Shown one piece after another: positions 1 to 44,216 of a stretch of DNA of 44,216 nucleotides. The notes under the pieces are model-generated. The model saw only the letters and a program-made list of their open reading frames with translations, was not told the DNA's origin and made no database searches. Origin of the DNA: Candidatus Neomicrothrix sp. GTDB lineage: Bacteria; Actinomycetota; Acidimicrobiia; Acidimicrobiales; Aldehydirespiratoraceae. The DNA lies in contig JAFMKU010000014.1 in assembly GCA_017852795.1 (NCBI GenBank), forward strand, positions 1-44,216, in the 5' to 3' direction. How positions within the stretch are numbered: position 1 is the stretch's first letter; every line of letters begins with the position of its first letter. The position numbers and the translations under genes were made by a program.

Positions 1-694
1 AAGCCGGAGCGACCACGACGGTGGTGTATTCCATGGCGCCGAGCTCTTCAAGGGTGGCAACCGACTGGGCCACGGTCGAAGCTTTCTGACCGATCGCCAC
101 GTAAATGCACTTCACCCCCAGACCCTTCTGGTTGAGGATCGTGTCGAGCGCAATGGTGGTCTTGCCGGTCTTGCGGTCGCCGATGATGAGTTCTCGCTGC
201 CCACGGCCGATCGGGATCAGGGCGTCAATGGCTTTGATGCCGGTCTGCATCGGTTCGTGCACCGGCTTGCGACCGGTGATACCGGGGGCCTGAATTTCCA
301 TGCGGCGAGGCTGCACGTTGGTCAGCGGGCCTTTGCCATCGATCGGCTCACCGAGCGGGTTGACTACCCGTCCCAGCAGCCCGTCACCGGCCGGAACCGA
401 CAGAATGTCGCCGGTGGCGACCACGGTCTGGCCTTCTTCGATGCCGTCGACTTCGCCCAGTGCCACGGCACCGATCGAGTCTTCGTCAAGGTTGAGCGCC
501 AGTCCGATCACTCCGTTTTCGAAACGGAGCATCTCGTTCACGGCGGCGTCGGGCAGGCCCGACACTCGGGCGATGCCGTCGCCCACCTCGAGCACGCGGC
601 CCACGGTGGTCTGCTCAACCGACGGCGAGAACCCTTCAAGGTTTGCCTTCAGCGCTGCAGTGATCTCTGCGGTGTTGATTTGTAGATCAGCCAT
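1..694 (-). CDS. atpA: ATP synthase F1 subunit alpha (N-terminal part, cut by window edge)
   Basis: Nucleotide-binding, mostly regulatory alpha subunit of the F1 head of ATP synthase. The first 231 residues are visible. They show the beta-barrel start, a Walker A loop GDRKTGKT at about residues 172-179, and the typical [20 protein letters not shown] context. The ATG at 692-694 gives [11 protein letters not shown], as expected for the family. It lies 48 bases after atpH on the same strand and is the last gene of the atp operon inside the window; gamma, beta and epsilon should follow beyond base 1. The identification is secure; only the C-terminal two thirds are missing. Confidence 0.97.
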
Positions 695-742
695 TGGTTT
701 GGTTTCTCTCTGGTGTCTTCGGTCTGGTTCGGACGATTACGG

Positions 743-1267
743 TCAGCCGAGATGGCTCTTGACCTGGGCGAGACGGCTGCGAACGCTGCCGTCGATAACG
801 GTGTCTCCGATGGTGGTGACAATCCCCCCGAGCACCGAGGGGTCGACGGTCACGCGGACGTCGACATCGTGACCGGTGGCCTGCTTCAGCGATGCAGCCA
901 AGCGGGCTTTCTGGTCATCGGAAAGTTCGATAGCGGAACGGACCTCAGCCAGGGCCCGGCCTCCGGCTGCGGCCACGTTGTTCACGAGGGCCTTGGCGAT
1001 CTGCGGGAGATCGGCTGCGTGGCCGGCACCAACCACGAGTGACACCATGGCGGTGGTGACATCGGAGGCTTTGCCGCCGAGCAGGTCTTCGACGATCTGC
1101 TGACGGGTAGCCGCCGGGATCCGCGGATCGCTGAGGGTCGAACGCAGTTCGTCGTTGGCCTCAACTGCCTGCGCGAACCGCAGGAACTCGTCGTCAGCTC
1201 CGGAGTTGCCTTCGGCCCGAAGGACCGAAAGAAGAGCGGATGCGTAACCGTCGATTGTGTTGCTCAT
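743..1267 (-). CDS. atpH: ATP synthase F1 subunit delta (OSCP), free-standing
   Basis: Peripheral-stalk subunit that joins the b dimer to the top of the alpha3beta3 head. It has 174 residues, normal for a stand-alone delta/OSCP. The N-terminal six-helix domain begins MSNTIDGYASALL. The C-terminal part carries the conserved GGIVTTIGDTVIDGSVRSRL stretch. In mycobacteria delta is fused to a b-like subunit; here it is separate, preceded by two independent b-type genes. It lies 20 bases after the b gene, within the operon. No odd features. Confidence 0.95.
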   Translation of the reverse strand: MSNTIDGYASALLSVLRAEGNSGADDEFLRFAQAVEANDELRSTLSDPRIPAATRQQIVEDLLGGKASDVTTAMVSLVVGAGHAADLPQIAKALVNNVAAAGGRALAEVRSAIELSDDQKARLAASLKQATGHDVDVRVTVDPSVLGGIVTTIGDTVIDGSVRSRLAQVKSHLG

Positions 1268-1287
1268 AATGGTCTTTCCTGTCCGGG

Positions 1288-1824
1288 TCAGCCTGCGCCA
1301 ACGCGGGAGATGTAGTCGTCGATCAACGAACGCTGAGTGTTGTCGTCAAGGTTGTTGCGTACCACCGCGTCAGCGGCGCTACGGGCCTGAGCTGCGACCG
1401 CAGCCCGAAGGTCGGCCAACGCCTGTTCGCGTTGGGCGGCCACGTCGATGCGGGCACGTTCCTTGGACTCGAGGGCGTCGGCTTCGGCTCGGGCGATCAG
1501 ATCGGCTTCGAGTTTGACCGCCTGTTGACGGGCCTCAGCAATGATCGCTTCGGCTTCGGCTCCGGCATCACCCAGCGACGACGTCAACGCCTGCAACTCG
1601 GCTTCGGCGTCGCTTCGAGCCTGCTCGGCCGACGCCAGTTCGCCTTCGATCCGGGCTGTGTTAGCGGCCATCGCAGCGCGGATCGCCGGGAGCCCCTTCC
1701 ACAGGAACAAGGCCAGCACGATCGAGAACGCCACCGTTCCCCAGATGAACTCGTCAATGACGTGAGGAATCAGGTACCCGTTACCGCCTGCGGCCCCTTC
1801 TTCTGCTGCGAACAACAATCCCAT
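1288..1824 (-). CDS. atpF: ATP synthase Fo subunit b
   Basis: Peripheral-stalk b subunit of 178 residues. A short N-terminus ends in HVIDEFIWG, followed by one membrane helix (about residues 27-48) and a long Ala/Glu/Arg-rich coiled coil that would run up to delta. It follows a second, related b-type gene (1837-2370) by 12 bases and precedes atpH. By comparison with the cyanobacterial operon order c-b'-b-delta-alpha, this copy next to delta is the b subunit. Which copy is b and which is b' is inference from gene order; that both are stalk subunits is clear from topology. Confidence 0.93.
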   Translation of the reverse strand: MGLLFAAEEGAAGGNGYLIPHVIDEFIWGTVAFSIVLALFLWKGLPAIRAAMAANTARIEGELASAEQARSDAEAELQALTSSLGDAGAEAEAIIAEARQQAVKLEADLIARAEADALESKERARIDVAAQREQALADLRAAVAAQARSAADAVVRNNLDDNTQRSLIDDYISRVGAG

Positions 1825-1836
1825 GGTCAGCTCCGA

Positions 1837-2370
1837 TCAGTTGGCCGAAAGGGCCTGGTCGATGACGTTCTGCTGTGCTGCGGCGTCGATGTCAGCTCCG
1901 AGCACCACCGAAGCGGCACCAACAGCCAACGAGGCAACATCGCTTCGCATCCCGGTCAGCGCCTCGGCCCGGGCCTGTTCAATCTCGGCCTGCGCGCTTC
2001 GTCGCATCTCGGCGATTTCCGCATCGGCTTCGGCTTGAAGCACCGCCCGACGTTCGTCGGCAGCAGCACGAGCCGCCCCGATGATCGTTCCTGCTTCGGC
2101 CCGAGCAGCAGCCAGCGCTGCCGCGTGATCCCGTCGGGCCTCGCCCAACGCGGCGGTGGCGGCATCAGCCGCGTCCTTACCGGATTGGATAGTGGCAGCC
2201 CGCTTCTCCATTGCCCCGACAATCGGCGGGAGCAGCACGAACTTCATCATTGCCCACAAGGCAAAGAAGAAGATCGCGGCCCAGAACAACTCGTTCATCA
2301 CAGGGATGACCGGGTTCGGGGGAGCAGTATCGGTAGCGCCCTCAGCAGCGAGGATCCAGAGCGTGGTCAC
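1837..2370 (-). CDS. ATP synthase Fo subunit b' (second b-type subunit)
   Basis: Second b-type stalk subunit, 177 residues. The membrane segment is near residues 25-50 (ELFWAAIFFFALWAMMKFVLLPPI), followed by a long Ala/Arg/Glu coiled coil. The PPIVGAMEKRAATI motif after the helix is typical of b/b' proteins. The start is GTG at 2370, preceded by GAGGTGA four bases upstream. It sits directly after atpE and before b. The two copies differ strongly in sequence, so a heterodimeric b/b' stalk as in cyanobacteria and plastids is likely rather than a recent duplication. Confidence 0.9.
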   Translation of the reverse strand: MTTLWILAAEGATDTAPPNPVIPVMNELFWAAIFFFALWAMMKFVLLPPIVGAMEKRAATIQSGKDAADAATAALGEARRDHAAALAAARAEAGTIIGAARAAADERRAVLQAEADAEIAEMRRSAQAEIEQARAEALTGMRSDVASLAVGAASVVLGADIDAAAQQNVIDQALSAN

Positions 2371-2415
2371 GAAATCACCTCAGGTGGTACGAATAGGAAA
2401 TTGGCCGCGTACACC

Positions 2416-2441
2416 GGTCGGGTGGAACAAACCACCCGATC
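2416..2441 (-). promoter_or_regulatory. Hairpin between atpE and the b' gene
   Basis: Perfect 8-bp inverted repeat (TCGGGTGG at 2418-2425, CCACCCGA at 2432-2439, loop of six). A G-U and a G-C pair at its base extend it to 10 bp. It lies 16 bases beyond the atpE stop on the transcribed strand. No T-run follows, so it is not a standard terminator. A role in mRNA processing or in raising c-subunit yield over the downstream subunits is inference. Confidence 0.5.
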
Positions 2442-2457
2442 CCGGAGGCCAAGGAAA

Positions 2458-3573
<1,116 letters not shown>

Positions 3574-3577
<4 letters not shown>

Positions 3578-4086
3578 TGATACTCCTTCGTTTCGGAGAG
3601 GTCGTTTGAGATCGTAGCCGTCACCGTTGCAGAGAAATCCTGCGAAGGTGAGGGCTTCAGCCCGGGAAAGGCTAGCGAGGCAGACACGAAACGCATCTCC
3701 CAAAACAGCAATCCGAGGTGAGAAATCACAAGCGTGAGGCCAAGCGGGACCAAATCGGCCCAGCTGGCGTCACGAATGAGCAGCACCGCGACGGCGATCA
3801 GACCGAGCCGAATGAGGAACCCGAACAGCGCCGAGGCTGCCATCAACGCTAAGGAAATCCGGGCGGCCCAACCGAGCATGGCTGCCGCTAGCAGAAAGTT
3901 CAGCACCACGATCGCCAACCCGTAGGCCACCGATGCCGCACCGCTGATTCCCCAGAATGCCGCGCCGAGTCCGACCAGCACCGGGGCGACGAGCACCCCA
4001 CGTCGGGCCAGGTCCTTCGCGACCTGAACCGCCGGTGAGGGACCTTGCATCGAACTGGTGAGCGGGTTCGCGGCGGTCGAAGTCAT
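3574..4086 (-). CDS. Putative ATP synthase accessory membrane protein (AtpI/subunit I-like)
   Basis: A 170-residue protein with four predicted membrane segments (about residues 28-48, 50-73, 78-103, 106-128) and a polar tail. The position just upstream of atpB and the four-helix layout match the ATP_synt_I type of protein, which assists c-ring assembly or ion supply in other bacteria. No catalytic motif is visible. It overlaps the previous gene by ATGA (4083-4086) and atpB by GTGA, so all three are probably translationally coupled. Family assignment rests on topology and context more than on a diagnostic motif. Confidence 0.7.
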
Positions 4087-4403
4087 GACGACGGCACCCT
4101 GTCACGATTTCGTTCGTCCATCAAGGACTGGGTTTGGGCTCGCAGGTGAGCGGCTTCGGCTCGAGCCTGTTGCGCCTGAGCCAGCGCGGCATCCATGCCC
4201 CGCCGCCAGTCGTAGTACACCTTCAGGGTTGCCCCTACCGCCCCGAGGACGAGCAGGGTCAGCGTCAAAACGGGCCGAATACCGAACTGGGTGTCAAGCC
4301 AGAGCCCGACCATTGCCAACAGCACCGGGGCCAGGACCAGATCAAATCCTCCGTGGGATCGCCATAGTGCGCTGTGAAGATCGCGCTGCTCTGATGGCTT
4401 CAT
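4083..4403 (-). CDS. Small ATP synthase accessory protein (AtpZ/ATPase_gene1-like)
   Basis: A 106-residue protein from the ATG at 4403 (MKPSEQRDLHSALW); AAGGA lies upstream. Two membrane helices (about residues 17-35 and 42-62) are followed by YYDWRRGMDAAL and a charged Ala/Gln/Arg-rich helix likely to be a coiled coil. A two-helix protein at the head of an atp operon matches the ATPase_gene1 group. The frame opens further upstream at 4520, but that extension is cysteine- and proline-rich and crosses a promoter candidate. It is the first gene of the atp operon here. Confidence 0.65.
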   Translation of the reverse strand: MKPSEQRDLHSALWRSHGGFDLVLAPVLLAMVGLWLDTQFGIRPVLTLTLLVLGAVGATLKVYYDWRRGMDAALAQAQQARAEAAHLRAQTQSLMDERNRDRVPSS

Positions 4404-4458
4404 CCGGAGTCCTTGGCCTTCGCGACACCCCCCGTTGGGCGCTCGTGAATTGGTGCAC

Positions 4459-4487
4459 AAGCTAACCCACCGTTCGGGCGCTGGCAA
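4459..4487 (-). promoter_or_regulatory. Candidate promoter of the atp operon
   Basis: On the minus strand a TTGCCA box (4482-4487) is followed after 17 bases by TAGCTT (4459-4464). This sits in the 146-base gap upstream of the first atp gene and would give a leader of about 50 bases before its ATG at 4403. The spacing and boxes fit a housekeeping sigma promoter. Confidence 0.4.
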
Positions 4488-4549
4488 CTCGGACGGCGAG
4501 TACTGCGACCCCACCGACAAGCAAGAAGCTCTGGCGGGTCAGCGAGCCG

Positions 4550-5566
4550 CTACCCGTCAGGGATCCCGTCGACCCACGGCACCGCAAGTTCGGCAAAACT
4601 CACCGGCACTCCCAGGCGTGACGCCAGCCGCTCAACTGTCGGGAACCGGTCACGGCTCGGGATCACAAACCGTACGTGATCCGGTCGATGACGAACCACC
4701 AGATCAGCCGCGGCTGGGATCAGCTCCAACGCCACACCGACCGAGCAAACCACCAAAACTCGCGGCCCCCCAGCCGCCGAAACATCTTCGGCAAGCAACG
4801 CGGCGGGCACTGCCTCAAGCAGGCTGAGCCGGGGCGGGATCGGTTCAACCAACTCCGGTTGGGTCACACCGATCGCAGCCGGGTCTTCAACGACCAGACA
4901 ACGCAGCCAACGTTCGCGGGCCATCCGGTTGACCGGATCAGACGGGGCTCCGGGCCGCCGATGCTCCGAAATGCGCCGGACCGTGTCGGCCAGGGTTGGT
5001 TCGATCGGCCGGTCGGCGTGGAGCAGCACCCCGGCCTCGCGATCGAAACGACCCACCCCTACCTCCAACTGGGACCCGTCGGGCCCGGTGACGATGCGAC
5101 CAACTTCGAGCCCGGCAACTTCGGCCCGCACGATGCCGTCCTCAACCACCCGGTCCGCTCCGCAGCGTTGGATCATCGCTTCAAGTTCGCCGATGCCTTC
5201 CGGAGTCGGGTGAGGTTCGGTCAGGGCGGCTGGTTCCACCGGTACCACTCGGCCGGCTACCAACCCGAACACGGTCGCCGCTGGTGCCAGCAGCGCGGCA
5301 CGGCGGGCCTGCACCTCGGCGTGGTGCTCAAAGACCAGGTGGGGTTTGTCGAGCCCTTCTCGATCCATCCAGATCAAGATCCCGCCCAACACGGCAAGGC
5401 TCTCCGACGACGAAACAATGACGTGCGTCGACGCGTCAGCAACCACCACCCCAAACGGGCGGGCCGTTACCGACGCCTGTTCAAGGTCGATACTGAAAGA
5501 GTCCCGGGCGATCGCTCGTGCCCGAGCCCGCTCTAGCCCCTCCCGGCGTGCGGGATCGAGGCTCAT
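4550..5566 (-). CDS. Hypothetical protein between rpmE and the atp operon
   Basis: I do not recognise this 338-residue protein. The ATG at 5566 (MSLDPARREGL) lies 7 bases after the rpmE stop; the frame opens earlier but would overlap rpmE. It appears soluble, with no signal peptide or membrane helix. The N-terminal part has Val-rich strands (FGVVVADASTHVIVSSS), the middle a helical and Glu/Arg-rich section, and the C-terminal part an alternating pattern (RVLVVCSVGVALELIPAAADLV) resembling a Rossmann-like strand-helix unit. It occupies the slot where prfA and prmC stand in mycobacteria, but there is no GGQ motif and no methyltransferase NPPY motif, so it is neither. Confidence 0.8.
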   Translation of the reverse strand: MSLDPARREGLERARARAIARDSFSIDLEQASVTARPFGVVVADASTHVIVSSSESLAVLGGILIWMDREGLDKPHLVFEHHAEVQARRAALLAPAATVFGLVAGRVVPVEPAALTEPHPTPEGIGELEAMIQRCGADRVVEDGIVRAEVAGLEVGRIVTGPDGSQLEVGVGRFDREAGVLLHADRPIEPTLADTVRRISEHRRPGAPSDPVNRMARERWLRCLVVEDPAAIGVTQPELVEPIPPRLSLLEAVPAALLAEDVSAAGGPRVLVVCSVGVALELIPAAADLVVRHRPDHVRFVIPSRDRFPTVERLASRLGVPVSFAELAVPWVDGIPDG

Positions 5567-5573
5567 TGAGCGC

Positions 5574-5858
5574 TCAGCTTTCGTCGTCGCCGGCCTCGGC
5601 CGTGTCAGCCTTGCGACGCTGTCCGTAACGCTTCTCGAAGCGTTCCACACGACCCGCAGTGTCGACGATCTTCATCTGACCGGTAAAGAACGGATGGCTC
5701 TCGCTGGAGATCTCCACCTTGGCCAACGGATACTCGTTGCCGTCTTCCCAGACAATGGTTTCGCTGGTCTGAATGGTCGAGCGAATAATGAACGACGTAC
5801 CCGCCGAGGTGTCCTGGAACACAACTGGTCGATACACGGGGTGGATTTCGGTCTGCAT
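5574..5858 (-). CDS. rpmE: Ribosomal protein bL31, zinc-free (C-minus) type
   Basis: Large-subunit ribosomal protein, 94 residues. The sequence [16 protein letters not shown] and the later [11 protein letters not shown] and [10 protein letters not shown] are diagnostic of bL31. No cysteine is present, so the zinc-binding CxxC set of the C-plus form is missing. The ATG at 5858 has GGAG six bases upstream; an earlier in-frame ATG at 5870 lacks this. It lies 14 bases after rho, the classical rho-rpmE pairing. If a second, zinc-binding bL31 exists elsewhere, this copy could be a zinc-starvation form; that cannot be judged here. Confidence 0.95.
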
Positions 5859-5872
5859 AGCGATCTCCAAGG

Positions 5873-7456
5873 CTAGGAGGCAAGGCCGCGGGAAGCGACC
5901 TCGCGAAGAAATTGGTCGTTGTTTGCGGTGGCGGCAACCTGTTCGGTCAACGCCGCTAACGCTCCAACCGGACCGACGCTATCGAGCAGTTCACCAATCG
6001 CCGAGTGCAGCGCCTGGCGGGCCGCCCCAGCCGACTCGTCAACAAGAAGATCTTCGCGGTTGGTCACGGTACGTCCGACATCCAAAGCCGGGTGCATCCG
6101 TCGCATCGCCGCCCGCTGATCGAGCCGCAGTTGCTGATTTGCGGTAGCAAAGAATTCTTCACCGATGGTGTCGTCCAGTACCGAACCGGAATCGGCGAGG
6201 ACGGTGGAAAGCATGGTCAGCGATCCTCCCTCAGCCACGGCACGGGCCGCTGAGAGGAAACGTTTGATCGGATACACCGCGGCCGGTTCCAAACCTCCGG
6301 CCAGCGTTCGGTTCGATGGAACGGCCTCCTGGTTGTAGGCCCGAACCAGACGGGTGATGCCGTCAACGATGAGCACCACATCCCGGCCGCTTTCCACCAT
6401 GCGCTTGGCCCGTTCGACAGTGACTTCGGCCAGCGCGATGTGTTCATCGGCCGGTCGATCAAATGTTGAAGCGATCAGCTCGCCATGGACCAGCGCCGAC
6501 CGAAACTCGCTGACGTCTTCAGGGCGTTCATCAACCATCAACACGATCAGGTGAACGTCAGGATGGTTGGTCTCGATGGAACGGACCACGTCACGAAGCA
6601 GACGGGTCTTTCCCGACCGCGGTGGGGCCACGATCAGGCCTCGCTGCCCTTTACCGAGCGGGGCCAGCAGGTCGATCAGTCGACCGGTCAGGTCCTCGCG
6701 GTCAGCGGAGCGTTCAAGGGTCAGCAGCGACGTCGGCTGCACCGGTGTCAAGTGCTCGAATTCGGGTCGGTCGGTGGCTTGCTCAACGCTTCCGCCGTTG
6801 ACCGTCTCGACCGAAATCAGGGCCGGGTTCTTTTCGTTTCGGTTGGCGGGTCGGCTAGGGCCGGACACGACATCGCCTTTGCGGAGGCCAAACTGGCGGA
6901 CCAACTTGACCGGCACGTAGGTGTCGTCACGGCTCGCCAGCAGACCATTGACCCGAATGAACCCGTACCCCTCCGGCCGCAGGTCAAGCAGACCTTCGAC
7001 CGGGCTCGGCACCCCATCCCAGGCTTCGGTGCCCTCGGACCGGGTTTCACGGTCCCGTCCTCGACGCCGACGCCGACGGTTTCCTGGTTCGGTCTTGCCA
7101 TCGGCGGCAGAACCAGCCGCGTTGTTGGCATCGTCGCCCGAATCATCGTCACTCGAGTCATCGTCGCCCGAATCATCGTCACCCGAGTCATCGTTGCCCG
7201 CGTCATCGTTGCCCGCGTCGCTGGCGGCCGCTTCGTGACTGGTCGCAGCGTCTTCGCTCTCAGCTGGTTCGCTCTCGGCTGCGTCGTCACCGCCCACGGC
7301 ACCATCTCCGCCAGCCGCCAGGTCAAGGATCATGTCGATGATCTCGCCTTTGCGGGCTCGCGACCCCGGTTTACGACCCAAAGCGGTCGCAATCTCGGTC
7401 AACTCATCTCGGTCTTTTCGTTGCAACGTTGACCGTCGCATCTCCGTGGTCTCCAC
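5873..7456 (-). CDS. rho: Transcription termination factor Rho with long acidic/basic insertion
   Basis: Hexameric RNA helicase that ends transcription; 527 residues against about 420 in E. coli. The start is GTG at 7456 with GAGGAG upstream. Order: Rho N-terminal helical domain (1-48), an Asp/Ser/Gly/Glu-rich segment (about 50-120) with pentapeptide repeats, an Arg-rich patch (127-134), an RNA-binding cold-shock-like domain (about 150-215, [10 protein letters not shown]), then the ATPase core with Walker A APPRSGKT near 278-285 and [12 protein letters not shown]. Actinobacterial Rho proteins often carry such insertions, which bind RNA. The C-terminus [11 protein letters not shown] is complete. 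Confidence 0.97.
7138..7212. repeat. Five tandem 15-bp repeats inside rho
   Basis: Five consecutive 15-base units begin at 7138, 7153, 7168, 7183 and 7198. They share the pattern CCCGARTCATCGTCR on the plus strand and encode DDDSG-like pentapeptides in the acidic insertion of Rho. A degenerate sixth unit follows. Tandem units that keep the frame can change copy number without breaking the gene. Confidence 0.85.
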
Positions 7457-7599
7457 GGCTATCTCCTCACCTCAAGCCCGCGTCAGGAACTCATCAACGC
7501 CAAGCAGATCGTCGGGGTGCTGCCGCTGCCCACCGAGGCCTTCCGAAAGGCGAGCCAACCGGCCGGGCTAAACGACTCTGTGAAGGCTAGCGCCGCAGA

Positions 7600-8988
7600 T
7601 CAGCGACGCACGCTCTCCACAAAATCTTCCACCATCGTCAGATCGTTGGGCAACCTGCTTACTTGTTCGTCTCGTTCGAAAAGATCGGCGAGGTGTTCGG
7701 GGAGCGCCGGTCGGATCCCGGTGGCCTGCTCGACCGCGTCCGGGAACTTCGCCGGGTGGGCGGTGGCCAGCGTGACCACCGTTTCGTCGGCCCGACGTTG
7801 AGCCCGAGCGGTCCCGATCCCTACCGCGGTGTGGGGATCAACCAGCATTCCGTGGCGTTGCTGCACGTCGGCGATGATCGACAACGTCTCGTCGTCTGAG
7901 CATCGTCCACCCACAAACTCTGCGACCAGCTGCTGGTGCTGGTCCGAGGTCAACGCCGCGACCCCGGTCTGTCGAAACGTGCGAAGCAACGCTTCGGTTG
8001 CCGCACCATCTTCACCCAACAACTCAAACAGCAGCCGTTCAAGATTTGACGAGATCTGGATGTCCATGCTCGGCGAGAGGGTGGGTACGACCTGCTCTGC
8101 TCGCATCTCGCCGCTAACCAGCAGACGAGTCAGGATGTCGTTGGTGTTCGAGGCCACGATCAACCGATCCACCGGCAACCCCATACGGCGAGCGCCGTGA
8201 CCGGCGAACACGTTGCCGAAGTTGCCGGTTGGGACACAGAAGGTGGTTGGCTGCTGACCTCGGCCAAGTTGCTGCACCGCCCAGACGTAGTACACCAGTT
8301 GCGCCATCACCCGAGCCCAGTTGATGGAGTTCACCGCCGACAACCGGACCCGATCCCGGAACGGTTCATCGGCGAACATCGCTTTGACCAGGTCCTGACA
8401 GTCGTCGAACGTCCCGTCGATCGCCACCGCGTGGACGTTGGGGGCATCCAACGTGGTCATCTGGCGTCGCTGCACTTCGCTGGTGCGACCCTGAGGGAAC
8501 AAGATCACCATGTCGATCAGTTCACTCCCCCGCACCGAGTCCATGGCTGCCGACCCGGTGTCGCCGGAAGTGGCCCCCACGATCGTGATTCGTTCGTTGC
8601 GGCGCCGCAGCTCATGATCAAAAAGCCGACCGACGAGCTGCAACGCCACGTCTTTAAACGCCAGCGTTGGCCCGTGAAACAACTCCAGCAAGTAATGCCC
8701 GTCTTCGAGTTCGACCAGCGGGCACACTTCGGCGTGACGGAACGTGGCGTAGGCCTCGGCAACCATCTCGACAAACGAGTCCTGATCGATGGAACCAGCA
8801 ACGAACGGGGCCATCACCGCGGCAGCTACCGCCGAATAGTCCCCCTCGGGCAGCCCATCCAGCGAAGGCCAGGCATCGGGCAGGTAAAGGCCACCATCGG
8901 GAGCCAACCCCCCAAGCAGCGTGTCGGCAAAGCCGATCTCCGGGGCCCGGCCGCGGGTACTGCGGTACGTGACCACGGCGCGGCTCAC
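7600..8988 (-). CDS. thrC: Threonine synthase
   Basis: PLP enzyme that converts O-phospho-L-homoserine to threonine; 462 residues, the long form. The N-terminus MSRAVVTYRSTRGRAPEIGF and the motif FHGPTLAFKDVALQ, whose Lys (about residue 112) binds PLP, are diagnostic; GATSGDTGSAA is the phosphate-binding loop. The GTG start (8986-8988) overlaps the hom stop as GTGA, so it is probably coupled to hom. The homoserine kinase gene that usually follows is not present between thrC and rho (143 bases without a gene). Confidence 0.96.
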   Translation of the reverse strand: MSRAVVTYRSTRGRAPEIGFADTLLGGLAPDGGLYLPDAWPSLDGLPEGDYSAVAAAVMAPFVAGSIDQDSFVEMVAEAYATFRHAEVCPLVELEDGHYLLELFHGPTLAFKDVALQLVGRLFDHELRRRNERITIVGATSGDTGSAAMDSVRGSELIDMVILFPQGRTSEVQRRQMTTLDAPNVHAVAIDGTFDDCQDLVKAMFADEPFRDRVRLSAVNSINWARVMAQLVYYVWAVQQLGRGQQPTTFCVPTGNFGNVFAGHGARRMGLPVDRLIVASNTNDILTRLLVSGEMRAEQVVPTLSPSMDIQISSNLERLLFELLGEDGAATEALLRTFRQTGVAALTSDQHQQLVAEFVGGRCSDDETLSIIADVQQRHGMLVDPHTAVGIGTARAQRRADETVVTLATAHPAKFPDAVEQATGIRPALPEHLADLFERDEQVSRLPNDLTMVEDFVESVRR

Positions 8989-10277
8989 CGCCCGTCTACA
9001 AGACGAATAACCGACCCGATCCCCTGCACCGCGTCGACCTTCGAGAGTTCGGCCAGGGTCTCTCGGATTGCTGCCGTAGTGGTCTCGTGCAAGATGAAGT
9101 AGATCTCGGCTTCGTCACCGGCCCCCCACTGCTCCATGGTCTGAATCGAGACTCCGTGTTGACCAAAGATCGCCGCCACCTGCGCCAACACCCCGGGCCG
9201 GTCCGAGACTTTCATGGTCAGGTAGAACTGGGACCGCATTGCGTCCACTGAGCGAACCGTGGCCCGATCGCTGATCACCAGACGAGCTGCGTCACCGTTC
9301 ATCAGGTTGACCGCGGCGTCGATCACGTCGCCCAGCACCGCCGAAGCGGTCGGGTCGCCGCCGGCTCCGCGACCGTAAAACATCAACTCTCCGACCGCGG
9401 TTCCTTCGACAAAGACCGCATTGAAACTGTCGTTGACCGTGGCGAGCGGATGATGGTGAGGAACCATCGCCGGATGCACCCGCACCCCGATCGCCGGGCC
9501 ATCGGGGCCGTCTTCGCGATCGATCACGGCCAGCGCCTTGATCACATAGCCGAGCCGACGAGCAGATTCGATGTCGGCGGCGGTCACCCCGGAGATGCCT
9601 TCGTGATGGACATCGTCGGGGACTACCCCCGCGCCGAACACGATGCTGGCAATGATGGCCGCTTTGGCGCCGGCATCGAACCCTTCAACATCCGCGGTCG
9701 GGTCAGCTTCGGCGTAGCCCAGCCGTTGTGCTTCAGCGAGCGCGTCGGCGTAATCGGCACCCTCCTCGGCCATCTTGGTCAAGATGAAGTTCGTGGTGCC
9801 GTTGATAATTCCGGTCACACGGTTGACGTCTTCGCCGACCAGCGATTCCCGCAACACCCGAACCAACGGGATCCCACCGGCGACCGCGGCTTCGAACAAC
9901 AAATCGACTCCGGACGCGGCGGCGGCTGCGTACAGTTCGGTGCCGTGCGCCGCTAGCAGTTCTTTGTTGCCGGTCACCACCGGCTTTCCGAGTTCAAGGG
10001 CCCGTCGGATCAGTGCGCGGGCCGGATCGAGACCACCGATCAACTCAACCACGACATCGATCTCAGGATTTTCGACCACCGATTGGGGATCGTCGGTGAA
10101 CAGTTCGGCGGCGATTCCTCGGTCACGGTACTTCTCGGGGGACCGAACCGCGATCTGGCCGATGGTTAACTCGACCCCGGTGCGCGTCGCGATGATTTCC
10201 CGACGTTCGGTCAGGAGTTCAACGAATGCACCACCGACGGTGCCACATCCGATCAGTCCAATGGAGAGTTTCGGCAC
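8985..10277 (-). CDS. hom: Homoserine dehydrogenase
   Basis: Reduces aspartate semialdehyde to homoserine with NAD(P)H; 430 residues from the GTG at 10277. Rossmann motif GLIGCGTVGG at residues 7-16, catalytic region with GNKELLAAHG and ANPTADVEG-like sequence (AEADPTADVEGFDAG), and a C-terminal ACT domain (YLTMKVSDRPGVLAQVAAIF), as in feedback-inhibited actinobacterial enzymes. An ATG at 10313 would add 12 residues. I prefer the GTG because a TACGAT box lies exactly six bases before it and the Rossmann fold then starts in the usual place. Downstream of lysA; overlaps thrC. Confidence 0.94.
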   Translation of the reverse strand: MPKLSIGLIGCGTVGGAFVELLTERREIIATRTGVELTIGQIAVRSPEKYRDRGIAAELFTDDPQSVVENPEIDVVVELIGGLDPARALIRRALELGKPVVTGNKELLAAHGTELYAAAAASGVDLLFEAAVAGGIPLVRVLRESLVGEDVNRVTGIINGTTNFILTKMAEEGADYADALAEAQRLGYAEADPTADVEGFDAGAKAAIIASIVFGAGVVPDDVHHEGISGVTAADIESARRLGYVIKALAVIDREDGPDGPAIGVRVHPAMVPHHHPLATVNDSFNAVFVEGTAVGELMFYGRGAGGDPTASAVLGDVIDAAVNLMNGDAARLVISDRATVRSVDAMRSQFYLTMKVSDRPGVLAQVAAIFGQHGVSIQTMEQWGAGDEAEIYFILHETTTAAIRETLAELSKVDAVQGIGSVIRLVDGR

Positions 10278-10283
10278 CCGCTG

Positions 10284-10289
10284 ATCGTA
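10284..10289 (-). promoter_or_regulatory. -10 box for a leaderless hom transcript
   Basis: TACGAT on the minus strand, followed by six bases and the GTG start codon at 10277. This spacing would place the transcription start on the start codon. No good -35 box or Shine-Dalgarno sequence is seen. Confidence 0.4.
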
Positions 10290-10331
10290 CCGGCGGGCGG
10301 CAGCAACCCGCATGACCGGCGAACCGAAGGC

Positions 10332-11597
10332 CTAGACGTCGAGCCGGATCAGGTCGTCGAAAGTCTCGCGGCGAACCACAAGCCGGGCCTCACCGTCCGC
10401 TACGAACACCACCGGTGGACGCAGCACCTTGTTGTAGTTCGACCCCATCGAATGGCCGTACGCCCCGGTCACTGGGGTGGCCAGCACGTCACCGACAGCC
10501 AAGTCTTCGGGCAACGCCCCCGCTCGAACCAGAATGTCACCGGACTCGCAATGTTTGCCGACCACCGTCACAGCCTGCGGACGATCGGCCGCCACCGCTC
10601 GGGGCAGGAACGTCTCATAGCCAGATCCGTACAGCACCGGCCGCGGGTTATCGCTCATCCCACCGTCGACCGAAACGTAGGTACGAATCCCCGGCAGATG
10701 CTTGATGGTGCCGACCGTGTACAACGTCACCGCGGCATCGGCCACGATCGACCGTCCGGGTTCGGCGGTGATCCGAGCCGACACACCGGCGTCCCGACAC
10801 GCTTCGCGCACCACCCGACCCCATTCGGTGATGGTCGGGGCCCGTTCGTCGTCGACGTAGGCCACCCCGAGCCCTCCACCGACCGACAACTCTTCCACCT
10901 CGTACTCGTTGGCGATCCCGGCCAACACTTCGGTCGCTCGACCCAACGACCCCGCGGCAAACACTTGACTCCCGATGTGGGCGTGTACTCCAACCAGCTC
11001 AACCGAATCTGACGACCGAGCCCGCTGCAACGCGGCGGCTGCGGTGCCGTTAGAAACGGTGAACCCGAACTTCGAATCGTCCTGGCCGGTCGAAATGAAC
11101 TCGTGGGTTTCGGCTTTGATACCGGGGGTCAACCGGAGCAGCACCTTCGGTGCGGTGCCGGTTTCGTTCGCCAGCTCATCGAGCCGGTCCAGTTCATCGA
11201 AACTGTCCACCACGATCCGTCCAACCCCGGCCTCCACCGCCATGCGCAGTTCGGCCATCGACTTGTTGTTCCCGTGCAGGACCAGATGTTCGGCGGGGAC
11301 ACCGGAGAGCAACGCCACCTGAAGCTCACCCCCGGTGGCAACGTCGAGATGCATGCCTTCTTGATGCGCGAGTTGCGCCATCGCCGTGCAAAGAAACGCT
11401 TTGGTGGCGTAGGCCACGCCAGGACCAAACGCGGCGACCGCTTCGCGGCAGCGATTACGGAGATGGGTTTCGTCGTAGACGAACACGGGGGTGCCAAATT
11501 CGGCCGCGAGATCAAGCGTGTTGCAGCCACCGATGTGGAGCACACCGTCGATGACCTCGGAGGTTTCAGGCAGGAGCCGAAGGGGAACGGGACGCAT
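10332..11597 (-). CDS. lysA: Diaminopimelate decarboxylase
   Basis: PLP enzyme that makes L-lysine from meso-diaminopimelate; 421 residues, fold type III. The PLP Lys is in VAYATKAFLC (residue 66). HAHIGSQ, SVGGGLGVAY and EPGRSIVADA form the phosphate-binding and active-site loops. CESGDILV and GAYGHSMGSNYN supply residues from the second subunit. The start is ATG at 11597, with AGAGGT a few bases upstream. It lies nine bases after argS and 54 bases before the hom GTG, the order also found in mycobacteria. Confidence 0.96.
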   Translation of the reverse strand: MRPVPLRLLPETSEVIDGVLHIGGCNTLDLAAEFGTPVFVYDETHLRNRCREAVAAFGPGVAYATKAFLCTAMAQLAHQEGMHLDVATGGELQVALLSGVPAEHLVLHGNNKSMAELRMAVEAGVGRIVVDSFDELDRLDELANETGTAPKVLLRLTPGIKAETHEFISTGQDDSKFGFTVSNGTAAAALQRARSSDSVELVGVHAHIGSQVFAAGSLGRATEVLAGIANEYEVEELSVGGGLGVAYVDDERAPTITEWGRVVREACRDAGVSARITAEPGRSIVADAAVTLYTVGTIKHLPGIRTYVSVDGGMSDNPRPVLYGSGYETFLPRAVAADRPQAVTVVGKHCESGDILVRAGALPEDLAVGDVLATPVTGAYGHSMGSNYNKVLRPPVVFVADGEARLVVRRETFDDLIRLDV

Positions 11598-11606
11598 CGC
11601 CGACCT

Positions 11607-13214
11607 CTACATGCTTTCCGGGGCGGACACCCCGAGCAGATCAAGGGCAACTCGCAGGCCCACCTGTGAAGCAGCCACCAACGCCAACCGGGCTTGGGTC
11701 ACTTCGGTACTCACCCCATCACCAACCACATAACACTCATGGTAAAACCCGTGCAGCGCCGCGGCCTGCTCACGAGCCCAGGCCGCCACCCGATGCGGAC
11801 CGTTGTCGAGACACGCCAACCGAACCACATCGGGGAGTTCCTGCAAACTGCGCAGGATTTCGAGCTCTCGGGGATGTACCAGCAGTTCGATCTTGGTTTC
11901 GGCCAGCGGGGCCGGCCGGAACCCGGCGTCGGCGGCCCGGCTCACGATGGAACAGATCCGGGCATGGGCGTATTGGACGTAGAAAACGGGGTTGTCCATC
12001 CCCTGTTCGGCCACCACGTCCAGATCGAATGTCTGGCGGGAGTCCACCGACTGGATCAGGTACGTGAACCGTGCCGCGTCGGGGCCGACTTCAGCGATGA
12101 TGTCGTCAAGGGCAATGAAATCCCCGGAGCGGCCGCTCATCTTGACTTCCTCACCGCTGCGGGTGAAGTCAACCATCTGGGTGATGGCAATTTCGAGTTC
12201 ACCGGGGTCGTGACCCAGCAGCTGCATCGCGGCTTTCATGCGAGCCACGTACCCGTGATGATCGGCACCCCACACGTTGAACAACCGGTCGGACCGGGAG
12301 AACTTGTCACGGTGGTAGGCAATGTCGGGGGTGAGGTAGGTGAGATCGCCATCCCCTTTGACCAGCACCCGGTCTTTGTCGTCGCCGAGCGCCGTGGTAC
12401 GCAACCAAACCGCACCGTCGTGGTCAAACACTGCATCCCGTTCTCGAAGGTCCGACAACGTCTCGTCGATCGCTCCACTGTCGACCATCGACCGTTCACT
12501 GAACCAGACGTCGTGGTGCACGTTGAGCTGCGCAAGGGTGGCTCGGTGGCTCGCCAACGCCCGCTCGCGGCCCCAGTCCAACGGGTCGGCATCGTCGGGC
12601 ATTTCGGCGGCCCAGTCGATGAGGTAGTCGCCCTGGTAGCCGTCCTCGGGGGGTTCTTCACCGCGTTTGCGAGCCGCCAGCGACTCTCCATAGCGGGCCA
12701 TCTGTACGCCCCGGTCGTTGATGTAGTTCTCTCTGGTGACCTGATACCCACAACGTTCGCGAAGCCGAGCGATCGAATCTCCGTAGCAGGCACCGCGACC
12801 ATGGCCAGCATGCAGCGGCTTGTTGGGGTTGGCACTGACGAACTCGACGTTGAGGCGCGCACCGGCTCCGAGGTTGTGCCGGGCGTAGTCGGCTTCGCCT
12901 TGTTCGAGCACGTCGGTGAGGACGTCGTGGAGCCATGTGTCGGCGAGGCGGAAGTTCACAAATCCTGGGCCAGCTAATTCCACTGCCGTGACGTGGGGTG
13001 GTGGGTCGGCGGCCAGCAGGTCGACCAGTTGTTGGCCCAACGCCCGCGGGTTCGTTCCCGCCGATTTGGCAGTTACCAACGCCACATTCGACGACCAGTC
13101 TCCGTGGTCGCGATTGGCGGGCCGCTCTAGGGCGATCTCGAGGTCGTGGCTGTCCACACCGACCTGAGCCAACGCGGCGCTCAACCCGGATCGAAGATGT
13201 TCTCGAATGTCCAT
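11607..13214 (-). CDS. argS: Arginyl-tRNA synthetase
   Basis: Class I synthetase that charges tRNA-Arg; 535 residues. The N-terminal additional domain typical of ArgRS (MDIREHLRSGL...) is followed by the HIGH-type motif HAGHGRG at 135-141. EEVKMSGRSGDFI stands at the KMSKS position, and the C-terminal anticodon-binding helical bundle ends DLLGVSAPESM. The ATG at 13214 is preceded by AGGGA. The gene heads the argS-lysA-hom-thrC block and points away from a tRNA-Arg gene about 110 bases upstream. Confidence 0.96.
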   Translation of the reverse strand: MDIREHLRSGLSAALAQVGVDSHDLEIALERPANRDHGDWSSNVALVTAKSAGTNPRALGQQLVDLLAADPPPHVTAVELAGPGFVNFRLADTWLHDVLTDVLEQGEADYARHNLGAGARLNVEFVSANPNKPLHAGHGRGACYGDSIARLRERCGYQVTRENYINDRGVQMARYGESLAARKRGEEPPEDGYQGDYLIDWAAEMPDDADPLDWGRERALASHRATLAQLNVHHDVWFSERSMVDSGAIDETLSDLRERDAVFDHDGAVWLRTTALGDDKDRVLVKGDGDLTYLTPDIAYHRDKFSRSDRLFNVWGADHHGYVARMKAAMQLLGHDPGELEIAITQMVDFTRSGEEVKMSGRSGDFIALDDIIAEVGPDAARFTYLIQSVDSRQTFDLDVVAEQGMDNPVFYVQYAHARICSIVSRAADAGFRPAPLAETKIELLVHPRELEILRSLQELPDVVRLACLDNGPHRVAAWAREQAAALHGFYHECYVVGDGVSTEVTQARLALVAASQVGLRVALDLLGVSAPESM

Positions 13215-13322
13215 GCCATCCCTGTCTGTTCCGACCTCGAACCGACGATCCTACCGGTGCCCTCTCGTGGTCTGAGGGTTGTTTGCCGGTAGTGTGACGA
13301 ATCGCTTCGCTCAACGAAGCCA

Positions 13323-13394
13323 GCCCTCGTAGCTCAGCGGATAGAGCATCGGCCTCCGGAGCCGTGTGCGCAGGTTCGAGTCCTGCCGAGGGCG
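13323..13394 (+). tRNA. tRNA-Arg (anticodon CCG)
   Basis: A 72-base cloverleaf: acceptor arm GCCCTCG paired with CGAGGGC, D arm GCTC/GAGC, anticodon loop CTCCGGA with anticodon CCG at 13356-13358, T arm GCAGG/CCTGC with loop TTCGAGT, and discriminator G. The 3' CCA is not encoded. The outermost anticodon-stem pair is a T-T mismatch. A TAGTGT box at 13290-13295 and a six-bp leader hairpin (13304-13320) lie upstream; a five-T run follows at 13399. It reads CGG codons. Confidence 0.95.
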
Positions 13395-13485
13395 CTCACT
13401 TTTTCCGGTTGGCGCGGCGGCGAACCGACCGGCTTGTCGTCGGCGTCGGTCCGGCACGGTTATCTCTCGGCTAGGTCATCTCCGC

Positions 13486-13491
13486 TAGGTT
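13486..13491 (+). promoter_or_regulatory. -10 box for a leaderless FrhB-like transcript
   Basis: TAGGTT followed by six bases and the ATG at 13498. The spacing puts the transcription start at the start codon; no convincing -35 box is seen. Confidence 0.4.
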
Positions 13492-13497
13492 GTGCCG

Positions 13498-14664
13498 ATG
13501 GCCACCACCTCGCCGGACACCACCGCGCCGAAAAAAGAACGTTGGACGTACCAGTGGAAGGAACTCCACGACGAGGTGATCCTGAGCGGGCTCTGCACCG
13601 GTTGTGCCGGATGCGTGATCGCATGTCCCCATGACGTGATCGGGTACGAACACGAACCAGGTGCCTACAAGCCGTTCCATCTCGAAGACGAACTCGGGCC
13701 CAGCGACTGCGGGCACGGACAGAAGGGTTGCACGTCGTGCACTCGGGCCTGTCCTCGTTTCCGCATGTGGGAACCCGAAGCCGACGAACACCTCCACGGC
13801 CGGAAGCGCAACGACGACGAAGTCGCTGGCATTTACTCCGACATTCTGCTGACCCGAGCCAGCGACGACTTCGTGTACGAAACCGGCCAGGACGGTGGGC
13901 TGGTGTCAGCCATCCTCATCTGGTGTCTCGAAAACAACATCATCGACGGGGCGCTCACTTCTGGAGTTGAGAGCCTCCCCAACGGTGAGCCGGGTTGGAA
14001 AGCGTTCCCGATGGTGGCCACCGACCGGGACGAAGTGCTGCGGGGGGCGGGTAGCCGCTACACCTATTCGGCCAACACCATCGCCTACGACGAGGCTCGT
14101 CAACGAGGGCTGGAACGACTCGCGCTGGTTGGGATGAGCTGCCAGACGTCGGTGGCGCCGGTCATGTGGCACCGCAAGATCGGCAAAGTCTCCAAACCGA
14201 TCAAGCTCAACATCGGGCTGCTCTGCTCCAAATCCTTCGACGACTCCCTCTTCGATGAACTCTTTGAGGTCAAGTACGGCTTGAAGCGAGAAAACATCGC
14301 CAAGATGAACATCAAAGGCGTGTTCCAGATCTGGACCAAAGACGGTGGCTATCACGAGATCAACCTCAAGGAATGTCACGCCTGGACCCGCGAGGGTTGC
14401 CATCACTGCCCTGATTTCGCGGCCGAACACGCCGACATCTCGACCGGTGGAATCGGCAACATCACCGACTGGACGTTGACCGTGGTACGCACCGAACTCG
14501 GACGGGCCGTGATCGATGCCATGGTCAAAGACGGGGTGATCGAAACCCGGCCCGGTGACGACGACCCCGCCGCCATTGCGCTGATGCATCGGTTAGCCGC
14601 GAACAGCCGGAGCCGCTGGCCGGACTGGGCGCAGCCTGCGGTTCGTGTCGGCCTTGAGGCCTGA
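13498..14664 (+). CDS. FrhB/FdhB-like coenzyme F420 hydrogenase/dehydrogenase beta-subunit family protein
   Basis: A 388-residue soluble Fe-S flavoprotein of the family that includes F420-reducing hydrogenase beta subunit and plant 7-hydroxymethyl chlorophyll a reductase. Two ferredoxin-type cluster motifs are visible: CTGCAGCVIACP (Cys 33, 36, 39, 43) and CGHGQKGCTSCTRACP (Cys 71, 78, 81, 85). The FrhB core follows (FVYETGQDGGLVSAIL, GMSCQTSVAPVM, IGLLCSKSFDD) with further cysteines at EGCHHCPDF. An upstream GTG (13492) would add two residues. The next gene, a hotdog thioesterase, begins two bases after the stop, so the two form an operon. Whether it uses F420, and its electron acceptor, is unknown. 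Confidence 0.88.
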   Translation: MATTSPDTTAPKKERWTYQWKELHDEVILSGLCTGCAGCVIACPHDVIGYEHEPGAYKPFHLEDELGPSDCGHGQKGCTSCTRACPRFRMWEPEADEHLHGRKRNDDEVAGIYSDILLTRASDDFVYETGQDGGLVSAILIWCLENNIIDGALTSGVESLPNGEPGWKAFPMVATDRDEVLRGAGSRYTYSANTIAYDEARQRGLERLALVGMSCQTSVAPVMWHRKIGKVSKPIKLNIGLLCSKSFDDSLFDELFEVKYGLKRENIAKMNIKGVFQIWTKDGGYHEINLKECHAWTREGCHHCPDFAAEHADISTGGIGNITDWTLTVVRTELGRAVIDAMVKDGVIETRPGDDDPAAIALMHRLAANSRSRWPDWAQPAVRVGLEA

Positions 14665-14666
14665 CC

Positions 14667-15107
14667 GTGGGCGACCGAACCCCGGTGACACCCGAACCAA
14701 CCGGACCGCGTCTGGTGTCCTCCGGTGGCGGCCTCCCGCCGCTGGAACAAACATCGATCGTGAACCTGCTCAAACCTGAAGTCGTTTCCCAAGAACCCGA
14801 CCGGGTGACCCTCCGGTTTGTTCCCGAAGCACATTGGACGATCGGCGACGGGGTCGTTCAGGGAGGTCTGGTCACAGCCATGCTCGACATGGCTATGGCG
14901 TTTGCCGCGGGAGGGTTGTCCACCGCCACGATCACCGTTGACATTCTGCGCCCGGTACGGGGTCCGTTAACGGCGACCGGGGTGGTTACCAAACAGGGCC
15001 GACGGTTGTTGTTTGCCACCGGCGAACTGCACGACGCGGACGGCAAACTGGTGGCCCGAGGAAACCAGACCGCCATACCGTCCGATTCTCCGCAGTCGGT
15101 TTCCTGA
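14667..15107 (+). CDS. PaaI-like hotdog-fold thioesterase
   Basis: A 146-residue protein of the 4HBT/PaaI thioesterase group, which hydrolyse acyl- or aryl-CoA esters. Motifs HWTIGDGVVQGGLVTAMLDMAMAFAA (active-site helix) and ATITVDILRPVRGPLTATG are characteristic. An N-terminal proline-rich segment of about 25 residues precedes the fold. GTG start two bases after the stop of the FrhB-like gene. Substrate cannot be told from sequence; co-transcription with a redox Fe-S protein suggests an aromatic or quinone-related CoA ester, which is inference only. Confidence 0.85.
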   Translation: MGDRTPVTPEPTGPRLVSSGGGLPPLEQTSIVNLLKPEVVSQEPDRVTLRFVPEAHWTIGDGVVQGGLVTAMLDMAMAFAAGGLSTATITVDILRPVRGPLTATGVVTKQGRRLLFATGELHDADGKLVARGNQTAIPSDSPQSVS

Positions 15108-15129
15108 ACGCCAGCCGGCCGAACCTGCT

Positions 15130-15173
15130 AGTTGGGCCACCCCAACCGCCCAGTTGGGTTACCCCAGCCGGGA
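15130..15173. repeat. Two tandem 22-bp repeats, each able to form a small hairpin
   Basis: Two adjacent 22-base units (15130-15151 and 15152-15173) share AGTTGGGNNACCCCANCC. Each contains GTTGGG...CCCAAC or its near match. They lie between the convergent thioesterase and PLP-enzyme genes and run over the end of the latter. No T-run, so termination there is not supported. Confidence 0.55.
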
Positions 15174-16430
15174 GGAAAACACCTGGTCGAGCACTTCGCA
15201 GGCCCGAGCTACTTCTTCGTCGGTGGTGTAGTGAACGGCAGACAAACGAACCACGCCGTCATCGATGTCGAGACCTAACGCCTCCATCAGTCGGTGGGCG
15301 TAAAAGTTTCCGAACCCGCAGGAGACCTTGGCGTCGATCAGCGCACGATAAATCGACTCAGACGACTGCCTCGGGGTGTGGAACGCCACCGTCGGGGCCC
15401 GCACCGAATGATCGGCGACCGGAGCGCCAACCAGATGCACGTCGGGAGCCGCGTTGATCAGGTCGATCAGCGGTTCGATCACGGTTTGCTCATGGGCGCC
15501 GAAAAGGTCGAACAGTTCACGGGTCCGTTCAAAGCGCGATGCCGTTGACGAACCAAAGTGGTGACGGTGAAGTTCGTCGTAGTAGTCGGCAATCCCGGCC
15601 GTAGCTCCGATCGCTGCGTGGTCCGGTCCGGCCGGAGTCAGGTACGCCACCGGATCGCCTTGTTTGAAGTAGTGACCCTGGTTCGTCATGCGGGCCAGCA
15701 GATCCGCGTCGGTGTACATCATTCCCACGTGAGGCCCGTAGGTCTTGTAACTCGAGTACAGATAGACATCGCAGCCGGCGGCTTTGACATCGGTGAGCCC
15801 GTGAGGGGCGTACGAGACCCCGTCAACCACCAGATGCCCGCCGACCGCGTGGATCATGTCGGCCATTTCTCGCACCGGGTTGATGGTCGCCGCGATGTTC
15901 GACGCGTGGGTGACCGCCAGCATTCGGGTTCGTTGGTTGATCAGCGGAACCAAATCGGCGAGGTCTAAACAGCCGGTCTGCGGGTCAACCCGCCACTCTC
16001 GAACGGTGATCCCGGTGCGATCCAGCCGCCGCCACGCCCCCGAGTTGGCTTCATGGTCTTGGTTGGTGACGATGATTTCGTCACCGTCGTTCCACATGGG
16101 GCGCATGGCATGAGCGAGCACGTAGGTGTTCTGGCTGGTGGAGGGTCCGAAATGGATCTCGTCCTGTCCGGCGTTAAACAGTTCGGCCATCACCGTTCGG
16201 GCTCGGTCCATGGCTTCGGTAGCCGCGACCGACGGTCCAAAATCCCACGCCGGTTGGCATTTGAAATGGGCGAACAGTTCGGCGAGCAGATCGACGACCT
16301 GACGGGGCACATAGCTCCCACCCGCGTTTTCTAGATGAGCCCAGAAGCCGGTCTCGTGATGGGCGAACGCCGGGAACTGGGCCCGCACGAAGGAGAGGTC
16401 AAGAGATGCGGTGCCGGTGGTCTGGTTCAT
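15159..16430 (-). CDS. Class V aminotransferase, cysteine-desulfurase-like (VC1184 type)
   Basis: A 423-residue PLP enzyme. The PLP Lys is in YLYSSYKTYGPHVGMMY (residue 229), with HASNIAATINPV and VVDGVSYAPHG before it. The loop that holds the catalytic Cys in true desulfurases (GHHCAxP) reads CGFGNFYAHRL here, so the usual sulfur-transfer Cys is absent; a Cys lies six residues earlier. This GNFYA form is typical of the VC1184 subfamily of desulfurase-like proteins, whose reaction is not established. The ATG at 16430 follows a TACCGT box at six bases. It is probably transcribed alone. Confidence 0.86.
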   Translation of the reverse strand: MNQTTGTASLDLSFVRAQFPAFAHHETGFWAHLENAGGSYVPRQVVDLLAELFAHFKCQPAWDFGPSVAATEAMDRARTVMAELFNAGQDEIHFGPSTSQNTYVLAHAMRPMWNDGDEIIVTNQDHEANSGAWRRLDRTGITVREWRVDPQTGCLDLADLVPLINQRTRMLAVTHASNIAATINPVREMADMIHAVGGHLVVDGVSYAPHGLTDVKAAGCDVYLYSSYKTYGPHVGMMYTDADLLARMTNQGHYFKQGDPVAYLTPAGPDHAAIGATAGIADYYDELHRHHFGSSTASRFERTRELFDLFGAHEQTVIEPLIDLINAAPDVHLVGAPVADHSVRAPTVAFHTPRQSSESIYRALIDAKVSCGFGNFYAHRLMEALGLDIDDGVVRLSAVHYTTDEEVARACEVLDQVFSSRLG

Positions 16431-16436
16431 AGCGGC

Positions 16437-16442
16437 ACGGTA
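16437..16442 (-). promoter_or_regulatory. -10 box for a leaderless transcript of the PLP enzyme
   Basis: TACCGT on the minus strand, six bases before the ATG at 16430. No Shine-Dalgarno sequence lies between them. Confidence 0.35.
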
Positions 16443-16491
16443 GCGGAAACGATTCCGCTCCCGTTAGCTACCCGGGCCCGCCGGTCCGGTT

Positions 16492-16920
16492 TTAGGAACC
16501 GCTGGTCCCCGCTGCGAGCGCACCACAGCTGGTCAGGAACGCTTCGACGCTGGCCGGGATGATGCTGGGATCGTTGCGCAGGTCCTTGTCGAGTTGAGCA
16601 AAGTCACTGAAGCCGCCACCGGCACCCGGGGTGGAGGCGTCGGTCAACACCCCGTCGTCACCGAGCGTGCCGCCGAAGTAGCTGACCAACTTCTCAAACG
16701 AACATTCGCAGAGCACCCGCACTTGGCTGTCGCTGAGGCTGAACTCGCTGCCGTCCTGATTGGCTTCGGTGCAGGCCCGATAGAAATTCGTCTGCACATT
16801 GCCTTCAACGCCGGCTTCCGCCCACGTCTTGGGGTCATTTGACGACCCACACGAAGAGGCGAGCAGCGAGAAGCTCAACAGGAACGAAACCAGAACGAGG
16901 ACACGAGTTTTTGCAGCCAT
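16492..16920 (-). CDS. Putative secreted lipoprotein
   Basis: A 142-residue protein with an N-terminal signal (MAAKTRVLVLVSFLLSFSLL) ending in ASSC, an acceptable lipobox; Cys about 25 would be lipidated. The mature part is acidic and contains a cluster C-x-C (VLCECSFEKLVSYF) with other cysteines at ACTEA and TSCGA, so disulfides are possible. No known domain recognised. The ATG at 16920 is chosen because an upstream frame to 16995 overlaps the preceding gene. It begins 13 bases after the uracil-DNA glycosylase stop and is likely co-transcribed with it. Confidence 0.8.
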   Translation of the reverse strand: MAAKTRVLVLVSFLLSFSLLASSCGSSNDPKTWAEAGVEGNVQTNFYRACTEANQDGSEFSLSDSQVRVLCECSFEKLVSYFGGTLGDDGVLTDASTPGAGGGFSDFAQLDKDLRNDPSIIPASVEAFLTSCGALAAGTSGS

Positions 16921-16933
16921 GACGTAGCAGAGG

Positions 16934-17644
16934 TTAGCGCCCCGGTTCGGGGTTGGTGCCACCCAGCTCACGGGCTCGGGTAAAGACATCGTCAAGCATC
17001 GTCTCGGTCAACCGACCGGTGAAGGTGTTCTGTTGGCTGACGTGATAACTGCAAACGAGCGTCCGTCCGTCGCCGAGCGGGACTTCGACTCCGTGACCGA
17101 AACGGGGCCGGGGGCGAACCCCCAACTCCTGGCAGGCCACCTGGTAGCCAAAACCGCCGAGCGCCACAATCACTCGGATGTTGGGTAGCAGCGCCAGTTC
17201 GCGCCCGAAGAACGGCCGACAGGTGTCCCGCTCGTCGGGTAACGGTTTGTTGTCGGGTGGCGCGCACTTGACCGGTGAAGTGATCCAGGCGCCAGTCAGG
17301 ACCAGTCCGTCGTCGCGGGAAACCGATTCGGGCTGGTTGGCGTACCCGGCTCGGTACAGGGCCCGATACAACCAATCGCCGCTGCGATCGCCGGTAAACA
17401 TCCGACCGGTGCGGTTCGCTCCGTGCGCGGCGGGGGCCAACCCCACCACCATCAGGTGAGCATCGGGGTCACCGAACCCGGGGACACCCTGCGCCCAGTA
17501 CTGCTCGTCTCGGTACGCCGCTCGTTTTTCGCGTCCTACCTGTTCCCGCCATTGGACGAGCCGAGAACAGGCGCGACACGCCGCGATCTCTGCTGACAGC
17601 ACCGAAAGCTCGTTGGCTGTCGATTTCCGATCTCTCGTCGTCAC
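16934..17644 (-). CDS. Uracil-DNA glycosylase, family 5 (UDGb-like)
   Basis: DNA-repair enzyme that removes uracil and related deaminated bases; 236 residues. Motif 1 is GLAPAAHGANRTGRMFTGD (from about residue 68), typical of family 5 and lacking the polar Asp of family 1. Motif 2 is HVSQQNTFTGRLT near residue 205. Four cysteines (23, 26, 127, 142) sit where this family binds a 4Fe-4S cluster. GTG start at 17644 with a TAGCCT box seven bases upstream. It is divergent from the phosphomutase gene, with only 26 bases between starts. Confidence 0.92.
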   Translation of the reverse strand: MTTRDRKSTANELSVLSAEIAACRACSRLVQWREQVGREKRAAYRDEQYWAQGVPGFGDPDAHLMVVGLAPAAHGANRTGRMFTGDRSGDWLYRALYRAGYANQPESVSRDDGLVLTGAWITSPVKCAPPDNKPLPDERDTCRPFFGRELALLPNIRVIVALGGFGYQVACQELGVRPRPRFGHGVEVPLGDGRTLVCSYHVSQQNTFTGRLTETMLDDVFTRARELGGTNPEPGR

Positions 17645-17651
17645 GTCGTGC

Positions 17652-17661
17652 AGGCTACGTT
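17652..17661. promoter_or_regulatory. Overlapping divergent -10 boxes
   Basis: Minus strand: TAGCCT at 17652-17657, seven bases before the glycosylase GTG (17644). Plus strand: TACGTT at 17656-17661, nine bases before the phosphomutase ATG (17671). The two boxes share two bases, so RNA polymerase cannot occupy both at once. Confidence 0.35.
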
Positions 17662-17670
17662 GAGAGGTCG

Positions 17671-18315
17671 ATGGTCCGACGATCTAGCCCTCCTGCTCCG
17701 ACAACGGTGATCTTCGTCCGACATGGACAGACCCCGACGACCGGCGCCTCATTACCGGGACGCACCCCAGGACTGCACCTTGCCGAGGCGGGTCAAGCCC
17801 AGGCTGAGGCGGCTGCGGCTCGCATCGCTGAGCTTCCCGCGGTTGCCGCCGTGTACGCCTCGCCCATGGAACGCACCCGCGAAACCGCGGCGCCGATCGC
17901 CCGGGCCCGCAAACTTCGGGTGCGACAAGCCCCCGGCCTGAACGAATGCGACTTTGGTCAATGGACCGGACGCAAACTCGCCGATCTTCGCAAACTGGAT
18001 GCTTGGCAGACGGTTCAACGTCACCCCAGCGGGTTCCGCTTTCCTGGTGGCGAATCGTTTCGTGAGATGCAAACCCGAGCACTAACCGCAACCCGCGAAC
18101 TTGTCGCGGCGCATCCCGGCGAAACCATCGTGGCGGTCAGCCACGCTGACGTGATCAAAGCGATCGTGGCCGATGCCACCGGTACCCACCTCGACCTCTT
18201 TCAACGGATCGTGATTTCGCCGTGCTCGATTACCTGTGTCGTGTACACCACGGAAGGCCCGTTGGTCACCACGGTCAACTCCACGGCCGGCACGGCTAAT
18301 CCCGGTCTGGCATGA
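17671..18315 (+). CDS. Histidine phosphatase superfamily protein (MSMEG_4193-type phosphomutase)
   Basis: A 214-residue phosphoglycerate-mutase-fold protein. The catalytic RHG motif is FVRHGQTPTTGASLPGRTPG, the supporting motifs are YASPMERTRETA and NECDFGQWTGRKL, and the second catalytic His lies in VAVSHADVIKAIV. Sequence and position match the actinobacterial MSMEG_4193 family, which always stands with DUF3090 and SCO1664-type genes. ATGA overlap (18312-18315) couples it to the next gene. The true substrate is not known. Confidence 0.9.
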   Translation: MVRRSSPPAPTTVIFVRHGQTPTTGASLPGRTPGLHLAEAGQAQAEAAAARIAELPAVAAVYASPMERTRETAAPIARARKLRVRQAPGLNECDFGQWTGRKLADLRKLDAWQTVQRHPSGFRFPGGESFREMQTRALTATRELVAAHPGETIVAVSHADVIKAIVADATGTHLDLFQRIVISPCSITCVVYTTEGPLVTTVNSTAGTANPGLA

Positions 18316-18797
18316 CCGACTCGTATTCGTTTGATGACGTGGAGTTCTTCACGGTCGGCACCCTCGGTCCGCTCGGCGAACGAGTGTTTTATTTGCAGTG
18401 CCGAGGCGATGGAGAACTGCTTTCGTTGCGACTCGAAAAGCAGCAGGTTTCCGGTCTCGCCGACTATCTCGAACGGGTTCTCACCGACTTGCCCTTGATC
18501 CCCAGCGCCTCGGCCCCTGGCGACCTTTCGTTGCGCGAACCGGCGGTCGCAGCATGGACGGTTGGTGCCATGGGGGTCGCCTACCAGTCGTTTGACGAAC
18601 GCATCATCATCATTGCTGAGGAGTTGGTTGACGACGACCGGGAACCGGCCCAAGCCCGGTTTTCGCTGCGGCTTGATCAGGTCGCGGGGCTGATCGAACG
18701 TTCCCGGACCGTGGTCGAGTCGGGCCGACCACCCTGTGAGATTTGCGGGCGACCGCTCAGTCCCCGCTTCGGTGGCTGGTGCGCGTGCAGCAACTAG
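18312..18797 (+). CDS. DUF3090 family protein
   Basis: A 161-residue conserved actinobacterial protein of unknown function. Features: VEFFTVGTLGPLGERVFYLQ near the N-terminus, LRLEKQQVSGLADYLERVL, and a C-terminal zinc-ribbon-like CEICGRPLSPRFGGWCAC. It is translationally coupled to the phosphomutase by ATGA and followed after 28 bases by the SCO1664-type gene. The three-gene set is conserved across actinobacteria, which argues for a shared pathway, but no role can be read from the sequence. Confidence 0.9.
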   Translation: MTDSYSFDDVEFFTVGTLGPLGERVFYLQCRGDGELLSLRLEKQQVSGLADYLERVLTDLPLIPSASAPGDLSLREPAVAAWTVGAMGVAYQSFDERIIIIAEELVDDDREPAQARFSLRLDQVAGLIERSRTVVESGRPPCEICGRPLSPRFGGWCACSN

Positions 18798-18825
18798 CGC
18801 ACCGGGTGAGGCGCCGGAAACACTC

Positions 18826-19569
18826 ATGACCAACAACTCGCCGTTTCTGGACCGGCCGCCGATCCCCAACCGGGAAGCGCTGCTGCTCCTCGCCGAAGGA
18901 AGCGCCGAGTTGGTCGGCCGAATGCCGTATTCGAGCAACGCGACTTTTCTGGTCAACCTCAGCCACGACGAGCACGTTGCGCAAGCCATCTACAAGCCCG
19001 CAGCCGGAGAATCGCCGCTCTGGGATTTTCCCGACGGCCTGTACCGCCGTGAGGTCGCCGCCTACATCACCAGTGAGGCGCTGGGTTGGGATCTGGTCCC
19101 TCCGACCATTGCCCGCCACGACCTCGCCCACGGGGTTGGTTCGTTGCAGCTTTTCGTCCCGTCGATCTACGAAGAGCACTACTTCTCACTGCGCGAAGCG
19201 ACAACGGTATACGACCAGCAATTCCGGCAGATCTGCGCGTTTGATCTGGTCATCAACAACACCGACCGCAAATCCGGGCATTGCCTGCTGGGAACCGACG
19301 AACAGATTTGGGCCATTGACCACGGGGTGGCGTTTCATCAAGAGTTCAAGTTACGCACGGTGATCTGGGATTTCGCCGGAGAACCGCTTGACGAAGCCTG
19401 GCTGGAGGACCTTTGGCGCCTCCACGGTGAGCTCCCGGGCGAATTGGACGAGCTGCTCTCTCCGTTTGAGCGGGCCGCGATGACATCCCGGATTGCGGCG
19501 TTAGCCACGGCCGGCCGCTTTCCGGCCGATGACAGCGGTGGCCGGCGTTGGCCCTGGCCGCTGGTCTAA
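18826..19569 (+). CDS. SCO1664 family protein (PI3K/HipA-like kinase fold)
   Basis: A 247-residue protein with a kinase-like layout: an ATP-binding part with IYKPAAGESPLWDF, a catalytic loop DLVINNTDRKSGHCLL and a metal-binding WAIDHGVAFH. These are the motif positions of phosphatidylinositol-kinase-like and HipA-like folds. Third gene of the phosphomutase/DUF3090 trio. The ATG at 18826 (MTNNSPFLDR) is chosen; the frame continues upstream but overlaps DUF3090. The mycothiol ligase gene that often comes next in actinobacteria is absent here. Kinase activity is inference. Confidence 0.87.
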   Translation: MTNNSPFLDRPPIPNREALLLLAEGSAELVGRMPYSSNATFLVNLSHDEHVAQAIYKPAAGESPLWDFPDGLYRREVAAYITSEALGWDLVPPTIARHDLAHGVGSLQLFVPSIYEEHYFSLREATTVYDQQFRQICAFDLVINNTDRKSGHCLLGTDEQIWAIDHGVAFHQEFKLRTVIWDFAGEPLDEAWLEDLWRLHGELPGELDELLSPFERAAMTSRIAALATAGRFPADDSGGRRWPWPLV

Positions 19570-19681
19570 GGCCAGTCCGGCGTCTCTGCGAGCCTTTTCG
19601 GTCCGCTTAGACCCGAAAACTACGAAAAATGGGCGGATGTTTGGTCCTGCTCAAGAACCGAGAAAAAACTTGTGGCAAAAC

Positions 19682-19711
19682 CCGACATCGAAAAATTGGA
19701 TGTGCTATGTT
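19682..19711 (+). promoter_or_regulatory. Candidate extended -10 promoter inside the gene-free stretch
   Basis: CCGACA (19682-19687), 18 bases, then TATGTT (19706-19711), with a TGC just before it (19703-19705), the extended -10 pattern. Transcription would begin near 19718 and run to the terminator at 19880 without passing a credible gene. Confidence 0.35.
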
Positions 19712-19769
19712 GGGTAAATCGCATCGCCGCTACGGGTCTTCCCCGGGCGGCGATTTCTCGTTTTCCACC

Positions 19770-19833
19770 CCGGTTGGTCGCGCTCATGGTTGGTCGAGCT
19801 CCCGGTTGGTCGCGCTCCCGGTTGCCGGCCGGA
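19770..19833. repeat. 16-bp tandem repeat, three copies plus a decayed fourth
   Basis: Units at 19770-19785 and 19802-19817 are identical (CCGGTTGGTCGCGCTC). The unit at 19786-19801 differs at three positions, and 19818-19833 keeps only the first seven bases. The repeat is direct and without spacers, so it is not CRISPR-like. Confidence 0.85.
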
Positions 19834-19847
19834 GTCTCGCCGAACGA

Positions 19848-19880
19848 AAAAGCCCCCCGGTTGTTCACCGGAGGGCTTTT
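19848..19880. terminator. Bidirectional intrinsic terminator
   Basis: A 14-bp stem with one mismatch (AAAAGCCCCCCGGT against ACCGGAGGGCTTTT) and a five-base loop. It gives TTTT on the plus strand and TTTTT on the minus strand. It lies between the convergent SCO1664-type gene and etfA and can serve both. Confidence 0.9.
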
Positions 19881-19925
19881 CGTTACCTGAACGGTTGCTG
19901 GTCCCAAAGGACCACCAGAAACCAG

Positions 19926-20894
19926 TTAGCGAGACTTGAGCGCCTCAATCAACTTCGGCATGACCTTGTGGACGTCACCAACGATCCCGAGGTCTGCTAC
20001 TGCGAAGATCGGGGCCTCAGCGTCTTTGTTGATGGCAATGATGGTCTTTGAACCCTTCATGCCCACCAGATGCTGGGTCGCACCCGAAATACCGCAGGCG
20101 ATGTAGACGGCCGGTTTCACTACCTTGCCGGTCTGACCAACCTGGTAGCTGTAGGGAACCCAACCGGCGTCAACGATGGCCCGGCTTGCTCCGGGGGCGC
20201 CACCCACCAGTTTGGCCAGATCATCAACCATGGCGTACGACTCGGAGTCGCCGAGCCCACGGCCACCCGAAACCACAATCGCGGCTTCATCGAGCTTGGG
20301 TCCGTCCGATTCTTCGACGTGACTGTTGAGGATTCGAGCGCCGCCGGTTGTTCCGAGGTCGGGGACGTCAAGGTCTTCGACGTCGGCTTCGGCGCCACCG
20401 ACTGCTTCGGCCACGAACGACTTGGGGCGAACCAGGAAGATGCCGGAGGTACCGGAAGTGTTCTTGGTCTTGACGTCGGTGGTTCCACCAAAGACCGGCT
20501 CCAAACCGACCAGCGTGTCGCCGTCGACTTCAAGATCCACGACGTTGGTGATCACCGACTGGTTGAGCTTTACCGAAAGGCGCCCCGCCACGTCTCGGCC
20601 GTCCTGCGTGGTACCCAGAAGGAACGCATCCGGAGCGTCAAGGCCACCGGCGATCGCGGCGGCAACCGCCGAAGCGACCGAAACGCCCTGCATGGCCCCG
20701 TTGAGGTCACCGGTTGCGTACACGGTCTGCGCCCCATGATCGCCAAGCTCCTCGGCGTAGTCGTCGCCGTCACCAGCCATGAACACCTCTACGGTGTCGG
20801 CCAATTCGCGGGCCTTGGCCAGCATTTCCAACGTGATCGTGGCGACCGAGTCACCGTTGGTTTCGCCGAATACCCAAATCTTGTCGAGTCCCAT
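19926..20894 (-). CDS. etfA: Electron transfer flavoprotein alpha subunit
   Basis: Large subunit of the heterodimeric FAD protein that takes electrons from acyl-CoA dehydrogenases; 322 residues. The C-terminal FAD domain shows [39 protein letters not shown] and IAINKD, all diagnostic. It lies 11 bases after etfB, the usual order. The two-way terminator at 19848-19880 lies just beyond its stop. Confidence 0.97.
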
Positions 20895-20905
20895 CAGCTT
20901 CCTCC

Positions 20906-21685
20906 CTACAGAACCTTCAGATCGTCGAGGAACGCCACGATTCGTTCGTGGGCATCTCCCTCGTCTTCGATGACTTCACCGGCTTCGCGTTCAGCTGCCG
21001 CGGTGATCGAAACAATTTCCTGACCCGCACCGGCCCATCCGACCTGGCTGGCGTCAAGGCCAACCCCGGCCAGATCGAGTTCATCGACGGGCTTGCTCTT
21101 GGCGGCCATGATGCCTTTAAACGACGGATAGCGGGGTTCGACCACACCAGCGGTTACCGACACCAGCGCCGGCAGCGCACATTCGACCTCGTCGAAACCT
21201 GCTTCGGTCTGACGCTTTACCTTGGCCAGACCCGACTCCACCGTGACCGACTTGGCGAAGGTCACCGAGGCGAGCCCCAGCAGTTCGGCGATTTGTTCGG
21301 GAACGGTACCGGTGTAGCCGTCACTGGATTCGGTAGCGGCCAGCACCAGATCAGGCTCCTGCTTGGCGATCGCGGCGGCCAGCACCTTGGCGGTCGCCAA
21401 CGCGTCGGAGCCTTGCAGCGCGGGGTCGCTCACGACGGTGGCGCTGGCTGCGCCCATCGCCAACGCGGTCCGAAGACCGGCGACCTCATTGTTCGGGGCC
21501 ATCGACACCAGGTGAACTTCGCCTTCACCGGCAGCATCGACGAGCTGGAGAGCCATCTCAACCCCGTAGGCGTCCGAGTCGTCAAGGATGAGCTTCGAGT
21601 CCCGTTTGAGTGTCTTGGTCTCAGGGTCGAGCGCACCCGGATCGGCCGGGTCGGGGATCTGCTTTACACAAACAACAACCTTCAT
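20906..21685 (-). CDS. etfB: Electron transfer flavoprotein beta subunit
   Basis: Small ETF subunit that binds AMP; 259 residues from the ATG at 21685 (MKVVVCVKQIPDP). The open frame reaches 21739 with a TTG start, but the MKVVV start is where the family begins. ATESSDGYTGTVPEQIAELLG and the KRQTEAGFDEVECALPALVSV region are typical. No clear Shine-Dalgarno sequence precedes the ATG. It is divergent from the lipid kinase gene with about 100 bases between starts; ETF serves fatty acid oxidation, and a thioesterase and PLP enzymes nearby do not obviously belong to the same unit. Confidence 0.96.
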   Translation of the reverse strand: MKVVVCVKQIPDPADPGALDPETKTLKRDSKLILDDSDAYGVEMALQLVDAAGEGEVHLVSMAPNNEVAGLRTALAMGAASATVVSDPALQGSDALATAKVLAAAIAKQEPDLVLAATESSDGYTGTVPEQIAELLGLASVTFAKSVTVESGLAKVKRQTEAGFDEVECALPALVSVTAGVVEPRYPSFKGIMAAKSKPVDELDLAGVGLDASQVGWAGAGQEIVSITAAAEREAGEVIEDEGDAHERIVAFLDDLKVL

Positions 21686-21771
21686 AAGGTCGAAGTCTGC
21701 CAGTGTCGGCAACGTTTTGCGCGATTGGGCGAATGCCAAAGTTCGGAAAACTTTCGTCGCTTCTCCGCTGC

Positions 21772-21777
21772 TAGCGT
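21772..21777 (+). promoter_or_regulatory. -10 box for a leaderless lipid kinase transcript
   Basis: TAGCGT followed by six bases and the GTG start at 21784. No ribosome-binding site fits between them. Confidence 0.4.
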
Positions 21778-21783
21778 CTCAGC

Positions 21784-22707
21784 GTGCGGATCTTGTTCGT
21801 CGTGAACTCTGTCGCCTCATCGGTGACCGCCCGGCGCCGGGTCGTGATTCACAAAGCGCTTTCGGCCGACCACAACGTCACGCTGGCCGAAACCAGTCGC
21901 CGTGGCCACGCCACCCGTTTGGCCCAGTCGGCGGCCCGAGACGGTTTCGACTTGGTGGTGGTGCTCGGAGGTGACGGCACGCTCAACGAGGCAGCAAACG
22001 GGCTGGCGGGAAGCCAGACCGCGCTGGCGACGCTTCCGGGTGGTTCGACCAACGTGTTCGCCCGAATCTTGGGACTGCCCGACGACAGCGTGGACGCGGC
22101 CGGGGTGCTGCTGGAAGCGTTGGCGGCCGACAACGTGCAACGAATCGGTCTGGGGTCGGTCGAAGGCCGGTATTTCTTGTTTCACTGCGGGGTCGGGTTC
22201 GATGCCGCGGTCGTCGAGCAGGTCGAACGCCGAGGGCCTTGGAAACGCTGGGCTGGCCATCCCCTATTTCTGTATGCCGCGGTTGACACCTGGGCCCGAC
22301 GGCGAAACCTTCGGAGCGCACCCATGCGGGTGCTCGACGCTCAGGGCCGGACGACAACCAGCGGGTATTTCACGGTGGTGATGAACGCCGACCCGTACAC
22401 GTTCCTCGGTAACCGCAGCATCGAGCTCGTGCCTGGACTCCGACTCGACGAACCGCTCGCCGCGGTCACGCTCAACCGCATGAATCTGGCCACGCTCGGG
22501 CCGGTGGTGTCGTCTGCTTTGCTCCACCGACCGGTTGACTCCCGACGAAATCTCACCGTGCAACGCGACGTCCACAACCTCACCATCGAAAGCGACCCGC
22601 CCGTGCCCTATCAGGTGGACGGCGACTATCTGGGAACCAGCAAACGCCTCCGGTTCCGGTGGACTCCCAACCATCTGTCGCTTCTCGTGCCGCTGACCAG
22701 CAGCTAA
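21784..22707 (+). CDS. Diacylglycerol kinase-family lipid kinase (DagK/YegS type)
   Basis: A 307-residue member of the family that phosphorylates diacylglycerol or related lipids. Motifs are VVVLGGDGTLNEAANGL (GGDGT at residues 62-66), LPGGSTNVFARILGLP, and HCGVGFDAAVVEQVE; the C-terminal beta-sandwich ends VPYQVDGDYLG. GTG start. It ends in a CTAA tetramer shared with the convergent phosphodiesterase. Neighbouring lipid turnover genes (lipid kinase and glycerophosphodiesterase) may act in phospholipid recycling, which is inference. Confidence 0.92.
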   Translation: MRILFVVNSVASSVTARRRVVIHKALSADHNVTLAETSRRGHATRLAQSAARDGFDLVVVLGGDGTLNEAANGLAGSQTALATLPGGSTNVFARILGLPDDSVDAAGVLLEALAADNVQRIGLGSVEGRYFLFHCGVGFDAAVVEQVERRGPWKRWAGHPLFLYAAVDTWARRRNLRSAPMRVLDAQGRTTTSGYFTVVMNADPYTFLGNRSIELVPGLRLDEPLAAVTLNRMNLATLGPVVSSALLHRPVDSRRNLTVQRDVHNLTIESDPPVPYQVDGDYLGTSKRLRFRWTPNHLSLLVPLTSS

Positions 22708-23399
22708 CCCATCCGGTCAACCACCGTGCGGGCAACGTCGGGGGCATCGGTACAGATGCCGTCGACCCCCATCGAGGCCAGTTCAGCCATCCGTTCGGCG
22801 TCGTTGACCGTCCACACGTTGACCGCGAGTCCGGCCTGCCGAGCCCGGTCAACCAGCGTCTGACTCACCATCGGGTCGTAGGGGTGGATGGCGGCCATCT
22901 GATGCGCCACCGCTCGGTCAATTGCCGATACCGGATCACCGATGCTGAACAGGTAGGCCCGAGGCAGTTCCGGGTCCACCGCCGCCAACCGGTCGAGGGC
23001 ATCCATGTTGAACGACGAGACGATCACCCGGTCAACGCCGAGATAGGCCCGAGCCAGCCCCGCGACCGCGTCCGAGACCAGGTGGTCCGCGTCGTAGTCA
23101 GGGTCGCTGGGGAGGTTCTTGATCTCGATGTTGACCCCCATCCCGTGGCACTCTTCGAGCGCTTCGGCCAGGCTGGGAATGAACTCCGGCAATTCGTCAA
23201 TGGCGAGTTCGGCCAACAGTCGCCCATCATCAAGATGCGCATCGTGGTGCACCACAACCACCCCGTCTGCAGTCCGACGAGCGTCAAGTTCCACCCAGTC
23301 GGCGCCGAGTTCGCGCGCCAGCCGAAAGGCCGGCAGCGTGTTTTCTCTGGCAACGTTTCTCGCTCCGCGATGGGCGATGACGTTCGGATGAGAGGACAT
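22704..23399 (-). CDS. Glycerophosphodiester phosphodiesterase
   Basis: TIM-barrel enzyme that cleaves glycerophosphodiesters to glycerol-3-phosphate and an alcohol; 231 residues. Signature residues are IAHRGARNVARENTLPAF, WVELDARRTADGVVVVHHD and NIEIKN. The C-terminal VNVWTVNDAERMAELASMGVDGICTD is typical. No signal peptide, so cytoplasmic. ATG at 23399 preferred; an in-frame GTG at 23417 would add six residues. Its stop overlaps that of the lipid kinase by four bases. Confidence 0.94.
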   Translation of the reverse strand: MSSHPNVIAHRGARNVARENTLPAFRLARELGADWVELDARRTADGVVVVHHDAHLDDGRLLAELAIDELPEFIPSLAEALEECHGMGVNIEIKNLPSDPDYDADHLVSDAVAGLARAYLGVDRVIVSSFNMDALDRLAAVDPELPRAYLFSIGDPVSAIDRAVAHQMAAIHPYDPMVSQTLVDRARQAGLAVNVWTVNDAERMAELASMGVDGICTDAPDVARTVVDRMG

Positions 23400-23531
23400 A
23401 CCCCCAGTTTGCCCCACCAGCGGGCCTGCGACACGCCACCTTTGCCGATCTGTTCAACGATCTTTAACGATGTGGTAACCGATTTCCCCAAGCCACCGCG
23501 AATACCCGAAATAACCTATTGCGTATCCATC

Positions 23532-23559
23532 GGATAAGAACTAGAACAGGTTCTTATCC
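23532..23559. promoter_or_regulatory. Perfect 10-bp inverted repeat upstream of whiB
   Basis: GGATAAGAAC (23532-23541) and GTTCTTATCC (23550-23559) separated by eight bases. It lies 50-77 bases before the whiB start codon and downstream of a possible TAACCT -10 box near 23512, a position suited to a repressor operator or an mRNA leader hairpin. No T-run follows. Confidence 0.6.
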
Positions 23560-23560
23560 G

Positions 23561-23581
23561 GGCTGATCGACGTGATCAGCC
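23561..23581. promoter_or_regulatory. Second perfect inverted repeat upstream of whiB
   Basis: GGCTGATC (23561-23568) and GATCAGCC (23574-23581) with a five-base centre GACGT. It starts one base after the preceding inverted repeat ends, so the two form a compact tandem array before whiB. Confidence 0.6.
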
Positions 23582-23608
23582 TCGCCAAACGGCTCAATGG
23601 GGGAACCA

Positions 23609-23893
23609 ATGGCACTGACCGCAGACGCTTTCTACAACAATGCCGATTGGCGCAACGCCGCCCGTTGTCGTGACACCGATCCCGGGTTGTTCTTCCCGAT
23701 CGGCAGCACCGGTCTAGCCGTTGAGCAGATTGCTGCCGCCAAGGAAGTCTGCCTCGGATGCTCCTGCCGGGAGGCCTGTCTGGAGTTTGCCCTGAGTACC
23801 AATCAGGACACCGGCGTCTGGGGTGGCACCTCTGAAGATGAGCGTCGGGCCATCCGCCGCCAGCGCCGCCAGCAGCGACTCAGCATCCTCTGA
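23609..23893 (+). CDS. WhiB-family Fe-S transcription factor (WhiB1/WblE-like)
   Basis: A 94-residue WhiB protein, a small 4Fe-4S regulator found only in actinobacteria and their phages. Cluster cysteines are Cys20, Cys48, Cys51 and Cys57 (ARC, CLGC, ACLEF), with an extra Cys53. The GVWGGTSEDERR turn and a basic tail RRQRRQQR that binds DNA follow. The ATG at 23609 has GGGGG five bases upstream; an earlier ATG at 23597 does not. The convergent PdtaS-type kinase next door reproduces the whiB1-pdtaS neighbourhood of Mycobacterium, which supports the WhiB1 type. Confidence 0.93.
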   Translation: MALTADAFYNNADWRNAARCRDTDPGLFFPIGSTGLAVEQIAAAKEVCLGCSCREACLEFALSTNQDTGVWGGTSEDERRAIRRQRRQQRLSIL

Positions 23894-23940
23894 GCATTTG
23901 GAGCGGCGTGGTGCGGTTACGTTCCCGCTGAAGGCGAGCA

Positions 23941-25467
23941 CTAACCCACTGAGGTCGCTTCGCTGAGTCGACGCGGAACCCGAAACTCAACCACCGTTCC
24001 CAACGGCTCGCGGTCATGGGCCCGACCGATGGTCATCGTTCCGCCCAGGTCGGAGATGATGAACGTCCGCACGATCGTCAACCCCAAACCAACGTCGCGG
24101 TCAAGCGAGAACCCTTCGGGTAGACCCGGACCGTTGTCGACGATCCGCACCCCCACTTCTCGAGGATCGGCCAACAGCGAAACGTCGACCTCAAGGTTTC
24201 GTCCCGCCTCACCATGATCAACCGCGTTCTGCACCACCTCAGCCAACGCCACCGCCAGCGGCATGGCGATCTGGCCTGCGAGCTCACCGATACTGCCCGT
24301 GATGCCGACCCGCAACGGCCGTTCCGGTGAATCAAAACCTTCTTCGACTAAGCGCAGAACCCGACGGGCCACCACATCGAAATCAACTTCGTCGGTGGCG
24401 TCGCTGGAGAGCGTTTCGTGCACGATGGCGATCGAACCGATGCGTCGAGCACTCTGCGCGACCGCCCGCTTGGCCTCTGCCGAATCCAACCGGCGCTGCT
24501 GGAGATGCAGGAGCGATTGAATGGTTTGCAGGTTGTTCTTCACCCGATGATGGATCTCGCGGATCGTCGCGTCTTTTGACACCAGCAACCGGTCCCGGCT
24601 GCGCAGCTCGCTGACGTCTCGAAGCAACACCAACACCCCGGTCGCGCGCCCACCGTTGAGCAGTGGATGGCAGCGAACCACGATCGAAACTTCGGCGCGT
24701 TCTACTTCAGCGATGGTGCTGAACCGGGTTTCGAGCGCTCGCCTCACCACCCCGTCGGCCAACCCGAAGGCATCAAGGCGCCGGCCGACAACTTCGGAAC
24801 GCACACCGAGCCGGTGCAGCGCCGACAACGCGTTGGGTGAAGCAAACTCAATTCTGCGTTCGCGATCCAACACCAGCACCCCGTCACCAACCCGAGGTTC
24901 ACGGAACTCACCGGACTGCTCGGCTCGTTCCAACGGAAACGAACCGTCTTCCACCATCTGGCAGAAACGACCGAAAAGATCCCGGTACTCCCGCTCGAGC
25001 TGTCCGAAGGTTCGAGTGAGACCCGCTTCGCCTTCGCGGGCCATCACCGCGATGATCTCGTCTCCACACCGCACCGGAACATGATCGGCGAGCAGGAACC
25101 GTGTCCCAATCGGGGCCTGAACCCCTTCCTCCACCGTGTCGTCCACCGCACCCGCCGGCGGCGGAAAGGCAATCGGCACTTCCAGCCGTTGCCCGTCAAG
25201 CAGGCAGCGACTCATCGCCGGCCGTTGTGACCGGAGCACCCGGGTACCGACCGGATCGTTGACGTGGAACGTGGCCGCGGTCGCGGGCCGCACATGGCCA
25301 ATCACCACGAATTCCTCAGCCGAGGCGTTGGTCGGTACATACAGCAGCAGGTCAGCGAACGCTAGGTCGCAGGGCAGCGACCAGGAGGCCACCAGCCGTT
25401 GTAGATGCGCCACCTGCGGTGACGTCAGCGTGGTCTCTGCAACCGCTAGATCCGCGAGCCTGGCCAA
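23941..25467 (-). CDS. pdtaS: PdtaS-type sensor histidine kinase (GAF-PAS-HisKA_2-HATPase)
   Basis: A 508-residue cytosolic kinase without membrane helices. Order: GAF-like N-terminal domain (about 1-150), PAS-like domain (about 190-285), HisKA_2 phosphoacceptor helix with EIHHRVKNNLQTIQSLL (His 306/307), and an ATPase domain with NAVDHGEAG (N box) and DNGPGLPEGF...VGLGLTIV. The partner in mycobacteria is the RNA-binding antiterminator PdtaR, which is not in this window. TTG start at 25467 with GGAGG six bases upstream. Convergent with whiB, 47 bases apart. Confidence 0.92.
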   Translation of the reverse strand: MARLADLAVAETTLTSPQVAHLQRLVASWSLPCDLAFADLLLYVPTNASAEEFVVIGHVRPATAATFHVNDPVGTRVLRSQRPAMSRCLLDGQRLEVPIAFPPPAGAVDDTVEEGVQAPIGTRFLLADHVPVRCGDEIIAVMAREGEAGLTRTFGQLEREYRDLFGRFCQMVEDGSFPLERAEQSGEFREPRVGDGVLVLDRERRIEFASPNALSALHRLGVRSEVVGRRLDAFGLADGVVRRALETRFSTIAEVERAEVSIVVRCHPLLNGGRATGVLVLLRDVSELRSRDRLLVSKDATIREIHHRVKNNLQTIQSLLHLQQRRLDSAEAKRAVAQSARRIGSIAIVHETLSSDATDEVDFDVVARRVLRLVEEGFDSPERPLRVGITGSIGELAGQIAMPLAVALAEVVQNAVDHGEAGRNLEVDVSLLADPREVGVRIVDNGPGLPEGFSLDRDVGLGLTIVRTFIISDLGGTMTIGRAHDREPLGTVVEFRVPRRLSEATSVG

Positions 25468-25497
25468 CGCCTACCTCCCTCGAACACGCTTCCTCGT

Positions 25498-25538
25498 CGG
25501 CCCGGTCAGGTGACCGGGCCGGTTCAGGTTCAGGTTCA
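25498..25538 (-). promoter_or_regulatory. Perfect 11-bp inverted repeat and GGTTCA triplet repeat upstream of pdtaS
   Basis: CGGCCCGGTCA (25498-25508) and TGACCGGGCCG (25511-25521) with two central bases, between the DUF3107 stop and the pdtaS TTG. Three direct copies of GGTTCA (25521-25538) adjoin it and include the DUF3107 stop codon. Without a T-run it is more likely an operator, attenuator or processing hairpin than a terminator. Confidence 0.6.
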
Positions 25539-25763
25539 GCCGAAACCGATCGGGTTTCCGCCTTCAGGCCCAATCTCAACAAACGCGAGACGAGCCGAAG
25601 CGATGGCAACCTCGCGACCTTTGTCGTCGATGAGCCAAAGCACCTCTTTTTGGCCGGCCAGCGCCGCTTCAACGTCAGCCTTGACCGATGCCCGGTCACT
25701 GTCGGCGGCAAGCTTGAGGGCCAGCTCACGAGGGTTGTCGGTTACTCCGATACGAATGTCCAC
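25536..25763 (-). CDS. DUF3107 family protein
   Basis: A 75-residue protein of the actinobacterial DUF3107 family (TB9.4 of M. tuberculosis). The sequence runs MDIRIGVTDNPRELALKL and ends ARLAFVEIG with a Gly-rich tail. GTG start at 25763, preceded by GGAG seven bases upstream. It follows mrp by 24 bases on the same strand and precedes pdtaS. The role is unknown. Complete, no oddities. Confidence 0.9.
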   Translation of the reverse strand: MDIRIGVTDNPRELALKLAADSDRASVKADVEAALAGQKEVLWLIDDKGREVAIASARLAFVEIGPEGGNPIGFG

Positions 25764-25787
25764 GTCAGTTCTCCAGGGTTCTTGGGG

Positions 25788-26927
25788 CTAGTTGATCTTC
25801 AGTTCGGGATGAGTTCGCTTGCTCGGGCCGTGAGCCAACACCCACTTTGCCATCTCAGCGAACACCTGCGACGCCTCATTCGACGGATCGATCGCTGCGA
25901 TTGGTTCACCCTGATCGGATCCTTCCCGCATCGCAATGGTCATCGGCACTTGACCGATCAGGTCAACGTCCAAGCGATCAGCCAATTCACGGCCGCCGCC
26001 CGAGCCGAACAACAAGTAGCGCTGTCCGTCATCACCGGTGAACCAAGACATGTTTTCGATCACGCCCTTCACCTCGATGTTGACCTGTTGGAACATAAAC
26101 GCCGACCGCTGCGCGACTTTCTGGGCCGCCGGGTTCGGGGTGGTCACCACAAACGCCTCGCTACGGGGCAGGAACTGGGCCAGCGAGAGTGAAATGTCAC
26201 CGGTTCCCGGTGGGAGGTCGACGAGAAGAAAATCTGGCTCATCCCAGTAAACGTCAGTGAGGAACTGTTCGAGGGCCTTGTGCAGCATCGGACCGCGCCA
26301 GATCACCGGCTGGTCTTCTTTGGCAAAGAACCCCATCGAGATGCAGCGAACGCCGTGCGTTTCGGGCGGCACGATCATGTCGTCGATCACGGTCGGGGGA
26401 TGTTCAACCCCCAGCATCCGCGGGATGGAGAACCCCCAGACGTCGGCGTCCACGATCGCTACGGAATGCCCCTGCTGAGCCAAAGCGATTCCGAGGTTGG
26501 CCGTGACTGACGACTTGCCAACCCCACCCTTTCCGGAGGCGATCAGAAGGGTGCGGGTACGGTTTCCGGCTTGGGCGAACGGAATCGCTCGCCCTTCGGC
26601 ATGGCCATGAGCCGGCTGCGAACCGGCGGTTGAGGCCGGGTCGCCGTGAACCAACGCCCGCACGTTGGCCCGTTGCTCATCGTTCATCACCCCAAAGTCA
26701 ATGGTGACGAGGTTCACGCCTTCGAGCGCTTCGACCGCTTCGGACACTTCGCTTTGGATTCGGTTGCGAAGCGGGCAGCCGGCGATGGTCAGGTCAATAC
26801 CGATCTCGACGTGCCCCCCGTCGATCGTGGTTGACCGGACCATACCGAGATCAACGATGCTCCGGTGGAGCTCTGGATCCTGAACCGGCCGAAGGGCCTC
26901 GATCACGTCTTGTTCATGAAGGGACAT
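25788..26927 (-). CDS. mrp: Mrp/ApbC-type iron-sulfur cluster carrier ATPase
   Basis: P-loop protein that carries Fe-S clusters to target proteins; 379 residues. N-terminal FSCA/DUF59 domain (1-90, VQDPELHRSIVDLGMV), a linker with His residues, then the deviant Walker A SGKGGVGKSS at 131-140, DADVWGFSIPRMLG and DLPPGTGDISLSL. The CxxC pair that many Mrp proteins have after ENMS is absent (SWFTGDDGQRYLLFGSGGG), as far as I know also the case in mycobacterial Mrp. ATG at 26927 has GGAG upstream; the frame extends further but is not Mrp-like. Divergent from a SufR-like regulator. Confidence 0.93.
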   Translation of the reverse strand: MSLHEQDVIEALRPVQDPELHRSIVDLGMVRSTTIDGGHVEIGIDLTIAGCPLRNRIQSEVSEAVEALEGVNLVTIDFGVMNDEQRANVRALVHGDPASTAGSQPAHGHAEGRAIPFAQAGNRTRTLLIASGKGGVGKSSVTANLGIALAQQGHSVAIVDADVWGFSIPRMLGVEHPPTVIDDMIVPPETHGVRCISMGFFAKEDQPVIWRGPMLHKALEQFLTDVYWDEPDFLLVDLPPGTGDISLSLAQFLPRSEAFVVTTPNPAAQKVAQRSAFMFQQVNIEVKGVIENMSWFTGDDGQRYLLFGSGGGRELADRLDVDLIGQVPMTIAMREGSDQGEPIAAIDPSNEASQVFAEMAKWVLAHGPSKRTHPELKIN

Positions 26928-27019
26928 GCAAACTCCAAGTAACGGTGGCGACCTGCGACACCCGACGGGGGAACGCTGGTCGTCGCCAGCAACGGCAAAC
27001 ACAGCGACCGGAATTTCTC

Positions 27020-27038
27020 CTACCGGCATAGGTAGAAT
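27020..27038 (+). promoter_or_regulatory. Palindrome overlapping a leaderless promoter (probable SufR-type operator)
   Basis: CTACC (27020-27024) and GGTAG (27031-27035) around six bases. A TAGAAT -10 box (27033-27038) overlaps the right arm and stands six bases before the GTG at 27045. A regulator bound here would block its own promoter and could affect divergent mrp. Confidence 0.5.
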
Positions 27039-27044
27039 ACCGCC

Positions 27045-27797
27045 GTGACCGCGACCTCCCCTAGCCCAGCCGCGAACCATTCGTCAGCGAGCCGAGAGCT
27101 CAGCCCCACCGAGTTTGCATCGACGGTCACTGCGATCACCGCCGCCTTCGGTGACCCCACCCGTCGAGAGATCTATCTCTATGCCCACGACTGCGCCGAC
27201 GGCGTGACCGCGGGAGAATGCGCCCGCCATTTTGATCTGCACGCCAACGTGGCCCGACACCACCTAGACAAACTCGCTTCTGGTGGATATCTCGAAGTTG
27301 CGATCGCCAAACCCCAAGGCGGGGTCGGACGACCCTCGAAACGCTACCGAACGACCGAACCACAAGTCCGGCTCGCGGTTGATGTCCGACAAGACGACAT
27401 TCTGGTCAGCCTTTTGGGCCGGGCCCTTCGACTGCTCCCCGCCGACGTAGCCGAACGCATGGCCGAAGAAGTCGGTTCGGAATACGGGCGAGCGATGGCG
27501 GCCTCCATCGAACCAGAAGAAACCCACCGGTCGTTTCGCGGTGCCCTTCATGCGGTAGCCGATGCCCTCTCCGCTCACGGGTTCGCCGCTCACGCCGAAC
27601 AGGGCGCTGATGGTTTGCAGATCGTCGCTGAGCACTGTCCGTTCGGTGACTCGGTGGTTGAACACCCGGTGATCTGCGCGGTTGACCGCGGGATCGTTCA
27701 AGGGATGCTTTCGCACCTTTACGGGCCCGCTGCCACCGACACTGCTTCCTCGCTCCCCCGGGGCGACGCGGTCTGCGTCACCCACGTCACGCTCTAA
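27045..27797 (+). CDS. SufR-like HTH transcriptional regulator with Fe-S-binding cysteines
   Basis: A 250-residue protein. Winged helix-turn-helix at about 25-105 (AAFGDPTRREIYLYAH, ECARHFDLHANVARHHLDKLASGGYLEV, GRPSKRYR), then a helical region and a C-terminal sensor with Cys198 (EHCPFGD), Cys211 (VICAVDRG) and Cys244 (AVCVTHV). The three-Cys pattern and HTH match SufR, which represses the suf Fe-S assembly genes when its cluster is present. Here the divergent neighbour is the Fe-S carrier mrp, not suf. GTG start; a TAGAAT box six bases upstream predicts a leaderless mRNA. Confidence 0.85.
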   Translation: MTATSPSPAANHSSASRELSPTEFASTVTAITAAFGDPTRREIYLYAHDCADGVTAGECARHFDLHANVARHHLDKLASGGYLEVAIAKPQGGVGRPSKRYRTTEPQVRLAVDVRQDDILVSLLGRALRLLPADVAERMAEEVGSEYGRAMAASIEPEETHRSFRGALHAVADALSAHGFAAHAEQGADGLQIVAEHCPFGDSVVEHPVICAVDRGIVQGMLSHLYGPAATDTASSLPRGDAVCVTHVTL

Positions 27798-27803
27798 ACC
27801 GGT

Positions 27804-28298
27804 ATGGCCCTTCATCTGGTTCGTCACGCCACCGCCCGAGACCGTTCACGCTGGGACGGCGACGACCTTGACCGTCCGCTCACCGAGCAGGGCCACGAAC
27901 AAGCCGAAGCGCTCCGTGGGTTTTTCGTTGACCGACCAGTGAGAGGCATCTACTCCTCGCAGGCTACGCGTTGCCTACAAACGGTCGAACCGCTGGCGGC
28001 CAGCTTGGGGTTGGTGGTTGAGCGCCGTCGAGAACTCACCGAAGGAGCCAAAGTCGTCAACCTTCTTGAACTCTTGAGAAGCGAAGCCTCGGTCGAAGGC
28101 GACTTGGTCCTGTGCAGCCACGGCGACCTCATCCCTGAAGTACTCAACTATCTGCTGCGTGACGGATTGCCCATCGTGGGAGGTCGTGGCTGCGAAAAAG
28201 GTTCGGTCTGGACGCTGGAAACCGTCGGGCACGACTTCGTCCGCGGCTGCTACACCGCCCGTTTTGAAACGGGCGACCAGGAATTACCGAACCTTTAG
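27804..28298 (+). CDS. SixA-like histidine phosphatase
   Basis: A 164-residue member of the histidine phosphatase superfamily. The catalytic start LVRHATARDRSRW and the second His in LVLCSHGDLIPEVL are visible, with YSSQATRCLQTVEPLA between them. It follows the SufR-like gene by six bases, so it is probably co-transcribed with it. Its stop TAG overlaps the TAA of the convergent monooxygenase fusion in TTAG. Small size and lack of mutase motifs suggest a phosphatase on a protein or small molecule; the substrate is unknown. Confidence 0.87.
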   Translation: MALHLVRHATARDRSRWDGDDLDRPLTEQGHEQAEALRGFFVDRPVRGIYSSQATRCLQTVEPLAASLGLVVERRRELTEGAKVVNLLELLRSEASVEGDLVLCSHGDLIPEVLNYLLRDGLPIVGGRGCEKGSVWTLETVGHDFVRGCYTARFETGDQELPNL

Positions 28299-30400
28299 CG
28301 GTCGGGCAGCACCCGAATCGTGGAGAAACACATCTCATCCACGGTGCCTTCATTCCAGGTCACATAGCGGGGCTCAGGCATGGCTTGCAGCGTTCGATCC
28401 CACCAGCATTCGATCCGAACGATGTCCGATTGCGTGACCTTGATTTCCTCGACCGGCTCGTAGCTCAACTGCCACTCAAAGCTCCAGACCGGAATGTCGA
28501 GCAGTATCCGTTCGTCCGCGGTGTCCGGGTTCAACGTCATCCGGTACGAAGCACCGAATTCATGCATGTGCCCCAACACCGAATAGATCGTGCCTGACTG
28601 TCCGACCAGCCGATCACACGAGCTGTGTGAGGTGGTCCCGTCGAGTTTTGCGTAGTCGGCGAGCTCACCATCGCAGGCGACAAGGAGTGCGTCGGGGATG
28701 GAACTCGCACCCCTGCCATATTTTTCGCCAACCTCAGCCAGCACCGCGTCGCGGTCACACAGCGGTGCCCCGGTTGCTTCCTCCTCGGGGGTGCAGGGCA
28801 GCTCGGCCGGGGTCAAATAGTTCTGGCTCGACACCCGCTTCAGGCCAGCCGCTGCCTGTTCGGCCGTGGCTTCTTGCAGGATCACCGACGAGCGATCGGC
28901 GGGGGTTTCGTGGTCGTAGTGGTAGTGCACCTGGTTGACAACGAACGAACCAGGTGGCGCCCAGATGCCGTAACCGTCAGGAAAATGTGAAGGCTGTTGC
29001 CCTGGTGCCCAACCAGCAAGCTGGCCCATGCTGCCCGACAGACCGTTCCCGCCGTAGCAGGTCCAGCCCGGCTTGCCGTCGGCCCCGTCACGGCTTTGCG
29101 CCTCTTGAACCAGCTCGGCTTGCACCAGCGTCACGATCGAATGATGCACGATCGAGGTTTGATCTGGGACGAACGTGAACCCGGTAATCCAGGTGCCGTC
29201 ACCCTCCGGATCCGGGATCGGAAGCATCTGGCAGCGATAGTCATCGGGCCGATCAACCGATCCAACGTAGGCTTGCGCCGGCAACAAGACGAGGTCTTCG
29301 CGTATGGGATTGACCAGCTTTCGGGAAGCCACAAGCGGGGTGTCTGGAGCAACGTCGAGACCACCACCGGTTGCCGCCCAATCGGCAATCAACTGCAGTT
29401 CCTCAGCGCTCAAAGACCAATCGTTGTGAAACGCCGGACTGTCCTTGGACGGAAGCCACGGGGGCATGTATCCGGCCCCGGTGACCAAAGCGATGTCCTT
29501 GGCAATCACCGCAACATCGGCTGCGGTATCCATGGCCAGCGTGCTCCAACCTGGACCTCCGCTGGTGTGGCAGCCCACACATCGCTGTTCCAGCAACGGT
29601 TGCACGTGTTCGGCGAACGCGCCCCCGGCAAACTCAAAGGCCGGAAGTTCGGTGTCGAGTGATCCGGCCGTGAGCTCGCCGGTGACCCGTTGGGCTACCA
29701 GATCGAACTCCAGCACGATCTCGTCGCTGGTGTGAGCCAGACGGGCAATGTTGATGGGGCCAACCCCAAATGCCGAACCGAGAACTGTGGTCGTCATCGT
29801 GGCCGTGAGCTGCTGCTCATCAACTTGTACCTCTCCGGCGAACTCCACGGCCAGGGTGGTTTCTTTGATGGTGAGATCACCTTGGAGGGTCACCGCCGCC
29901 CGCTCGCCAGCGACAAAGGTCGCGGGCATGCCTTCAATCTGAGTGGTCACAAACCGGGCGAACGGCCAATGCGTCGACTCCAAAAAGTCATGCCGAAGCC
30001 GCTTGTCTCGCAGCGACGAATCGGAGGTGAACATTTCCACGTTGACCACGACCTCGCCGACCACGGAGGCGGCCGGATCAACCGTGTCAATGACGATGTC
30101 GCCACCGATCACGGTGCTGGTCCCCACCGTGATCTTGGACGACCCGGCGAGCCGTTCCTCCACCCGATAGCGGGCCGCCGAACCGTTCCCTGGCTCAATA
30201 CGAAACAGCCACTCTCGTTGCTCATCGAGCGAGGCGACGTCCACCGTTTGCGCGTCAACACCTTGTTCTTGCGCCTCGCCGGAGGCAAACACCCACGACC
30301 ACTGATCGCGGGTCACTACTGCCAGAAGTCCGACCGTCATGACCAGTAGCACTGCGACCCGGCCCGGGTCTAGCCGCCGAAATCCGCTGCGAACGTGCAT
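28295..30400 (-). CDS. Membrane-anchored fusion: YceI-like domain + cytochrome c domain + PHM/DBM-type copper monooxygenase
   Basis: A 701-residue extracytoplasmic protein. Order: membrane anchor (about 13-30), YceI-like lipocalin domain (about 58-235, DFLESTHWPFARFVTTQIEG), c-type heme domain with Cys274-x-x-Cys277-His278 (CVGCH) and a possible Met axial ligand in YMPPW (312), then a copper type II ascorbate-dependent monooxygenase module (about 370-700). Ligand motifs of the latter match the PHM set: HH 419-420, His492 (VNQVHYH), HMH 611-613, Met690 (DEMC). Such enzymes hydroxylate C-H bonds with two uncoupled coppers; here the attached heme could supply electrons. It is last in the ccm gene block, 34 bases after ccmI. 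Confidence 0.85.
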   Translation of the reverse strand: MHVRSGFRRLDPGRVAVLLVMTVGLLAVVTRDQWSWVFASGEAQEQGVDAQTVDVASLDEQREWLFRIEPGNGSAARYRVEERLAGSSKITVGTSTVIGGDIVIDTVDPAASVVGEVVVNVEMFTSDSSLRDKRLRHDFLESTHWPFARFVTTQIEGMPATFVAGERAAVTLQGDLTIKETTLAVEFAGEVQVDEQQLTATMTTTVLGSAFGVGPINIARLAHTSDEIVLEFDLVAQRVTGELTAGSLDTELPAFEFAGGAFAEHVQPLLEQRCVGCHTSGGPGWSTLAMDTAADVAVIAKDIALVTGAGYMPPWLPSKDSPAFHNDWSLSAEELQLIADWAATGGGLDVAPDTPLVASRKLVNPIREDLVLLPAQAYVGSVDRPDDYRCQMLPIPDPEGDGTWITGFTFVPDQTSIVHHSIVTLVQAELVQEAQSRDGADGKPGWTCYGGNGLSGSMGQLAGWAPGQQPSHFPDGYGIWAPPGSFVVNQVHYHYDHETPADRSSVILQEATAEQAAAGLKRVSSQNYLTPAELPCTPEEEATGAPLCDRDAVLAEVGEKYGRGASSIPDALLVACDGELADYAKLDGTTSHSSCDRLVGQSGTIYSVLGHMHEFGASYRMTLNPDTADERILLDIPVWSFEWQLSYEPVEEIKVTQSDIVRIECWWDRTLQAMPEPRYVTWNEGTVDEMCFSTIRVLPDR

Positions 30401-30406
30401 CGATCC

Positions 30407-30412
30407 AACCTA
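30407..30412 (-). promoter_or_regulatory. -10 box for separate leaderless expression of the monooxygenase fusion
   Basis: TAGGTT on the minus strand, six bases before the ATG at 30400, inside the 34-base gap after ccmI. This would allow expression apart from the ccm operon. Confidence 0.35.
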
Positions 30413-30434
30413 ACACGAGGGGCTGATCCCGCGG

Positions 30435-31589
30435 TTAGCCGCCTACTTGTTGCCGGAGTCCGAAGTCATTCAGCAACACTCTCAGATCCGCGGGCCGGAC
30501 CGGTAGGCCATCAAAGATCGCTAGATCAACCGCCGCCTCGTTCACGTTGCCCAAAAAATTGTGGACGAACGCCCGGTAGACGAGCGCTTCCGGATGGCTG
30601 GGGTCGGCGGCCAAAGCCCGATCGAGGTAGCTCAACCCCAATTCGGCTGCTGCCAGCGATTCTTCGGTCGCGGAGCGGGCCAGCAACCATCCCTGTCCGG
30701 CCAGCAAATCGGGATCGGTGGGACGTTCTTCCAGCACCGATTGCAGGATCTCTAACCCGGCAAACAATTGGTTGTCGGAGGCCAGCGCCTCCGCGGCCAG
30801 AAGCACATCGTTGACCGACAGTCCGCTGGCGGAAAACCGCGGTGGTTCATCAACCAGCAGCACAGCGGACACTCGAGCGAGCGCTTCGGCTTGGGCTGCT
30901 TCGGCAACCCGTTCCCGTAAACCCTGCTGCTCGACGAGTTGTTCGATAAACGGAGGGGAGGACAGCCGATCGAGCGCCTCCAGATGGGCAAAAGCGGCGA
31001 CCGCGTCGCCTTCGTCGAGCGCCAGGACCGTGGCAAACACCCGGGCGTCGGGATAACTACCATCGATCATCACCGCGTCTTCTACCAGTGGCCGAGCGGC
31101 GATACCTTCGCCACTCAGGCGCATCAACCACGCCTTGTAGGTCAACGCCTCAGTATTGGACGGTTGCAGGTCGAGGACTTGGTCATAGGTAGCAATCGCG
31201 GCCGGTAAATCACCGGACCCAAACTGCTGTTGCGCGTCGAACAGCAACTCCCGGGTGCTGGTCCTGATATCCCCAGTGATCGTGTCGCCTTCACCCCGGT
31301 TCCCCGAAAACGCAAGGAGCACCACCGACGCCAGTATCACCACCGCCGCGACCCCAACCAGCCAGAGCCAGCCGCTAGATGCTCTGCCGCGGGCGCCACC
31401 GGTCGTGTCGTTAGCCAGGTTTTGACCTTCGAGCGCCCGAAGCACCCGCGCCGTTCGTGTCGTGTAATCCGAACGCAGGGCCTGATAGTCGGCTTCGTCA
31501 AGGTCCCCCGCCGCGTATTCGCGGTCGAGATCGTCCAGCGAACTCAGCAGGAAGTCCCGCTCCTCAACCAGACGGTCGGGATCGCTCAC
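30435..31589 (-). CDS. ccmI: Cytochrome c biogenesis TPR protein (CcmI/CycH-like)
   Basis: A 384-residue protein: N-terminal cytoplasmic coiled segment (ERDFLLSSLDDLDREYAAGDLDEADY, typical of CcmI), one membrane helix (about 73-94), then periplasm-side tetratricopeptide-like helices (TREL, AIATYDQVLDLQPSNTEAL, AALAYRAF-like repeats). CcmI presents apocytochrome c to the ligation complex. GTG start overlaps the ccmH stop as GTGA. The TPR part is diverged, so the assignment leans on position and the N-terminal motif. Confidence 0.82.
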   Translation of the reverse strand: MSDPDRLVEERDFLLSSLDDLDREYAAGDLDEADYQALRSDYTTRTARVLRALEGQNLANDTTGGARGRASSGWLWLVGVAAVVILASVVLLAFSGNRGEGDTITGDIRTSTRELLFDAQQQFGSGDLPAAIATYDQVLDLQPSNTEALTYKAWLMRLSGEGIAARPLVEDAVMIDGSYPDARVFATVLALDEGDAVAAFAHLEALDRLSSPPFIEQLVEQQGLRERVAEAAQAEALARVSAVLLVDEPPRFSASGLSVNDVLLAAEALASDNQLFAGLEILQSVLEERPTDPDLLAGQGWLLARSATEESLAAAELGLSYLDRALAADPSHPEALVYRAFVHNFLGNVNEAAVDLAIFDGLPVRPADLRVLLNDFGLRQQVGG

Positions 31590-32044
31590 CGCTGGCCGTC
31601 CCGGACCCGGGCCACTACGGCCTCGTCGTCTTCGGAGGCCTCCAATTCACCTTCGAGGCGCCACCGTCGAAAAACCAGGGTCAACCCCGAGAGGGCAACC
31701 GCGGAAGCCACCACCGGAACGATCCAGACCAAACTGGTGATCCCTTCGGTGGCCGGCGTGTAGTCAATGTCCTCGCCAAAGGTGGCGACCAACTGCTCAC
31801 GAATGAACCCGTCCGAACGACCCTCATCAACCCAGACCCGGATCTGGCGGCGGATGTTTCGCGAAACCACCACGTCGCTTTCCGCCACCGACTGACCCTG
31901 ACAGACCGGGCAGGCAAAGTCTTTCGCAATCTCATAGGCCCGGTCGGCGTTGGTCAACGCCGGTCCTTCATCAATCGCGGCGAACACCAGCGACGAGACC
32001 GACACCACCGCGACCAGCATCCAGATCAACGTTCGTTTTGTCAC
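31586..32044 (-). CDS. ccmH: Cytochrome c maturation thiol oxidoreductase CcmH
   Basis: A 152-residue protein with an N-terminal signal anchor (about 5-22), the redox motif FACPVCQGQSVAES (Cys45, Cys48) that defines CcmH, a three-helix domain (EQLVATFGEDIDYTP), and a C-terminal membrane helix (about 105-125) with a short charged tail. CcmH reduces the CxxCH of apocytochrome and works with CcmF and CcmI. GTG start shared with the ccmG stop (GTGA). Confidence 0.94.
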   Translation of the reverse strand: MTKRTLIWMLVAVVSVSSLVFAAIDEGPALTNADRAYEIAKDFACPVCQGQSVAESDVVVSRNIRRQIRVWVDEGRSDGFIREQLVATFGEDIDYTPATEGITSLVWIVPVVASAVALSGLTLVFRRWRLEGELEASEDDEAVVARVRDGQR

Positions 32045-32595
32045 TGTTGTACCCCCGCCAACAACGTCTCGATCCGTTGGTCGAGATCATCGGCGTTGAC
32101 CCCGCCAACCAGTTTGGCCGCCACCACCCCGCTGGGCGCCACCAGATAACTTTCCGGAACTGCGGTCACCCCGTAAGCCACCGCGAGGGAACCAACCCCT
32201 TCGGTCAGCACCGGCCAGTCGCCTCCGTTTTCCGCGAAGAACGCTTTGACGTTGGCCACCGAATCATCAAACGCCACCGACACCACCAGCGCATCACCAA
32301 TTGCTCGGTGGCGTTCCGAGAAGCGCACCAGTTCCGGGTGTTCGTCGATACAGGGCACGCAGGTAGTGGAGAAGAAGTTGACCAGCGCCCACTGCCCTCG
32401 GTGTTGGTCAAGGTCAAACCAGATCCCGTCAAGATCTGCCCCTTCGGTCAGCGGGGCCACTCGCCCTACCGCCATCCCGTTGACTGCACGATCCGACGAC
32501 GGGTCCCGGGTGGCCAGCAAACCGACCAGCAGCGCCAAAGCCACCGCGATCGGGACCACGACCCACACCGCGGTTCGTGGCGTGTCACGACGCAT
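32041..32595 (-). CDS. ccmG: Thiol:disulfide interchange protein CcmG/ResA-like
   Basis: A 184-residue membrane-anchored thioredoxin-fold protein. Anchor at about 9-27, active site FFSTTCVPCIDEHPEL (Cys79, Cys82), and the cis-Pro loop GVTAVPESYLVAPSGVV, with the VPE feature common in CcmG. It keeps CcmH or apocytochrome thiols reduced outside the cell membrane. The ATG at 32595 overlaps the end of ccmF by 11 bases; an upstream extension of the frame lies inside ccmF and is not used. Confidence 0.93.
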   Translation of the reverse strand: MRRDTPRTAVWVVVPIAVALALLVGLLATRDPSSDRAVNGMAVGRVAPLTEGADLDGIWFDLDQHRGQWALVNFFSTTCVPCIDEHPELVRFSERHRAIGDALVVSVAFDDSVANVKAFFAENGGDWPVLTEGVGSLAVAYGVTAVPESYLVAPSGVVAAKLVGGVNADDLDQRIETLLAGVQQ

Positions 32596-34579
32596 CCGAA
32601 TCCTCCCCCGACTCCGGTTGGGGTTTGGTTGCGGTTCGGGCCCCCACCTTTGCCGACGCCGGTAGCAGCGGGTCGCGTCGACGGCCCGGAACAACCGCGA
32701 GGACGGTACCGAACGCCATCACCAAGCCCCCGATCCACAACCAGACGATCAACGGTTGCACGGTGGCCCGCAGCACTACTTCGTCGTTGCCGCCCTCCGG
32801 GAACTGCAACACCGACAAGGCAATGTCGTCTCGCCAAGTAGAGCGGACACTAGGAATGCCAATGGTCTGTCCGGCAAACGGATAGGTCGCGATGCCCGGT
32901 TCGTACACCTTGACGTCATCGACAAGCACCCGGGCCGATCGTTGTACTCGGTTGCTGTGCTCCTCTAGTTGGGAACCTTCGTAGCTGAGCGAGTGGCCCG
33001 AAATCTCGACCCGGTCGCCGGGAACCATGGTGAACTCACCCTGCCGCACATAGGAGTGGCTGGCGGCGAACGCCACCGCGATCAACACCACCCCGAAGTG
33101 GACGATCATTCCTCCGTTGGTCCGGCCCACCAAACCTCGCCATCCCTGACGGCGCGAGGCCAGAGCAACTTGTCGAAGCGCGGAACCTCCGGAGAACCCG
33201 CCAAGCCCGAACGCCAGCAGCGGTGACCAACCGCGCGCTCCCAGCAGCAACGCCACCACCATGGTGACCGCGGCGATCACCGCCGGACCCAGCAGCCGGG
33301 TGCTGAGCACTTCGCCGCTGGCTTTCCGCCACGGCAACACCGGAGCGACCGCCATCAAGAACAACAACACGAACCCGACCGGCATGGTCATTCGCTCAAA
33401 GTAGGGGTTGCCGACGGCAATGGTCCGCCCGTCGATCGCTTCGACGATCAGCGGAAACACCGTTCCCAGCAGCACCACAAACGCGAACACTGCGAACAGG
33501 ACGTTGTTGGCCAGAAACGCCCCTTCCCTCGACACCGGCGAGTCGATACGGCCCGGTGATCGCAAAGCGTCGCCCCGCCAGGCAATCAGGCTCAACGAAA
33601 CGATCACGATCAACGCGAAGAACCCGAGAATCGCCGGTCCGATACCCGACTCGACGAACGCATGAACCGACTGCAACACCCCGGAGCGGGTGATGAACGT
33701 TCCCAAAATCGTCAACGAAAACGTGGCGATCACCAGCGACAAGTTCCAGACCCGAAGCATCCCCCGACGCTCCTGCACCATCACCGAATGAATGAACGCC
33801 GTCCCGGTGAGCCACGGCAGAAACGACGCGTTCTCGACCGGGTCCCACGCCCAGTAGCCACCCCATCCCAGCGTCTCGTAGCTCCACCACGCCCCGAGCA
33901 CGATCCCTAACGTCAGGAACCCCCAGGCCATCACCGTCCAGCGGCGGGTCGCCAACAACCACCCTTCCCCAACCCGACCAGTGACCAACGCCCCGATCGC
34001 GAACGCGAACGGCACCGTAAACCCGACGTAACCCAGGTACAGCACCGGAGGGTGGAACGCCATCAAAATGTGGTTCTGTAGCAGCGGGTTGGGTCCGGGA
34101 CCGTCGTAGCCCACCGGTGGATCAAAGCGAATGAACGGATCGGCGGGCCCCAACATCAACAAGAAAAAGAACAACGACACCACGAACAACGTCAACAGGA
34201 CCCAACCCACCATGCGGTCCTCGGCTTGATGGCGGAACTTGACGACCACCGCCACGACGTACCCGCAGAGGATCAGGGTCCACAGCAGGATCGAACCTTC
34301 GAGCGCTGACCACAAAGTGGCGACGTTAAACAACGCCGGGGTTCGACTGGATCCGTGTTCGGCGACGAACGCCACCGTGAAATCTCTGGTGATCAACGCC
34401 CGCTCCATCACCACAAAGGCCGCCAGCGCCGCCCCCATCATGACGAACACCAACAGTCGAGCTTCTGAAGCCCACCGGCTACGCCGCCCGGCTAGACCGG
34501 CCGCCACCACCAGCAGTCCGGCGATCGCCGCCGCGACGCCAACCGAGACCGCCATCGTTCCCAACGAAACGTTGCTCAT
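32585..34579 (-). CDS. ccmF: Heme lyase subunit CcmF
   Basis: A 664-residue polytopic membrane protein, about 15 helices, that attaches heme to apocytochrome c. The tryptophan-rich heme-handling WWD motif GWGGYWAWDPVENASFLPW is at about 238-256, with His residues HILMAFHPPVLYLG (170, 176) and FIHSVM (264) as likely heme ligands. A long soluble loop precedes the last helix (about 530-610), as in other CcmF proteins. Lies 36 bases after ccmE. Confidence 0.96.
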   Translation of the reverse strand: MSNVSLGTMAVSVGVAAAIAGLLVVAAGLAGRRSRWASEARLLVFVMMGAALAAFVVMERALITRDFTVAFVAEHGSSRTPALFNVATLWSALEGSILLWTLILCGYVVAVVVKFRHQAEDRMVGWVLLTLFVVSLFFFLLMLGPADPFIRFDPPVGYDGPGPNPLLQNHILMAFHPPVLYLGYVGFTVPFAFAIGALVTGRVGEGWLLATRRWTVMAWGFLTLGIVLGAWWSYETLGWGGYWAWDPVENASFLPWLTGTAFIHSVMVQERRGMLRVWNLSLVIATFSLTILGTFITRSGVLQSVHAFVESGIGPAILGFFALIVIVSLSLIAWRGDALRSPGRIDSPVSREGAFLANNVLFAVFAFVVLLGTVFPLIVEAIDGRTIAVGNPYFERMTMPVGFVLLFLMAVAPVLPWRKASGEVLSTRLLGPAVIAAVTMVVALLLGARGWSPLLAFGLGGFSGGSALRQVALASRRQGWRGLVGRTNGGMIVHFGVVLIAVAFAASHSYVRQGEFTMVPGDRVEISGHSLSYEGSQLEEHSNRVQRSARVLVDDVKVYEPGIATYPFAGQTIGIPSVRSTWRDDIALSVLQFPEGGNDEVVLRATVQPLIVWLWIGGLVMAFGTVLAVVPGRRRDPLLPASAKVGARTATKPQPESGEDSDAS

Positions 34580-34615
34580 CGGATCGCTCGTTTCACCAGA
34601 CCCGCAGCGGACGAA

Positions 34616-35155
34616 TCATGAACATCCTCCGGTTGCGGCCTGCGCCTCGCTTTGCTGCAACCGCTGTTCGTAGTCCTCGTCGTTGCGGTAGTCGTTGTCG
34701 TGTTTGACCCGCATCCGGTCCGAGGCGAAATACCAGCCGTCGCCAGCCATCCCTGCGAACCCTTCAACCTCAGGTGAACCTTCAACCCAGTTGCCGTCGA
34801 GCACCACCGGCACGTCGGGTTGGAACAAGTCGGCGGGATCTCCCCGATGGACCACGTCCACGGTGCGCCCACCGAACGACAACGAGAACGCCACCACCGT
34901 CTCCGAACCCAGCGCCGATTCCACGATTGAGCAACCGATGGGTGAACCCTGCAACACGAACCGTTCGGCACCGAGTTCGCTGCGGCGAGCCACCGCCTCG
35001 TCGGCGTTGTAGAAGTAGAGCGACCCGGACACCAAGTTCCAGATCAGCAGCATCACCCCGGCGACCAGCGCCCCTGCGGCCACCAACGGAATGACCCGCC
35101 GGCGCTGACGCGTCGGCCGGGGATCCTGCGGAGTCAGGTTCGACTCAGTAGTCAT
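34616..35155 (-). CDS. ccmE: Heme chaperone CcmE
   Basis: Membrane-anchored chaperone that binds heme covalently through a His; 179 residues from the ATG at 35155. Anchor at about 21-43, a beta-barrel OB-fold domain, and the heme-binding motif VKHDNDY with His152 and a following Tyr. This is the His form, not the CxxxY form of archaeal CcmE. The ATG overlaps the ccmD stop as ATGA. The upstream extension of the frame overlaps ccmD. Confidence 0.93.
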   Translation of the reverse strand: MTTESNLTPQDPRPTRQRRRVIPLVAAGALVAGVMLLIWNLVSGSLYFYNADEAVARRSELGAERFVLQGSPIGCSIVESALGSETVVAFSLSFGGRTVDVVHRGDPADLFQPDVPVVLDGNWVEGSPEVEGFAGMAGDGWYFASDRMRVKHDNDYRNDEDYEQRLQQSEAQAATGGCS

Positions 35156-35304
35156 GGGCGATCTCGGGTGGTCATCCAGCGCTGACGGTCCGCGGGGACC
35201 CGCGTCGACAAGCGACGACCTCGGGCCACTACCCGAAACCCGTACAACGCCAACGCAGCCAGCCACACGCCCCAACCAACGAGCAAGTATCCGAGATGGG
35301 TCAC
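35152..35304 (-). CDS. ccmD: Small heme-exporter protein CcmD
   Basis: A 50-residue single-helix protein (MTHLGYLLVGWGVWLAALAL, then YGFRVVARGRR and a basic tail), just the form expected of CcmD, which helps release holo-CcmE from the CcmABC complex. GTG start overlaps the ccmC stop as GTGA (35301-35304), and the stop overlaps the ccmE ATG as ATGA (35152-35155). It is short enough to be missed by gene callers. Confidence 0.88.
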   Translation of the reverse strand: MTHLGYLLVGWGVWLAALALYGFRVVARGRRLSTRVPADRQRWMTTRDRP

Positions 35305-36095
35305 GCTTCACCTCCCGAAGCCGACGAGCCAGCTGCGGCCGCTTCGGAGCGTCGGGCTTCCAGCGCCTCGTCGAGGTCTTCGGCCCGAGCTTGATGTTCG
35401 AGCCAGCCGACCCGGAACCGATGGATCATCGCCCAGACGAAAAACAGCAGACCGACCACAAGCCCGAACACCAACGTGAACAAAGTGAGGTCTTCGAGTT
35501 TGCCGTCGGTCAACGATGCTTTCTGATGCAGGGTCCGGTCGAACCACCATTCGACCGACCGGTTCACGATCGGGATGTTGATCGCAGCAAGCAGTCCGAC
35601 GATGGCAGCCCGAGTCGAAACGGCCGGGTCGTCGCCACCCGACGACCGAACGACCAGATAGCCGACCATCAGCAGGAACAAGATGAGGGTGGTGACCAGA
35701 CGGACATCGCCCCAATCCCAGTAGGTGTTCCAGGTTGGGCGACCCCAGATCGAACCGGTGAACAGCGTCAACGCGCAAAACATGACGCCTATCTCGGCCG
35801 CGGCGTGTGCGGTGATGTCCCACCAAGATGAACGTTTCCAGAGCCACATGGCCGAACCCGCCGCGGTGGTGAAAAACGCCACGTAGGTGAGGATCGCCGA
35901 GGGCACGTGAATGAAGATGAGCCGAACCGCGTCGCCTTGTTCGTCATCGGGCGGCGCCGCGAAAAACGCCAACAACACGAGCGCCACAAGCCCGGCGAGC
36001 ACCACCAAGCCCAGTCCCCGGGTGGCCCGAGAACCGGTATGAGCCCTTGTCGGGTCGCCGTCGCCACGATCTTGCGCTGCTACTTGAGTTGTCAC
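35301..36095 (-). CDS. ccmC: Heme-handling membrane protein CcmC
   Basis: A 264-residue protein with six membrane helices that loads heme onto CcmE. WWD motif GSIWGRPTWNTYWDWGDVRL at about 115-132; heme-ligand His candidates at LIFIHVPSA (63) and a later HQKAS loop. GTG start at 36095 follows GGAGG at a good distance and overlaps the ccmB stop as GTGA. The C-terminal tail is longer than in proteobacteria and rich in Ala/Glu/Ser. Confidence 0.95.
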   Translation of the reverse strand: MTTQVAAQDRGDGDPTRAHTGSRATRGLGLVVLAGLVALVLLAFFAAPPDDEQGDAVRLIFIHVPSAILTYVAFFTTAAGSAMWLWKRSSWWDITAHAAAEIGVMFCALTLFTGSIWGRPTWNTYWDWGDVRLVTTLILFLLMVGYLVVRSSGGDDPAVSTRAAIVGLLAAINIPIVNRSVEWWFDRTLHQKASLTDGKLEDLTLFTLVFGLVVGLLFFVWAMIHRFRVGWLEHQARAEDLDEALEARRSEAAAAGSSASGGEA

Positions 36096-36760
36096 GTTTC
36101 CTCCAAGAGCACGCCGTAGGCCAATGCTCCCAACCCGCTGTTGAGAACGCCAAACCCGGCCAGGAGTCCTAACCAGGCCCATCCCTGCACTGCAACCGAG
36201 CCTAAGGCGTCATCGAAGGCTCGGGTGGCACTAATCAGCACCGGAGCCAGCACCGGTAACAACAAGATGGGTAGGACCGTTTCGCGGGCCCGAATCCCCG
36301 CCACGAGCGCGCCAAGCAGGGTGCCGGCAGCGGCGACCGCCATCGTCGCCACCACGCAGGTCAAAACGAGCAGCCCCCAGTCGTCGATTTCGGCACCGTA
36401 AAACACCAGTACCCCACCGACGAGAACGATTTCGACGGCCAGCAATTCCACGGCAACCGCCAGTGCTTTACCGACAAACACCGCAACCGGTTCGATCCCG
36501 GCCAGCAGCAACGCGCGCCGCGCCCCGTCGCTGGTTTCGATCGACGTCGAACGCTGCACGGCCAGATTGGTCACGAACAGCACCGTCATCCAAAACAGGC
36601 CCGGGGTGGCCCGCTCTAACACTGGACGGTTGGCGTCCAAAGCAAACCCGAACAGGACCAGTACCAGTGCCGCGAACGGGATGACCTGACTGGCGGTCAC
36701 CCGCGACCGCCATTCGATCCGCAGATCTTTGCCGGCCACCGCCGCGATGTCAGCGAGCAT
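36092..36760 (-). CDS. ccmB: Heme exporter membrane subunit CcmB
   Basis: A 222-residue membrane subunit of the CcmAB ABC transporter, six helices. FWMTVLFVTNLAVQRSTSIETSDGARRALLLAGIEP and the LPILLLPVLAPVLISATRA stretch are typical. ATG at 36760 with GGAGGT upstream; it overlaps the last 11 bases of ccmA. The energy of CcmAB is used to release holo-CcmE. Confidence 0.94.
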   Translation of the reverse strand: MLADIAAVAGKDLRIEWRSRVTASQVIPFAALVLVLFGFALDANRPVLERATPGLFWMTVLFVTNLAVQRSTSIETSDGARRALLLAGIEPVAVFVGKALAVAVELLAVEIVLVGGVLVFYGAEIDDWGLLVLTCVVATMAVAAAGTLLGALVAGIRARETVLPILLLPVLAPVLISATRAFDDALGSVAVQGWAWLGLLAGFGVLNSGLGALAYGVLLEET

Positions 36761-37415
36761 GATCCACCTCCGGTCCGTGGTCGCCGACCACCATCCCACC
36801 GGCGACGGCGAGGTGGCGGGTGGCGAGGTCAACGGTGCGGTCCAGTTCATGCGAGGCCAGCATCACCGTCGCCCCGGCCGAGGATGCGTCTTTGACCAGC
36901 GCATCAACCAAGTCCCGGCCTCCGGCGTCGAGTCCGGCGTGGGGTTCATCGAGCAGCCACAGGCGAGGCCGGCGAACCACCACCGCGGCCAGCGCGGTGC
37001 GCCGCCGTTGACCGGCTGACAGGTGGCGGACCGCCACGTCATGGATGCGCGACGGCACACCGAGACGATCAAGCGCCGTCGGTACCTGAGCCTCTTCGAC
37101 TCGCGACGCCCGAGCCCAGAACCGCAGGTTCTCGGTGACCGTCAAGTCCTCATAGAGCGCGGTGTCGTGGCCGAGCAGACCAACCGACCGTCGGATGGCG
37201 GGGCGTTCGCTGCGAACATCGTGACCCAACACCTGACCGTGACCCGACTCGATCCGCAGCAGACCGGCACAGACCCGCAGCAATGTCGACTTTCCAGCAC
37301 CGTTAGGCCCATGAATCAGGACGACTTCGCCCGCTTCGACCGTCAGATCAACCCCCGCCAGACCCGGGAACCGGCCCAGCAGCGCAACAACGCCGGTCAG
37401 GGAAATGATGGCCAT
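36750..37415 (-). CDS. ccmA: Heme exporter ATP-binding subunit CcmA
   Basis: A 221-residue ABC ATPase. Walker A GPNGAGKST at 36-44, signature LSAGQRRR at 132-139, Walker B LWLLDEPHAGLD from 152, and H-loop ASHELDR. LSAGQ followed by basic residues fits CcmA. First gene of the ccm operon. ATG at 37415 (MAIISLTGVV) with a TAGCGT box seven bases upstream and no clear Shine-Dalgarno sequence; the longer open frame to 37739 is not CcmA-like. Confidence 0.93.
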   Translation of the reverse strand: MAIISLTGVVALLGRFPGLAGVDLTVEAGEVVLIHGPNGAGKSTLLRVCAGLLRIESGHGQVLGHDVRSERPAIRRSVGLLGHDTALYEDLTVTENLRFWARASRVEEAQVPTALDRLGVPSRIHDVAVRHLSAGQRRRTALAAVVVRRPRLWLLDEPHAGLDAGGRDLVDALVKDASSAGATVMLASHELDRTVDLATRHLAVAGGMVVGDHGPEVDHAR

Positions 37416-37422
37416 CGCCAAA

Positions 37423-37428
37423 ACGCTA
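37423..37428 (-). promoter_or_regulatory. -10 box for a leaderless ccm operon transcript
   Basis: TAGCGT on the minus strand, seven bases before the ccmA ATG at 37415. It would be the main promoter of the ccm operon. Confidence 0.35.
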
Positions 37429-37487
37429 CCGCCAGGAACGACCCCTCGGTTCATGGCCCACGGTTCCCCAACGTTGGCAACCGGGCG

Positions 37488-37493
37488 TAGTCT
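37488..37493 (+). promoter_or_regulatory. -10 box for a leaderless lipoprotein transcript
   Basis: TAGTCT followed by seven bases and the GTG at 37501. It points away from the ccmA promoter 60 bases to the left. Confidence 0.35.
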
Positions 37494-37500
37494 CGCGAAT

Positions 37501-38082
37501 GTGCATCGCCTTCGCGCTCTCACCGTGCTGTCTGTCGTTCTGCTGGGAGCGGTCGGCTGCGCGAGCGAGAACGACTCCCAACCAAACCTCGATGATCCCG
37601 CAGCGGCCGCCGCGGCCGCGCTCACCACGGGAGCGTCGACCACCCCAAGCACCGTGCCCACCGGGGACGAAGCTCCACCGGTGACGGTGGCCGGAGAAAT
37701 CATCAACGAATACACGCTGGGTCTTGATGACTGTTTCAACCGAGACGAGCACCTTGACGGCGGAAAGAAAGTGGTGACTACAACCCGGCTGCCCTGCGAA
37801 ACGCCCCATGACGCGCAGATCTTTCACACCCTCAGCTACCCGGCCGATGGCCAAACCCCGTTTCCTGGTCTCGACGTCATCGAAGATTTCGCGATGGCCT
37901 CCTGCTACCAGTCATTTGGCGACTGGGTCGGCATCTCCTACGAGCTGAGCGCACTGGAGATTCGGGTCATTACCCCGAACCGGTCAAACTACGAACAGAA
38001 CCGGTACCGAGGGATCCACTGCTACGTCGAGCACGATAAGGGTGAGGCGCTCACTGGTTCGAGTCGGGCCAGTCGGCGCTAA
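37501..38082 (+). CDS. Lipoprotein with septum-formation-type domain
   Basis: A 193-residue protein. Signal peptide MHRLRALTVLSVVLLGAVGC with a lipobox ending at Cys20, an Ala/Thr/Pro linker (about 33-60), then a domain with four cysteines (DDCFN, RLPCETPHDAQIFH, MASCYQSFGDWVG, GIHCYVEH). The pattern of C-F, C-PH-A-FH and C-F-Y matches the Septum_form family of actinobacterial surface proteins. GTG start with a TAGTCT box seven bases upstream. Convergent with the GH63-like gene, sharing a CTAA stop tetramer. Confidence 0.8.
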   Translation: MHRLRALTVLSVVLLGAVGCASENDSQPNLDDPAAAAAAALTTGASTTPSTVPTGDEAPPVTVAGEIINEYTLGLDDCFNRDEHLDGGKKVVTTTRLPCETPHDAQIFHTLSYPADGQTPFPGLDVIEDFAMASCYQSFGDWVGISYELSALEIRVITPNRSNYEQNRYRGIHCYVEHDKGEALTGSSRASRR

Positions 38083-39254
38083 GCCTCGGCCATGATCAAC
38101 GCCAGACCGGCCCAGGATTGAGGGATCGCTCCCCCACCGTGCCCGGTGTCTCCGTTCCAGTATTCAGCGAACCCTGACGCCACTGCGCCGGTAACGGTTC
38201 GTTGACGCAGTCGTTCGGCCATATCGGGTGCGCCGCTGGTCCGGGCGGCCCACCACAGCAGGTAGGCCAGCTGCGGCCAGACCGGACCCCGCCAGTAGGT
38301 AGACGGGTCATACATGGGCTCGTTGGGGTGCACCCCTCGCGGGCCAAACGATCCGCCGTAGTCACCTTCGCGATCCAGATCAGCGAACGCAGCATGCTGG
38401 GACTGCGGGTCGTCAACAACCAGCAACGCACAGAGGGCATCCGCGGTGCGCACCGAACCGGAGGTTGTCGCGCTGGGGCCACCGTCGATCCAAGTTCGTC
38501 GCCTGCGATCCCAGCGTTGCGCGATCCGGGCGCTGAGCTCATCAGAGAGAGCAATCAGGTGTTGATCGCCGGTGATCGCCGCCAACTCTCGGGCGTTCCA
38601 GGCCACTAGGGCGTTGAAGCCGATCGGCGCCGCCGCGAACGAGGGGTTGGCGATCGGTGAGCCCGCCGAACCGAACCGAATATCGGCCAACAGGTCGATC
38701 TTGTGTTGCCGCCACCGGGTCAGATCAAAACCGTCTCCGGGACAGAAATGGTCCCAGCGAGGCGAGTCGTCACAGCCGGTCTCCCACGGATGCACGACGG
38801 TGATGAGTCCGCTGTCGTGGTCGCGGGCCCGGACCTCAAAGAGGAACCGCAGCCCAGCCGCCGATCGTTCAATCAGTTCGTCGGGAACCTCGACCCCGTG
38901 ATCCACCAGCCAGCGGAGGGCGTGGGCGTACATGGGAGGTTGGGTGATCGATGATGAGTTCGCCCGGCCCCACAACCCCACCGCGTGTTGCGGGTCAAGT
39001 TGATACCCCATGTGGGGGACGAAACCGGTCTCGTCTTGGTAGTCGAGCACTGCGGCGAGTTCGCTAAGGGCACGATCGGGCCGCCCGAGAGCGGCCCAGA
39101 CCAAGACGTGGAAGCAGCTGTCCCACAGCCACAGCCAGGGGTAGACATCGGTGTTGGGGGCGGTGTAGCCCTCGGCAACCCAGGCGTCTCCCATGAACTT
39201 CGCAACCAATGGTTTCACTTGAGCAACGGTGGGGGTTTCGCTCGGATCGGGCAT
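38079..39254 (-). CDS. GH63-like glycoside hydrolase (glucosylglycerate/mannosylglycerate hydrolase type)
   Basis: A 391-residue (alpha/alpha)6-barrel glycosidase. Motifs: YPWLWLWDSCFH (39-49), HPWETGCDDSPRWD (155-168, the region with the catalytic acid in GH63 enzymes of the mannosyl- and glucosylglycerate hydrolase group), and YWRGPVWPQLAYLLWW (320-335). No signal peptide, so an intracellular substrate such as a compatible solute or glycogen-related sugar is likely. ATG at 39254, with a TAGTGT box five bases upstream; longer frames upstream overlap the divergent gene. Exact substrate is inference. Confidence 0.82.
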   Translation of the reverse strand: MPDPSETPTVAQVKPLVAKFMGDAWVAEGYTAPNTDVYPWLWLWDSCFHVLVWAALGRPDRALSELAAVLDYQDETGFVPHMGYQLDPQHAVGLWGRANSSSITQPPMYAHALRWLVDHGVEVPDELIERSAAGLRFLFEVRARDHDSGLITVVHPWETGCDDSPRWDHFCPGDGFDLTRWRQHKIDLLADIRFGSAGSPIANPSFAAAPIGFNALVAWNARELAAITGDQHLIALSDELSARIAQRWDRRRRTWIDGGPSATTSGSVRTADALCALLVVDDPQSQHAAFADLDREGDYGGSFGPRGVHPNEPMYDPSTYWRGPVWPQLAYLLWWAARTSGAPDMAERLRQRTVTGAVASGFAEYWNGDTGHGGGAIPQSWAGLALIMAEA

Positions 39255-39259
39255 TGTTG

Positions 39260-39265
39260 ACACTA
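39260..39265 (-). promoter_or_regulatory. -10 box for a leaderless GH63-like transcript
   Basis: TAGTGT on the minus strand, five bases before the ATG at 39254. Its last base is the first base of the divergent glycosyltransferase ATG (39265). Confidence 0.35.
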
Positions 39266-40311
39266 TGAGCCTCTGTACCTTCGTCTCGTTTCGGCTGGGT
39301 TTGACCGACGGTGTGTCGATCGTGGCTCGCCACTGGCAACGAGCCATGGAATCGTTCGGTTTCGAAACCCTCACGGTGGCCGGTGAGGGCCCGGTCGACA
39401 GGACCGTAGCCGGACTCGAACTCGGCGCCACCCGACCTCCCAACCCCGGCGAGGTTTCCGAGGCACTGGCTGACGCCGACCTGATCGTGGTGGAGAACCT
39501 CTGCACGATTCCGCTCAACCTGCCTGCCGCCCGAGCCGTTGCCGCGGTTTGCCGAAACCGCCCAACGCTCATGCACCACCACGACCCGCCGTGGCAACGC
39601 AACCACTTCGCCCACATCACCGAACTGCCCATCGACGACCCGGCCTGGCGCCATGTCACCATCAACGACTTGACCCGCCAACAGTTCGCCGATCGTGGCC
39701 TCACCGCCACTCGGATCTACAACGGGTTCCCCACCGACACCACGGGCGGTACCGCACCCGACGTCCGGGCTGCGCTCGGGATTTCCGACACCGAAACCTT
39801 GTTGGCCCACCCGGTTCGGGCCATCGAACGAAAGAACGTGGCCGAAGCTATCGCCCTCGCCGAAGCCGTGGCCGGCACCTATTGGCTGTGGGGCCCAGCC
39901 GAAGACGGCTACGAACAGGAACTTCAGCGCCTGATCGCGCAGGCCAACTGTCGGGTGATCCACGCGGTGCCGCCCGGCCATGTGGGGCTGCAGGACCCAA
40001 GCGATCTCTACCGTGCCGCCAACGCCGTCTTGTTCCCCTCCACTTGGGAAGGTTTCGGGAACCCGCCGATCGAAGCAGCGCTTCATGACCTCCCTGTCGC
40101 GGTCGGCGCCTACCCGGTGGCCAACGAACTTCGAGCGCTCGGATTCACGTGGCTCCCAACCGATACTGCCGAACCGCTTCGCCAGGTTCTCAACGTGCCC
40201 GACCCGGAAATGCTGGCCAGAAACCGGGCGATCGCCACCGAACATTTCTCGCTGTCCACCATGACCGCAAACCTCCGAACCCTCCTGACCGAGGCCGGTT
40301 GGCTACCCTGA
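39265..40311 (+). CDS. Glycosyltransferase (GT4/GT-B type)
   Basis: A 348-residue GT-B-fold enzyme. The N-terminal acceptor domain begins MSLCTFVSFRLGLTDGVSIVARHW, the Gly-poor loop typical of GT4. The C-terminal nucleotide-sugar domain includes HPVRAIERKNVAEAIALAE and the ExFGxxxxE-like motif STWEGFGNPPIEAALHDLPV. ATG at 39265 is chosen; an in-frame GTG at 39229 would add 12 residues that lie in the divergent gene. With the adjacent glycosidase it may make and break the same glycoside, which is inference. Confidence 0.85.
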   Translation: MSLCTFVSFRLGLTDGVSIVARHWQRAMESFGFETLTVAGEGPVDRTVAGLELGATRPPNPGEVSEALADADLIVVENLCTIPLNLPAARAVAAVCRNRPTLMHHHDPPWQRNHFAHITELPIDDPAWRHVTINDLTRQQFADRGLTATRIYNGFPTDTTGGTAPDVRAALGISDTETLLAHPVRAIERKNVAEAIALAEAVAGTYWLWGPAEDGYEQELQRLIAQANCRVIHAVPPGHVGLQDPSDLYRAANAVLFPSTWEGFGNPPIEAALHDLPVAVGAYPVANELRALGFTWLPTDTAEPLRQVLNVPDPEMLARNRAIATEHFSLSTMTANLRTLLTEAGWLP

Positions 40312-40315
40312 TCGG

Positions 40316-40612
40316 GTGAACGAACCCACTCAGCATGACCCGGTCCTCGCCCGCCGGCGCACCGCCGACCGTCTCGCCCGGCTCGGCCAACGGTTGGGTT
40401 ACGGGCTATTTGGTTTGGCAATCGGACTGTTCTTTTTCGGACTCGTGGGTGACTTCACTTCGGTGATCGCCCGTGCCATCATCGTCGCAATGGTTGCCGG
40501 ATCGCTCGTACTTGCACCTGCCATCGTTGTTTCGTACGCAGTCAAAGCTGCCGAAACCGATGATCGGGAGCGGAACCGTCAGGATCCACCTTCCCCTCAC
40601 CTACGCTCATGA
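40316..40612 (+). CDS. Small membrane protein with two helices
   Basis: A 98-residue protein with a basic N-terminal segment (ARRRTADRLARLGQRLG), two membrane helices (about 29-46 and 51-76) and a charged tail. GTG start four bases after the glycosyltransferase stop, and its own stop overlaps the TetR start as ATGA (40609-40612). No family recognised. The coupling suggests that it functions with the regulator or is its target, but nothing in the sequence proves this. Confidence 0.75.
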   Translation: MNEPTQHDPVLARRRTADRLARLGQRLGYGLFGLAIGLFFFGLVGDFTSVIARAIIVAMVAGSLVLAPAIVVSYAVKAAETDDRERNRQDPPSPHLRS

Positions 40613-41202
40613 CCCGGCGCCTTCCCGCATCAGAACGCCGCGCCCAACTCATCGAGACGTCAATCTCGGTGTTCTCCGCTCAGGGCTACACCGCCACCAC
40701 GATGGACGCCATCGCCGAGGAGGCTGGGGTCACCAAACCGGTGCTCTACCAGCATTTCGAATCCAAGCACGAACTGTTCCTCACGCTCATGACCGACATC
40801 GGGGAGCGGCTCACCGATCAAGTGGTGGCCTCGGTGCTGAAAGCCACCACCCCTTACGAACGGGTCAGCTTCGGGATCAAGTCGTTCTTCTCGTTCATGG
40901 CCGATCACACCGAAGATTTCCAGTTGGTATTCGGTGAAGGGTTTCGGGCCGAAAACGATTTCCTTGAAATCGTCGAACGGTTCGAGAACCTGATGGCCGA
41001 GGCGATAGCCAACCTGACCGACATCCCCGACCGAAGCCTCGAAGCTCGTTTGCTGATGGCTCGCGGGGTGGTGGGGATGGTTGAAGCGACCGGCAAATAC
41101 TGGCTGCTCAACCCTGGCGGTCTTGACCTGAACGAAGTTACTGAATACGCCACCGATCTGGTGTGGCTGGGTCTGCGTGGCCGTCCGCCGGTGGGGAACT
41201 AA
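40609..41202 (+). CDS. TetR-family transcriptional regulator
   Basis: A 197-residue repressor-type protein. The HTH is at about 20-60 (ISVFSAQGYTATTMDAIAEEAGVTKPVLYQHFESKHELF), the classical TetR motif. A helical ligand domain follows (FQLVFGEGFRAENDFLEIVERF). Translationally coupled to the small membrane protein. The last 65 bases overlap the 3' end of the convergent NUDIX gene. The ligand is unknown. Confidence 0.92.
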   Translation: MTRRLPASERRAQLIETSISVFSAQGYTATTMDAIAEEAGVTKPVLYQHFESKHELFLTLMTDIGERLTDQVVASVLKATTPYERVSFGIKSFFSFMADHTEDFQLVFGEGFRAENDFLEIVERFENLMAEAIANLTDIPDRSLEARLLMARGVVGMVEATGKYWLLNPGGLDLNEVTEYATDLVWLGLRGRPPVGN

Positions 41203-41707
41203 TCCGGCCCCCGAATTCCGGAGGGGGTGTGATATCGATGGGTTCGGTCGGCAAATCGCCGGCGACCAAACCCGGGAGATGGTCACGTAACAGGACCGGC
41301 ACGGTGGGTGTTTGGTCGGCCAGCAGATCCTCAAGCGACCACCAGTCAGCGCCGAGAAACGCCGCGGCCTCCAACGCTTCAAGCCCCTGCGGGTTGTAGG
41401 CGCCGCCATCGCACCAGGCGACATGGATCCGGTCGTCGGATTCGAAGTGGTACCCGGCGAACTGATACTGGGTTTGCTGAACCCAGACGCAGGGGCCCAT
41501 CTCAACCCCAGGAATGCCTGTTTCTTCGTGAAGTTCCCGAAGCGCCGCCTGCCCAGAATCTTCGTTCCAGCCCATGCCCCCGCCAGGGATCTCCAACCAG
41601 TCAGGCTTGTACGGGTCGATGGGGTCCTCAGCCCGAATCAGCAGGATGCGACCGTCACGATCAAGCAGGACCACTCGGGCCGCAGGGCGGCGCAACGAAA
41701 ACGTCAT
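41138..41707 (-). CDS. NUDIX hydrolase
   Basis: A 189-residue protein. A perfect NUDIX box spans residues 43-65 (G-x5-E49-x7-R57-E-L-x-E-E-x-G-I), inside GGGMGWNEDSGQAALRELHE. The first strand is RVVLLDRDGRILLIRAEDP. Such enzymes hydrolyse nucleoside diphosphate derivatives; the substrate is unknown. ATG at 41707 with a TAGTGT box six bases upstream. The C-terminal tail (about 30 residues, Pro/Ser/Asp-rich) is beyond the fold and is encoded antisense to the end of the TetR gene. Confidence 0.9.
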   Translation of the reverse strand: MTFSLRRPAARVVLLDRDGRILLIRAEDPIDPYKPDWLEIPGGGMGWNEDSGQAALRELHEETGIPGVEMGPCVWVQQTQYQFAGYHFESDDRIHVAWCDGGAYNPQGLEALEAAAFLGADWWSLEDLLADQTPTVPVLLRDHLPGLVAGDLPTEPIDITPPPEFGGRISSPPADGHADPATPDRWRIQ

Positions 41708-41713
41708 CGCCCG

Positions 41714-41719
41714 ACACTA
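41714..41719 (-). promoter_or_regulatory. -10 box for a leaderless NUDIX transcript
   Basis: TAGTGT on the minus strand, six bases before the ATG at 41707. Confidence 0.35.
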
Positions 41720-41744
41720 GCCAGCGGGTGAACGCGGGTCATGT

Positions 41745-42545
41745 TCAACGGGCAACCCGCAAAAGCACTTCTTGCACCACGGTGGCTACCTGCACGCCGT
41801 CGGCCGTCCAGAGTTCGCCAAGGGCCAACCCCCGTCCACCGCGAACACCCGGGGACCGAACGTCGTGAAGGGTCCATTGGCTGGCCGGCTGCAGGTCATG
41901 GAACCAGACTGAATGATCGAGGCTGGCTCCCACATAGGGCCGCGGAACCTGCTCGTCGGTGTAATCGAACCGTCCGAGAGGGTGGGCGAACTCGACTGCT
42001 TCGGTAGGGACGTCGTCGCTGGTGTAGGTGTGGGCCACGGCCTGCATCAGCGGGGTATCGGGGTAATCGCTGACCACCCGGATCCAACTCTGGGCCGAGT
42101 TGCCGTCGGCGTTGGCCTGACTACGTTCGAGCGCGGTGGTCCAACCGGCCAACGGAATCTCGCCGGGGCCGACCACATCGGTAGGAAACGAAAGGGATTG
42201 AGCTACCGGTTCGTCTTCAAGACGTTGGAACGAAGCTGACAGGTTCAAGATGATCCCGTGGCGCTGTCGGGCCAGCACCCGCCGGGTCACGAACGAACGA
42301 CCGTCACGCACCCGCTCAACCTCGTACACGATCGGTTCGTCCTCTACCCCGGTTCGCACAAAATAGGCGTGCAACGAATGAGGAACGAACGCGGGGTCGA
42401 CCGTCAACCCCGCAGCCAGCAACCCTTGGGCCGCCACCTGACCTCCGTACACCTGTCCCCACGGGTAGCGAGCGCTGAGCGCCGTGAACTGATCACCGTC
42501 GCGTTTCAGGTCGAAGAGTTCGTCGAACGTCTCTGCCGTGGCCAT
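41745..42545 (-). CDS. tesB: Acyl-CoA thioesterase II (TesB type)
   Basis: Double-hotdog thioesterase that cleaves medium- and long-chain acyl-CoA; 266 residues. First hotdog has VYGGQVAAQGLLAAGLTVDP and HSLHAYFVRTG with RDGRSFVTRRV. The second has YVGASLDHSVWFH, with the Asp of the catalytic triad, and a C-terminal VQEVLLR whose Gln matches the third triad residue. ATG start; a TAACGT box lies eight bases upstream. It stands alone, transcribed toward the NUDIX gene promoter. Cytoplasmic. Confidence 0.93.
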   Translation of the reverse strand: MATAETFDELFDLKRDGDQFTALSARYPWGQVYGGQVAAQGLLAAGLTVDPAFVPHSLHAYFVRTGVEDEPIVYEVERVRDGRSFVTRRVLARQRHGIILNLSASFQRLEDEPVAQSLSFPTDVVGPGEIPLAGWTTALERSQANADGNSAQSWIRVVSDYPDTPLMQAVAHTYTSDDVPTEAVEFAHPLGRFDYTDEQVPRPYVGASLDHSVWFHDLQPASQWTLHDVRSPGVRGGRGLALGELWTADGVQVATVVQEVLLRVAR

Positions 42546-42608
42546 GGCCGCTGACGTTAGCGAGACTCACGGTGCGCACCACCTCGCCGCCCCGTGGGAT
42601 GCTGAAGC

Positions 42609-43235
42609 ATGGCTGACCCCACCGGATCTCCCCTTCGTCTGCTTCGTGTCGGTGATCCGATCAGCCATTGGCAGGCGGCGGGGTTCGCCACGACCGGCGA
42701 CCTGATCCGGATCGGGAACACCACCATCGTCTGCGACCCGACGGCCGGTTCCGGTATTCAGGCGGTAGCGATCGGTGGCCTCACCCAGCCGGTGGATGGG
42801 CTGCCCATCGACCCGAACGAGGTGGTTTGTGCCCCTGAACTGCCGCACCCGAACCACATCACCCGCATCGATCATTTGGTCATGCTTTCGCCGGCGGTCG
42901 AACGGACCTCGCAGGCGTTGATGCTCGCCGGGCTTGAACGACGCCGGATCCGCACGTTCGACGTCAACGGCGAGGCGCGACGACAGGACTTCTTCTGGTT
43001 GGGTGACGTCATCCTTGAACTAGCCGGGCCCGCCGAACCCCAAGGTGACGGGTCGGCCATGCTCTGGGGTTTGGCGCTGGAATCCGACACCTTCGAGGCG
43101 TCGGTCGACGCTTTCGGAGCCCACATCAGCACCCCGAAACCTGCGGTGCAACCCGGACGCCAGATCGCCACCATCAAGACCCGCGAGTTGGGAATCAGTG
43201 TGCCGCTGGTGGTGATGTCGAGCCACCGCACCTGA
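42609..43235 (+). CDS. VOC (glyoxalase-like) domain protein
   Basis: A 208-residue protein with a beta-alpha-beta-beta-beta pattern of the vicinal oxygen chelate fold: ITRIDHLVMLSPAVERTSQALMLAGLERRRIRTF and the strand DFFWLGDVILELAGPAEP. The N-terminal 85 residues form a degenerate first module. Metal ligands are not obvious beyond His90-region and Glu. Divergent from tesB with about 60 bases between starts. Function is unassigned; the family holds glyoxalases, dioxygenases and binding proteins. Confidence 0.78.
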   Translation: MADPTGSPLRLLRVGDPISHWQAAGFATTGDLIRIGNTTIVCDPTAGSGIQAVAIGGLTQPVDGLPIDPNEVVCAPELPHPNHITRIDHLVMLSPAVERTSQALMLAGLERRRIRTFDVNGEARRQDFFWLGDVILELAGPAEPQGDGSAMLWGLALESDTFEASVDAFGAHISTPKPAVQPGRQIATIKTRELGISVPLVVMSSHRT

Positions 43236-43259
43236 CCGAAACGCAGCGCCACCACCCGC

Positions 43260-43265
43260 TACTAT
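43260..43265 (+). promoter_or_regulatory. -10 box for a leaderless lipoprotein transcript
   Basis: TACTAT followed by six bases and the ATG at 43272. The hexamer is close to TATAAT in its outer bases. Confidence 0.4.
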
Positions 43266-43271
43266 TCGTCG

Positions 43272-43649
43272 ATGCTCAACGTTGCCTTCCCCCAGAGCCT
43301 TCGACGCTCCCCGCTGAGAATGTCGATCGTTTCGTGCTCGCTGCTCCTCGTCGCTTCGCTGCTGTTTTCCGGATGCGGATCAAACGACGACTCTGAATCT
43401 CCCGACACTCCATCGACCTCGGACGAAAACAGTTCGGACTCCGCCGAGTCGGGGGCAACACCGGACCCCGCCGAGTCGGGCGACAGCCCAACCTCAAGCA
43501 CTCCGGCCACCACTTCCGAACCGGCCTGGCTTGATCCAGAAAGCGAAAACTACCCGACGCTTCCTCCCCCGAGCCCTACCGTGACCTACCCCGACGGTTC
43601 GACCTTTGCGCCGCTCGTCCCGGCGCCAACCACGAGTTATCCGCGTTAG
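43272..43649 (+). CDS. Low-complexity secreted lipoprotein
   Basis: A 125-residue protein with a signal peptide (about 1-34, SLLLVASLLFSGC) and a clear lipobox ending at Cys. The mature part is Asp/Ser/Glu-rich for 45 residues (SNDDSESPDTPSTSDENSS) and then Pro/Thr-rich, with no globular domain. It resembles surface stalk or linker lipoproteins of actinobacteria. A TACTAT box six bases upstream suggests leaderless expression. It shares a TTAG stop tetramer with the convergent gene. Function unknown. Confidence 0.75.
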   Translation: MLNVAFPQSLRRSPLRMSIVSCSLLLVASLLFSGCGSNDDSESPDTPSTSDENSSDSAESGATPDPAESGDSPTSSTPATTSEPAWLDPESENYPTLPPPSPTVTYPDGSTFAPLVPAPTTSYPR

Positions 43650-43966
43650 GGCGCAGGGCGGTGGCGTACCGCTCTCGTGGGGCGAACCTGCACGATGCCG
43701 TCTTCGCTCGCGGCCCCGATGACGTCGGCGTCAACGATCAGGCTCATCGACTGGTCTGAGGTCGCGGGCCAGACCAACGTCAGGTGTGGGTTGGTGGCGA
43801 GAAGCTGAACCGATCGTCGCCCCAAACCGAAATGGAGCAGCCCGGCTTCGGCTCGGGGACGCACATGGGTGACCCGCGGCGACCCCTGCGGATCAGACAC
43901 CGCGGCGTAGGCCGTCGGACCGTACGATGCGGCAGCTTCGGTCAATTCAGAAAGCGGGATTTCCAT
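43646..43966 (-). CDS. Pyridoxamine 5'-phosphate oxidase-fold (split-barrel) protein
   Basis: A 106-residue flavin-reductase-like split-barrel protein. The first strands are GPTAYAAVSDPQGSPRVTHVRP, followed by HFGLGRRSVQLLATNPHLTLVWPA, the usual PPOX pattern. It may bind FMN or F420, since many actinobacterial members do; no specific motif tells which. ATG at 43966 follows GGTGAG closely; a GTG at 43972 would add two residues. It overlaps the lipoprotein gene by four bases at the 3' ends. Confidence 0.82.
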   Translation of the reverse strand: MEIPLSELTEAAASYGPTAYAAVSDPQGSPRVTHVRPRAEAGLLHFGLGRRSVQLLATNPHLTLVWPATSDQSMSLIVDADVIGAASEDGIVQVRPTRAVRHRPAP

Positions 43967-44014
43967 GCTCACCGCCCGAACACTACCCGGCGATTGGTGA
44001 GCTCTGGAGGTCGC

Positions 44015-44216
44015 TCACAACGTTGCGTTGACCGCCCGGAACGCGTCCGCCACGATCTGAACGTCTTCGCCGTCGGTCCGCCAGTTCGAGACCGAAAGCC
44101 GGATCCCGACCCGGCCCTTCCACATCGTCACACTCGGATAGCAGCGTCCATCGGCGATGACCCCGGCCAGCAGCGCTCGGGTCCGTTGCTCGTCAGGTTG
44201 GTTACGTTCATCGAGC
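44015..44216 (-). CDS. PLP-dependent decarboxylase (group II type), C-terminal end, cut by window edge
   Basis: The last 66 residues of a protein that begins outside the window. The sequence ADGRCYPSVTMWKGRVGIRLSVSNWRTDGEDVQIV matches the C-terminal domain of PLP-dependent aromatic-amino-acid or diaminobutyrate-type decarboxylases, where a Trp and the RLSVSNWRT strand recur. The stop TGA is at 44015-44017, 48 bases upstream of the PPOX-fold gene, so the two may be co-transcribed. The active-site Lys is not in view. Confidence 0.75.
   Translation of the reverse strand, partial: LDERNQPDEQRTRALLAGVIADGRCYPSVTMWKGRVGIRLSVSNWRTDGEDVQIVADAFRAVNATL

Follow-up and report, generated by a model that had tools for sequence, protein, structure and literature searches.

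A conserved, apparently undescribed small-RNA gene predicted at the SCO1664/etfA junction of an uncultured actinobacterium

Described small RNAs and the present locus

6C RNA (RF01066), which features two C-loop hairpins, is a small structured RNA of Actinobacteria, as is the RNA that we predict to be produced from a short intergenic module in an uncultured member of this phylum. DicF, an RNA of about 53 nt that pairs with mRNA through its own sequence, offers a second comparison: both DicF and the module RNA are very short and end in a terminator hairpin, but the latter displays almost no conserved unpaired sequence and additionally possesses its own conserved promoter. The 6S and Ms1 RNAs, which are protein-binding and much longer than the module RNA, and the ANTAR-target RNAs, which are paired hairpins with conserved loops, function via structure and not via a seed, as we propose for the module RNA. 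Unlike the ANTAR targets, it would consist of one hairpin with a variable loop.

The module lies in contig C68, a stretch of 44,216 nucleotides (hereafter, the window) belonging to the 2.32-Mb draft genome G000. In a search of the window against Rfam 15, only a tRNA at 13323-13394 reaches the gathering score, and no family matches the module. The best sub-threshold match is RNAI (27.2 of the required 47 bits), which falls on the minus strand over the second hairpin of the region and attains its E-value of 0.0036 only in a 361-base search; we rejected it. 6C RNA was likewise rejected as the window shows no match to its model, either at the gathering score or at E-values up to 10. None of 21 genomes matched that model, a weak negative given that it was found in only 1 of 14 controls, and there below the cut-off. 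At the level of titles and listings, the literature, including that on small RNAs of Acidimicrobiia, yielded no description of the unit. We conclude that the SCO1664/etfA junction probably holds a conserved and apparently undescribed small-RNA gene, a prediction that rests on comparative sequence analysis. The Acidimicrobiales, known here from draft genomes only, would thereby gain a small-RNA family that a covariance model can trace and whose gene neighborhood recurs. Further, a promoter conserved across families that leads into a terminator almost at once, and this in the absence of an evident seed, offers a testable example of an RNA, or of a transcription event, outside the usual mRNA-pairing scheme.

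Architecture of the module and its promoter

The initial annotation had placed a candidate small RNA with an extended -10 promoter candidate, three 16-bp repeats and a strong terminator between convergent genes. The convergent setting is borne out: a SCO1664-family gene on the plus strand (end at 19569) and etfA on the minus strand (stop at 19926) face each other across the interval. The product of the former matches PF00454 barely over the cut-off and HipA_2 barely under it. A 72-aa ORF at 19672-19890 has no NCBIfam match, and the corresponding frames, inspected by eye, differ among relatives. The features of the locus are as follows:

18826-19569, plus strand: SCO1664 family protein (kinase-like); TIGR03843, 250.2 bits, above cut-off
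19653-19668 (about -65 to -50), plus strand: a pair of A-rich tracts separated by about 10 bases, UP-element-like; read in the window's own sequence, with A-tract peaks at -64 to -60 and -54 to -50 over 59 loci
19682-19687, plus strand: -35-like box CCGACA; over 59 loci, C at -36 0.88, C at -32 0.86, A at -31 0.90
19689-19697, plus strand: A-rich promoter-spacer element CGAAAAATT; over 59 loci, G at -28 0.97, A at -27 and -26 1.00
19701-19711, plus strand: extended -10 TGTGC-TATGTT (-10 at 19706-19711); over 59 loci, TGTG 0.97-1.00, TA 1.00, final T 0.93, columns partly conserved by construction as the loci were anchored on TGTGNTA-like text
19718, plus strand: expected transcription start (+1), placed by its distance from the -10 box
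19723-19754, plus strand: hairpin 1, the conserved RNA hairpin
19755-19766, plus strand: T-rich tail of hairpin 1, the probable termination zone
19771-19824, plus strand: 16-bp tandem repeat, 3.4 copies (Tandem Repeats Finder, period 16, score 80)
19843-19884, no strand assigned: hairpin 2, a near-perfect, strong, two-way terminator-like hairpin with T tails on both strands
19926-20894, minus strand: etfA, alpha subunit of the electron transfer flavoprotein; cut-offs exceeded for PF00766 and PF01012

Genome comparison delimits the conserved unit as a module spanning 19653-19766, which does not include the repeats. Its parts are, in order, the two A-tracts, the -35-like CCGACA box, GAAAA within the spacer and TGTGCTATGTT; some 12 bases later comes hairpin 1, of the 13-bp class, with its strand-specific T-rich tail. 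This conserved hairpin had been absent from the initial annotation. The elements of the candidate promoter are present: CCGACA and TATGTT are separated by 18 nt on direct reading of the sequence, TGTG is present and the arrangement is conserved over 59 loci (the 61 rows of alignment A6 minus L126 and a partial hit in L044, a set that also underlies the duplication, tail and identity counts). Across these loci, the pattern is that of A-tracts at about -61 and -51, C..CA near -35, GAAAA at -28 to -24, TGTG-N-TA at -17 to -11 and T at -7. TGTGCTA, which has the form of an extended -10 box, is also invariant in an unanchored alignment of seven sequences, and the A-tracts, which resemble UP elements, lie outside the modelled stretch used to find the loci and thus provide independent support for the promoter. 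A simple consensus scan of 19000-20500 returned neither a sigma-70 promoter nor a terminator at its thresholds. Degenerate -10 boxes are found in four g9 loci (L040, L053, L054 and L055).

When the spacer element and the extended -10 were sought together with up to three mismatches, they were recovered only at this locus in 4/4 genomes tested; the same scan found no further site that would point to a wider regulon. The unusual constancy of this predicted promoter suggests that a high or precisely controlled output matters.

Distribution of the module

A DNA search of 60 relatives identified the conserved block as window positions 19675-19765, again without the repeats. Two genus genomes and four family genomes showed it at first; in these, alignment and flanks place it at the same junction, into which L007 has a gene inserted. 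A covariance model (R1) built from seven sequences, all of which are among the loci that it later matched, detects one copy each in 24 of 51 family genomes, including 9/9 of the genus, and in 5 of 10 genera, with E-values down to 1.6e-18; about half of the family genomes are without the module. In the window's own genome, it recovers one copy, the next matches having E-values of 3.6 and 8.4. The SCO1664-family gene is adjacent at all 24 family loci and etfA lies in the fetched stretch at 22 of them; in L040, etfA is found behind an inserted gene.

A second model (R2), built from the 24 family sequences, matched 36 of 397 genomes of the order, of which 34 were retained (6 from the own family, 11 from f27, 11 from f28, 3 from f59 and 3 from f54) after two were removed by eye as chance matches: G123 (L113/L134), which lacks the promoter, and G145 (L126/L132), which lacks a clear hairpin or tail. 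L113 was left out of one further analysis, and L108 and L117, which come from one genome, may be strain copies. Outside the own family there are 35 copies, of which 10 are accompanied by the SCO1664-family gene and 12 by etfA in the fetched stretch; the remainder occupy other neighborhoods, some being second copies within one genome. In f27, etfA is only 62-72% identical, yet nine loci keep the SCO1664/etfA junction. By eye, the f27 loci L105, L107, L108 and L111 show a short minus-strand frame between etfA and the module that resembles a small membrane protein.

An exact pattern search of the genome_contigs collection returned eight records, titled Acidimicrobiales, Acidimicrobiia, Actinomycetes or Actinomycetota. 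With a third model (R3), 8 of 395 genomes of the class matched (four of the genus, one of f54 and three weak matches taken as chance), as did 2 of 396 genomes of the phylum (the own genome and G123). Outside the order, the class and phylum samples yielded nothing convincing; the order scan, like those of the class and phylum, which considered 11 candidates per genome under stricter filters, gives lower bounds. The genus g2 has the SCO1664/etfA junction without the module, so the latter does not simply come along with its flanking genes. In L136, one such g2 locus, three long tandem repeats of roughly 55-60 bases, noted by eye, fill the SCO1664-etfA gap.

Predicted RNA product and competing readings

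Hairpin 1 folds with -22.6 kcal/mol (z -3.6). Its partners pair in 96.1% of cells over the 24 family sequences and in 96.4% over 61 rows, with double changes at 5 and 11 of its 13 pairs, respectively, although these pairing counts lean towards the model since alignments A4 and A6 were fitted to its structure. A freely folded MAFFT alignment of seven sequences produced hairpin 1 again with three double-changed pairs. None of 500 shuffles reached the observed values for cells paired, double-change cells or covariation, and sliding the partner by one to three columns lowers the pairing to 34-52%. Of six single hairpins tested, five folded far better than their shuffles (z -3.6 to -5.8); the sixth, an f54 copy (L120), did no better than shuffles (z -0.46). 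The tail is one-sided: on the plus strand, 56 of 59 loci have at least 6 T among the 12 bases behind the hairpin, versus 2 of 59 on the minus strand. Among 959 simple hairpins in 400 kb of one relative, just 5 carry a tail of this kind. In L044, L047, L049 and L051, etfA ends roughly 5-30 bases past the tail, with no other clear terminator, which leaves little room for a second plus-strand terminator.

The locus combines conserved promoter elements of its own, a putative hairpin-plus-tail terminator of its own and a conserved RNA structure, the sequence hallmarks of a small-RNA gene, and the earlier proposal of a non-coding transcription unit is well supported by the promoter and by a hairpin that covaries across families. 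We envisage that transcription would begin near 19718 and mostly end after hairpin 1, near 19762-19766. The one-sided tail ahead of the repeats and the closeness of etfA behind it point to a main RNA that probably measures about 45-50 nt, almost all of it hairpin; any read-through would cross the repeats and halt at hairpin 2. The stem base UCGC/GCGA is nearly invariant and the tail is kept; the loop and the 5' leader vary. This distribution makes recognition of the hairpin RNA by a protein, as a decoy or cofactor, appear more likely than pairing with mRNAs, albeit as a weaker prediction than that of the RNA itself. Our favored reading, which we hold to be reasonably likely, is a small non-coding RNA gene; for its mode of action we prefer a strong promoter that drives a structured hairpin RNA of this size, which a protein may read.

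Next in weight is the reading in which transcription itself is the function, the promoter running straight into the terminator so as to insulate or pause the convergent junction or to soak up RNA polymerase or a regulator, with the RNA as a by-product. It draws on the identity between the own and other families, which is 0.658 in the promoter versus 0.24 in the loop and 0.37 in the stretch from the -10 to the hairpin, on the restriction of the promoter motif to this locus and on the frequent placement of the module at a convergent junction. We consider it rather unlikely because the outer stem arms are equally conserved (0.68-0.75; tail 0.61), with a stem base constant beyond the needs of a terminator, and several copies in f28, f54 and f59 are not convergent. 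Spanning both readings, a tentative generalization, which we think less likely than not, would be that the module represents a new lineage-specific class of non-coding unit in Acidimicrobiales, wherein a dedicated strong promoter, found once per genome, runs directly into a terminator and either the hairpin of about 50 nt or transcription itself might control RNA polymerase, a regulator or DnaA-linked processes, and not mRNA pairing.

A base-pairing small RNA with its seed in the stem or the U-rich tail could account for the partial conservation of the stem base and tail; we give it a small chance, as we found no conserved unpaired seed in the leader or loop when comparing families, and a start near 19718 would leave only about five unpaired bases before the stem. 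Similarly improbable is that the module acts purely in cis, as a leader or attenuator, or as a DNA site, and that its RNA has no function of its own. Several copies in f28, f54 and f59 have same-strand genes downstream, where the module could act as a leader or attenuator. In most of the family, the own genus included, the next gene is encoded on the opposite strand, so that there is no gene to lead, and the one-sided tail, like the covariation, speaks for RNA. A DNA site could draw on DnaA-box-like sites (consensus TTRTCCACA) found some 100 bases before the modelled block at half of the family loci (12/24: L034, L036, L039, L041, L044, L047, L049, L050, L051, L053, L054 and L055, each at most 250 bases upstream of the module), with 12 such sites in 160 upstream bases versus 0.06 in shuffles. 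They are absent from all nine loci of the own genus, and similar sites were seen by eye in the g2 loci L135 and L137, which have no module; hence, they are not part of it. These sites possibly mark a DnaA-binding locus outside oriC. An origin or terminus site was rejected: in the single-contig genome G015, the module lies about 1 Mb from dnaA (2.493 versus 3.519 Mb), and the GC skew over 20 sampled 20-kb stretches, though noisy, reads as an origin near dnaA. Least probable of all is an RNA of about 165 nt that would start at 19718, extend to hairpin 2 and offer several binding sites in its 16-base repeats: the repeats and the two hairpins do share one gene-free stretch that folds well as a whole (19718-19885, -77.8 kcal/mol, z -3.0), but the repeat unit is absent from 8/8 other genomes of the genus, the conserved terminator-like hairpin stands ahead of the repeats and the spacer after its tail varies in length and sequence.

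The 16-bp repeats are a local oddity of this one genome and probably lie outside the main RNA. Their presence, as initially annotated, is confirmed, with three copies spaced by 16 at 19769, 19785 and 19801, one serving as reference and the other two sharing 79% and 92% identity with it; the self-match score of the stretch after hairpin 1 was reached by none of 60 dinucleotide shuffles. The suggestion that they serve as several equal binding sites is not supported, and of the conservation expected in close relatives, the promoter is conserved and the repeats are not: within the genus, the other eight genomes match the 15-base core of the unit at 8-9 of 15 positions at best, and the linkers after the tail differ in length and sequence. 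Hairpin 2, the strong terminator of that annotation, is present as described. At its position, the loci of the genus have hairpins of other sequence, and it is probably the etfBA terminator and a back-stop for the module.

Tandem duplications after the tail give a suggestive signal, being found at 11 of 59 loci at a threshold of at most 1 of 60 shuffles versus 4 for upstream control windows, with a different unit each time. Unrelated short duplications of 14-20 bases resembling the 16-base repeat of the window were noted after the tail in L034, L039, L043, L047, L048, L095 and L102. Within the window, the repeat score of 80 is the highest outside 7129-7219, where a tandem array of 15/30-base units has the top score.

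Follow-up and report, generated by a model that had tools for sequence, protein, structure and literature searches.

In Candidatus Neomicrothrix sp., the ccm operon ends with a gene whose single product chain combines a YceI barrel with a heme c domain and a PHM/DBM-type copper module. We propose, with a probability of roughly 70%, that this product is a two-copper monooxygenase of the PHM/DBM superfamily that is anchored in the membrane, faces away from the cytoplasm and takes its electrons from the heme c bound covalently in the same chain instead of from ascorbate. Computation established the domain order, the folds of the YceI and copper parts, the invariance of the copper and heme ligands and the co-location of the gene with the ccm operon.

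Results

A fusion gene behind the ccm operon

The analysis covered a window of 44,216 nucleotides, by which we mean the whole stretch of DNA under study (Table 1). The fusion gene is a single open reading frame, for which an earlier note, made from the sequence of this DNA, had given the correct position and length; we add that it lies on the minus strand. All motifs listed in that note were found at the expected residues, namely CVGCH (274-278) with the axial methionine candidate M312 in YMPPW for the heme c site, H419, H420 and H492 as ligands of CuH, and H611, H613 (HMH, 611-613) and M690 as ligands of CuM. Arginines precede the single hydrophobic helix at the N terminus, so that, following the positive-inside rule, the rest of the protein is predicted to be extracytoplasmic. 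Attachment of heme c also takes place outside the cytoplasm.

Table 1. Positions of the fusion gene, its parts and the neighboring ccm genes in the window
Feature	Position	Strand	Evidence
YceI-cytochrome c-PHM fusion gene, 701 aa plus stop, ATG start	28295..30400	minus	Translation, homologues, AlphaFold model
N-terminal membrane anchor, residues 12-39	30284..30367	minus	Hydrophobic peak 12-30; model helix 12-38
YceI lipocalin-like barrel, residues 63-240	29681..30214	minus	Pfam YceI; best structure match BcnA 5ixh
Monoheme c-type cytochrome domain, residues 262-348	29357..29617	minus	Ligands invariant in 59/59; profile match to cytochrome c chains
PHM/DBM-type copper monooxygenase module, residues 367-701	28298..29302	minus	PHM superposition, residue pairing, invariance
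TPR protein in CcmI-like position, directly upstream of the fusion	30435..31589	minus	TPR Pfam matches; conserved neighbor
ccmH	31586..32044	minus	Pfam CcmH
ccmF heme lyase	32585..34579	minus	Pfam, NCBIfam
ccmE	34616..35311	minus	Pfam CcmE
ccmC	35301..36182	minus	NCBIfam ccmC
ccmB	36092..36850	minus	Pfam CcmB
ccmA-like ABC ATPase, start codon not settled	36750..37739	minus	Pfam ABC_tran; upstream of ccmB

The gene begins 34 bp downstream of the TPR gene and is co-directional with the ccmA-B-C-E-F-H-TPR operon. Its assignment to the end of this operon is supported; the gene closes the operon in much of the window's family, and the same arrangement, with the fusion behind the TPR gene at gaps of 4-91 bp, is kept at 20 loci of relatives. 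Homologues outside the ccm-linked clade have other locations, and comparison of their neighboring genes gave no constant neighbor or pathway. At its other end, the fusion gene meets a convergent histidine phosphatase gene (27804-28298, plus strand), which overlaps its stop codon by 4 bases and is likewise kept in relatives.

The genome holds another YceI gene (L162:6101-6838, minus strand, contig C98). It closes a run of heme biosynthesis genes comprising hemC, hemD, hemB and a class III aminotransferase in the hemL position, with genes for cytochrome b and cytochrome c nearby; both YceI genes of this genome hence end heme-related operons. In the same locus, a single 406-aa open reading frame (L162:9148-10365, minus strand) fuses HemD, the uroporphyrinogen-III synthase, to a GNAT acetyltransferase domain.

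Domain assignment by sequence and structure

Scanned as a single protein, the fusion matches Pfam YceI at residues 86-236 with 63.4 bits (cut-off 23.7), while Cytochrome_CBB3 (266-317), Cu2_monooxygen (384-495; 21.3 against a cut-off of 30) and Cu2_monoox_C (601-693; 13.7 against 23) stay below their cut-offs. When 59 homologues were scanned separately at E 0.01 or better, these three families matched 50, 45 and 39 of them, respectively, with best E-values of 8e-7, 2e-8 and 4e-11.

An AlphaFold model of the entire protein, computed with the homologue alignment supplied, was confident (pLDDT 89.5, pTM 0.81). In VIA-align comparisons, residues 367-701 superposed on PHM (6ala) with a Z-score of 22.3 (2.5 A over 257 residues, 16% identity) and the copper module on human DBH (4zel) with 21.3. 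The YceI region (about 63-243) gave Z 18.4 on BcnA (5ixh; 2.3 A over 157 residues), 17.7 on E. coli YceI and 16.1 on the S. degradans protein 2x32; altogether, nine YceI-type structure entries matched the barrel at Z 16.1-18.4. Above the Pfam cut-off and lipocalin-like in fold, the barrel belongs to the YceI family; its extent, previously put at about 58-235, is here about 63-240.

Profile alignment with rat PHM, whose residue numbers were counted from the chain and are consistent throughout, paired H419/H420 with H107/H108, H492 with H172, Q490 with Q170, M690 with M314 and Q644 with Q272. Four cysteines were paired as well (C390-C81, C448-C126, C665-C293 and C691-C315). The C-terminal half alone found no direct profile match among PDB chains, and the assignment of H611/H613 as the HxH pair therefore rests on motif order, the fold and the Cu2_monoox_C match, within which both invariant histidines lie. 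By the tests made, the copper module belongs to the PHM/DBM superfamily, and at the level of fold the structure prediction proposed earlier as a check agrees with this assignment.

The residues R240, N316 and Y318 of PHM, which hold the peptide carboxylate, are replaced in the fusion. N316 pairs with F692 in the profile alignment, and L609 and T694 stand at the places of R240 and Y318, as counted from the anchor residues. This argues against peptide amidation, and the fusion is, judging from these replacements, probably not a peptidylglycine amidating enzyme.

The heme domain shows the features of a c-type cytochrome, namely CxxCH, the distal methionine M312, predicted export via the anchor and an adjacent ccm operon. 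A profile of residues 246-364 matched the heme domain of hydrazine synthase alpha (1.1e-6) and CcoP (3.9e-5). Modelled on its own, the domain was predicted with partial confidence (pLDDT 79.9), and Foldseek returned no significant match for it, the top entry being the X183 cytochrome 8q1v from Teredinibacter at E 2.7. The missing match does not mean a new fold; with no significant fold match for the isolated domain, its class is assigned by sequence.

Conservation and taxonomic spread

A similarity search across 61 genomes, that is the window's own and 60 relatives, found homologues in 33 of the 36 other genomes of the family, most of them full length and 48-63% identical; the gene also occurs in part of the order. 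Overall similarity was the sole criterion for a set of 38 sequences. All 38 have H419, H420, H492, H611, H613 and M690 and keep each of the eight copper-module cysteines, and CxxCH and M312 are present in 37/38, that is, in every such homologue having the heme domain. A second set of 59 aligned homologues was recruited by DNA patterns including the DEMC motif, by which M690 and C691 were partly selected; here, the remaining copper ligands as well as C274, C277, H278 and M312 are invariant in 59/59. The earlier note had named homologues devoid of CxxCH and copper ligands as grounds against an active fusion; in both sets the copper ligands are invariant, and so are the heme ligands wherever the heme domain is present. 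One PHM-only homologue with neither heme nor YceI was found in the same order (L038:5132-6292), with similar ones in family f23.

A single-sequence scan of contigs with over-specific peptide patterns gave no relatives, and an alignment-based scan of species genomes gave more than 550 related stretches. Among the best 80 of these, the order YceI-cytochrome c-copper recurs in many Acidimicrobiia and in metagenome-assembled genomes (MAGs) labelled Gemmatimonadota, Rhodothermales and Chloroflexota, answering the earlier call for a search by domain order; some taxon labels that stand on one MAG each (Bifidobacterium, Thermoflexus, Acidobacteria) seem questionable. That chance or an assembly artefact had joined unrelated genes, as the low single-sequence Pfam scores of the copper and heme parts might have hinted, is next to impossible: it is refuted by the recurrence of the same order in dozens of assemblies that are independent of one another, among them the complete genome of Aquihabitans sp. 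G128 (L090). Homology, conservation and the confident model together back the earlier view of an anchored fusion of YceI, heme c and PHM/DBM parts. The fusion is real and conserved and probably active.

Several clades in Acidimicrobiales and Chloroflexota consist of proteins in which cytochrome c is joined to the copper module and YceI is absent, and distant Gemmatimonadota paralogues also keep the two fused. Heme with copper is the constant association and YceI the variable part. In a quick tree of the shared core, which has an uncertain root and long branches, the YceI label needs 5 changes compared with 27 after shuffling, a pattern that fits few gains and several losses. A Rosetta-stone test did not find, as a rule, a separate YceI gene beside the YceI-less cytochrome c-PHM genes. 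Because a number of lineages do without YceI, the enzyme does not depend on this domain.

Two groups of YceI-less genes have neighborhoods of their own. In marine Acidimicrobiales (L119, L122, L123, L127 and L128), the cytochrome c-PHM gene lies between NUDIX and Amidohydro_2 genes on the same strand, possibly a hint to the substrate. In one Gemmatimonadota MAG of 3.3 Mb (G453, the MAG of L107), some 25-30 YceI-less cytochrome c-PHM paralogues occur (L142-L160; also in G450 and G452). Nearly all of them directly adjoin a secreted partner of about 300 aa with no clear Pfam family and the motifs P.FEGWY.NPDG, FGYFN.N.EE, QPTHF and CCWTNGYV, making the pair a candidate two-gene copper oxygenase system.

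Discussion

Electron supply and the role of the barrel

Delivery of electrons from heme to copper is the best and most economical reading, because nearly all copper-module homologues keep the heme domain, even those without YceI. In the proposed mechanism, electrons would reach the heme one at a time; their donor would be either menaquinol, which the YceI barrel would hold or give access to, or a different cytochrome of the envelope. The heme would pass an electron to CuH, and CuM would activate O2 and hydroxylate a C-H bond of a substrate that is probably not a glycine-extended peptide. A functional precedent is Cbp2D of Cellvibrio, a protein with YceI and cytochromes whose heme domain X183 reduces bacterial copper LPMOs (PMC8981238). 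The genome also encodes a cytochrome b and has three further matches to Cytochrome_CBB3, so that a quinol-oxidizing chain appears to be present. Counting against heme-fed copper are the existence of the heme-free homologue L038 and the slowness of electron transfer from X183 to the LPMO, as described by its authors (PMC10154616). Of the earlier interpretation, the fusion itself is supported and the transfer from heme to copper is probable; calling the enzyme 'self-contained' was too strong.

Within this best explanation, the barrel could serve in two ways, or it might do no more than position the enzyme. As a quinol port, it would pass electrons from menaquinol via heme c to copper, making the protein a quinol-dependent hydroxylase. 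Most YceI structures contain an isoprenoid, some of them ubiquinone-8 (PMC9113575; PMC8981238), genes for YceI homologues often neighbor that of cytochrome b561 (PMC9113575), and motif and fold of the family are canonical in the fusion. A quinone role is proposed on the strength of these known ligands and of the LPMO-linked Cbp2D. Yet several related clades keep heme and copper without YceI, Actinobacteria generally use menaquinone, for which the literature searched holds no complex with YceI, and YceI-bound quinone is not known from direct evidence to have a redox role. We therefore put forward only tentatively that menaquinol at YceI, heme c and the PHM-type dicopper center form one intramolecular electron chain, and with it that a bacterial family couples PHM/DBM chemistry to respiration. 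Alternatively, the barrel would hold a hydrophobic substrate, such as a polyprenyl, carotenoid-like or fatty molecule, and other envelope cytochromes or a bc complex would reduce the heme. This is in line with the lipid-binding nature of the YceI family and with the replaced peptide-binding residues of PHM, and the absence of YceI in relatives could reflect a change of substrate; neighboring genes, however, point to no lipid pathway, and we regard this role as marginally less probable than the quinol port, neither of them reaching even odds.

A different function altogether, in which the fusion mainly scavenges O2, radicals or peroxide, or handles copper, with no defined hydroxylation substrate, appears improbable. 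Such a role could appeal to the defense against lipid peroxyl radicals that the YceI protein BcnA provides jointly with cytochrome b561 (PMC9113575), but it would leave the full retention of both copper sites, of Q490 and Q644 and of the monooxygenase-typical disulfide cysteines unaccounted for. Heme-fed hydroxylation by the two copper sites remains our preferred reading.

Relation to known systems

PHM and DBH are textbook ascorbate-dependent enzymes that have been studied almost only in animals; DBH carries an N-terminal DOMON domain. With them, the fusion shares the two-domain copper fold, the HH+H set of CuH, the HxH+Met set of CuM and the equivalents of Q170 and Q272 and of the disulfide cysteines C81/C126 and C293/C315. 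It differs in being bacterial, membrane-anchored, joined to heme c and YceI and only about 16% identical. Moreover, it lacks C114/C131, has the extra conserved cysteines 536, 548, 576 and 595, and its homologues carry F, Y or L in place of N316, mostly T or S at the place of Y318 and mostly L at that of R240.

Cbp2D of Cellvibrio japonicus and the X158/X183 proteins, which come from cellulose-degrading bacteria, also combine a YceI-like domain and a c-type cytochrome in one secreted protein (PMC8981238). Their chains, however, contain a carbohydrate-binding module and no copper monooxygenase, the partner being an LPMO, and the heme domains of Cbp2D/X183 and of the fusion are not clearly homologous. 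The YceI lipocalins (E. coli YceI, TT1927b and BcnA) share fold and motif over residues 63-240 but are stand-alone proteins, often beside cytochrome b561, and are not fused to a cytochrome c or a copper enzyme (PMC9113575). In the open-access literature searched, we found no paper on a YceI-cytochrome c-PHM fusion, and searches for bacterial PHM gave nothing relevant; as far as such a search can suggest, the fusion is apparently undescribed there.

Together, these findings suggest that, in a fusion conserved in many bacteria, a copper enzyme of the type that serves animals in hormone production can be supplied by the respiratory chain and not by vitamin C. The fusion would give the YceI lipocalins, for which no role is agreed, a link with a defined redox enzyme. 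A large bacterial branch would offer an expressible model system for PHM/DBM chemistry, and its built-in heme donor would open the long-debated route of electrons to CuH and from there to CuM to heme spectroscopy.
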